From Chloroflexota bacterium (GTDB lineage Bacteria > Chloroflexota > Anaerolineae > UBA4142), in NCBI GenBank assembly GCA_016223105.1, contig JACRPR010000105.1, forward strand, positions 1 to 36,891: a stretch of DNA of 36,891 nt. The letters are read 5' to 3'. A program made the position numbers and the translations under genes. Positions within the stretch are counted from its first letter, which is position 1. Each line of letters opens with the position of its first letter. Below, one piece after another: positions 1-36,891 of the stretch. The notes below the pieces were generated by a model that worked only from the letters and a program-made list of their open reading frames with translations, had not been told where the DNA came from and ran no database searches.

Positions 1-374
1 AGTGTCGTGAGCAGTAATTCGCTTTCGTCGGTCTGATCCATCAACTCAACTGCGCCGCGAATGTTCTCTGCCGCTTCGGTCGTCATCGTGCGGATTTGTG
101 CGCGCTTGGGATACGCCTGTTGCTCTGCCGCGTCTTTAACCATCTCCAACCGCCGATACCCTTCAGCGATTTGCTCGACCGTTTGGCGATTGGTGGTGTT
201 GCCGATGAGCAGGCGCAATTCTTTCATCCCCGCTAATTGGCTTGCGATGCTCTCCAAACCCGAAACGAAAAAATAGCCAACCGCAAACCGCGCACTTTCG
301 GTTGAACTGAGAATTGTGTTGATGTGGTCAAGCAATTTTTCGTTGCGATTATCAATGATGTCGTGAGTGGGCAT
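1..374 (-). CDS. N-terminus of a PLD-like (probably helicase-fused) protein, partial
   Basis: The reading frame starts at an ATG at 374 and runs off the left edge, giving 124 residues. An AAGGA ribosome site lies 7 bases upstream of the start. The visible part begins MPTHDIIDNRNEKLLDHIN and contains ARFAVGYFFVSGLESI, LRLLIGNTTNRQTVEQ and EAAENIRGAVELM. This is the pattern of the phospholipase-D-like N-terminal domain that precedes SNF2/DEAD helicase cores in large defence-associated helicases. The catalytic HKD motif and any helicase motifs would lie outside the window, so the helicase part is inferred. It is downstream of, and on the same strand as, the DUF3800 gene and the adenine methyltransferase, which suggests one restriction-like operon. 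Confidence 0.6.
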   Translation of the reverse strand, partial: MPTHDIIDNRNEKLLDHINTILSSTESARFAVGYFFVSGLESIASQLAGMKELRLLIGNTTNRQTVEQIAEGYRRLEMVKDAAEQQAYPKRAQIRTMTTEAAENIRGAVELMDQTDESELLLTT

Positions 375-408
375 AGGGCGAATCCTTTTGAGCGCGCCAG
401 ATAGACGC

Positions 409-436
409 TTGACAATCCATACTTTCGTGCTAGAAT
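409..436 (+). promoter_or_regulatory. sigma70-like promoter TTGACA-16-TAGAAT
   Basis: A perfect -35 box (409-414) is followed after 16 bases by TAGAAT (431-436). It points rightward, against the leftward operon, and no coding gene on its strand follows. Transcription would begin near 443, just before two hairpins. Confidence 0.4.
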
Positions 437-443
437 GATTAGC

Positions 444-486
444 GAGATAGCAGTGCGCTGTCTCACAAAAAGCGATTACGCTTTTT
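444..486 (+). other. two consecutive hairpins, possible tiny RNA or terminator
   Basis: The first stem pairs GAGATAGC (444-451) with GCTGTCTC (457-464), with one G-U pair. The second pairs AAAAAGCG (467-474) with CGCTTTTT (479-486) over a 4-base loop, which resembles a terminator on either strand. A 10-bp inverted repeat (487-496 with 552-561) surrounds the remaining gap before the DUF3800 gene. The unit could simply terminate leftward readthrough from DUF3800. Confidence 0.35.
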
Positions 487-569
487 CCTGCTCTGCGAAA
501 AGTCGCCGATTGTGGCGGCCTGTCCCCCTCTCCGAGTGAGGGATCGGACTAGCAGAGCAGGTTTCGTTT

Positions 570-1193
570 TTATCCGCCGCGATACTCTAGGATTTGTTTG
601 ACCCGCTTGGTCAAATATTCGAAAGCATCCGCGTCAGCGCGCGTGTCTCGCCGTAAAATGGAACCGGCGACCAAATCGGCGACCTGAATGAGCGGCTCAC
701 TCCGCGAACGCTTGACGAGCACGCGCTTGAAACGCCGCGGAATATCGCGCGCGATCATAAATCGGCGCAGTTCGGTTCGCAAGCGCGCCGCTGGACCAAA
801 TTCGTCAAGAATTAATGTCGCACCGTCTCGTTTTTCAGGTGGAATGAGGCGGATCAGTTCGGTGACAAAGTAAATGTAGAAATCAAGTCGGGGCATGACC
901 TTGAATGAATCGGGCAACATCAACTTGTCGGCGATCAGCGCCCACGCTTCGAAATCCGCTGCGCCTAATGCCGTCAGGACGCGCTGGCGTAGTCGCGCCG
1001 AAGAGAGCGCGTGAAAACTAAACTCATAGTTAGAACGCAACCCCGCTTCTTGGCGCAGAGCCGCCAGGACTTGATACAGCCCGTCTGGATCGGGTGTTGC
1101 AATGACGGCGACGACAAAATAACGCGACGCGCCTTTGTCAAAGGCAAAACTAACATCGCCCGCTTCGTCACCCGCAAAGGTAAGCGTAATCAT
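570..1193 (-). CDS. DUF3800 domain protein
   Basis: This 207-residue protein begins with FAGDEAGD at residues 6-13. It carries LILDEFG near residue 128 and QVADLVAG near residue 170. These conserved acidic blocks mark the DUF3800 family, which is predicted to have an RNase H-like fold with the acidic residues as a metal site. The biochemical role is unproven, but the family is frequent in defence islands and on mobile elements. The ATG start has a GGGA ribosome site about 8 bases upstream. It lies 82 bases downstream of the adenine methyltransferase gene and upstream of the PLD-domain gene, all on the minus strand, so it is probably a component of that operon. Family assignment is good; function is inferred from context. 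Confidence 0.8.
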   Translation of the reverse strand: MITLTFAGDEAGDVSFAFDKGASRYFVVAVIATPDPDGLYQVLAALRQEAGLRSNYEFSFHALSSARLRQRVLTALGAADFEAWALIADKLMLPDSFKVMPRLDFYIYFVTELIRLIPPEKRDGATLILDEFGPAARLRTELRRFMIARDIPRRFKRVLVKRSRSEPLIQVADLVAGSILRRDTRADADAFEYLTKRVKQILEYRGG

Positions 1194-1275
1194 CAGTCAA
1201 TTTCCCTTCGGACGTTTCATTTTTCGCGGCTTTCGGTTGTTTCGCGAGTTTCGCGTTCCAAACGCCCTTCGCTCT

Positions 1276-4200
1276 TTACACACTCCCCGCTTTTTCTAAC
1301 CGCTTTTTCACCAACTCCACCACTGCCTCGTACACCGCGTCCCGTTCCCCGCGTGTCAATTTCAGTGCATCAAAAACCATGTCATCTAATGCACGACGAT
1401 CCGGTTGGTTGATTTCTTTTTCTACAGATACCCAATGCCGCCCCTTGAATTTATTCAATGCTGCCTTGGGATTTGAAATTTGTCTCTTTAGGAATTCCGG
1501 ATTGGGGACAAGAGTTTTTCGCAAGTCCCAAGTACTGATATCGAGCGCACCTGCTCCTAAATTTGCTCTTCCCACAATTTCTTTGGATAGAATCCAAAGC
1601 GTACTAGTCATTGCAAATACCAAGTATGTATTATCGCTTGTTTTGGATTCAAGCCCATAGAACCTTTGGTCGACCAATGTTTGAAAATCCACAAATGCAT
1701 GTTTATGAATATCATTCAAAGCTTTGACAGCAACAATATGCGCTTGCTCCGAATTTGCGAGCATCCACCAATTTCTTTTATTGTTAAAGAACGGTAAGGA
1801 GTGGAATCCTTTTACAGAATCACCTTTTTGCGAACCCTGGCGAATATTAACTCGCACGGACTCACCCCACTTAATATAATCTAGTGCAAACATGCCTCGG
1901 ATTTTGGCCTTTTCTTTCCGACAAACAAAAGCATGCTGGCGTATTGCCTCTTCTGACAACCAGAGACTATCGCAATCTCTTGGGTTCTTCACCAACGGTG
2001 CCAAGAATTCGCTTTCCATCTCGAATTCGTAACCAACTCTGTTAATACATACAGCTGTCTTTTGTGATTTATTCCAATTTTTGACTTCGACGTAAAAAAA
2101 GTCATTTGCTCCGCTCATTACCCCTAATGCAACATTAGCTACTGAACCTAATGGAACAACAACTTTACTCTCATCCATCAAACGAAGATAGATATCAGGG
2201 GCTCGCAAATATTTACCTCCCCATTTTCCACCTTGGTATTTTTCTACCGAACTCATAGTTGTTTCAGAGATTTGTGCAATATCCTCTCGCAGCAAATCAC
2301 TTTGATTTATTGGTGATACACGATATTCGGGAGTACTTTTTCGTTCATGTGCTTTCTCAATTTCCTGAAAGATAACAGGTGACAGAACATTTTCAAACGG
2401 CGTACGAAACATTACAAACCGAGCCGTCTTGCCCGAGCTACTTGATTTAGCAAGCATTGGTGGAGCTAGCAATGCGATAATCGTGTTCACATCCGCATTC
2501 TTGAAACTGCGCTTGGCTTGGTTATCCAAAATCATCTTGACATGTGATTGCGTAAGCAAAAATTCCTGCAGGTCCTTGCCGTAACCCACATCAAGCCACG
2601 AATTGGATGTGATAAAGCAGAACGAACCATTCGGGTTGACTTGTTTCAAACCGAGAAAATAGAAGTAAATATATAAATCACTCTTACCGTCTAGTTTGCG
2701 GTATTTTGGAATGCCGTGTTTATAACCAAAGAAATGTGGATATGCTTCTGCAACGGCTTCTGAAAGTTTTCCACGATACTCCCGTCGATTCTCGGTTGTC
2801 AGATCTGCCATTGCCAAAGTTGGATCGGCAATATTCTCATCGCTAACATACGGGGGATTGCCAACCATAATGCCAAAACCCTTTTCGTCGTCCTCAAAAA
2901 TTTCAACAAAGGCAATGTCCCACACAAACGGCACATCCTGGGTCGTGCGAAGCGCAGTGCGCGCAGATTCCACTTCGGTCAATTCGTCCTGGGCTGTTTC
3001 CAAATCTTCCTGTTTTTGTTTCATAAACAAATTGAGTTGTTCTGCGCCCTTGGATGTTTCCATTCCCAGCAAACTCATTTGCTCGGGCGGCTTGGCAATC
3101 TCGCGCTTGAGTTCGCGGACGCGCTTGTCCAAATCTTCTTTGCGCGCATCGAGAATCTCGCGAAAGATATTCAGTTCTTCTTTCTTGACCGCTTGTTCGG
3201 ATTTGAATTTGCTCGACCGCACGTCGTTGTAGAATTTCAACTTTTCTTCTTTGAGCGCAGTCAATTTGCGTTTGAGTGGCGCGGGAACGACGGAATGAGC
3301 GTGGTCCACGTTGAAAATAATGCCGCCGACTTGTTGCACGAGTGAATCGCCAACACGTAGTTTGAAGGAAAGATTTGGCAACAAGGGTTGCATTTTCATT
3401 TCAGCGGCGTCCAAATCAGTTTCGACAATCAATTGCAACCATAGGCGCAGTTCTGCCGTCCGCACCGCCCAGTCTTTGACATCCACACCGTACAGCGATT
3501 GACCAATGATGCGCTTGCGACGTTGGTACACCGTCTCGGTAATTTCCATTTGCTTGTTCGCGCGCGCTTGCAAATCGTCCACCACCATCAACATTCCAAC
3601 GATGAAGGAACCCGAACCGCACGCGGGATCGCACGCGGTCAGTTTACGCAGGAGTTCATTGATCGGTACCCACAATTTTACTTGTGCGAGCGCTTTGTCA
3701 GCGGCTTGCTTGTCCGCGTCGTCATACGCAAACACGGCTTGATAGATCAACGCTTTGAATTTTTCGCCGAGATGATTCGCCAGATAATCCACGAGCGCGA
3801 GCCGGCACATCAAATCAATCTCGATCCGTTGTGTGTAAAAGATACCGGCATTGCCGCGTTGGTCTTCGGTTTCGACGCCCTCAGTCGTAACGTTGACCAA
3901 ACTCTCGTACACCTTGCCAATCATTTCTGGGTCAACGGCGACTTCTTGATCGAACGGACTATCCTCGCGAATCGTGAAATTGTAGCGCTCGAAAAATCCT
4001 GGGGTTTGATTTGCAAAGCGATCGAACAGCGCGACGAAAATATCATCGCCAATTTTGACCGGGTGCTTGGTGTCTAAACCATTCCCGGCGAACAAACCTC
4101 CATTCAGATAGGGTGCGAGCGCAAGAGCATCGAGAAATTTCTTGGGTAAATGTTTGCGATCCGAGCGTCCCGCCTGGAATTGATTGTTGAACGCTTCAAA

Positions 4201-4995
4201 GAACAAAACTGAAAGCCAATCGCGGTAGAACGAATCTTTGGGCGCGCCCGATTTTTTGTACGTGTCCCAAAAATTGCATATGAAATCTGTATCATCGCCC
4301 AGCCAACGTTTGCGCTGAATGAAATAGAGGAACATCAACCGATTCAAAAATTGCTGTGCGAAATCGTGCGCCCATTGTGCGTCGCGCGTCTGCTTGCGTA
4401 AGTCTTTTTGCAATTGAGCAAAGATGACCTGGTAATAACCAAAGAACTGTTCGGTGACGGCTTCCACATCGAAAGCATCATCGTGTGCAGTTTGAATTGC
4501 CAGTGCATCAAGACCGAACAAGGTTTTTTGCATCGTTTCGACATCGAGCATCGAAATGCGCTCAGTGGCAGTCCGCAATCGCTCGTGCGGACCAACGACG
4601 ATGCGGCGGAAAATCTTGCGCCGCTTTGCATCGGTGTCATATTTGACGTTCACAAAATGCCAATGGTCTTGGCTTGCATTCGAAAAAACAAAGAGCGCGT
4701 AGGGGTGCTCATTCAAGAGCGCGGAGATGACAGGTCGTTCCAAACCCAGGAGGAGTTTTTCGGAATTGAGGCGCGCGTAGAGAACGTGGAAATCTTCGCG
4801 GTTGCCGCTAGCGGCAAACAAAAGTGGATTTTCGACAAGCGCGTTTGTCGCCGCATCAATCCAGCCGCGAATCGGCAGTGGATCGTTGACGCGCTCGTAA
4901 TTTAACTCAGACCAGAAGAGTTGTTTCAAGCCATCGAGATTACGCAGGTCGCGGAGAATATCGTGAATCGATTGGCGAATGTCAGAGTTGGGCAT
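1276..4995 (-). CDS. Eco57I-class N6-adenine DNA methyltransferase (large, type IIG/PglX-like)
   Basis: This protein of about 1239 residues has the gamma-class methyltransferase order: SAM motif DPACGSGSF near residue 455 and catalytic NPPY near residue 713. An N-terminal helical domain (1-440) has conserved blocks such as HWHFVNVKYD. A charged coiled-coil insertion lies at about 580-680, and a long C-terminal region (about 850-1239) is probably the target-recognition domain. It should methylate adenine in a specific DNA site. I see no PD-(D/E)xK nuclease motif at the N-terminus, so cleavage, if any, would come from partner proteins. The start is the ATG at 4995, because AAGGA lies 8 bases before it; a TTG two codons earlier is too close. 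The C-terminal third (about 1430-2430) is clearly AT-richer than the rest. It is the first gene of a leftward operon and divergent from an HTH regulator. Confidence 0.85.
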   Translation of the reverse strand: MPNSDIRQSIHDILRDLRNLDGLKQLFWSELNYERVNDPLPIRGWIDAATNALVENPLLFAASGNREDFHVLYARLNSEKLLLGLERPVISALLNEHPYALFVFSNASQDHWHFVNVKYDTDAKRRKIFRRIVVGPHERLRTATERISMLDVETMQKTLFGLDALAIQTAHDDAFDVEAVTEQFFGYYQVIFAQLQKDLRKQTRDAQWAHDFAQQFLNRLMFLYFIQRKRWLGDDTDFICNFWDTYKKSGAPKDSFYRDWLSVLFFEAFNNQFQAGRSDRKHLPKKFLDALALAPYLNGGLFAGNGLDTKHPVKIGDDIFVALFDRFANQTPGFFERYNFTIREDSPFDQEVAVDPEMIGKVYESLVNVTTEGVETEDQRGNAGIFYTQRIEIDLMCRLALVDYLANHLGEKFKALIYQAVFAYDDADKQAADKALAQVKLWVPINELLRKLTACDPACGSGSFIVGMLMVVDDLQARANKQMEITETVYQRRKRIIGQSLYGVDVKDWAVRTAELRLWLQLIVETDLDAAEMKMQPLLPNLSFKLRVGDSLVQQVGGIIFNVDHAHSVVPAPLKRKLTALKEEKLKFYNDVRSSKFKSEQAVKKEELNIFREILDARKEDLDKRVRELKREIAKPPEQMSLLGMETSKGAEQLNLFMKQKQEDLETAQDELTEVESARTALRTTQDVPFVWDIAFVEIFEDDEKGFGIMVGNPPYVSDENIADPTLAMADLTTENRREYRGKLSEAVAEAYPHFFGYKHGIPKYRKLDGKSDLYIYFYFLGLKQVNPNGSFCFITSNSWLDVGYGKDLQEFLLTQSHVKMILDNQAKRSFKNADVNTIIALLAPPMLAKSSSSGKTARFVMFRTPFENVLSPVIFQEIEKAHERKSTPEYRVSPINQSDLLREDIAQISETTMSSVEKYQGGKWGGKYLRAPDIYLRLMDESKVVVPLGSVANVALGVMSGANDFFYVEVKNWNKSQKTAVCINRVGYEFEMESEFLAPLVKNPRDCDSLWLSEEAIRQHAFVCRKEKAKIRGMFALDYIKWGESVRVNIRQGSQKGDSVKGFHSLPFFNNKRNWWMLANSEQAHIVAVKALNDIHKHAFVDFQTLVDQRFYGLESKTSDNTYLVFAMTSTLWILSKEIVGRANLGAGALDISTWDLRKTLVPNPEFLKRQISNPKAALNKFKGRHWVSVEKEINQPDRRALDDMVFDALKLTRGERDAVYEAVVELVKKRLEKAGSV

Positions 4996-5078
4996 CGTCA
5001 AAATCCTTTATCTACCAGTTGGCAAAATATCAAAGTAAAGGAATCTTTGCCTTCAACGTGGGTGTTAAAAAAACAGAC

Positions 5079-5107
5079 TTGACAAACTTAATTATTTGCC
5101 TTAGTAT
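5079..5107 (+). promoter_or_regulatory. promoter TTGACA-17-TAGTAT for the HTH gene
   Basis: The -35 box is perfect (5079-5084), the spacer is 17 and the -10 is 5102-5107. Transcription should start at about 5113-5116, at or within a few bases of the ATG at 5116, so the mRNA would be leaderless. No ribosome site is visible before that ATG. Confidence 0.65.
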
Positions 5108-5115
5108 GTGACTCG

Positions 5116-5319
5116 ATGACACGCGACGAAGTAGTTGAATTGCTTCGAAAGAAGATTGAGAAAGCAGGAACTCAAGTAGCCATTGCTCGAGAATTTGGCG
5201 TGACTGAAGCATACATTAGCGACATACTTCACGGCAAAAGCGCGCCCGGCGAAAAGGTTCTTGTTGGACTCGGGTTGCGTCGAGTAGTTAGTTACGTGAG
5301 AAGAGAAACGAAAAAATAA
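5116..5319 (+). CDS. small XRE-like HTH regulator, possible controller of the methyltransferase operon
   Basis: This is a 67-residue basic protein. Residues about 18-41 (TQVAIAREFGVTEAYISDI and the following HGK) fit a helix-turn-helix of the XRE/Cro type, followed by LGLRRVVSYVRR. It is shorter than most XRE repressors but similar in size to restriction-modification controller proteins and phage Cro-like proteins. It is transcribed divergently from the adenine methyltransferase across a 120-bp gap and probably from a leaderless mRNA, a trait shared with several known controller-protein genes. Control of the neighbouring operon is inferred; no clear paired operator boxes were found. A terminator follows at 5421-5443. 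Confidence 0.7.
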   Translation: MTRDEVVELLRKKIEKAGTQVAIAREFGVTEAYISDILHGKSAPGEKVLVGLGLRRVVSYVRRETKK

Positions 5320-5420
5320 GAGGGCGAGCGAGTGTTGATGGCACTCACCCGCCCACTGCCCGCAACGGTCTTTAGCCCCGTGTCGCGAGCAGTCGTACTA
5401 TTATTGTATTTGGATTTCCA

Positions 5421-5443
5421 GGGGCTGAATAGCCCTTTTTTTG
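5421..5443 (+). terminator. rho-independent terminator after the HTH gene
   Basis: A 7-bp stem built on GGGCT/AGCCC with loop GAAT is followed by seven T residues (5437-5443). Upstream, 5322-5334 pairs with 5342-5354 as another GC-rich hairpin directly after the HTH stop codon, so the 3' end of this transcript is highly structured. Confidence 0.7.
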
Positions 5444-5453
5444 TTTCACGCCA

Positions 5454-5519
5454 TCACGGATTCACGGTAACGGAAAGCCGTGATATAGAAATCACGTTAA
5501 ACTAACCTGTTACCGTGAT
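5454..5519. promoter_or_regulatory. cluster of ATCACG/CGTGAT half-sites, operator-like
   Basis: Five (A/T)TCACG-type sites occur in 66 bases: 5454-5460, 5461-5467, 5478-5484 (reverse), 5491-5496 and 5513-5519 (reverse). TCACGGTAAC (5462-5471) and GTTACCGTGA (5509-5518) form a perfect 10-bp inverted repeat whose right arm abuts a -35 box. This arrangement suggests a binding region for a dimeric regulator; the regulator is unknown. Confidence 0.45.
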
Positions 5520-5547
5520 TGTCAGGCAAACTCTCCTGTGGTTTACT
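5519..5547 (+). promoter_or_regulatory. promoter TTGTCA-17-TTTACT for the small membrane protein
   Basis: The -35 box (5519-5524) matches 5 of 6 consensus positions and the -10 (5542-5547) matches 4 of 6, with 17-bp spacing. Expected transcription start is near 5554, followed by GGAGG at 5564-5568 and the ATG at 5575. Confidence 0.45.
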
Positions 5548-5574
5548 GTGCAAAATGTTTTGTGGAGGAGAGCA

Positions 5575-5691
5575 ATGCAAGACGTGGTTATCGTTCTTCT
5601 GATTGATGGAATTGTTCTGAGTGTGATCGGAATTTTGTTATTGGAGATTCATCGCGATCTGCGAGCAATAATCAAAAATCCCCGGCAGTAA
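5575..5691 (+). CDS. 38-residue single-pass membrane protein
   Basis: The frame reads MQDVVIVLLIDGIVLSVIGI, continues with further hydrophobic residues, then a basic tail with HRDLRAIIKN. Residues about 4-23 form one membrane helix with a positively charged C-terminal end. Support for a real gene is a near-consensus ribosome site GGAGG six bases before the ATG, a plausible promoter 28 bases upstream and an operator-like repeat cluster. It lies alone between a terminator and the convergent tRNA gene. I recognise no family. Small proteins of this type often modulate a transporter or act as stress or toxin peptides, but nothing here decides which. Confidence 0.55.
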   Translation: MQDVVIVLLIDGIVLSVIGILLLEIHRDLRAIIKNPRQ

Positions 5692-5714
5692 TCCCCGTTT
5701 GGTTCCTCGCAAAG

Positions 5715-5787
5715 AGCCACCTTTCGGACTTGAACCGAAAACCGGCCGCTTACGATGCGGCTGCTCTACCGATTGAGCTAAGGTGGC
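5715..5787 (-). tRNA. tRNA-Thr (anticodon CGT)
   Basis: The minus strand folds into a full cloverleaf. The acceptor stem is GCCACCT/AGGTGGC, the D arm closes with GCTC/GAGC, and the anticodon stem is GCCGC/GCGGC with loop ATCGTAA. The T arm is TTCGG/CCGAA with loop TTCAAGT. The anticodon CGT reads ACG (Thr). The discriminator base is U and no CCA is encoded. Confidence 0.95.
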
Positions 5788-5795
5788 GTGGCAAG

Positions 5796-5824
5796 AATAT
5801 AACACAGGTTGCGCGTTTTTGCAA
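5796..5824 (-). promoter_or_regulatory. promoter of tRNA-Thr, sharing its -35 with the divergent ABC operon
   Basis: Read leftward: TTGCAA (5824-5819), a 17-base spacer, TATATT (5801-5796), then 8 bases to the first tRNA base. The -35 box is its own reverse complement and also serves the rightward promoter. Confidence 0.6.
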
Positions 5825-5847
5825 AATCGAATTGATGGGTGTATAAT
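5819..5847 (+). promoter_or_regulatory. promoter of the ABC export operon, sharing its -35 with tRNA-Thr
   Basis: Read rightward: TTGCAA (5819-5824), a 17-base spacer, perfect TATAAT (5842-5847). The leader to the ATG at 5983 is about 130 bases. It contains an AACCGC/GCGGTT hairpin followed by a short T run near 5865-5880, which might attenuate. Confidence 0.65.
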
Positions 5848-5982
5848 TTTTTGCGTTCTGATGTAACCGCGCTCGCGGTTTTGCGTAGATAGAATTGCGC
5901 GCAATGAAACGGCGCGCGCGAAGGCGCGTCGGCATTGCCAATTTTTCCCTCCACATTCCCCGGCGCGCGTCAGGAGCCAGCT

Positions 5983-7119
5983 ATGTTTTGGAAACGCAAC
6001 AAGCTCAACCTCAAATCCAACGACAATTTGTATGAACATGGCAATGAACATCTTATCGAAATTCGTGGCGTAACGAAAACGTTTCAAACGGCGGCAGGCG
6101 CATTCCCCGCGCTCAAAAATGTTGATCTCCGCGTGGATCACAGCGAGTTCGTCGCGGTCATTGGCAAATCGGGAAGCGGCAAATCTACCTTGATCAATAT
6201 GATCGCCGGGATTGATCGCCCCACCGCCGGTCAAGTGTACGTCGGCGATACCGCCGTGCACAAACTCAACGAAGGACAAATGGCAGTGTGGCGCGGCAAA
6301 AACCTGGGCATCGTGTTTCAATTTTTCCAACTCTTGCCCACGCTCACGCTCGTCGAAAACGTCATGTTGCCGATGGATTTTTGCAACGTTCACAAATCGA
6401 ACGAACGCGAAAAAATCGCGATGCACTTGCTCGATCAAATGGAGATGGCGGATCACGCGCACAAACTGCCATCGGGAATTTCCGGCGGACAACAACAACG
6501 CGTCGCGATTGCGCGCGCGCTCGCGAACGATCCGCCGATCCTCATCGCGGACGAACCGACCGGCAATCTCGATTCGCGCACCGCCGATTCGGTCTTTGAA
6601 TTATTCGAAGCGTTGGTCAAACAAGGCAAAACGATTTTGATGGTCACGCACGATCGCGATCTCGCGAAACGCGTGACGCGCTCGGTGATCATCGCGGACG
6701 GCGAGATCATCGAAGAATCGCTCGCGCGCGTGTTCGCAGCGCTGTCATCGGCGCAACTAATCGCCGCGACGCACAAAGCCGATCCCGAACGGTACGCGCC
6801 CGGCGCGATCATTATCGAACAAGGCAAACCCAATGATCATTTGCACGTCATTCTCAAAGGCGCGATCGAGGTCGTCAAACGCCAAGCCGATGGAAGCGAC
6901 CTGGTCGTCGCGACGATGCGCCCAGGACAATACTTTGGCGAAATCGAAATGCTCTCCGGCGCGCCGAGCATCGCGACGATTCGCGCGGTGGATGATGTGG
7001 AAACCGTGATGCTCGACCAGGTCGCGTTTCAAAAAATGATCGGCGAATCGCAAACGACGCGCGCGGAGATTGATCGCATCGCGCAACAACGGCTTGCCGA
7101 GAATCGAGGCGCGCGATGA
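5983..7119 (+). CDS. ABC transporter ATPase (LolD/MacB type) fused to a cNMP-binding-like domain
   Basis: The start is the ATG at 5983, with AGGAG six bases upstream; the frame is open further upstream from a TTG but without a ribosome site. This 378-residue protein has an ATPase of the LolD/MacB family: Walker [10 protein letters not shown] near residue 61, signature SGGQQQR near 167, Walker [13 protein letters not shown] near 187 and the H-loop histidine in VTHDRD near 221. Residues about 255-375 form a CAP/cNMP-type beta-barrel with [13 protein letters not shown]. The arginine that normally contacts the cyclic-nucleotide phosphate (in PRxA) is replaced by PSIA, so true cNMP binding is doubtful. 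It powers the FtsX-type permease encoded next. Fusion of a sensor-like barrel to this ATPase class is uncommon. Confidence 0.88.
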
Positions 7120-7150
7120 ACCAACCAGCCCCCGCCAGCCCTCACCCTAA

Positions 7151-7175
7151 CCCTCCCCCGCAAGCAGGGGAGGGG
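7151..7175. repeat. CCCTCCCC/GGGGAGGG palindromic interspersed repeat, copy 1
   Basis: CCCTCCCC (7151-7158) and GGGGAGGGG (7167-7175) can pair. The same arms recur at 9634-9660 and a decayed relative may lie at about 519-545. The hairpin sits between the ATPase and permease genes of one operon, so it may modulate readthrough. Confidence 0.6.
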
Positions 7176-7189
7176 ACAGAAGGCGCGCG

Positions 7190-9628
7190 ATGATCGCACC
7201 ACGTTGGCGCAAAATTTTTCGCGACCTGTGGAGCAATAAAACGCGCACGCTCCTAGTCGCACTTTCGATTGCGGTCGGCGTGTTCGGCGTCGGCACCGTA
7301 ACGCACACGTTCACCATCGTGCAAAATGAAATGATGGCGGCGTACCCCAAATCGAATCCGGCGAGCGCGACGTTGTACCTCGACGCGTTCGATGACTCGC
7401 TGATTCAAACCGTGCGCCGGATGCCGGGCATTGCCGATGTCGAAGCGCGCACCGCGTTGAATGTCCGCGTGCGCGTCGCGCCGGACGAATGGCGACCGCT
7501 CGGTTTGTACACGATTCCGGATTTCAACGCGTCGCGCATCAACAAAGTCTGGCGGCAAGGGTTCTATGAAGCCGCGCCCGCGTTCGGCGCGGAGAATGGC
7601 GAATATCCTCCGCCCGATCGCGCAGTCGCGCTCGAACGATCCTCGTTGTTGATTCCGGGAATGCTTCCGCCCGGCGTCACGGTTGGCGACACGCTCGAAA
7701 TCGAAACGATCGCGGGACAAAAACGGACGCTGAAAATCGCGGGACTCGCGCACGAGGAAACCAATTTTCCCGCGCCGTTTATGAACCAGGCGTACGGATA
7801 CATCACGCTCGAAACGCAAGAGTGGTTGACCGGTTCGCGACGCTCGGATCAATTGATGATCATTGTCGCGGACAAGACACTGAAACAAAAAGAGATCAAC
7901 GCGCTCGCCGAGCAAGTCAAAACCAAAATCGAATCCGGCGGTATCACGGTGTACGTCGTTCAAGTGCCGGAGCCGGGCAAACATCCCTTGCACGATTTGT
8001 TCGCCGCGCTGTTGCTCTTGCTCAACGGACTTGGTTTCGCGTCGCTCTTGTTGAGCGGCTTTCTCGTCGTCAACACGATTTCCGCGTTGCTCAGTCAACA
8101 AGTGCGCCAAATCGGAATTATGAAAGCGATTGGCGCGCGCGCGCGCCAGGTCGTCGGCTTGTATTTGGTGATGATTATTTTGTTTGGTGTGCTCGCGTTG
8201 ATCATCGCGATTCCGTTGAGCATCCTTGCCGCCGGACAATTGAGTTTGTATCTCGCCGGATTTATCAACGTAGATTTTCCCGCGTTCACGATTCCGCCGA
8301 ACGTGCTCGCGCTCGAAATCGCGATTGGTATGCTCGTGCCGATCCTCGCGGGCTTGTTCCCGGTGATTGCCGGGACGCGCATCACCGTGCGCGCGGCGCT
8401 GAACGATTACGGCATCGGGAGCAACACGCCCAAGCAAGGATTCATTGATCGCGCGTTGATGCGCGTGCGCGTGTTATCGCGCCCGACGCGGCTTTCATTG
8501 CGGAATACATTTCGCCGCAAAGCGCGACTCGCGCTTACGTTGACCACGCTCATTCTCGGCGGCGCGATTTTTATTTCGGTGATGAGCGCGCGTTCTTCGA
8601 TGGTACAAACCGTTGAAGACTTGCTCAAGTATTGGCAGTTCGATGTGCTGGTGCAATTCGCGCGCCCGTATCGCATGGAACAGCTCGAGCAAATCGCGCG
8701 CGCGATTCCCGGCGTCGAGCGCGTCGAGATGTGGGGCTTGATGAACGCGCGGCGGATGCGCGCGGAGGGCAGTGAGGGCGGCGCGATTTTGTTGTTCGCG
8801 CCGACCGAAGCAACGCGGATGATCGATCCGACAATCTCGCAAGGGCGGTGGTTGTTGCCGGAGGATGAAAACGCGATTGTCGTCAGCAACACCTTTCTCA
8901 CCGCCGAGCCGGATGTGAAACTCGGCGACACGATTATTTTGAAAATTCAAAATCGCGAATATCCCTGGCGTATCGTCGGCATTTGCACGGCGCGCTTTGG
9001 CGCGAGCGGCGTCGCGTACGTGAATTACGGTTACTATGCGCGCGCGCTGAATGAGGTCGGGCGCGCGGGCAGTCTGCAACTCGTCACGACCCAGCACGAT
9101 CCCGAATACCAAGCCAAAATCAAACGCGATCTCGATGAGCAACTCAAGAAACAAGGTGTGCGCGTCGGCTTTAGTATGACGAGCGGCGACATCCGAACGC
9201 AAAATGAAATGTTCTTCAACATCATCGCGGGATTGTTGATCGTGATGGCGATCTTGATGGCGTTGGTCGGCGGGCTCGGCTTGATGGGCACGATGTCGCT
9301 CAACGTGCTCGAGCGCACGCGCGAGATTGGCGTGATGCGCGCGGTCGGCGCGTCGAACGGTGCGGTGCGGCGCGTCATTATGATCGAAGGATTGTTCATC
9401 GGCATTTTGAGCGGACTGATCGCAATCGCCATCGCGTTTCCGCTTGGCAAACTCATCGCGGAGGGCATTGGTGCCGCCCTGTTCGAGCAATCGCTCAGTT
9501 ACGAATTTTCATTGTTCGGCGCGACGTTGTGGATGATTATTGTGATCCTCTTGTCCGCGCTCGCGAGTGTTCTGCCCGCGCATAACGCATCGCGCATGAC
9601 CGTGCGCGAAATTCTCGCGTATGATTGA
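7190..9628 (+). CDS. ABC transporter permease with two FtsX domains
   Basis: The 812-residue permease begins with a membrane helix at about 18-38, followed by a MacB-like extracytoplasmic domain (about 45-255). A three-helix FtsX core follows (about 265-395, with QIGIMKAIGARARQVVGLY), then a second N-terminal helix near 440-465 and a second extracytoplasmic domain. A final FtsX core (about 675-812) contains REIGVMRAVGASNGAV. This is the double-FtsX arrangement of LolCE/YknZ/DUF214-type exporters, moving lipids, peptides or drugs outward or driving mechanotransmission rather than importing. The ATG at 7190 has AGAAGG upstream. It lies between the ATPase and the lipoprotein adaptor genes. The substrate is unknown. 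Confidence 0.88.
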   Translation: MIAPRWRKIFRDLWSNKTRTLLVALSIAVGVFGVGTVTHTFTIVQNEMMAAYPKSNPASATLYLDAFDDSLIQTVRRMPGIADVEARTALNVRVRVAPDEWRPLGLYTIPDFNASRINKVWRQGFYEAAPAFGAENGEYPPPDRAVALERSSLLIPGMLPPGVTVGDTLEIETIAGQKRTLKIAGLAHEETNFPAPFMNQAYGYITLETQEWLTGSRRSDQLMIIVADKTLKQKEINALAEQVKTKIESGGITVYVVQVPEPGKHPLHDLFAALLLLLNGLGFASLLLSGFLVVNTISALLSQQVRQIGIMKAIGARARQVVGLYLVMIILFGVLALIIAIPLSILAAGQLSLYLAGFINVDFPAFTIPPNVLALEIAIGMLVPILAGLFPVIAGTRITVRAALNDYGIGSNTPKQGFIDRALMRVRVLSRPTRLSLRNTFRRKARLALTLTTLILGGAIFISVMSARSSMVQTVEDLLKYWQFDVLVQFARPYRMEQLEQIARAIPGVERVEMWGLMNARRMRAEGSEGGAILLFAPTEATRMIDPTISQGRWLLPEDENAIVVSNTFLTAEPDVKLGDTIILKIQNREYPWRIVGICTARFGASGVAYVNYGYYARALNEVGRAGSLQLVTTQHDPEYQAKIKRDLDEQLKKQGVRVGFSMTSGDIRTQNEMFFNIIAGLLIVMAILMALVGGLGLMGTMSLNVLERTREIGVMRAVGASNGAVRRVIMIEGLFIGILSGLIAIAIAFPLGKLIAEGIGAALFEQSLSYEFSLFGATLWMIIVILLSALASVLPAHNASRMTVREILAYD

Positions 9629-9633
9629 TCCAA

Positions 9634-9660
9634 CCCTCCCCTGTCATTAACGGGGGAGGG
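9634..9660. repeat. CCCTCCCC/GGGGAGGG palindromic interspersed repeat, copy 2
   Basis: CCCTCCCC (9634-9641) pairs with GGGGAGGG (within 9652-9660) over a 10-12 base loop, directly after the permease stop. No T run follows, so it is not a classical terminator. Confidence 0.6.
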
Positions 9661-9726
9661 CAGGGTGGGAGATGACGATTGACACTCGACTCATTTCACC
9701 AATCGGTGTATACTCAAAATATGATT

Positions 9727-9739
9727 GGACAATTTGTCC
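9727..9739. promoter_or_regulatory. GGACAA-T-TTGTCC palindrome before the adaptor gene
   Basis: A perfect 13-base dyad ends 15 bases before the ATG of the adaptor lipoprotein. The same half-site (GGACAA/TTGTCC) forms a wider dyad in the nuoB leader at 10971-10999. It may be an operator or an RNA hairpin. Confidence 0.35.
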
Positions 9740-9754
9740 TCACGGGAGATTAGC

Positions 9755-10873
9755 ATGCAAAAAATTTTTCTTGCTCTGATTGTAATTCTGACATTCGGTT
9801 TGCTGGGTTGCGGCGGCGCGCCCACGCCCACACCCAAACCGACGGCGGCGCTTGCGGCGATCAAGGCGAGTAGCAAAGTTGTCGCCGAAGGCAAAGTTCT
9901 GCCGGTCAAAAGCGCGGCGATTGGTTTTCAAGTCGGCGGCATTCTCACCCAGGTCCCCGCGCAAGTGGGCGACAAGATCGAAGCTGGGAAAGTGATCGCG
10001 GAGCTCGACGCCAAACAATTCGAATTGCAACTCGCGCAAGCCGATGGCAATCTCGCCGCCGCGAAAGCAAAACTCGACGCGCTGAAAAAAGGTCCCACCG
10101 CGTCCGATGTGTCCGCCGCGCAACAAGGTGTGAAATCCGCCGAAGCCGCGTACACGAATTTGATGAATCCCGATGCGAATGAATTGATGGCGTTCAAAGC
10201 GGACATTGAAAAAGCCAAAGCCGCAGTGGATCGCGCGCAAGCCGCGTACGATCGTATCGGCGGCGACAACAATCCATTCGCGGCGATGACGCTGGAACGC
10301 CAAGCATTGCAAACCGCGTGGCTCGATTATCAAAAAGCATTGTCGTTGTGGAACGCGAAAATCACTCCACCGAAAAACCAGGTCGAAGCCGCGTTGACCG
10401 CGATTCAAAACGCGAAAAGCGCGCTCGCGCGTTTGACGCCGACGACGGAAGATGTCGCGGGCGCGGAAGCGAGCGTCAAGTCCGCGCAAGCCGCGCGCGA
10501 TCTCGCCGCGGAAAATCTCAAGAATACAAAATTGGTCGCGCCATTCACCAGCGTCATCACCTCGCTCGATTTGCGCGTCGGCGAATTCGTCGCGCCGAAT
10601 CTGCCCATCGCGCGCATCGCGGACACCGCGACCTGGCAAGTCGAAACAACCGACCTCACCGAGATCAACATCGTGAATGTGAAGGAAGGCGACCCGGCAA
10701 TGGTAACGCTCGACGCGATTGCCGGTTTGGAACTTTCCGGCAAAGTGTTACGCATCAAAGGATTCGGTGAAAACAAACAAGGCGACATTGTGTACGCGAT
10801 CACGATCGCGCTCGACAAGCAAGATGAACGCTTGCGGTGGAATATGACCGCGAAGGTGAGCATCGGAAAATAA
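9755..10873 (+). CDS. periplasmic-adaptor-like (HlyD/MacA family) lipoprotein
   Basis: The start is the ATG at 9755, with GGGAG six bases upstream. The first 19 residues form a lipoprotein signal ending in the lipobox LLGC (Cys19), followed by a Pro/Thr-rich tether. Residues about 45-85 are the first half of a barrel-sandwich (lipoyl-like) domain with VPAQVGDKIEAGKVIAELDA. Residues about 85-250 form an Ala-rich coiled-coil hairpin. The second half-motif (LVAPFTSVITSLDLRVGEFV) and a beta-barrel domain follow. This is the order of membrane-fusion proteins. In a cell without a classical outer membrane it would act as an extracytoplasmic lipid-anchored partner of the FtsX permease. It is the last gene of the operon, followed by a strong terminator. 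Confidence 0.88.
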   Translation: MQKIFLALIVILTFGLLGCGGAPTPTPKPTAALAAIKASSKVVAEGKVLPVKSAAIGFQVGGILTQVPAQVGDKIEAGKVIAELDAKQFELQLAQADGNLAAAKAKLDALKKGPTASDVSAAQQGVKSAEAAYTNLMNPDANELMAFKADIEKAKAAVDRAQAAYDRIGGDNNPFAAMTLERQALQTAWLDYQKALSLWNAKITPPKNQVEAALTAIQNAKSALARLTPTTEDVAGAEASVKSAQAARDLAAENLKNTKLVAPFTSVITSLDLRVGEFVAPNLPIARIADTATWQVETTDLTEINIVNVKEGDPAMVTLDAIAGLELSGKVLRIKGFGENKQGDIVYAITIALDKQDERLRWNMTAKVSIGK

Positions 10874-10874
10874 A

Positions 10875-10914
10875 AAAAGACCCTAAGGGTTTTCGGAAAC
10901 CCTTAGGGTCTTTT
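10875..10914 (+). terminator. strong rho-independent terminator of the ABC operon
   Basis: A perfect 18-bp stem (10875-10892 with 10897-10914) has the tetraloop TCGG and ends in TTTT. The flanking A and T runs make it bidirectional in form. Confidence 0.9.
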
Positions 10915-10933
10915 AATGCGCGCATCCAAAAGT

Positions 10934-10962
10934 TTGTGATATGATGAACGATGTGATATAAT
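10934..10962 (+). promoter_or_regulatory. promoter of the nuo cluster, TTGTGA-17-TATAAT with extended -10
   Basis: TATAAT (10957-10962) is perfect and is preceded by TGA, forming an extended -10. TTGTGA (10934-10939) lies 17 bases upstream. The start would be near 10969, just before an inverted repeat in the leader. Confidence 0.65.
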
Positions 10963-10970
10963 AAAACGCG

Positions 10971-10999
10971 TAGGACAAACGCTTTGCGAATTTGTCCTA
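10971..10999. repeat. TAGGACAAA...TTTGTCCTA inverted repeat in the nuoB leader
   Basis: Perfect 9-bp arms (10971-10979 and 10991-10999) flank an 11-base loop. It lies between the promoter and the AAGGAG ribosome site of nuoB, so it could be an operator, an mRNA hairpin or a dispersed palindromic repeat. Confidence 0.5.
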
Positions 11000-11020
11000 C
11001 CTTTATAAGGAGCGACGCGA

Positions 11021-11575
11021 ATGGCTGATCAAATAATCCAACCGCAAGAAATTCCGGTTTCGACCGGCGATCCCGCGTCAAAATCGGGACAGCCCGGTGT
11101 GGTGTTTGCGAAATTGGACGATGTCGTGCGCTGGGCGCGCACCGGCTCGATGTGGCCCCTGCTCTTTGGTCTTGCGTGTTGCGCGATTGAAATGATGGCG
11201 GTGTATATGCCGCGTTTCGATCTCGCGCGTTTTGGAATGGAAGTGTATCGCGCGTCGCCGCGCCAAGCCGATTTGATGTTCGTCGCGGGACGCGTCTCGC
11301 GCAAGATGGCGCCGGTCGTGCGGCAACTGTACGATCAGATGCTGGAACCGAAATGGGTGATCGCGATGGGCGATTGCGCGGCGTGCGGCGGCATCTACAA
11401 CAATTACGCGATTTTGCAAGGCGTGGATGAAATAATTCCGGTGGATGTGTACGTCGCCGGTTGTCCGCCGCGCCCCGAAGCGTTGATGGACGGCATCCTC
11501 AAATTGCACGACAAGGTGAAGAACGGCGCGCCGAAAGGTCAGATTCGAATTACGGACTGGGGATTGCGCGGATAA
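11021..11575 (+). CDS. nuoB: NADH-quinone oxidoreductase subunit B
   Basis: This 184-residue subunit carries the N2 [4Fe-4S] cluster next to the quinone site of complex I. All four ligand cysteines are present: the tandem pair in [10 protein letters not shown], one in GDCAACGG and one in AGCPPRPE. The N-terminal 40 residues are a variable extension. A ribosome site AAGGAG precedes the ATG. It opens the nuo cluster from a clear promoter. Complex I operons usually start with nuoA; no nuoA precedes it here. Confidence 0.95.
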
Positions 11576-11580
11576 AGTTT

Positions 11581-11607
11581 GTCGTCAGTCAACAGTCAAC
11601 GGTAAAC
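11581..11607. repeat. heptamer-like tract (AGTCAAC family)
   Basis: A short tract of tandem GTCAGTC/AACAGTCAAC units fills the nuoB-hicB gap. The same units recur at 18711-18741 inside nuoG and at 20311-20395 after nuoI. Confidence 0.5.
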
Positions 11608-11621
11608 GATTGAGGTACCCA

Positions 11622-11852
11622 ATGACAGTGTACGATTTCAAAGTGTTTCTCGAACCGGATGAAGAAGCCGGTGGATATGTCGTTTCCTGTCCCAGTTTGC
11701 CAGGATGTTATACTCAAGGCGACACGATTGAAGAAGCATTGGAAAATATCAAAGAAGCAATTCTGCTTTGCCTTGAAGACCTGCGCGCACAAAATGTTGT
11801 GATTCCAAATCCCGGAAAAACACTGGTTGGTAGTGTCGCCGTCGCTGTATGA
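11622..11852 (+). CDS. hicB: HicB-family antitoxin
   Basis: This 76-residue protein contains the HicB signature: DEEAGGYVVSCPSLPGCYTQ, then GDTIEEALENIKEAI. It is a partial RNase H-like fold that binds and neutralises HicA. It is the short form, without an obvious C-terminal DNA-binding domain. The start is the ATG at 11622 with GAGG six bases upstream; an in-frame TTG four codons earlier has no ribosome site. It overlaps hicA by 4 bases (ATGA), indicating translational coupling. The pair sits between nuoB and nuoCD on the same strand. Confidence 0.88.
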   Translation: MTVYDFKVFLEPDEEAGGYVVSCPSLPGCYTQGDTIEEALENIKEAILLCLEDLRAQNVVIPNPGKTLVGSVAVAV

Positions 11853-12079
11853 GCAATCTCCCGGTTGTATCCGCCTATCAAGCCATCCGCGCGTTTGAGA
11901 AAATCGGGTATCGCCAAGTCCGACAACGCGGCAGTCATATCCGGTTGCGCGACGAAACGAATCCCAATCATTTGCCGCTCACCGTTCCGAATCACAAAAC
12001 ACTCAAACCCGGCTTGCTCCGCAAACTCATCCGCGACGCGGGCTTGAGCGTTGACGAATTTAGCGAACTCTTGAATTAA
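11849..12079 (+). CDS. hicA: HicA-family mRNA interferase toxin
   Basis: This 76-residue protein has the double-stranded-RNA-binding-like HicA/YcfA fold: AIRAFEKIGYRQVRQRGSHI, then PLTVPNHKTLKPGLLRKLI. The catalytic histidine in GSHIRL is present, so the toxin looks intact. HicA cleaves mRNA when not bound by HicB. Here the antitoxin gene comes first, the reverse of the classical hicA-hicB order, but common in the short YcfA/UPF0150 pairs. It ends 14 bases before nuoCD. Confidence 0.88.
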   Translation: MSNLPVVSAYQAIRAFEKIGYRQVRQRGSHIRLRDETNPNHLPLTVPNHKTLKPGLLRKLIRDAGLSVDEFSELLN

Positions 12080-12093
12080 CATAGGTTCTGCCA

Positions 12094-13887
12094 ATGTCCC
12101 TCGAAACTACACTTGCCCAACTCCGCGCGCGCTTTCCGAACGCGCTGAACGACGTTTCCGAATTTCGCGGCGAGACGCGCGTTACAATTCCGCGCGACGC
12201 GTTGCTCGACCTCGCGCGCTTTTTGCGCGATGAGTGCGCGCCGCGTTTCCCAATGCTCCTCGACATCACCGCGCTCGATTGGTTGCCGCGCGAACCGCGC
12301 CTTGAGGTGCTGTACTATTTCCTCGCGATTCCATCGAACACGCGCCTGCGCGTACGCGTCCTGGTTTCCTCCACCGACGCGAACGTTCCTTCGCTCACCG
12401 CACTTTGGGAAGGCGCGAATTTTTACGAACGCGAAGTGTACGATTTGTTTGGCATCACGTTCACCAATCATCCATTTTTGCATCGCATCCTCTTGCCCGA
12501 TTCCACCGAAGGACATCCGCTTCGCAAAGATCATCCACTCGGCTACGAGCCGGTCGAGTTCACGCACACGTACGCCGAAATCCAACCGGAAAAACCGAAC
12601 GCGGTCGCGCCGCCCAAGCCGAAACAATTGCTCGGCAGTGTGCGCGGTGAAATGGTCGCGATTCCGGTCGGCTTACCGGATCCGAAAACACCCTGGTCGG
12701 CGGAAGATTCCGACACGTTGTTAATCAATATGGGTCCGCATCATCCTTCGACGCACGGCGTTTTGCGCGTCGCACTCGAAGTGGATGGCGAGCGCATCAT
12801 CAACGCGTTGCCGGACATTGGCTACTTGCACACGGGTATCGAAAAGAACGCGGAATACAAAACGTATCTCAAAGCGATTCCGTTGTTCGACCGAATGGAT
12901 TATCTCGGCACGCTGTTCAACAATCTCGCGTATGTGCTCGCGGTCGAAAAGTTGATGGAGGTGGATGTGCCCGAGCGCGCGCAAATCGCGCGCGTGATTT
13001 TGTGCGAAGTGCAACGCATCCAATCGCATCTCGTCGCGGTCGGTTCGCAAGCGATGGACATTGGCGCGGTGACGGTGATGACGTACGCGTTCCGCGAGCG
13101 CGAAATCGCGCTCGACATTTTCGAAATGGTCGCGGGCGCGCGGATGATGATGTCGTACTTTCGCTTCGGTGGACTCGCGCAAGATTTACCGCTGGGATTT
13201 TCCGACGCCGTGCGCGGATTTATCCAAATGATTCCGGGGCGATTGAAAGAGTACGAAGACCTGCTCAACAAAAATCCGATTTGGCTCGAACGCACGCGCG
13301 GCATCGCCGAGTACACCAAAGCAGACGCGCTCGCGTACGGCGTTACCGGTCCAATGTTGCGCGCGACCGGCATCAATTGGGATTTGCGGAAAGCGCATCC
13401 GTACTCCGGCTACGAGCAGTACGACTTTGATGTGCCGGTCGGCACGCGCGCCAAAGCGGACGTGCTGGAATGTTATTACATGCGAATGGCAGAAATGCGG
13501 CAGAGCATTCGCATCATCGAGCAGGCGCTCGCGAAACTTGAAAAAACAAAAGGGCAACCGTACATCACGAGCAATCGGAAAATCGCGCCGCCGCCGAAAC
13601 ACGAATTGCAAACTTCGATGGAATCACTGATCCATCATTTCAAATTGTGGACCGAAGGCATCACGCCGCCGGTCGGTTACGCGTACGCGGCAGTCGAATC
13701 GCCGCGCGGCGAACTGGGAATGTTAGTGTCGAGCAACGGCAACAATATGCCGCATCGCGTTCGCGTTCGCACACCCTCGTTCGCGAATTTGCAAATCCTT
13801 CCGCTCATCTCAAAAGGATATTACATTGCCGACCTGGTTGGCATTATCGCGATGACGGATATTATTTTAGGGGATGTAGACCGGTAA
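12094..13887 (+). CDS. nuoCD: NADH-quinone oxidoreductase subunits C and D, fused
   Basis: This 597-residue protein joins NuoC and NuoD. NuoC (about 1-170) contains NFYEREVYDLFGITFTNHP and GHPLRKDHPLGYEP. NuoD (about 208-597) contains MGPHHPSTHG, DIGYLHTGIEK, LFDRMDYLG and ends in DIILGDVDR. The quinone-site histidine of HHPSTHG and the tyrosine of RMDY are present. The CxxC pairs that bind nickel-iron in hydrogenases are absent, so it is a complex I subunit and not a hydrogenase. Fusion of C and D occurs in several lineages, including enterobacteria. It follows HicBA and precedes nuoF; nuoE, usual between D and F, is missing. Confidence 0.95.
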   Translation: MSLETTLAQLRARFPNALNDVSEFRGETRVTIPRDALLDLARFLRDECAPRFPMLLDITALDWLPREPRLEVLYYFLAIPSNTRLRVRVLVSSTDANVPSLTALWEGANFYEREVYDLFGITFTNHPFLHRILLPDSTEGHPLRKDHPLGYEPVEFTHTYAEIQPEKPNAVAPPKPKQLLGSVRGEMVAIPVGLPDPKTPWSAEDSDTLLINMGPHHPSTHGVLRVALEVDGERIINALPDIGYLHTGIEKNAEYKTYLKAIPLFDRMDYLGTLFNNLAYVLAVEKLMEVDVPERAQIARVILCEVQRIQSHLVAVGSQAMDIGAVTVMTYAFREREIALDIFEMVAGARMMMSYFRFGGLAQDLPLGFSDAVRGFIQMIPGRLKEYEDLLNKNPIWLERTRGIAEYTKADALAYGVTGPMLRATGINWDLRKAHPYSGYEQYDFDVPVGTRAKADVLECYYMRMAEMRQSIRIIEQALAKLEKTKGQPYITSNRKIAPPPKHELQTSMESLIHHFKLWTEGITPPVGYAYAAVESPRGELGMLVSSNGNNMPHRVRVRTPSFANLQILPLISKGYYIADLVGIIAMTDIILGDVDR

Positions 13888-13888
13888 A

Positions 13889-13963
13889 TCAAAGATTTCA
13901 AATTTCAGATTGCAGATTGTTAATCTGAAATTTGAAATCTGAAATCTGAAATCTGAAATTGGA
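13889..13963. repeat. ATCTGAA heptamer tract forming an 18-bp perfect hairpin
   Basis: The nuoCD-nuoF gap is filled by repeated ATCTGAA/ATTTCAG units. 13893-13910 and 13923-13940 are perfect inverted copies with a 12-base loop, and two further direct ATCTGAA units follow. The mRNA here would form a stable AU-rich stem just before nuoF. Confidence 0.65.
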
Positions 13964-13971
13964 ATCGTGCA

Positions 13972-15252
13972 ATGGAACATCTCATCTTACGCGACCTCGA
14001 TATTGAAAATCTCAAAGACATTTCCGTGTACGAAAAGCACGGCGGGTACGGCGCGTTTCGTAAAGCCGTGAAAGAATTGACGCCCGACCAGGTTACCGAT
14101 GCGGTCAAAGCATCCGGCTTGCGCGGACGCGGCGGCGCGGGTTTTCCCGCCGGTGTGAAATGGAGTTTTCTGCCGAAAGGTGTTTTCCCGCGCTATCTCG
14201 TCGTGAATGCGGACGAATCGGAACCTGGGACATTCAAAGACCGGCAGATTATGGAACGCAACGCGCACCAGGTCATCGAAGGCATCGCGATTGCGTCGTA
14301 CGCGATTCAATGCAATCACGCGTTCATTTACATTCGCGGCGAATTTCCGTACGCCGCCGATTGTCTCGAGCGCGCGATTGTGGAAGCCGAACAACGCGGT
14401 TATCTCGGTGCGAATATCTTTGAAACGAATTACCAATTACAAATTACCGTCCATCGCGGCGCGGGCGCGTACATCTGCGGTGAAGAAACTGCTCTGCTCG
14501 AAAGTATGGAAGGCAAACTGGGACAGCCGCGCGTCAAGCCGCCGTTCCCGGCGAGCGTCGGTCTCTACAACAAGCCGACCGTCATCAATAATGTCGAAAC
14601 GCTCGCGAATGTTCCCGCGATTATCGAACGCGGCGCGGAGTGGTACGCAAAAATCGGCACGCCGAAATCCACCGGTCCAAAAGTTTTTTGCTTGAGCGGG
14701 CACGTCAATCGTCCTGGTAATTACGAAGCCGCGTTCGGTTCGATTTCGTTTCGCGATTTGATTTACGATTTGGGCGGCGGCATTCGCGGCAACAAAAAAC
14801 TCAAAGCGATTTTACCGGCAGGCGCGAGCGGTCCGATGGTCAGTCCGCTCGTCAATCCGGAAGTGCTCGATGTGAAACTCGATTACGAAGCGCTCGCGCC
14901 ATTCGGCTCGACGCTTGGTTCGGCGTCGGTGATTGTGATGGACGAAGATACGTGCATCGTTTGGGCGGCGAAAAAGATGACGCACTTTTTCAAAAACGAA
15001 TCGTGCGGCAAATGCACGCCTTGTCGCGAAGGCACATATTGGCTCTTGAAAATGTTGGAGCGCATTGACGACGGCGTTGGCACCAGCGCGGACATTGATT
15101 TGCTGACAAATGTCGCGACGCAAATACAAGGTCGCACATTGTGTCCGCTCGGCGATTTCGCAACGTCGCCGGTGATGGGCAGTGTAAAATTATTTCGCGA
15201 TGAGTACGAACGGCACATCCAAGAGCATGGGTGTTGGGCGCGGGGCAAGTAA
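13972..15252 (+). CDS. nuoF: NADH-quinone oxidoreductase subunit F (NADH/FMN-binding)
   Basis: This 426-residue subunit oxidises NADH. Visible motifs are GRGGAGFPAGVKW (about 50-62, NADH/FMN loop), NADESEPGTFKDR (FMN), ICGEETALLESMEG, and the N3 cluster motif ESCGKCTPCREG (about 343-354) with the fourth cysteine in TLCPLGDF (about 391). It matches the usual family length. The ATG has GGAA upstream. It belongs to the N-module with NuoG, but no nuoE (the N1a partner) is found in the window. Confidence 0.95.
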   Translation: MEHLILRDLDIENLKDISVYEKHGGYGAFRKAVKELTPDQVTDAVKASGLRGRGGAGFPAGVKWSFLPKGVFPRYLVVNADESEPGTFKDRQIMERNAHQVIEGIAIASYAIQCNHAFIYIRGEFPYAADCLERAIVEAEQRGYLGANIFETNYQLQITVHRGAGAYICGEETALLESMEGKLGQPRVKPPFPASVGLYNKPTVINNVETLANVPAIIERGAEWYAKIGTPKSTGPKVFCLSGHVNRPGNYEAAFGSISFRDLIYDLGGGIRGNKKLKAILPAGASGPMVSPLVNPEVLDVKLDYEALAPFGSTLGSASVIVMDEDTCIVWAAKKMTHFFKNESCGKCTPCREGTYWLLKMLERIDDGVGTSADIDLLTNVATQIQGRTLCPLGDFATSPVMGSVKLFRDEYERHIQEHGCWARGK

Positions 15253-15281
15253 AAAGTTAAAAGGCAAAAGTTAAAAATAGA

Positions 15282-16151
15282 ATGACGACCAAAAGTGCGA
15301 TGCGCGGTGAAAAAATTTTACGTGAGACGCAAACGCCTTATCTCGTCGGCGAAGAGCGCGACCTGCTGGCGCGATTTCTCGCACGGCTCGAACGCGACTG
15401 TGGCGACGCGATTCGGCGCGTGATTCTCTACGGCTCGAAAGCGCGCGGCGATGCGACGCTCGATTCGGATACCGATTTGCTGATTGTCGCGACCAATCGC
15501 GCGGTGTTGGACAAGGTCGCGCAAATCGCGCGCAAAGATGAATTTAACATCGGCGAGCACGCGCACCCAAGTTTGCAATTGTTCACCGAGAATGATTACG
15601 CGGAATATCGCCGCTTGATGTTTCCATTCTACGTCAATGTTCGGCGCGATGGAGTTGAGTTGTGGAATCCGGGGGAAAGTTTAATTGAAGAAATCGAATT
15701 TCCGCTTGAATTTCCTGAAGGAGAGCCGCGCGCGATGACACTCGAAACGATTGAGACGATTCGACTTCATGTCGAGGAAGCGCGCGAACGTTGGAAGGTT
15801 GTAGAAAAATTACGCGCGGAAACTCCGCTCTTTGCGCTTCCGCCCGCGTATTACGCCGCGTTTTATCTCGCGACCGCCGCGCTGTACGCAATCAATATCG
15901 TGCGAACCAAACACGAAGGCATTCGAAACGCGTTGAGTGAATTTCTAGTTCGACCTGGATTACTTGAGGAAGAGTACAAAGATATTTACCAACGGCTGTT
16001 GGATGGACGCGAATGGGTGGATTATCGTCCATTCAAAAAACAACAAGCCCAAGTGTTGACGGACGACGACGCGCGTCAACTTTTGCGCGACGCCGAACGT
16101 TTCATCACGCGCATCGAACGATTCTTGCGCGAGCGCGGCGCAATGGAGTGA
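15282..16151 (+). CDS. MNT nucleotidyltransferase fused to a HEPN domain
   Basis: This 289-residue protein has an N-terminal minimal nucleotidyltransferase. Its active-site motif is GSKARGDATLDSDTDLLI near residues 50-67, with both DxD aspartates. An all-helical C-terminal half (about 150-289) contains AINIVRTKHEGIRNALSEF and REWVDYRP and fits a HEPN domain. In MNT/HEPN systems the nucleotidyltransferase modifies (AMPylates) and neutralises the HEPN RNase; here both are in one chain. A canonical RX4-6H HEPN motif is not evident, so toxicity is uncertain. It lies between nuoF and nuoG, after a low-complexity AAAGTTAAAA tract (15253-15281). No ribosome site is clear, and an alternative ATG exists at 15300. 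Confidence 0.75.
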   Translation: MTTKSAMRGEKILRETQTPYLVGEERDLLARFLARLERDCGDAIRRVILYGSKARGDATLDSDTDLLIVATNRAVLDKVAQIARKDEFNIGEHAHPSLQLFTENDYAEYRRLMFPFYVNVRRDGVELWNPGESLIEEIEFPLEFPEGEPRAMTLETIETIRLHVEEARERWKVVEKLRAETPLFALPPAYYAAFYLATAALYAINIVRTKHEGIRNALSEFLVRPGLLEEEYKDIYQRLLDGREWVDYRPFKKQQAQVLTDDDARQLLRDAERFITRIERFLRERGAME

Positions 16152-16162
16152 AAGGATTCGAT

Positions 16163-16372
16163 ATGACTACGACAACTTTTGATGACGTTCGTCTCAAAGA
16201 ATTGTTCAAGCAAGCAATGGTCGAATTGCTTGTTGAACGAAAAGATATCTTTTACGAATTGTTTGCCGAAGTCATCGAAGATGCCGCGCTGGTGAACGCG
16301 ATTCGTGAAGGTGAAACGAGCGAGACCGTCAGTCGCGCAGAGACTTTTGAAATTCTGGAAAGCGCGGCATGA
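16163..16372 (+). CDS. small antitoxin-like protein
   Basis: This 69-residue acidic protein contains LKELFKQAMVELLVERKDIF, EVIEDAALVNAIREGETSET and a terminal VSRAETFEILE. I recognise this layout from small proteins usually encoded just upstream of RelE/ParE- or PIN-type toxins. That recollection is not verified here and no such toxin follows. The start is the ATG at 16163, with AAAGGA seven to eight bases upstream. It directly follows the MNT-HEPN gene (11-base gap) and may serve it, or may be an orphan antitoxin. Confidence 0.6.
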   Translation: MTTTTFDDVRLKELFKQAMVELLVERKDIFYELFAEVIEDAALVNAIREGETSETVSRAETFEILESAA

Positions 16373-16374
16373 TT

Positions 16375-16445
16375 TAATTTTTGCATCGCAACTCGCAATT
16401 TCTAATTCGCAATTCCTAAATCGCAAATCGAAAATCGGAAATCCC
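16375..16445. repeat. degenerate TCGCAA/AATTC low-complexity tract before nuoG
   Basis: The gap holds loosely repeated units such as CGCAATT, TCGCAAAT and CGAAAATCGG. It is open in the nuoG frame, but the conserved NuoG start is the ATG at 16449, so this is probably untranslated filler. Confidence 0.4.
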
Positions 16446-16448
16446 CAA

Positions 16449-19031
16449 ATGCCCAAAGTAATTGTTGACAACAAATTAACCAAAGTGCCAAACGGCACAC
16501 TCGTCGTCGAAGCCGCGAAACGCGTCGGCATCGAAATCCCGGTTTTTTGCTATCACCCCAAATTGCAACCGGTCGGAATGTGCCGAATGTGTCTCGTCGA
16601 AGTCGGCACGCCGAAACGCGGCAAAGACGGACAAATCGAAAAAGACGCGCAAGGCAACGACGCAATCGCGTGGATGCCGAAACTCCAAGCCGCGTGCACG
16701 ACCGTCGTGTCGGATGGAATGGTGATTCGCACCGACACAAACCAGGTCGCGGACGCGCGTCGCGGGATTCTCGAATTTTTGTTGACGAGTCATCCGCTCG
16801 ATTGTCCGGTTTGCGACAAGGGCGGCGAGTGTCCATTGCAAAATCTCACAATGGCTTTTGGTCCGGGACAATCGCGTTTTCCGGCGGAATCGAAATTCCA
16901 CAACGAAAAGCGCGTGCCGCTCGGCGATTTGATTATGCTCGACCGCGAGCGGTGCATCCAATGTTCGCGGTGCATTCGCTTTCAAGATGAAATCGCGGAT
17001 GACCACGTTCTCGGATTTAACGCGCGCGGACGCGGATTGGAAATCGTTTCGCTTTCGAATCCGGCGTTCGACAGCAAGTACAGCGGCAACACGATTGACA
17101 TTTGTCCGGTCGGCGCGCTCACCTCGCGCGATTTTCGTTTGAGCGCGCGCGTGTGGGAAGTGAAAGATTATCCGAGCGTGTGCGCGCATTGCTCGGTCGG
17201 TTGCAACATTTTGATTGGCGAACGCGACCACGAAATCAAACGCATCGTCCCGCGCGAAAATTCTGCGGTCAATGAAATTTGGACGTGCGACAAGGGACGC
17301 TTCGCGCATCACTTTGCGTTTGCGCCCGACCGATTGACGACGCCGCTGATTCGTAGAAATGGAAAGTTGGAAGTTGGAAGCTGGAACGACGCGCTTAACC
17401 TGGTCGCGCAAAAATTCGCGGAAGCGAAATCCGATGTTGGCGGACTCGGCGGCGACCGCGCGGCGAACGAAGATTTGTTCCTCTTTCAAAAATTATTCCG
17501 CGAGACGCTTGGCTCGAACAATGTTGGGCATCGCGTCGGCTGGAGCGCGTCGAACGCGGGCGCGGAATTGGTGCGCGTTTACGGCGCGGGCGTCGGCACG
17601 ATTCTCGGCGCGCTCGATAAAAGTGTAACCGCGCTCGTGCTTGGCGCAGACCCGGAAGAAGAACAGCCGGTCATTCGCTTGCGGCTCACGCGGAGCGCGC
17701 GCGCGTTCGGCGCGACGATCATCACCGCGAATCCGCGCGTCACGAAACTCGCAATGCACGCGAAACAATCTATCGTTTACAATTACGGCACCGAAGCGTA
17801 CTTTTTGCTCGGCGTCATTCGCGTGATTTTAGATGAGAGATTAGAGGTTAGAGATTTTGTTGACACGCGCGTTACAAATTTAGATGCGTTCAAAAAATCG
17901 CTCGACCCATTCACGGTTGAGCGATGCGCGCAAATCGCGCACGTCAAGCCAGAAAAAATTCGCGACGCGGCGCGCACAATCGCGCAATCGCCCAATCTCT
18001 TAATTCTCTTTGGACGCGAAGCGATGGCGTCAATGCAAAATGACGATGCGGTTGCGTCAAGCATCGCGGCGTTATTGCTCATCACCGGGCACATCGGTCG
18101 CGCGAACAATGGCGTTGTTGCGTTGTATCCGCACAACAATTCGCACGGCGCGCTGGATTTCGATTTGACCTCGAAAAACAAATCCGCATCGCGCGCGATG
18201 TATGTGATGGCGTGCGACCCGGCGAGCGACGGCGATTTTATCAAGCCGGATTTTCTCGTCGTGCAAGATTTGTTCCTGACCGAAACCGCGCAGATCGCGG
18301 ATGTCGTTCTGCCCGCACAGTCATTCGCGGAACGCGACGGCACATTCACGAACACGGAACGTCGCGTGCAATTGTTCCGCGCCGCGCTCAAGCCGGTCGG
18401 CGCATCGAAACCGGATTGGTGGATTGTTTCCGAAATCGCGAAACGACTTGGCGCAAAGTGGAATTATCAAAACGCGTCGCAAGTGATGGACGAAATCGCG
18501 ACGACCGTGCCGCAGTACGCGGGCATTTCGTACACCGCGCTCGCGGAAAATGTGAAAATGCCGCGCGCGCCGTACGGTCAGGGCAATCCGAGCGACGAGC
18601 CGACCGATATCGCGATGGGCGATCTCGAAAATGTTTCGAGCGGAATGCAGTGGGCGAGTGTCGCGGAGCGCGATGGTGCGATGAAATTTGAATTGACGTG
18701 GAGTGAACCGAGTCAACAGTCGTCAGTCAACAGTCAACAGTATCGGTTGGCAGTCGCGCGTTCGTTGTATGATCGCGGGACACTGATCAGCAAGACCGCA
18801 ATCATTCAACCGCGCGTGCCTGCGCCGTACATCGAAATCAATTCGCTCGACGCGGAAGAACTCGGCATCGCCGATGGCGCGCGTGTGCGCGTGTTGTTCG
18901 ATGCGCGCGTGATCGAGGTGAACGCGCGCGTGGACGGTCACGTTCCGCCGAGCGTTGTGCTGATGCCGAACAATCTCGATGGCACTGCCGCGTTGCCGAT
19001 GGGCGCGCGGGTCAAGATCGAAAAGGTTTAA
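16449..19031 (+). CDS. nuoG: NADH-quinone oxidoreductase subunit G
   Basis: The 860-residue protein starts at MPKVIVDNKL, an ATG at 16449. An N-terminal [2Fe-2S] ferredoxin domain has FCYHPKLQPVGMCRMC (N1b). It is followed by HPLDCPVCDKGGECPLQ (N5, His plus three Cys) and CIQCSRC with CPVGAL (N6a/b type). CX2CX3CX27C (from CAHCSVGC to WTCDKGR) is the extra N7 site known from E. coli and Thermus NuoG. A molybdopterin-oxidoreductase-like domain (about 280-720) and a MopB-type C-terminal barrel complete it. It passes electrons from NuoF towards NuoI. Three stretches match the low-complexity repeats of the gaps: 17360-17385, 17830-17860 and, most clearly, 18711-18741. Confidence 0.93.
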   Translation: MPKVIVDNKLTKVPNGTLVVEAAKRVGIEIPVFCYHPKLQPVGMCRMCLVEVGTPKRGKDGQIEKDAQGNDAIAWMPKLQAACTTVVSDGMVIRTDTNQVADARRGILEFLLTSHPLDCPVCDKGGECPLQNLTMAFGPGQSRFPAESKFHNEKRVPLGDLIMLDRERCIQCSRCIRFQDEIADDHVLGFNARGRGLEIVSLSNPAFDSKYSGNTIDICPVGALTSRDFRLSARVWEVKDYPSVCAHCSVGCNILIGERDHEIKRIVPRENSAVNEIWTCDKGRFAHHFAFAPDRLTTPLIRRNGKLEVGSWNDALNLVAQKFAEAKSDVGGLGGDRAANEDLFLFQKLFRETLGSNNVGHRVGWSASNAGAELVRVYGAGVGTILGALDKSVTALVLGADPEEEQPVIRLRLTRSARAFGATIITANPRVTKLAMHAKQSIVYNYGTEAYFLLGVIRVILDERLEVRDFVDTRVTNLDAFKKSLDPFTVERCAQIAHVKPEKIRDAARTIAQSPNLLILFGREAMASMQNDDAVASSIAALLLITGHIGRANNGVVALYPHNNSHGALDFDLTSKNKSASRAMYVMACDPASDGDFIKPDFLVVQDLFLTETAQIADVVLPAQSFAERDGTFTNTERRVQLFRAALKPVGASKPDWWIVSEIAKRLGAKWNYQNASQVMDEIATTVPQYAGISYTALAENVKMPRAPYGQGNPSDEPTDIAMGDLENVSSGMQWASVAERDGAMKFELTWSEPSQQSSVNSQQYRLAVARSLYDRGTLISKTAIIQPRVPAPYIEINSLDAEELGIADGARVRVLFDARVIEVNARVDGHVPPSVVLMPNNLDGTAALPMGARVKIEKV
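18711..18741. repeat. AGTCAAC repeat tract inside nuoG
   Basis: Tandem AGTCAACAGT units lie in frame and encode SEPSQQSSVNSQQY, a Ser/Gln linker before the C-terminal barrel. The same DNA units occur outside genes at 11581-11607 and 20311-20395. Confidence 0.6.
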
Positions 19032-19032
19032 G

Positions 19033-19392
19033 ATGGCACGAATAAATCAATCGGCTCTAAAACATTCTGAATTCAAATTGGTTACGCGCCGCCAAATTCG
19101 TCACGTTACACGTAAACTTGTCGAGCATCTTGACCCCGACAAGATCATTCTCTTCGGCTCCTACGCGTATGGGAAACCTACAATAGATAGCGACGTGGAT
19201 GTTTTGATCGTGATGCAAAGCCGCGCGCGACCAATCGCACGCGCAATCAAAGCATATCGCGCAGTTCAAGGTAAACCCTTTCCGATGGATATACTAGTTC
19301 GCACGCCAAAGGAAGTAGACTATCGTTTGGGAATCGGCGATTGTTTCTTCAAAGAAATTGTAGAGCGCGGCAAGGTGCTGTATGCGCGCTGA
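19033..19392 (+). CDS. MNT-type nucleotidyltransferase (antitoxin)
   Basis: This 119-residue protein has the minimal nucleotidyltransferase motif GSYAYGKPTIDSDVDVLIV with the two catalytic aspartates, near residues 42-60. It is typical of MntA-like antitoxins that AMPylate a partner HEPN toxin. The ATG lies one base after the nuoG stop. Its 3' end overlaps the HEPN gene by 11 bases, so the two are translationally coupled. The pair is embedded between nuoG and nuoI on the same strand. Confidence 0.85.
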   Translation: MARINQSALKHSEFKLVTRRQIRHVTRKLVEHLDPDKIILFGSYAYGKPTIDSDVDVLIVMQSRARPIARAIKAYRAVQGKPFPMDILVRTPKEVDYRLGIGDCFFKEIVERGKVLYAR

Positions 19393-19774
19393 ACCATTTG
19401 AAGAATGGATTGACAAGGCGGAAGAAGACTTTCGGCTTGCGCTGGTCGCGATGCGCCAGAAAAAATACCCCGCGTATAATGGCGCGTGTTTTCACGCTCA
19501 ACAATGCGGCGAAAAATATCTGAAGGGTTTCCTGACCCGCCACCAGATCGGTTTTCGCAAGACGCACGATCTTGACGAATTGCGCGTCGCATGCGCGGAG
19601 ATAGATCGCACTTTCAACCTGGTCAAGGATTGGGCGATTGCACTGACTCCCTACGCGATTGATGTTCGTTATCCTGGCGAATCAGTGAACGTATCCGAAG
19701 CGCGCACGGCGATTCAGGCGATGAAGGAACTCCGCAAATTCGTCCGCGCGCGACTCGGATTGAAAACGCGATAA
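19382..19774 (+). CDS. HEPN-domain protein (toxin partner of the MNT protein)
   Basis: This 130-residue helical protein contains FHAQQCGEKYLKGFLTRHQI, THDLDELRVACAEI and DVRYPGE, the standard blocks of the PF05168-type HEPN family. HEPN proteins of this group are often metal-independent RNases. A clear RX4-6H active site is not seen, so it may belong to the non-nuclease branch that only binds nucleotide or RNA. It overlaps the MNT gene and ends 18 bases before nuoI. Confidence 0.85.
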   Translation: MRAEPFEEWIDKAEEDFRLALVAMRQKKYPAYNGACFHAQQCGEKYLKGFLTRHQIGFRKTHDLDELRVACAEIDRTFNLVKDWAIALTPYAIDVRYPGESVNVSEARTAIQAMKELRKFVRARLGLKTR

Positions 19775-19792
19775 ACATTTTGAGGTTTGAAT

Positions 19793-20314
19793 ATGGCTCT
19801 CCCCGACATTGGCGCAATTTTCAAAGGAATGTCCGTAACCTTCCGCGAAATGCTCACGCCGCCGGTTACGATTCAATATCCCGAAGTCAAACGCCCGGTC
19901 TCGCCGCGTTTTCGCGGACGCCACGAATTGAAACGCCACGCGGATGGTCTCGAAAAATGTATCGGCTGTTCGTTGTGCGCCGCCGCGTGTCCCGCCGACG
20001 CGATCTATGTTGAACCGGCGGAGCAGACGGACGCGCAACGTTTTTCGCCAGGCGAACGTTTTGCCGCAAGGTACGAAATTAATTTACTGCGTTGCATCTA
20101 CTGCGGCTTTTGCGAAGAAGCATGTCCGACCGGCGCGGTTGTGCTCGAACACGATTACGAATTGTCGTACTATAATCGCCGGAGCGCGATCATCACCAAA
20201 GATAAATTGCTCGTCGCGCCACCCGCGCCGGACAAATCTACGCCGCGCGCAATGCCCGACCCAGGAAATTTGTACGCCGCGATTCCGCCGATCAAAGGCG
20301 GAGTGGAACAGTGA
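19793..20314 (+). CDS. nuoI: NADH-quinone oxidoreductase subunit I
   Basis: The start is the ATG at 19793 with GAGG seven bases upstream; an in-frame TTG two codons earlier is less likely. The 173-residue protein carries two [4Fe-4S] motifs, CIGCSLCAAACP (about 62-73) and CIYCGFCEEACP (about 101-112). They correspond to clusters N6a and N6b that link NuoG to NuoB. The N-terminal FKGMSVTFREML is the usual membrane-contact helix. It follows the MNT/HEPN pair and ends in a repeat tract. Confidence 0.93.
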   Translation: MALPDIGAIFKGMSVTFREMLTPPVTIQYPEVKRPVSPRFRGRHELKRHADGLEKCIGCSLCAAACPADAIYVEPAEQTDAQRFSPGERFAARYEINLLRCIYCGFCEEACPTGAVVLEHDYELSYYNRRSAIITKDKLLVAPPAPDKSTPRAMPDPGNLYAAIPPIKGGVEQ

Positions 20315-20395
20315 ACAGTGAACAGTGAACGGTGAACAGTAAACTGTTGACTGTTGACTGTTGACTGACGATTGACGATTGACGACTGACGACTA
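20311..20395. repeat. GTGAACA / TGTTGAC / ATTGACG heptamer array
   Basis: About four GTGAACA-type units are followed by three TGTTGAC units, then ATTGACG and GACTGAC units. The first two blocks are near-complementary and can form a long imperfect hairpin. The array fills the nuoI-oxidoreductase gap up to the next ribosome site. Confidence 0.7.
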
Positions 20396-20417
20396 AATTC
20401 AACAAAGGAGTTGAAGC

Positions 20418-20846
20418 ATGCACGAATTCGCTTGCCCCCCCGGTCTCGTTTGTCGCCCCACGTTTTGGAACATCCCCGAATGGCTACAGATCGTCGTCTA
20501 TCTCGCCGGTTTTATCGCGCTGATCATTTTCGCGTACGGCTTGTGGATCAAAGTTCAACACTGGCGCAAAGGCAAAGGCAAGTTTACGTGGGGTCCGTTG
20601 TGGACGCGCCTGCAAATGTGGTTGACGATGGGCGTCGCGACGAAAAATCGATTTGTTCGGACTCGCCGCGCTGATCGGACTTGTGATCGCGTTCGTGATT
20701 CGGTACGGCATCAAACCCGAACGGCTCGATGGACGCACCGGCAAAAAATATTTTCGCGAAGATTTGTGGATCATCGGCTCGCTCGCGGTGATTGTCGTTA
20801 CCGGCTTTTTCATCGAAGCGTTCCGGCTCGCCGGTCAACCGATTGA
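20418..20846 (+). CDS. N-terminal membrane part of a frameshifted HdrD/GlcF-like oxidoreductase
   Basis: This frame has a good ribosome site (AAAGGAG, 20404-20410) and the ATG at 20418. It encodes a short Cys-containing N-terminus, one membrane helix (WLQIVVYLAGFIALIIFAYG) and WGPLWTRLQMWLTMGVATK. After about residue 77 it becomes Arg-rich nonsense. The sensible continuation lies one base forward: dropping one A from the AAAAA run at 20643-20647 joins GVATK to IDLFGLAALIG of the following gene. Together they would make one protein of about 622 residues (20418-22287). The frameshift may be an assembly error, a genuine mutation or, less likely, programmed. Confidence 0.65.
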   Translation: MHEFACPPGLVCRPTFWNIPEWLQIVVYLAGFIALIIFAYGLWIKVQHWRKGKGKFTWGPLWTRLQMWLTMGVATKNRFVRTRRADRTCDRVRDSVRHQTRTARWTHRQKIFSRRFVDHRLARGDCRYRLFHRSVPARRSTD

Positions 20847-22287
20847 AGATGTCGTGCTGAACGAACGCATGATGTACTGCACCACTTGTTCGGTGATTGG
20901 TTGGCCCCTCTCGCGCTTGTTCGCCGGGCTTGACCTCGGCGCGATTCGCGGCTTGCACATTTCGTTTTGGATTTTTCACGCGATTGTCGCGCTGACCGCG
21001 GCGGGCGCGGCATCGTACACCAAGTTATCGCATTTTGCGATCTCGAGCGTCAACACCTTTTTCAAAAAACTCGAACCCGCCGGCGCGATTCCGAAAATCG
21101 AGGACATTGAAAACCAGGAATCGTTCGGCATCAGCAAACTCGAAGAATTTACTTGGAAGCAACTGCTCGATTTCGATTCGTGCACGCGTTGCGGACGATG
21201 TCAGGACGCGTGCCCAGCGGCGAAGACCGGTAAAGCATTGTCGCCGAAAAATATCATCGTGAAATTGTTCGAGGTGTCGCACGCGAAAACGCCGGACGCG
21301 CTTCACGGACAAGTGATTGACGCGCAAGAGTTGTGGGATTGCACGACTTGTATGGGTTGCGTCAATGCGTGTCCGGTTTCGATTGATCAACTCGGCACGA
21401 TTATTGATCTTCGCCGGTATCTCACGCTCTCCGAAGGATCGGTGCAATCGTCCGGCGCGAGCGCGATGAATTCGATGGAACGCCAAGGCAATCCGTACGG
21501 CTTGCCGAAAGCGGATCGCCACAAATGGATGCAAGGTCTCGATGTGCCGTTCGCGGATGCAGATGCGGAATACGACGTGCTGTTCTGGGTCGGATGCGCG
21601 GGCGCGTATGATCAACGCGCGCAAAAAATTTCCAAAGCGTTCGTGAAAATTATGCAAGCCGCCAATCTCAAATTCGCGGTGATGCAAGAGGAACGCTGTA
21701 ACTGCGAATCCGCGCGGCGACTCGGCAACGAGTACTTGTATCAAATGGCGACAATGGAAATTGTTGAGGCGCTCAAGCAGTACAAATTCAAGCGCATCGT
21801 TACGACATGCCCGCACTGTTTGAACACAATCAAAAACGAGTACGCGCAATTCGACGGCAAGTTCGCGGTCGTGCATCACGCGCAGTTGATCAACGAGTTG
21901 ATCGAACAAAAACGCATCGCGCCCAAGCAATCGAATACCTCGCGCATCACGTATCACGATTCCTGCTATCTCGGTCGCTACAACGACATCTACGATCCGC
22001 AACGCGCGATTTTGCGCGCGGTCGGCGCGAATGTGATCGAGATGCAACGCTCGCGCGCGAATGGGTTGTGTTGCGGCGGCGGCGGCGGGCGAATGTGGCT
22101 CGAAGAAAATACCGGGACGCGCATCAACAACAAACGTTTCGAAGATGTGATCGCGGTGAACGCGCAAACGGTCGCGTCCGCGTGTCCGTTCTGCATGACG
22201 ATGCTCGACGACGGCGCGAAAGCGTTGGAGGTGGACGAGAAGATCGCGCGTAAGGATATTGCCGAGTTGGTCGCGGAAAGTTTGTAG
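20653..22287 (+). CDS. HdrD/GlcF-like Fe-S oxidoreductase (main part of the frameshifted gene)
   Basis: The 544 residues begin with three to four membrane helices (FGLAALIGLVIAFVIRYGI, WIIGSLAVIVVTGFFIEAF, SFWIFHAIVALTAAGAASY), a NarI-like membrane domain. Two [4Fe-4S] motifs follow, CTRCGRCQDACP (about 177) and CTTCMGCVNACP (about 233). Two CCG-type domains then contain CPHCLNTIKNEY, YHDSCYLGRYNDIY, GLCCGGGGGRMW and ACPFCMTML, the heterodisulfide-reductase/GlcF signature. This class passes electrons between the quinone pool and a soluble acceptor or donor. As the last gene of the nuo cluster, it may exchange electrons with the NuoBCDFGI proteins. The upstream frame 20418-20652 holds its true N-terminus. 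Confidence 0.85.
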   Translation: MFGLAALIGLVIAFVIRYGIKPERLDGRTGKKYFREDLWIIGSLAVIVVTGFFIEAFRLAGQPIEDVVLNERMMYCTTCSVIGWPLSRLFAGLDLGAIRGLHISFWIFHAIVALTAAGAASYTKLSHFAISSVNTFFKKLEPAGAIPKIEDIENQESFGISKLEEFTWKQLLDFDSCTRCGRCQDACPAAKTGKALSPKNIIVKLFEVSHAKTPDALHGQVIDAQELWDCTTCMGCVNACPVSIDQLGTIIDLRRYLTLSEGSVQSSGASAMNSMERQGNPYGLPKADRHKWMQGLDVPFADADAEYDVLFWVGCAGAYDQRAQKISKAFVKIMQAANLKFAVMQEERCNCESARRLGNEYLYQMATMEIVEALKQYKFKRIVTTCPHCLNTIKNEYAQFDGKFAVVHHAQLINELIEQKRIAPKQSNTSRITYHDSCYLGRYNDIYDPQRAILRAVGANVIEMQRSRANGLCCGGGGGRMWLEENTGTRINNKRFEDVIAVNAQTVASACPFCMTMLDDGAKALEVDEKIARKDIAELVAESL

Positions 22288-22307
22288 CCACGGGATTCTA
22301 CGGAAAC

Positions 22308-22349
22308 AAAAACAACGCGGCGAGTCGTACGACTCGTCGCGTTGTTTTT
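22308..22349 (+). terminator. terminator of the nuo cluster
   Basis: Arms 22308-22326 and 22331-22349 pair over 19 positions (one G-U) with loop GTAC, ending in TTTTT. The flanking A5/T5 makes it bidirectional in form; the convergent beta-helix gene lies on the other side. Confidence 0.9.
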
Positions 22350-22363
22350 GCGTAACCGTTCAG

Positions 22364-22411
22364 GTGGCATTGCGAGGAGCGGGTTTTGCGACGAAGCAAT
22401 CTCCGCGTTGC
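22364..22411. repeat. GCATTGCGAGGAGC...GAAGCAATCTCCGCG interspersed palindromic repeat
   Basis: The GCATTGCGAGGAGCG and GCGACGAAGCAATCTCCGCG halves are the hallmark of a palindromic intergenic repeat that I recognise from many unrelated bacterial genomes. It lies between the terminator and the 3' end of the beta-helix gene. Confidence 0.65.
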
Positions 22412-22431
22412 AAGTCCACTAGATTGCCCAA

Positions 22432-25400
22432 CTATCTGAGAATCAGCGGCAAATGGAAAATCTTGAACTCGGCTTCGAACGCGCCCATATCAAACCGCGC
22501 GCCTTTGGGACGCAGGCGATTGACCAGGTCAGTACTCAAGCCGGTCGCGCAAGCGTCCACCGCCGGCGAACCGGGTGGCAAGCGATAGTTCTCGCCCGCG
22601 CCCGGCGCGATAAATAACGGATTCGTCGCCGAACCCGCGATGCCCGCCTGATCAATGTTGCAACTCGTCGTCGTCAACGCACCGAATGCGCCGACGCTGT
22701 TGCCCCAGATAATCGTATTGTAAATGTACGATTGCGCCGCGCCCGGCGAATAGCCCGCGCCACCAACGTTATTCGCAATCGTCGCGTGCGTCATCGTAAT
22801 CGCACCGCCCGCGTTGCGAATGCCCGCGCCGAATGACACGAGACTGGTGTTGCTGTAAATCAATGTGTTCGAGATATTTCCAAGCGCGCCCACGCCTTCT
22901 TGATAAATCGCGCCGCCGCGCACCGCGGTATTGCGATGCAAGTACGCGCTGTTCACCGTGAGCGTACTGACGCTGGTATAAATCGCGCCGCCGTTGCCAT
23001 TCGATGCCGTACTGCTGATCGCGGTGTTGCTGTAAAGCGAATTGCATTGCTTGAGCGCGGGATCGCACGCGGTCGCCAACGGCACGTTGATGCGCGCGCG
23101 TTCTTCCGCGCGCGTCGGCGCGCTCGTCGGCGCGGCATAGTCCACATCAATCGTCAGCGTTGAAGTGTACGCGGCAATCGCGCCGCCATTCCCGGCTTGC
23201 GCTTGATTGTTGCGGAACGTGCAATTATCCGCCGCGAGCGTACTGCCGCTCAAATAAATCGCGCCGCCGCTTCCCCCAGTCGCTTTGTTGCCGTCACTCG
23301 TGAAACCAAATTCGACGCCATCACATTCGACGCGCGGACTGTTCGACGCGTAAATCGCGCCGCCGTTCGCCGCGGTGTTGACCCAGAGTTGCGGCGCGGT
23401 GTCAAAATAATCGTCCATCCACACGCGCGAACCATTACCAAGATAAAACACGCCGCCGTTGCCCACCGCGCTGTTCGATGTCGCGTGAATCATTCCGTAC
23501 ACATCGAAGAGCGCGCCGCCGTTCGCGTAAATCGCGCCGCCGTCACCGCCGGCAGAGTTGGTGCTGAGGTTGAGCCGGTAACCACTCGCCGCATACAATT
23601 GAACCGTATCGGCATTGGTCACATACAGCGCGCCGCCACTGCCACTCGCGCTATTGACCGCGAGAAAACTCTCGCCGGGTCCGCCGGTCACGCGCAAATC
23701 CGCGTCGGCGGTGCCGGTAACGGCGATCGCGCCGCCATTGCCAATCGCGGTGTTGTAGCGAATGTCCCAGGTGCCATCAAAATCCAACGTCCCAGCGTCC
23801 ATATAGATTGCGCCGCCATGACTGCTTGACGAGTTGTACTGGAACGTCGCGTTCGCCGCGTTAATGTCCGATGCATTCGTCGCGGCAATCGCGCCGCCGA
23901 CTCCGCCCAATGCTTTGTTGTTGATGAACGACGAGCCGCCGAGAATGTTGAGCACGCTGGTTCCGAACATACGCGCGCCCCCGGCAAGGTTGTTCGTAGT
24001 ATTACTGAGAACCTGGGTATTACTGAGCGTCACAGTTGCATCATAAAGATACATTCCCGCGCCGCGCCCATCGGATGCCGCCGGCAAAAAATGTTGTTCG
24101 ACGCGACTGTTCGTCATCGTAACGACACTGCCTTGGCGAATGTACATCCCACCGCCATAGCCGGTACTCGGATTGGAAAGCGTGTTGCTCACAATCACAG
24201 TGTTCGTGAATGTCGCGTGCGTGTTGTTGAACAAATACATTCCCGCGCCGTTCAAACCGCTCGCGCCGATTTGATTGTGCTGATTCGCGCCGGTGCCGCC
24301 GATGGTTGTATTCGTCATCGTGATCGCGCTGTTCGTCGCGTACACGCCGCCGCCGGAATTGGTCGCGATGTTGTTGATGATGCGCCCGGTAAATTCGACC
24401 GTGCTGGAGATGGCGTACAATCCCGCGCCGAGAGTCGCATCGTTGCCCGCGCTCGCACTCGTGTCGTATCCCAGGTTGCCGCCGGTAACAATCAAGCGGC
24501 TTGCGTTCGTCAGATAAATTCCGCCACCGTCGTTTGTCGCCGTGTTGTTCAGCACCGACGTTGCCGCACCTTGCAGAAAAATTTGGCTGGCATCCGCATA
24601 AATACCGCCACCGTAGGATGCGCTTTGACAGCACGGCGCAGTTTCGCCGACAAAGACGGAATTGGTCAGCGTAATAATGCCGCCGCCCGAAACGAAAAAT
24701 CCGCCGCCCCGATTCGTCGCCGAGTTCGCGACGACATCCGCGTTATCAAGTTTGGCGGTGCCACCCATTACCGCAATCCCGCCGCCATCAATCGTCGCCG
24801 CGTTTTGATATACATCGGAGGATGAATCAAATCCAAAGAGTTGACCGTAGACGATTGCGCCCGCGCCGGTTGTGGCGGTGTTGGTATAAATATCCGAATC
24901 GGCTGAGTAGGTTACGACACTGCCACTCCCGATGTAGAATCCGCCACCGTTCGAGCCGGTGTTGCTGTAAACATCCGTGTTGACGAGCGTTACACGCGAC
25001 GAGCCAAGCACATCCACGCCCGCGCCAAACGAGTTGCCGCCGACGATGTGCAAGTTGCGAAGCGCGAGCACACTCGCGCCCGACACGTCAACCACACTGC
25101 CGGTATTGTTGCCGTGCACGCGCGTCAAGCTGAGATTGAGCGTGGTACACGTCGCGTCGTATCCACCTTCAATCGTAATGATTTTGCCGGCGGTAACATC
25201 CACCGTCTCAGTGTAATAGCCCGCCGCGACGCGAATCGTATCGCCGTTGACCGCGGCGGTCACCGCGTCTTGAATCGTCGCGTACGCGCACGGACCGGCA
25301 TTGCGACTAATCTGATTGGCGGTGGGCGCGCGCGGCGTGCGCGACTGCAAATCATTTTGCGCGTCGAGCAAGGCGGCTTGGAGCAGAGGATGATTGCGAT

Positions 25401-25731
25401 TGGGTTGGCGCGCGACAAAATCGCGCACGGCTTGGGGACCGGCGTTGCGCGCGCGGTCGAGCGCGATCGCGAGCGGCGCGTCCGCGTCGCGCGGCGCCGG
25501 GACAGCTGATACCGGCGCGCGATTTTCGTTTTGCGCGGATTGACCTGCCGGTGCGCGCGGTCGCGGTTCGACTTGATTCGGATTGATTCGAATCCACTCG
25601 TCGCCTTCCGCGTTCAATCGAAAACCGGGTGGGGGTGGTTGGAATGCTTCAACCGGCGCAGGTGCAAGCAGTAATCCCGCACCTAAAACAAGGAGGAAAA
25701 ACAGCACAAGAAACGTTTGGGGGTAATTCAT
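22432..25731 (-). CDS. secreted right-handed beta-helix protein with choice-of-anchor Q C-terminus
   Basis: The start is the ATG at 25731, with GGAG six bases upstream; two ATGs five and four codons earlier have no ribosome site. The product of about 1099 residues has a signal peptide (hydrophobic FLVLFFLLVLGAGLLLAP then APVEAF). A Pro-rich region of about 100 residues and a long parallel beta-helix (about 150-1040) follow. The helix is built of repeats ending in GGGIY, GGAIY or GAGMY, with N(T/S)A ladders. The C-terminus, SPAVDACATGLS then NRLRPKGARFDMGAFE, is the choice-of-anchor-Q ending found on cell-surface beta-helix proteins. It is probably secreted or surface-anchored, possibly binding or degrading polysaccharide. 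No catalytic motif is recognised. Transcription converges on the nuo cluster. Confidence 0.88.
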   Translation of the reverse strand: MNYPQTFLVLFFLLVLGAGLLLAPAPVEAFQPPPPGFRLNAEGDEWIRINPNQVEPRPRAPAGQSAQNENRAPVSAVPAPRDADAPLAIALDRARNAGPQAVRDFVARQPNRNHPLLQAALLDAQNDLQSRTPRAPTANQISRNAGPCAYATIQDAVTAAVNGDTIRVAAGYYTETVDVTAGKIITIEGGYDATCTTLNLSLTRVHGNNTGSVVDVSGASVLALRNLHIVGGNSFGAGVDVLGSSRVTLVNTDVYSNTGSNGGGFYIGSGSVVTYSADSDIYTNTATTGAGAIVYGQLFGFDSSSDVYQNAATIDGGGIAVMGGTAKLDNADVVANSATNRGGGFFVSGGGIITLTNSVFVGETAPCCQSASYGGGIYADASQIFLQGAATSVLNNTATNDGGGIYLTNASRLIVTGGNLGYDTSASAGNDATLGAGLYAISSTVEFTGRIINNIATNSGGGVYATNSAITMTNTTIGGTGANQHNQIGASGLNGAGMYLFNNTHATFTNTVIVSNTLSNPSTGYGGGMYIRQGSVVTMTNSRVEQHFLPAASDGRGAGMYLYDATVTLSNTQVLSNTTNNLAGGARMFGTSVLNILGGSSFINNKALGGVGGAIAATNASDINAANATFQYNSSSSHGGAIYMDAGTLDFDGTWDIRYNTAIGNGGAIAVTGTADADLRVTGGPGESFLAVNSASGSGGALYVTNADTVQLYAASGYRLNLSTNSAGGDGGAIYANGGALFDVYGMIHATSNSAVGNGGVFYLGNGSRVWMDDYFDTAPQLWVNTAANGGAIYASNSPRVECDGVEFGFTSDGNKATGGSGGAIYLSGSTLAADNCTFRNNQAQAGNGGAIAAYTSTLTIDVDYAAPTSAPTRAEERARINVPLATACDPALKQCNSLYSNTAISSTASNGNGGAIYTSVSTLTVNSAYLHRNTAVRGGAIYQEGVGALGNISNTLIYSNTSLVSFGAGIRNAGGAITMTHATIANNVGGAGYSPGAAQSYIYNTIIWGNSVGAFGALTTTSCNIDQAGIAGSATNPLFIAPGAGENYRLPPGSPAVDACATGLSTDLVNRLRPKGARFDMGAFEAEFKIFHLPLILR

Positions 25732-25859
25732 TTTACGCTCCATCATCAGAGCAATGTCGGCAGGTCAGCGCCGAGATTTTGATTTGGGGCGAAAGTATAA
25801 TGAGAGTTCAGGTTACGGTCAATCCCCCTTCCAAAAAAAGTTAGAGCTCTGCAAACAAA

Positions 25860-25897
25860 AAACGGGCGGCGAATCCTTTTCGATTCCCCGCGCGTTT
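25860..25897 (-). terminator. terminator of the PIN operon
   Basis: Arms 25860-25875 and 25882-25897 pair at 14 of 16 positions. On the minus strand a T run follows (25854-25862). It lies 20 bases after the stop of the 74-residue gene. The rest of 25732-25916 holds only the leader of the beta-helix gene. Confidence 0.65.
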
Positions 25898-25916
25898 CAC
25901 AATTGTTGGAACGGGA

Positions 25917-26141
25917 TTAGCGTTCGTCGCGATTGGTTGCAGTATTTTGTCTGCGTTTAATTTCGACAATCCAATCTTGCAAAGTCATATCAGCGAACAA
26001 TTGCTCGCGCTCCTGGGTATAATCACCATATCCCGGTGTGAACTGGGCAATAAATCGGACTGTGTTCACAATGCCAATCTCTTTGTACAATGCCTTGAAC
26101 GCCAAATGCGTTACCTCGGCTAATGGACGCATTTCAATCAT
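25917..26141 (-). CDS. small conserved-looking protein coupled to the PIN gene
   Basis: This 74-residue protein contains HLAFKALYKEIGIVNTVRFI, QFTPGYGDYTQERE and a terminal WIVEIKRRQ. I recall similar small proteins near PIN-domain genes in cyanobacteria and Chloroflexota but cannot name a family. The ATG overlaps the PIN stop by 4 bases (ATGA) and has a very strong ribosome site GAGGAGGT seven bases upstream. It is plausibly the antitoxin or partner of the PIN protein, although its position after the toxin gene is the reverse of VapBC. Confidence 0.6.
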   Translation of the reverse strand: MIEMRPLAEVTHLAFKALYKEIGIVNTVRFIAQFTPGYGDYTQEREQLFADMTLQDWIVEIKRRQNTATNRDER

Positions 26142-26584
26142 CGGTCAACCTCCTCTGCCAACTCAATCGGTGAGACCACGCGCGTATTCAAATTCGGAAT
26201 CGCTTTTGCTTTCTTGAGCAATCGGTCATCGCAAGTGCAAAAATAATCGGCTTGCGCTTCTTCCGCCGACGCCAAGTGCAACGCGTCTAGCGGTTTGATG
26301 CCGAACATTTGCAATTCTCCCGCGCGTCTCTCAACACGCGCGTTAAAACGAACAAATGTCGTCGCTTTTGCCAGCACTTCCAAACCATATTCCTGGCGCG
26401 TGAAATTGGGTTGGCGATTTATTTCGGTCAGCAAGACATCCGAAGCAATCAGTTCGATTGTCTTCGACTCGACCAAAGTCAAAATACCGAGGATGGCATC
26501 GGCTTCGAGAATCAATCGAATTTGAGTTTTGCTATCCAAAGGACGTTGGAGACTGCAATTATCGAGATAAATTTTTTTCGCCAA
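26138..26584 (-). CDS. PIN-domain protein (VapC-like RNase)
   Basis: The chosen start is a TTG at 26584 (protein AKKIYLDNCSLQRP...), with GGTGAGG about 9 bases upstream, giving 148 residues. The frame is open to a GTG at 26644, but that would add an unconserved tail with no ribosome site. PIN acidic residues are in place: YLDNC near residue 6, LLTEINR near 61, PLDALHLA near 103 and FCTCDDRLLKKA near 120. VapC-type PIN proteins are Mg-dependent endoribonucleases acting on tRNA or rRNA. It is translationally coupled to the downstream small gene. Confidence 0.78.
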   Translation of the reverse strand: MAKKIYLDNCSLQRPLDSKTQIRLILEADAILGILTLVESKTIELIASDVLLTEINRQPNFTRQEYGLEVLAKATTFVRFNARVERRAGELQMFGIKPLDALHLASAEEAQADYFCTCDDRLLKKAKAIPNLNTRVVSPIELAEEVDR

Positions 26585-26652
26585 TGGGCGTTGCCTCACC
26601 TTCCCGCGTTTGCATATGTCAGTATAAGCGAATCCCCGCGCCACGTCAATAA

Positions 26653-26687
26653 AACACGCGGCAAGTCAAACTGACTCGCCGCGTGTT
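26653..26687 (-). terminator. terminator of the HU-like gene
   Basis: AACACGCGGC (26653-26662) pairs with GCCGCGTGTT (26678-26687), and AAGTC/GACTC extend the stem with one mismatch. On the minus strand TTTT follows. It separates the HU-like gene from the PIN operon. Confidence 0.7.
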
Positions 26688-26715
26688 GTTCCGTGCTTAT
26701 TTTTTCGACAACCGA

Positions 26716-27024
26716 CTAACTCAACGCGTCTTTCAAGCCCTTGAGCACACGCGCCTTGACGATTTTGCGTTCCGGTTTCGCTTTGAAAACCGTCGGCAGT
26801 TTGGTGAACGGATTGACACCTTCGTGTTCCGGCACCGCGGGTTTGATGGCAACATTCAACTTGAGCAAGCCCGGCACAACTACTTCGCCCGGACCATCTT
26901 TGCCGAGTTCCTTCGCGACCACTTCATTCATCGCGTCGAACACGGCTTTGACATCTTTTTTGGCAATGCCCGTTTTATCGGCAACCGCACCGACAAAATC
27001 GGATTTACTCATTCGTTCCGCCAC
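26716..27024 (-). CDS. HU-family nucleoid DNA-binding protein
   Basis: The start chosen is the GTG at 27024, because GGAGG lies five bases upstream; this gives 102 residues. It begins with ERMSKSDFVGAVADKTGIAK, then VFDAMNEVV, a beta arm with VVVPGLLKLNV and the terminal NPFTKLPTVFKAKPERKIVK. This matches the HU/IHF fold: two N-terminal helices, a beta saddle and DNA-binding arms. Its length is slightly above the usual 90 residues. HU bends DNA without strong sequence specificity and compacts the nucleoid. It has its own strong promoter and terminator. Confidence 0.85.
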   Translation of the reverse strand: MAERMSKSDFVGAVADKTGIAKKDVKAVFDAMNEVVAKELGKDGPGEVVVPGLLKLNVAIKPAVPEHEGVNPFTKLPTVFKAKPERKIVKARVLKGLKDALS

Positions 27025-27125
27025 TTTAACCTCCATTTGGATTTGTGCCAACGCTTTTCACGAAAAGAACGTTGACATCGAATCTAAAAAACATCGGGAT
27101 TGCAAGCACTTTTTTGAACGGCTTT

Positions 27126-27154
27126 AGTATAAGCGATTCGCGTAGATTCGTCAA
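27126..27154 (-). promoter_or_regulatory. promoter of the HU-like gene, TTGACG-17-TATACT
   Basis: On the minus strand, TTGACG (27154-27149) and TATACT (27131-27126) are 17 bases apart. Transcription would begin near 27119, leaving a leader of about 95 bases. The 27160-27250 stretch between this and the next promoter is AT-rich with no other feature seen. Confidence 0.7.
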
Positions 27155-27250
27155 CTGATTTAGAGTGAGTTGTGGGTATCAATTTGCTAATTTTGGCTTA
27201 AAACAACGAAATTTTAACGATATTGCGCTATACATAAATCGCATATCTGC

Positions 27251-27279
27251 TTGACAGCCCGCGCGGAGTGTGGTAAAAA
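27251..27279 (+). promoter_or_regulatory. promoter TTGACA-17-TAAAAA, apparently leaderless
   Basis: The -35 (27251-27256) is perfect and the -10 is 27274-27279 with 17-base spacing. The expected start is at the ATG at 27286, and no ribosome site is present, so the mRNA would be leaderless. Confidence 0.6.
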
Positions 27280-27285
27280 TCATCT

Positions 27286-28239
27286 ATGCGAAACGAACAA
27301 TTGTCTCTCTTTCCGCCACCCGGAGCCAAGCCGCGCGAGCCGGAAAAACGCGAACCCGCGCCGCTCGCGCCGACCGCGCCACTCGCGACCGCGATTGGCG
27401 CGTTTCACGAGCAAATGCTTCGGCGCGGTTGGTCCAAGTACACGCTCGAAGCATTCGGCGGCGACCTCAAATTGTTTGGCAATCACATCGGAATGAACAT
27501 CGCGATTAATGACATCTCTAGTGAAACGATTCATCAGTTTTTGAATTGGTTGCGCTACGAGCGCGGCGTGTCGTGCAAACCCAAAACGTATCAACGCCGA
27601 CTGACGACGCTCAAAGTTTTTTTCGCGTGGCTCAAACAAACCCAAGTGCTCGCGAGCGATCCCGCCGCGCCAATCGCGCATCAACCGGTGATCCCGCCCC
27701 TGCCCGAAGTGTTGCGCGCCGACCAGGTCGCGAAATTGTTCGACGCGGTGCGCGCCGCGCGCGATGACGCGCACAAGCCGGACGTGCGACCGTATTTGCT
27801 CGTTTCACTTTTGCTCACGACCGGGATCAAAAAAAGCGAAACGCTCGCGATTCGTTTGAGCGACATTGATCTGTCGAACGCGCAACAACCGGTGTTGTAC
27901 ATTCGGTACGACGACGCGAAGAAACGACACAAGGAACGCAAACTAAAATTGCCCGGCGATTTCGCGGATTCGCTCGCGCGTTATCGCGAGCAGTACGCGC
28001 CGCGCGAACATCTCTTCGAGTGCACCGCGCGCAATCTCGAATACATTCTCGCGGATTTCGCGAAAGCGACCGGCTTGGGCGACACAGTCTCGTTCGAGAG
28101 TTTGCGCTGGACGTGCGCCTTGCGCGATCTCGAAAGCGGCATTGACGACGATCACATTCGCCAAAAACTTGGCTTGTCGAAAATTACCTGGGAAGACGCG
28201 GGCGAGCGCTTGAAGCGGCTCGCGGCGAAGGCGTTGTAA
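27286..28239 (+). CDS. tyrosine-recombinase-like protein with degenerate active site
   Basis: This 317-residue protein has the two-domain layout of tyrosine recombinases. An N-terminal SAM-like domain (about 35-130) contains HEQMLRRGWSKYTLEAFGGD. A C-terminal catalytic-fold domain (about 145-317) follows. The usual TGLRxSE is TGIKKSE (first Arg to Lys). HxLRH is ESLRW (His to Glu, Arg kept). LGH is LGL, and the helix that should carry the nucleophilic Tyr reads ITWEDAGERL with no Tyr. It therefore looks unable to cut DNA and may act as a DNA-binding or structural protein. Its first 30 residues are Pro-rich. It is followed after 11 bases by a DNA methyltransferase. Confidence 0.75.
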   Translation: MRNEQLSLFPPPGAKPREPEKREPAPLAPTAPLATAIGAFHEQMLRRGWSKYTLEAFGGDLKLFGNHIGMNIAINDISSETIHQFLNWLRYERGVSCKPKTYQRRLTTLKVFFAWLKQTQVLASDPAAPIAHQPVIPPLPEVLRADQVAKLFDAVRAARDDAHKPDVRPYLLVSLLLTTGIKKSETLAIRLSDIDLSNAQQPVLYIRYDDAKKRHKERKLKLPGDFADSLARYREQYAPREHLFECTARNLEYILADFAKATGLGDTVSFESLRWTCALRDLESGIDDDHIRQKLGLSKITWEDAGERLKRLAAKAL

Positions 28240-28250
28240 TCAACGGCGAT

Positions 28251-29408
28251 ATGATAATCGAGTACGCCGGCAAAAAAACTGAACAACAGATTTTAACTGA
28301 AACTCCGCTGGCAATTCTCAAACGCATCGCCGGAACTGGCGCGTCAAAAAACATGCTCATTCAAGGAAATAATCTGCTTGTGCTTGACGCGTTGGCGAAC
28401 GATGACAACTTGAGAGGAAAAATCGGGCTGGTTTATATTGATCCGCCGTTTGCCACCAATACCCAATTTAGGATCGGCGTGGAACGTACCAGCACCATCA
28501 GCCAAAGCAATAGCGATGCCGTTGCTTATGCCGACACGATGCTTGGCGAAAATTATCTTGAATTTCTGCGCGAGCGACTCATTTTTTTGCGCGAGTTGAT
28601 GTCGCCCAGCGCGTCGATCTATCTTCACATTGACTACAAAATTGGGCACTATGTCAAAGTGATTATGGACGAAATATTCGGTAAAAGAAATTTTCGGAAT
28701 GACATTACGCGCATCAAGTGCAATCCAAAAAATTTTCAAAGAAAAGCATTTGGGAATATCAAGGATCTGATCCTCTTCTATTCCAAATCCGACAACCCAA
28801 CGTGGAATGATCCTTCGATCCCGTTATCCGAAGACGACATCGAACGGCTCTTTAGAAAAATAGATAAGGATGGGCGACGGTACACAACCGTACCTTTGCA
28901 CGCCCCGGGCGAAACAACAAACGGCAAAACCGGGCAAACCTGGAAAGGACTCAAGCCACCCAAAGGTCGGCATTGGCGAACCGCTCCGTCTTTGCTGGAT
29001 GAATTAGATCAGCAAGGTTTGATCGAATGGTCGGCGACCGGCGTGCCGCGCAAAAAGATATTTGCCGATCAGCGCGAAAACAAAAAGATGCAAGACATTT
29101 GGGATTTCAAGGATCCCCAGTACCCTTCCTATCCCACCGAAAAAAATTTAGAGTTGATCAAGTTTATCCTTCAAGCATCGTCCAACGCGGGCGAGCTCGT
29201 GTTGGATTGTTTTTGCGGTTCGGGGACAACGCTCGTCGCGGCGCAGGCATTGGGACGGAGTTGGATCGGGATTGACGAATCGCCCCACGCCATTGAAACA
29301 ATCAGAAAGCGATTAAGCCAAATTCCTGCCGATCTATTTACGGGCACCGTAGAGTACGAATTTTTGATCGAGCAAACAACCGTCACGGAATTGCACAATG
29401 AGCAATAA
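28251..29408 (+). CDS. beta-class DNA methyltransferase (N6-adenine or N4-cytosine)
   Basis: This 385-residue protein has the beta-class order: catalytic motif IV YIDPPF near residue 62-67, then a variable target-recognition region (about 150-270), then the SAM motif LDCFCGSGTTLVAA near residue 317-330 and WIGIDES. DPPF with this order is found in type III Mod-like, DpnA-like and phage or orphan methylases. No cognate restriction gene is visible on either side. The middle region (about 28680-28900) has less GCG/CGC content than neighbouring genes, which suggests acquisition of the recognition domain. Its end overlaps the DUF2419 gene by 11 bases. Confidence 0.88.
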   Translation: MIIEYAGKKTEQQILTETPLAILKRIAGTGASKNMLIQGNNLLVLDALANDDNLRGKIGLVYIDPPFATNTQFRIGVERTSTISQSNSDAVAYADTMLGENYLEFLRERLIFLRELMSPSASIYLHIDYKIGHYVKVIMDEIFGKRNFRNDITRIKCNPKNFQRKAFGNIKDLILFYSKSDNPTWNDPSIPLSEDDIERLFRKIDKDGRRYTTVPLHAPGETTNGKTGQTWKGLKPPKGRHWRTAPSLLDELDQQGLIEWSATGVPRKKIFADQRENKKMQDIWDFKDPQYPSYPTEKNLELIKFILQASSNAGELVLDCFCGSGTTLVAAQALGRSWIGIDESPHAIETIRKRLSQIPADLFTGTVEYEFLIEQTTVTELHNEQ

Positions 29409-30459
29409 CTTTGAGATCATTCTCGATTCGCGCCCCGATCCACTCGATGTCTTGAAAACAGCCGCGCGCGTCGTCGAACACGCGCGCTTCGTTCGCATCA
29501 ATTCGCGCGCGCTGGAACGCGCGGCGGACACGCTCGCACAAAATCCTGTCGCGCCGCCCGCGTGGAATTACGAATTGCATTATCACGACGGCACCGAACG
29601 CACGGTCAATTATTTGTTTTTGCTCGACGCGCTCAATTTTTGTTTTTGGGGCAAGCCGAAATGGCGCGTCGAGTATCGCGGCAAAACGTTGGACGGCTAT
29701 TGGGCGCTCGCGGCGTCGCTGAAACGCGCGGCGGAAACCAATCCCGATTTTCTCGCCGCGGAATTTCTCGCGCAGATCACGCCGCAGGAACTCGCGGACG
29801 CGTTGCGCGGCACGGGCGAAATACCACTTTTCGCGGAACGCTGGCGCAGTGCGCGCGAGCTCGGCACCGCGCTGAAAAATTTGTGGAATGGTCAAGCCGC
29901 GCACCTGGTCGAGTGCGCGGATCGAGACGCGGCGCGGCTCGCGCGGATGATCGTTGAGAATTTGACGTCGTTTAATGATATTGCAGTGTACGAAATTCGC
30001 GCCGGGGCGCAGAGGCGCAGGGGCGCAGGGGAGAAAATCGCCCCCTCGCATCGCGCCGCGACCAAACTTGCGGTATACATCTTCAAGCGCGCGCAAATCT
30101 TGGTCACCGATCTCTGGGGCGCGTTCGGCGGCAAAGACTGGGGCGCGTTTGAAAACATTGACGCGCTCACCGCGTTCGCCGATTATAAACTGCCGCAAAT
30201 TTTGCGCGCGTGGAAAATTTTAGAGTACACGCCGTCGCTCGCGAAAAAAGTCGACGCGCAGATCGAACTCGCCGCGGGCAGTCGCGCAGAAATCGAGATT
30301 CGCGCGGCGATGCTGTGGGCGGTCGAATTTTTGCGCGCCGCGCTCGCGCAACGCGGACGCGCGTTGATGAGTTTGCAGGTGGATTGGATTTTGTGGGAAG
30401 CGAGCCAGGCGTTGGGCGGAATGAAACCGTATCATCGCGTTCGCACAATTTATTATTGA
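29398..30459 (+). CDS. DUF2419 queuosine-5'-phosphate N-glycosylase (queuine salvage)
   Basis: This 353-residue protein belongs to the Qng1/DUF2419 family. Supporting blocks are WNYELHYHDGTERTVNYLFL followed by LDALNFCFWGKP, then FLAQITPQELADALRG, IPLFAERWRSARELG, DLWGAFGG and VDWILWEASQ near the C-terminus. Family members hydrolyse queuosine-5'-monophosphate to release free queuine, allowing reuse of the modified base. The fold is related to DNA glycosylases. An adjacent tgt gene, encoding the enzyme that inserts the base into tRNA, supports this role. Residues about 201-216 (AGAQRRRGAGEKIAPS) are an unconserved Arg/Gly insertion encoded by a GC-rich repeat-like tract. Confidence 0.85.
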   Translation: MSNNFEIILDSRPDPLDVLKTAARVVEHARFVRINSRALERAADTLAQNPVAPPAWNYELHYHDGTERTVNYLFLLDALNFCFWGKPKWRVEYRGKTLDGYWALAASLKRAAETNPDFLAAEFLAQITPQELADALRGTGEIPLFAERWRSARELGTALKNLWNGQAAHLVECADRDAARLARMIVENLTSFNDIAVYEIRAGAQRRRGAGEKIAPSHRAATKLAVYIFKRAQILVTDLWGAFGGKDWGAFENIDALTAFADYKLPQILRAWKILEYTPSLAKKVDAQIELAAGSRAEIEIRAAMLWAVEFLRAALAQRGRALMSLQVDWILWEASQALGGMKPYHRVRTIYY

Positions 30460-30499
30460 GGAACAGCCCAACGGATCACATTCGCAAATTGCATTTTCG

Positions 30500-30557
30500 G
30501 ATTCGACGCTTTAGCGGGTTGCTTGTCCGGTCGAGCAACCGCGTAAACGCTCGAATC
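30500..30557 (+). other. imperfect 23-bp hairpin in the tgt leader
   Basis: 30500-30522 and 30535-30557 are inverted copies matching at 17 of 23 positions, with a 12-base loop. The surrounding gap (30460-30666) contains no gene I can support. It does not match the compact preQ1 riboswitch folds that I know. Confidence 0.35.
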
Positions 30558-30666
30558 CAGAAACTTGAATTTTAAAATCAAAACTTGCACGCGTCGAATC
30601 CAGGTCTTGCGCGACATCCATCCGCTTTCCGTTTCGCCGCAGGCAATCCGCTGAAAAATCGTACCT

Positions 30667-31911
30667 ATGCCACTCACATTTGAAATCACCTCACGCGATT
30701 CACACACCCGCGCGCGCGCTGGAATCATTCACACCGCGCACGGCGACATCGAGACGCCCGCGTTTATGGCAGTCGCGACGCAAGCAACCGTGAAAGCGTT
30801 GACGCCGGACGATCTCGAACAAATCGGTTTGCATTTATTGATCGCGAACACATACCATATCGCGCTACGTCCCGGCGCGAACCAGGTCGCGGAGCTCGGC
30901 GGCTTGCACGCGTTTATGAATTGGCAACGCGCGTTGATGACCGACAGCGGCGGCTTTCAAGTTTTTTCGCTCGGCACCGCGATTCGCGACGGCGTGGGAA
31001 AAATCGCGGACATTTTCCCGGAAGAAAATTCTACGGAGAGCCAATCTCTCAATCCCTCAATCTCTCAATCTCCAAAATCCAAAGGAACACCACTGTGCAA
31101 AATAGACGACGACGGCGTAACTTTTCGCTCGCACCTCGACGGCGCACTGATGCGACTCGATCCGGAAATTTCGTTGACGATTCAACACCAACTCGGCGCG
31201 GATTTTGTCGTCGCGTTCGACGAGTGCACCTCGCCGCTCGATTCGTACGAGTACACGCGCGTCGCGCTCGCGCGCACACATCGCTGGGCGGAACGTTGTC
31301 TCGAGCAACACGCGAAAACGCGGCGCGACTATCAATCGCTCTTTGGCATCGTGCAAGGCGGCGCATATCGCGATCTGCGTGAAGAGAGCGCGCGCGTGAT
31401 CGGTGGTCTGCCGTTCGATGGGTTGTGCATCGGCGGATCGCTCGGCAAATCGAAAAAAGAAATGCACGCGATTTTGGATTGGACGATTCCACTTTTGCCG
31501 GATGCAAAACCGCGCCACCTGCTTGGCATCGGCGAATTGCAAGATATTGTCGAGGGCGTCGCGCGCGGGATCGATCTCTTCGATTGCGCCGCGCCGACGC
31601 GCTGGGCGCGCAACGGCGCGTTGATCGTCTCGCGTGAAATCGCGGAGAATCCCGAACGGCGGCTCAACATTGGCAACGCGCGATTCGCGCTCGACCGCGC
31701 GCCGATTGATCCAACGTGCGATTGCTACGCGTGCAAAAATTTTTCGCGCGCGTACGTCCATCACTTGCATCGCGCGAAAGAATTGACCTATTACCGGCTT
31801 GCCTCGATTCACAACTTGAGAATGTTGATGCGCTTTACGCGCGAATTGCGCGCGGCGATTAATGCCGGACACTTTGCAGAATTTTACGCCGAGAATATCG
31901 GGCGCGGCTGA
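30667..31911 (+). CDS. tgt: tRNA-guanine transglycosylase
   Basis: This 414-residue enzyme swaps G34 of tRNAs with GUN anticodons for a 7-deazaguanine base. Key sites are present: TDSGGFQVFSL (about 91), FDECTSPLDS (about 184), LFGIVQGG (about 224), the nucleophilic Asp in DLFDCAAPTRWARNG (about 303) and the zinc site CDCYAC...HHLH (about 351-370). The base-recognition loop reads GGSLGKSKKEM instead of the bacterial GGLAVGE, which may change base specificity from preQ1 to queuine. A low-complexity insertion of about 25 residues (about 119-143) follows the first motif. The gene lies 207 bases after the DUF2419 gene on the same strand. No strong ribosome site is seen. Confidence 0.93.
   Translation: MPLTFEITSRDSHTRARAGIIHTAHGDIETPAFMAVATQATVKALTPDDLEQIGLHLLIANTYHIALRPGANQVAELGGLHAFMNWQRALMTDSGGFQVFSLGTAIRDGVGKIADIFPEENSTESQSLNPSISQSPKSKGTPLCKIDDDGVTFRSHLDGALMRLDPEISLTIQHQLGADFVVAFDECTSPLDSYEYTRVALARTHRWAERCLEQHAKTRRDYQSLFGIVQGGAYRDLREESARVIGGLPFDGLCIGGSLGKSKKEMHAILDWTIPLLPDAKPRHLLGIGELQDIVEGVARGIDLFDCAAPTRWARNGALIVSREIAENPERRLNIGNARFALDRAPIDPTCDCYACKNFSRAYVHHLHRAKELTYYRLASIHNLRMLMRFTRELRAAINAGHFAEFYAENIGRG
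31036..31085. repeat. CAATCTCT octamer tract inside tgt
   Basis: Four tandem units of about 8 bp (CAATCTCT, CAATCCCT, CAATCTCT, CAATCTCC) are followed by AAAATCCAAA. They are translated as SQSLNPSISQSPKSKG, inserted between two conserved TGT blocks without breaking the frame. Confidence 0.65.
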
Positions 31912-31943
31912 TTTTTCCAACGCGATTCAAAAACGAGGTGACG

Positions 31944-32987
31944 ATGCTTCGATCTATTTTTCTCCTTGCCGCGTTCGCGCTAACCGCGTGCGCGGACATT
32001 TCCCCAACGCGCGCGCCCACCGCATCCCCGCTTCCAACTTTCACGCGCGCGCCCACATCCCCGCTTCCGACCTTCACACTCGCGCCAACCCAAATCACAC
32101 TCACGGAATTTTCCGTGCCGCGTGGATCGCGTCCGCACGATGTCGCGCCCGCGCACGACGGTGGCGTGTGGTACACCGCGCAAGGTTCCGGCGAACTCGG
32201 CTGGCTCGATCCAAAAACCAGCTCGACGCGCCACATCAAACTCGGCGATGGCTCCGCACCGCACGGCGTCATCGTGAGCGCGGACGGCGCGGCGTGGATC
32301 ACCGACAGCGGCTTGAACGCGATCGTGCGCGTCGATCCAAAAACAAATGCGGTGCAAAAATTTCCGCTTCCAGCCAATCGGCGCGGCGCGAATTTGAACA
32401 CTGCGACCTTTGACAATCGCGGCGTGTTGTGGTTCACCGGGCAAGCCGGGATTTATGGACGACTCGATCCGGCGACCGGCAAACTGGAGGTGTTCGATGC
32501 GCCGCGCGGCGCAGGACCGTACGGGATCGCGACGACCCCGAACGGGCAAGTGTATTACGCGTCGCTCGCGGGCAATCACATCGCGCGCATTGACACGCAA
32601 ACCGGCGGGGCAACCGTGATCGAACCGCCGACGCCGCGCCAAGGCGCGCGGCGCGTGTGGGCGGATTCAAAAAATCGCGTGTGGGTGAGCGAGTGGAACG
32701 TGGGACAACTCGGGCTGTACGATCCAACAACGAACGCGTGGCGCGAATGGAAATTACCGGGCGCGCGTCCGCAGGCATACGCGGTGTTCGTGGACGATCA
32801 AGACATTGTTTGGGTTACGGAATGGGGTGCGAACACGCTCGCGCGATTTGATCCCGCGCGCGAAACGTTCGATCTGTTTCCGCACGCGAGTTCGCCGGCA
32901 AACGTGCGCCAAATCCTGGGACGACGCGGCGAGGTGTGGGGCGCGGAATCGGGCGTAGACAAATTGGTGGTTGCGATAACACAATAA
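31944..32987 (+). CDS. streptogramin-lyase-like beta-propeller lipoprotein
   Basis: The start is the ATG at 31944 with GAGG five bases upstream; a GTG two codons earlier overlaps that site. The 347-residue product has a lipoprotein signal with lipobox LTAC (Cys16). A tether follows in which the unit (P)TFTRAPTSPL is duplicated. Then come about six repeats of the Vgb/NHL type, such as GGVWYTAQGSGELGWLDP, GVLWFTGQAGIYGRLDP and DIVWVTEWGANTLARFDP. Virginiamycin B lyase has the same six-bladed propeller, but many relatives are not antibiotic lyases. The residues aligned with its catalytic His-Glu-His set are not clearly conserved, so a surface binding or sensing role is at least as likely. It follows tgt closely. 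Confidence 0.8.
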   Translation: MLRSIFLLAAFALTACADISPTRAPTASPLPTFTRAPTSPLPTFTLAPTQITLTEFSVPRGSRPHDVAPAHDGGVWYTAQGSGELGWLDPKTSSTRHIKLGDGSAPHGVIVSADGAAWITDSGLNAIVRVDPKTNAVQKFPLPANRRGANLNTATFDNRGVLWFTGQAGIYGRLDPATGKLEVFDAPRGAGPYGIATTPNGQVYYASLAGNHIARIDTQTGGATVIEPPTPRQGARRVWADSKNRVWVSEWNVGQLGLYDPTTNAWREWKLPGARPQAYAVFVDDQDIVWVTEWGANTLARFDPARETFDLFPHASSPANVRQILGRRGEVWGAESGVDKLVVAITQ

Positions 32988-32995
32988 AAATTTTT

Positions 32996-33065
32996 GATCC
33001 GCGAATTACGCGAATCTTTGCGAATAAAAGAAATATTTCGCGCAAATTCGCGTGATTCGCGGATC
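32996..33065. repeat. long imperfect palindrome (GATCCGCGAAT...ATTCGCGGATC)
   Basis: Arms of about 27 bases contain GATCCGCGAAT, ACGCGAAT and TTGCGAA and their complements, around an AT-rich centre. It lies between two convergent genes and can fold on both strands, so it may act as a bidirectional terminator and looks like a dispersed genomic repeat. Confidence 0.65.
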
Positions 33066-33600
33066 ACCTTTTGTTCCACCATTCCAAAATCGTACTGCCG
33101 TCGTTGAAACCGAGTGGCAGAAACGCGCCGAGCCCGAACACGAAAAAGTTTTCGAGCAGAAAAAACCAGGCGAGCGCGCGCGCGATTCCACCGATGGGAT
33201 CAAGCGCGATCACAATCACACCTGTCGCGAGTGAAACGATGAAACTGCCCAACGGTCCGCCGAGCGCGCGCGTGATGTGCAAGCGCGCGGGCAATGGCGG
33301 TTCATCGCGCGGGTACAGCGATGTCGAAAACAAACCGAGCGTGCCGAGCCGGATTCCAAACATCGGATAACCGATCCGCCGCGCGCCCCACGCGTGCCCG
33401 AACTGATGCGCGATTTCACCGACCCAGTGCAAAATCACCGCGAGCAAACTGCCGATCAGCGCGTCGAACCAGAGCATCGCGAGCAAACTCATCGCGATCA
33501 TGATCAGCACAATCCACAACGCGAGCGAGCCGATCAGAAATGAAATCGGCGCGACGCGCATCTCCAATCCAAAAAGCGATCCCAGTTTGATCGAACGCAT
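33064..33600 (-). CDS. M50-like integral membrane protein with HQxGH motif (probable pseudo-protease)
   Basis: The start is the ATG at 33600 with AGGAG eight bases upstream; the open frame beyond it runs antisense to the Uma2 gene. The 178-residue protein has four or five membrane segments. It carries WVGEIAHQFGHAWGARR near residues 58-74, aligned with the HExGH zinc site of site-2 proteases, and LPLGFNDGSTIL near residue 160, aligned with the third metal ligand (xDG). Both His and the Asp are present, but the catalytic Glu is Gln. It is therefore probably a metal-binding, non-proteolytic homologue. A single Glu seven residues before the second His (EIAHQFGH) might substitute, but this is not the usual geometry. 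Confidence 0.75.
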   Translation of the reverse strand: MRSIKLGSLFGLEMRVAPISFLIGSLALWIVLIMIAMSLLAMLWFDALIGSLLAVILHWVGEIAHQFGHAWGARRIGYPMFGIRLGTLGLFSTSLYPRDEPPLPARLHITRALGGPLGSFIVSLATGVIVIALDPIGGIARALAWFFLLENFFVFGLGAFLPLGFNDGSTILEWWNKR

Positions 33601-33635
33601 CGAATTTTCTCCTTTTGTAACGCAGATAAAACATA

Positions 33636-33664
33636 TTGCGCGTCCAGCAAGCGCGTGATATAAT
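33636..33664 (+). promoter_or_regulatory. promoter of the Uma2 gene, TTGCGC-17-TATAAT with extended -10
   Basis: TATAAT (33659-33664) is perfect and preceded by TGA, the same extended -10 as before nuoB. TTGCGC (33636-33641) lies 17 bases upstream. The start would be near 33671, 14 bases before the ATG. Confidence 0.55.
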
Positions 33665-33684
33665 CCAATCGTCGGAGGTGGCAA

Positions 33685-34263
33685 ATGGCACAAGCCAGAA
33701 AAAAATTTATCACGCCGGAAGAATATCTCGCGATGGAAGAACGCGCGGAATCCAAGAGCGAATATCTTCAAGGTGAAATTTTCGCGATGGCAGGCGGATC
33801 GTTCAATCACAGTACGATTATCAGCAATTGCATCACCGTGCTTAGCATCGCGCTTAAAGGCAAGCCGTGCCGCGTGCTTGACAGTAATATGCGCTTGCAC
33901 GTCAAGCCCAATGGACTGTACACCTACCCCGATGTGATGGTCGTTTGCGGCAAGGCACAATTCGTCGCCAAGCGCAATGACACACTCCTCAACCCGATTG
34001 TCATCGTCGAGGTGTTGTCACCCTCAACCCATTCGTACGATCGCGTAAAAAAATTCGCGCTCTACAAACCTATCGAAGCGTTGCGCGAGTATTTGCTGGT
34101 AGATTCGGAACGAATCCACGCGACCCTTTTGCGCGTGGTGAACAAGCAATGGATGATTGAAATGTACGACGACCGCGATGCAAGGATCGGATTAACCTCA
34201 ATCGGCTGTGAAATCGCGCTTCGTGATCTGTATGACAAGATCGTTTTTGAAAATCAAACCTGA
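33685..34263 (+). CDS. Uma2-family putative restriction-endonuclease-fold protein
   Basis: This 192-residue protein begins with FITPEEYLAMEERAESKSEY, then LQGEIFAMAGGSFNHSTI, YPDVMVVCG and PIVIVEVLSPST. These are the Uma2/DUF820 blocks. The fold is a PD-(D/E)xK nuclease with Asp in YPDV and Glu in VEVLS as metal ligands, so the active site looks intact. The family is abundant in cyanobacteria and Chloroflexota, usually as many scattered single genes of unknown role. The ribosome site GGAGG lies six bases before the ATG. It is a single-gene unit with its own promoter and terminator. Confidence 0.9.
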   Translation: MAQARKKFITPEEYLAMEERAESKSEYLQGEIFAMAGGSFNHSTIISNCITVLSIALKGKPCRVLDSNMRLHVKPNGLYTYPDVMVVCGKAQFVAKRNDTLLNPIVIVEVLSPSTHSYDRVKKFALYKPIEALREYLLVDSERIHATLLRVVNKQWMIEMYDDRDARIGLTSIGCEIALRDLYDKIVFENQT

Positions 34264-34282
34264 TCTGCTCCCCACTGCTGCA

Positions 34283-34321
34283 AAGGAACACGGATAAAAA
34301 ATGTCCGTGTTCCTTTTTTTA
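34283..34321 (+). terminator. terminator between the Uma2 and MFS genes
   Basis: AAGGAACACGGA (34283-34294) pairs perfectly with TCCGTGTTCCTT (34304-34315) and eight T residues follow (34314-34321). It terminates the Uma2 transcript and overlaps the stop codon of the convergent MFS gene. Confidence 0.9.
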
Positions 34322-35680
34322 TTGCGCGCTTGCGCCGCTTCCGCGCACTGCCGATGTGATCGCGCCGAGGATGCCTGCGAGCCCCGCCGCGAAAAATCCC
34401 GCGCTGATTGCATCGAATAACGATCCGCCGGACGATTGCACAGTCGAAAAAATCGCGCCCGCTAATCCGACGCCGAGCGCCATCCCGGTATTGCACGCGG
34501 TCGCCATCACGCCCGCGGCGACGCCTTGCCGATGCCGCGGCGCGGAGCCCATCAACGCGTTCGTGTTCGGCGTGGTGAAAATCCCAGTGCCGAGTCCAAC
34601 CATCGCGAGACCCAACGCGACCTGGTTTTGCGTTGAATCCGGCGCGAGTTGCGCGAGAAAAAACAATCCGCCCGCAAGCACGATCATTCCGAGCGTCGCG
34701 AGCGCGCGCGAGCCGATCCGATCCGACACCGTGCCGCTGAGCGGCGCGGTGATCGCCATCACGAGCGGTTGCGCGGTCAGCATCAACCCGGCTTCCGCCG
34801 GCGACATCCCGCGTCCCTGGATCAAATAGAACGGCGTCAAAAATAAAACGCTGTACACGCAAATATAATTCAACACCGCGCTTGCGACCGCCGCCGAAAA
34901 TAAGCGTTGGCGAAATAACGTGAGATCGAGCATCGGGCTGGCATCGCGTTTTTCGGCGCGCACAAAAATCACAGCGAACAAAATCGCCAACGCGATCAAC
35001 CCCAGCACCGGCGCCGAAGTCCAACCCCACGCGTGTCCCTGATTCAATCCGAGCAACAGCGCGACGAGCGCGATCATAAACGTCAGCGCGCCGATGGCAT
35101 CGAAGCGTTCCGTATTTTTTTCCGGCGGATCGTGCGGAATAAAATAAATGCTCAGCACCAATCCGAGCAAGCCAAACGGAATGTTGATGTAGAACGCGGC
35201 GCGCCAATCGAATTGACTTGTGAGCCAACCGCCGAATGAAGGACCGAGCGTTAAACCCAGATAGGTCATCATAGATTGCAGACCCAGGGCTTGACCGCGT
35301 TGCTCCGCCGGAAAATTGCGCGTGAGAATCGCGGGCGAATTGGAAAAGAGCATCGCCGCGCCCAACGCCTGCACGCCGCGAAACGCGATCAACGCGACCG
35401 CGTTCGGCGCGAGCGCGCACAAGGGCGATGCAATCATAAACACAAAAAATCCGGCGACATAGACCGGCTTGTGTCCGCGCAAATCGCCGAGGCGTCCGAA
35501 ACTCAAGAGCAAACCACTGACGACGAGCAGGTAAACCGTGATCACCCACTCTATCGTCGCGACCTCCGCGCCAAACTCGCGCGTAACGACCGGCAAAACA
35601 ACATTGACGACATTTGTGCTCATCGCGGACATGAGCGTGCCGACGCCGACCGCGAGCAGGACGAGCCATTTTGTTTGCAT
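34319..35680 (-). CDS. MFS drug exporter, DHA2 (EmrB/QacA) type
   Basis: This 453-residue protein has about 14 predicted membrane helices. It shows the family motif pattern: near the N-terminus MSTNVVNVVLPVVTREFG and EWVITVYLLVVSGLLL, motif A GRLGDLRGHKP after helix 2, and the antiporter motif C region YLGLTLGPSFGGWL in helix 5. Members use the proton gradient to export toxic compounds. No TetR/MarR regulator is adjacent. A tract of GATTGGA-like repeats occupies its leader. The antisense open frame of similar length is a codon-bias shadow. Confidence 0.92.
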   Translation of the reverse strand: MQTKWLVLLAVGVGTLMSAMSTNVVNVVLPVVTREFGAEVATIEWVITVYLLVVSGLLLSFGRLGDLRGHKPVYVAGFFVFMIASPLCALAPNAVALIAFRGVQALGAAMLFSNSPAILTRNFPAEQRGQALGLQSMMTYLGLTLGPSFGGWLTSQFDWRAAFYINIPFGLLGLVLSIYFIPHDPPEKNTERFDAIGALTFMIALVALLLGLNQGHAWGWTSAPVLGLIALAILFAVIFVRAEKRDASPMLDLTLFRQRLFSAAVASAVLNYICVYSVLFLTPFYLIQGRGMSPAEAGLMLTAQPLVMAITAPLSGTVSDRIGSRALATLGMIVLAGGLFFLAQLAPDSTQNQVALGLAMVGLGTGIFTTPNTNALMGSAPRHRQGVAAGVMATACNTGMALGVGLAGAIFSTVQSSGGSLFDAISAGFFAAGLAGILGAITSAVRGSGASAQ

Positions 35681-35687
35681 CGTGTCT

Positions 35688-35745
35688 AGAGATTGGAAGA
35701 TTGGAGATTGAAAGATTGACGATTGGAACTTGGATGTTGGAAAAT
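35688..35745. repeat. GATTGGA / AGATTGA heptamer-like tract
   Basis: Units such as AGATTGG, AGATTGGAG, ATTGAAAG, GATTGACG and TTGGATG are loosely tandem in the leader of the MFS gene. This is another member of the short-repeat tracts seen in the nuo gaps. Confidence 0.5.
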
Positions 35746-35807
35746 AGATACCGTCTCTTGTATTCTACTCCAAGTTGTCGGTCTGTCCAATAAGCAATTT
35801 TTCACAT

Positions 35808-35836
35808 TTGCTTTTGAATCTCTACGGCATTATTAT
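35808..35836 (+). promoter_or_regulatory. possible promoter TTGCTT-17-TATTAT for the aminotransferase
   Basis: The -35 is weak (35808-35813), the -10 is good (35831-35836) and the spacing is 17. It lies 29 bases before the GTG start at 35865. Confidence 0.4.
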
Positions 35837-35864
35837 TAGCCAAATCAATATTGCCGAGGTAAAA

Positions 35865-36891
35865 GTGACATTCACTTATCAAGCTCCACTCGCAAAAGAT
35901 CTGTTCTTGCTCGATCCAGACGTTGTCTTCCTCAATCACGGCTCATTCGGCGCAACGCTTCGACCTGTGTTCGAGAAATACCAATGGTGGCAACGCGAAT
36001 TAGAACGTCAACCGGTTGAATTCCTGGGACGACGCTTCAATGATCTAATGTACAAAGCGCGCGCGGGGCTTGCCGCATACCTTCAAACGGTTGCTGACAA
36101 TCTCGTTTATGTGCCCAATGCGACGACCGGTTTGAACGTTGTCGCGCGCAGTTTGTATTTGAATCCTGGCGATGAAATCCTCACAACCAATCACGAGTAC
36201 GGCGCGTTGGATCGCACATGGCGCTTTGTGTGCAACAAAACCGGCGCAATCTATACACGCGTCCCGATTCCTGTCCCGGTAACAACCGCGCAAGATTTTA
36301 TCGAACGATTCTGGGATGGTGTAACGCCGCGTACGCGCGTCATTTTCTTGAGCCACATCACCTCGCCAACCGCGTTGATTTTTCCGATCAAAGAAATTTG
36401 CCGGCGTGCACGAAACGCCGGGATCATTAGCATTATTGACGGCGCGCACGCGCTCGGGCAAATCGCCCTGAACCTGGAAGAGCTCGGCGCGGATTTCTAC
36501 AGTTCCAATCTGCACAAATGGATGTGCTGTCCGAAAGGCTCGGCATTCTTGTATGTGCGTCCAGAAATGCAAAACTTGGTCGAGCCATTGGTGGTCAGTT
36601 GGGGGTACGCATCAGAGAAACCCAGTCCATCACGATTCATTGATGAACAAGAGTGGACCGGCACGCGCGACATTGCCGCATATCTTGCAACGCCAGAGGC
36701 GATTAGTTTTTACAAAAACCATCACTGGGACCAAGTCCGCGCCCAATGCCACATGCTTGCCCAATATACGCGTGAACAAATCGCGGCACTCGGGAACTTG
36801 ACCCCGTTGAGTCCAGACTCAATGGAGTGGTATATGCAAATGGTGACCATGCCTCTGCCACAATGCAACGCGGAACAATTGAAAGCGCGTC
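35865..36891 (+). CDS. class V PLP-dependent aminotransferase (isopenicillin-N-epimerase-like), partial
   Basis: The gene starts at a GTG at 35865, with GAGG five bases upstream, and runs off the right edge after 342 codons. It reads DPDVVFLNHGSFGATLRPVF at the N-terminus. YVPNATTGLNVVAR (PLP phosphate region), FLSHITSPTALIFPI, IIDGAHALGQI (PLP Asp and His) and SSNLHKWMCCPKGSAF, with the Schiff-base Lys near residue 218, follow. This matches the class V family branch containing isopenicillin N epimerase, EgtE-like lyases and cysteine-desulfurase relatives. The exact reaction cannot be told. Missing C-terminal residues are outside the window. Confidence 0.9.
   Translation, partial: MTFTYQAPLAKDLFLLDPDVVFLNHGSFGATLRPVFEKYQWWQRELERQPVEFLGRRFNDLMYKARAGLAAYLQTVADNLVYVPNATTGLNVVARSLYLNPGDEILTTNHEYGALDRTWRFVCNKTGAIYTRVPIPVPVTTAQDFIERFWDGVTPRTRVIFLSHITSPTALIFPIKEICRRARNAGIISIIDGAHALGQIALNLEELGADFYSSNLHKWMCCPKGSAFLYVRPEMQNLVEPLVVSWGYASEKPSPSRFIDEQEWTGTRDIAAYLATPEAISFYKNHHWDQVRAQCHMLAQYTREQIAALGNLTPLSPDSMEWYMQMVTMPLPQCNAEQLKAR

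Follow-up and report, generated by a model that had tools for sequence, protein, structure and literature searches.

A candidate methylase/HKD-SNF2 restriction pair, a DUF3800/RNA module, and an HTH gene at one locus of a Chloroflexota bacterium

Genes and features of the locus

The window (the whole stretch of 36,891 nucleotides that was analysed) came from a draft genome of a Chloroflexota bacterium (5.5 Mb, 250 contigs), and its left edge was the true start of contig C30. All four genes of the original prediction were found in place by ORF calling, and three of them were matched by the Pfam models Eco57I, DUF3800, and HTH_3 (Table 1). A further element, absent from that prediction, was a structured RNA together with its promoter (409-566, plus strand). 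The leftmost ORF ran into the contig end, and a search with a full-length helicase as the query found the rest of this gene on no contig of the source genome. In the methylase gene, the ATG at 4995, with AAAGGA upstream, was a likelier start than 5001; purine-rich sequence preceded the starts of both the methylase and PLD genes.

Table 1. Genes and features identified at the left end of the window
Feature	Position	Strand	Description
Truncated left ORF	about 1-374 (ORF 3-374)	-	124 aa, open at the window edge; very likely the N-terminal 124 aa of an HKD (PLD-like) nuclease-SNF2 helicase
Sigma-70 promoter of DUF3800-IX RNA	409-436	+	TTGACA-16-TAGAAT, TG before -10, 11/12
Possible first 5' hairpin of DUF3800-IX RNA	444-464	+	GAGATAG..CTGTCTC, inspection by eye
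5' hairpin immediately before the Rfam motif	467-486	+	AAAAAGCG-ATTA-CGCTTTTT
DUF3800-IX RNA (Rfam RF02968)	486-566	+	followed by a U-rich tail
DUF3800 gene	570-1193	-	207 aa; PF12686, 5.7e-10
Methylase	1276-4995	-	ORF to 5001, 1241 aa; Eco57I-class N6-adenine, C-terminal target-recognition region
HTH gene promoter	5079-5107	+	TTGACA-17-TAGTAT; transcript predicted to begin at the ATG or beside it
HTH gene	5116-5319	+	67 aa; small XRE/Cro-type, HTH_3 2.6e-5

The promoter of the HTH gene stopped 8 nt ahead of its ATG. Since five of six homologues from other genomes also kept TTGAC(A/G), the spacing of 17 nt, a -10-like box, and an ATG approximately 8-10 nt on, the earlier view of this gene as leaderless was well supported by both promoter geometry and conservation. 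Four genomes of the same family had homologues (38-81% identity), all of them standing apart from any methylase, and the related methylase/helicase loci yielded no HTH homologue; this solitary occurrence argued against membership in a restriction system. The HTH gene is independent and leaderless, and it probably regulates itself. Farther to the right, the window encoded an ABC-transporter ATPase fused to a cyclic-nucleotide-binding domain (5935-7119), followed by a large permease-like ORF (7190-9628).

The methylase and its HKD-SNF2 partner

The methylase matched the Eco57I (4.6e-24) and MmeI_Mtase (8e-10) models and carried DPACGSG (SAM) at residue 458 and NPPY at residue 715, as in N6-adenine methylases of the Eco57I class. 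No conserved (D/E)xK motif was present in residues 1-200 when 17 homologues were aligned: the best aligned candidate occurred in 5 of the 17 sequences, and the methylase of the window was not among them. A structural model of residues 3-460 (pLDDT 78) gave no significant PDB match. The absence of a visible nuclease domain, as originally noted, was thus supported, and a nuclease function of the N-terminal domain was rejected for lack of both a conserved motif and a fold match. A methylase without a nuclease domain makes the HKD protein the likely nuclease. Among 199 related genomes, 18, the source genome being one of them, encoded a homologue of the methylase (E<=1e-60); four public loci, belonging to Poribacteria, Armatimonadetes, and Bacteroidales, were found besides.

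The 124-aa left fragment, taken alone, had no match to Pfam PLD. On the other hand, it matched the N terminus of the PADLOC model 'HKD+Snf2' (6.7e-6) and aligned along its entire length with the beginning of HKD-SNF2 proteins of 1,100-1,350 aa, at 51-63% identity (61% for L029:4239-7553; L numbers denote the loci compared). The HKD motif lies at approximately residue 144 in relatives, a position that, like the helicase motifs, falls beyond the contig end in the window. Judging from these 124 residues, the PLD nuclease of the original prediction is very likely an HKD-SNF2 fusion, presumably one that is intact in the organism. In relatives, the full-length partner was an HKD nuclease of approximately 1,100 aa fused to an SNF2 translocase, with the Pfam domains PLDc_2, SNF2, and Helicase_C. 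The HKD and GSSN motifs, Walker A, and a DESH/DEAH-type box were found in 11 full-length partners, and the SF2 motif VI pattern in 9 of these 11. The PADLOC model concerned (C3a139) was matched at 3e-81 by the full-length partner of relatives and at its N terminus by the fragment in the window; the literature searched contained no published account of the model.

Among 17 methylase loci that were found independently and had usable flanks, about 15 had HKD-SNF2 next to the methylase (present in L025-L037, L041, and L044; missing in L024 and the fragment L043). This was a hand count from profile searches with wider flanks; it did not include the window or L047, a locus detected with the PLD query. 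The same pair layout occurred on plasmids of the archaea Thermococcus and Halorussus and the cyanobacterium Nostoc, and other defence genes (McrBC; viperin) were located near the pair in Halorussus and Nostoc. A second, divergent methylase and HKD-SNF2 pair with reversed gene order was present in the source genome (G000:C155, L047:1641-8041). Judged from their protein families, the methylase and HKD-SNF2 protein most likely constitute an ATP-dependent two-protein restriction-modification system. Of the four families originally proposed to co-localise, these two were recurrent neighbours, whereas DUF3800 and HTH were not.

Type-2 BREX-related systems contain an N6-methylase and an HKD-endoDNase fused to a Swi2/Snf2 helicase, which is the restriction effector, and also carry a DUF499 ATPase and DUF3780 (PMC12839542); related HKD-SF2 fusions have been described as restriction effectors (PMC12839542, PMC10853773). 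Although the N6-methylase with an HKD-Snf2 fusion is common to these systems and the present pair, DUF499 and DUF3780 were not among the pair genes, and the selected flanking ORFs tested in relatives were housekeeping or unrelated (the left flank of the window being past the contig end). In comparison with class 1 DISARM, the SNF2 helicase and Eco57I-like methylase scored with the DrmD and DrmMI models, which were not the best-scoring ones. DrmA, DrmB, DrmC, and a separate PLD gene were not seen beside the pairs of relatives, the left flank of the window again lying past the contig end.

In relatives with the order methylase-gap-helicase, the intergenic gap was usually filled, and its contents, counted by simple ORF calling with uncurated gene starts, were variable: HicAB (L028), a RelB-like antitoxin (L029), PIN/DUF4411 with an XRE-M78 protein (L034), Y1 transposases (L034-L037), DUF3644 (L026 and L101), a possible restriction enzyme (L032), AbiEii (Thermococcus), and a nucleotidyltransferase with a putative HEPN protein (L100 and L101). 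In L099, a nucleotidyltransferase-HepT pair stood before the helicase, and the gap was empty in L030 and L104. The gap of L100 also contained another, different DUF3800 without the DUF3800-IX RNA; the type of DUF3800 found in the window, with its RNA, was absent from every other methylase/helicase pair examined. A Fic/DOC protein was encoded at L100:604-1758, directly upstream of the methylase/DUF3800/nucleotidyltransferase/helicase cluster.

The DUF3800 gene and the DUF3800-IX RNA

The structural model of the DUF3800 protein (pLDDT 92.6) had RNase HII/H2 as its top PDB matches (probability 1.00, E down to 2e-5, TM 0.52-0.60). Asp9 and Asp173 were invariant, and Glu10 and Asp130 were conserved in at least 90%; the DEAG motif of DUF3800 resembles that of RNase HII. 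This fold and these acidic residues fit the RNase H superfamily, and the protein is a predicted nuclease. The RNase H fold of DUF3800 has already been published (PMC10910872; PMC12669027). Searches of plasmids and phages with the protein gave no match.

The non-coding DNA 3' of the DUF3800 gene recurred beside other DUF3800 genes of the same genome, and on the strand opposite to the gene it scored 51.6 bits with the covariance model RF02968 (gathering threshold, 36.8 bits). Both an RNA above the gathering score and an adjacent DUF3800 gene were found, as in the Rfam family DUF3800-IX; here, the RNA was convergent at the 3' end of the gene, had its own promoter, and included an extra 5' hairpin that the Rfam model lacks. 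A minus-strand hit of the NiCo riboswitch (20.6 bits against a gathering score of 64.5) was rejected as a chance match to the same palindromes. The promoter of the RNA was the top promoter match within the first 6 kb, and promoter-like sites were located at the equivalent place in most other DUF3800-IX loci.

The hairpin directly 5' of the Rfam motif was present in all 27 aligned loci, with 17 different arms, and its mean score was 9.4, compared with 2.2 after shuffling (in the window, 11 against a shuffled 99th percentile of 8). This conservation indicates that the RNA extends beyond the Rfam model. The predicted transcript spans approximately 443-575 on the plus strand. A first hairpin of the GAGATAG..CTGTCTC type could likewise be recognised by eye in L115 and L121, and compensatory changes supported the helices of the DUF3800-IX motif. 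Among the 199 relatives, the RNA was present in 26 genomes. Full-length members of the DUF3800 clade numbered 40; in 31 of these the RNA lay 3-40 nt past the end of the gene, and in all 31 it was convergent. RNAs persisted beside broken or missing DUF3800 genes (L114, L119, L125, L128, L135, and G011:C40:45928-45998), as if the RNA outlived the protein at loci with a decayed DUF3800. The source genome contained a fifth DUF3800-IX RNA (G000:C139:7079-7179) with no above-threshold DUF3800 gene nearby, and tandem DUF3800 copies beside the RNA were observed in G017:C4, G082:C347, and G019:C118.

Within the source genome, the copies on contigs C30 and C105 aligned without gaps over 730 nt. Their dS was 0.88 and dN 0.039 (dN/dS of 0.04), and 5 of 81 RNA positions had changed, including a compensatory pair; the gene and RNA are thus both under selection. 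The alignable similarity ended 2 nt before the start codon, and no conserved promoter was found for the DUF3800 gene. In spite of the sharp block edges, recent transposition was rejected, since a dS of 0.88 indicates that these edges reflect constraint and not a fresh insertion.

On contig C40 of the source genome, the module lay between nuoL and nuoM in a gap of approximately 1,065 nt (L096:2992-3799). When this gap was compared among relatives (L145-L160), it measured -7, 15, 8, and 41 nt in G003, G004, G014, and G015, respectively, and thus represented an empty site. In other genomes it contained toxin-antitoxin-like genes (G001) or Y1 transposase remnants (G006 and G008), both identified by eye, another DUF3800 (G016), or a lone DUF3800-IX RNA (G011). 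DUF3800 modules and toxin-antitoxin-like genes, as well as transposase remnants, have landed between nuoL and nuoM. As its place in the nuo operon shows, the module is not confined to restriction loci, and toxin-antitoxin genes occupy the same kind of site. The proposal that DUF3800 is a restriction component was not borne out, because the module occurred in unrelated operons and no other pair had such a DUF3800 with the RNA.

Interpretation of the locus

The locus consists of three unrelated things, and is not a single four-gene operon. In our preferred reading, to which we assign a probability of roughly three in four, a two-protein restriction-modification locus holds an unrelated DUF3800/RNA module between its genes and is flanked by an independent HTH gene. 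The restriction-like system originally proposed was retained with the PLD (HKD) protein as its nuclease; neither a part for DUF3800 in it, as the nuclease or otherwise, nor membership of the HTH protein was supported. Based on the protein families, the methylase, which has its own target-recognition region, would tag the DNA of the host through methylation of adenine. Restriction would fall to HKD-SNF2, an ATP-driven translocase whose N-terminal HKD nuclease would act on untagged DNA in a type I/III-like manner.

An unlikely alternative is that DUF3800 and its RNA are a restriction accessory, a second nuclease, under RNA control, that is freed when restriction fails, as with PrrC next to a type I system. 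HEPN toxins linked to restriction systems have been proposed to play a back-up role (PMC3710099), the gap in relatives contains HicAB, nucleotidyltransferase-HEPN, PIN, AbiEii, and DUF3644 proteins, and DUF3800 is itself a predicted nuclease. However, the same module occurred in the respiratory (nuo) operon and elsewhere in the source genome, the nuo gap received similar cargo, so that the position may be merely permissive, and no other pair contained a DUF3800 of this type with the RNA. A loose functional link between DUF3800 and the pair may nevertheless exist, because the L100 pair also has a DUF3800.

Some restriction systems are regulated by controller proteins of the leaderless HTH kind. 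A single defence system of all four genes, with DUF3800 or PLD as the nuclease and HTH as the controller, would agree with their adjacency, with three of them on the same strand, and with an HTH gene before the methylase of Nostoc (L197); it is largely contradicted, and very improbable, since the HTH homologues were away from methylases, with none at related methylase/helicase loci, and DUF3800 acts as an independent module. There is similarly little to be expected from a stand-alone type IIG methylase with an incidental helicase: the PADLOC type IIG models were the best match (7e-49), but the nuclease domain within the methylase chain that marks this type was not found in the window's methylase, its N-terminal 200 residues had no conserved nuclease motif, the model of residues 3-460 had no significant structural match, and the HKD-SNF2 partner was recurrent.

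Within the preferred reading of a restriction pair with an unrelated module, DUF3800, without a conserved promoter of its own, would be co-transcribed with the host operon. The DUF3800-IX RNA, from its own strong promoter, would end at the 3' end of the gene and be complementary to the read-through DUF3800 transcript, and the RNase-H-fold nuclease would be restrained by, or act with, this RNA. In AbiF-RCd22, a toxic protein is neutralised by the direct binding of a conserved structured RNA; AbiF is Cas13-related, whereas DUF3800 has an RNase H fold, and the comparison is an analogy only (PMC12373285). A toxin/RNA-antitoxin role is the best hypothesis for DUF3800 suggested by its context, selection, predicted fold, and this analogy. 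More tentatively, with the odds against it, the module may represent a novel type of toxin-RNA antitoxin, or of RNA-dependent nuclease, in which an RNase HII-fold nuclease expressed by read-through is restrained by a convergent structured RNA with its own promoter. Such a module would settle in intergenic gaps of operons, restriction operons among them, where it would replace classical toxin-antitoxin pairs.

The restriction pair would be a further case of a known system type, and the DUF3800/RNA association is known from Rfam/Pfam, its function being unexplained. A vague 'defence operon' was converted into two testable units. The first is a widespread two-protein restriction layout, for which no specific name was found in the literature searched, with a gap repeatedly occupied by toxin-antitoxin genes. 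The second, the DUF3800/RNA module, combines a fixed convergent geometry, an RNA with its own promoter, a predicted nuclease resembling RNase HII, purifying selection that is strong, and RNAs persisting beside decayed genes, and provides a concrete hypothesis for the approximately eleven orphan Rfam families that bear the name of DUF3800.
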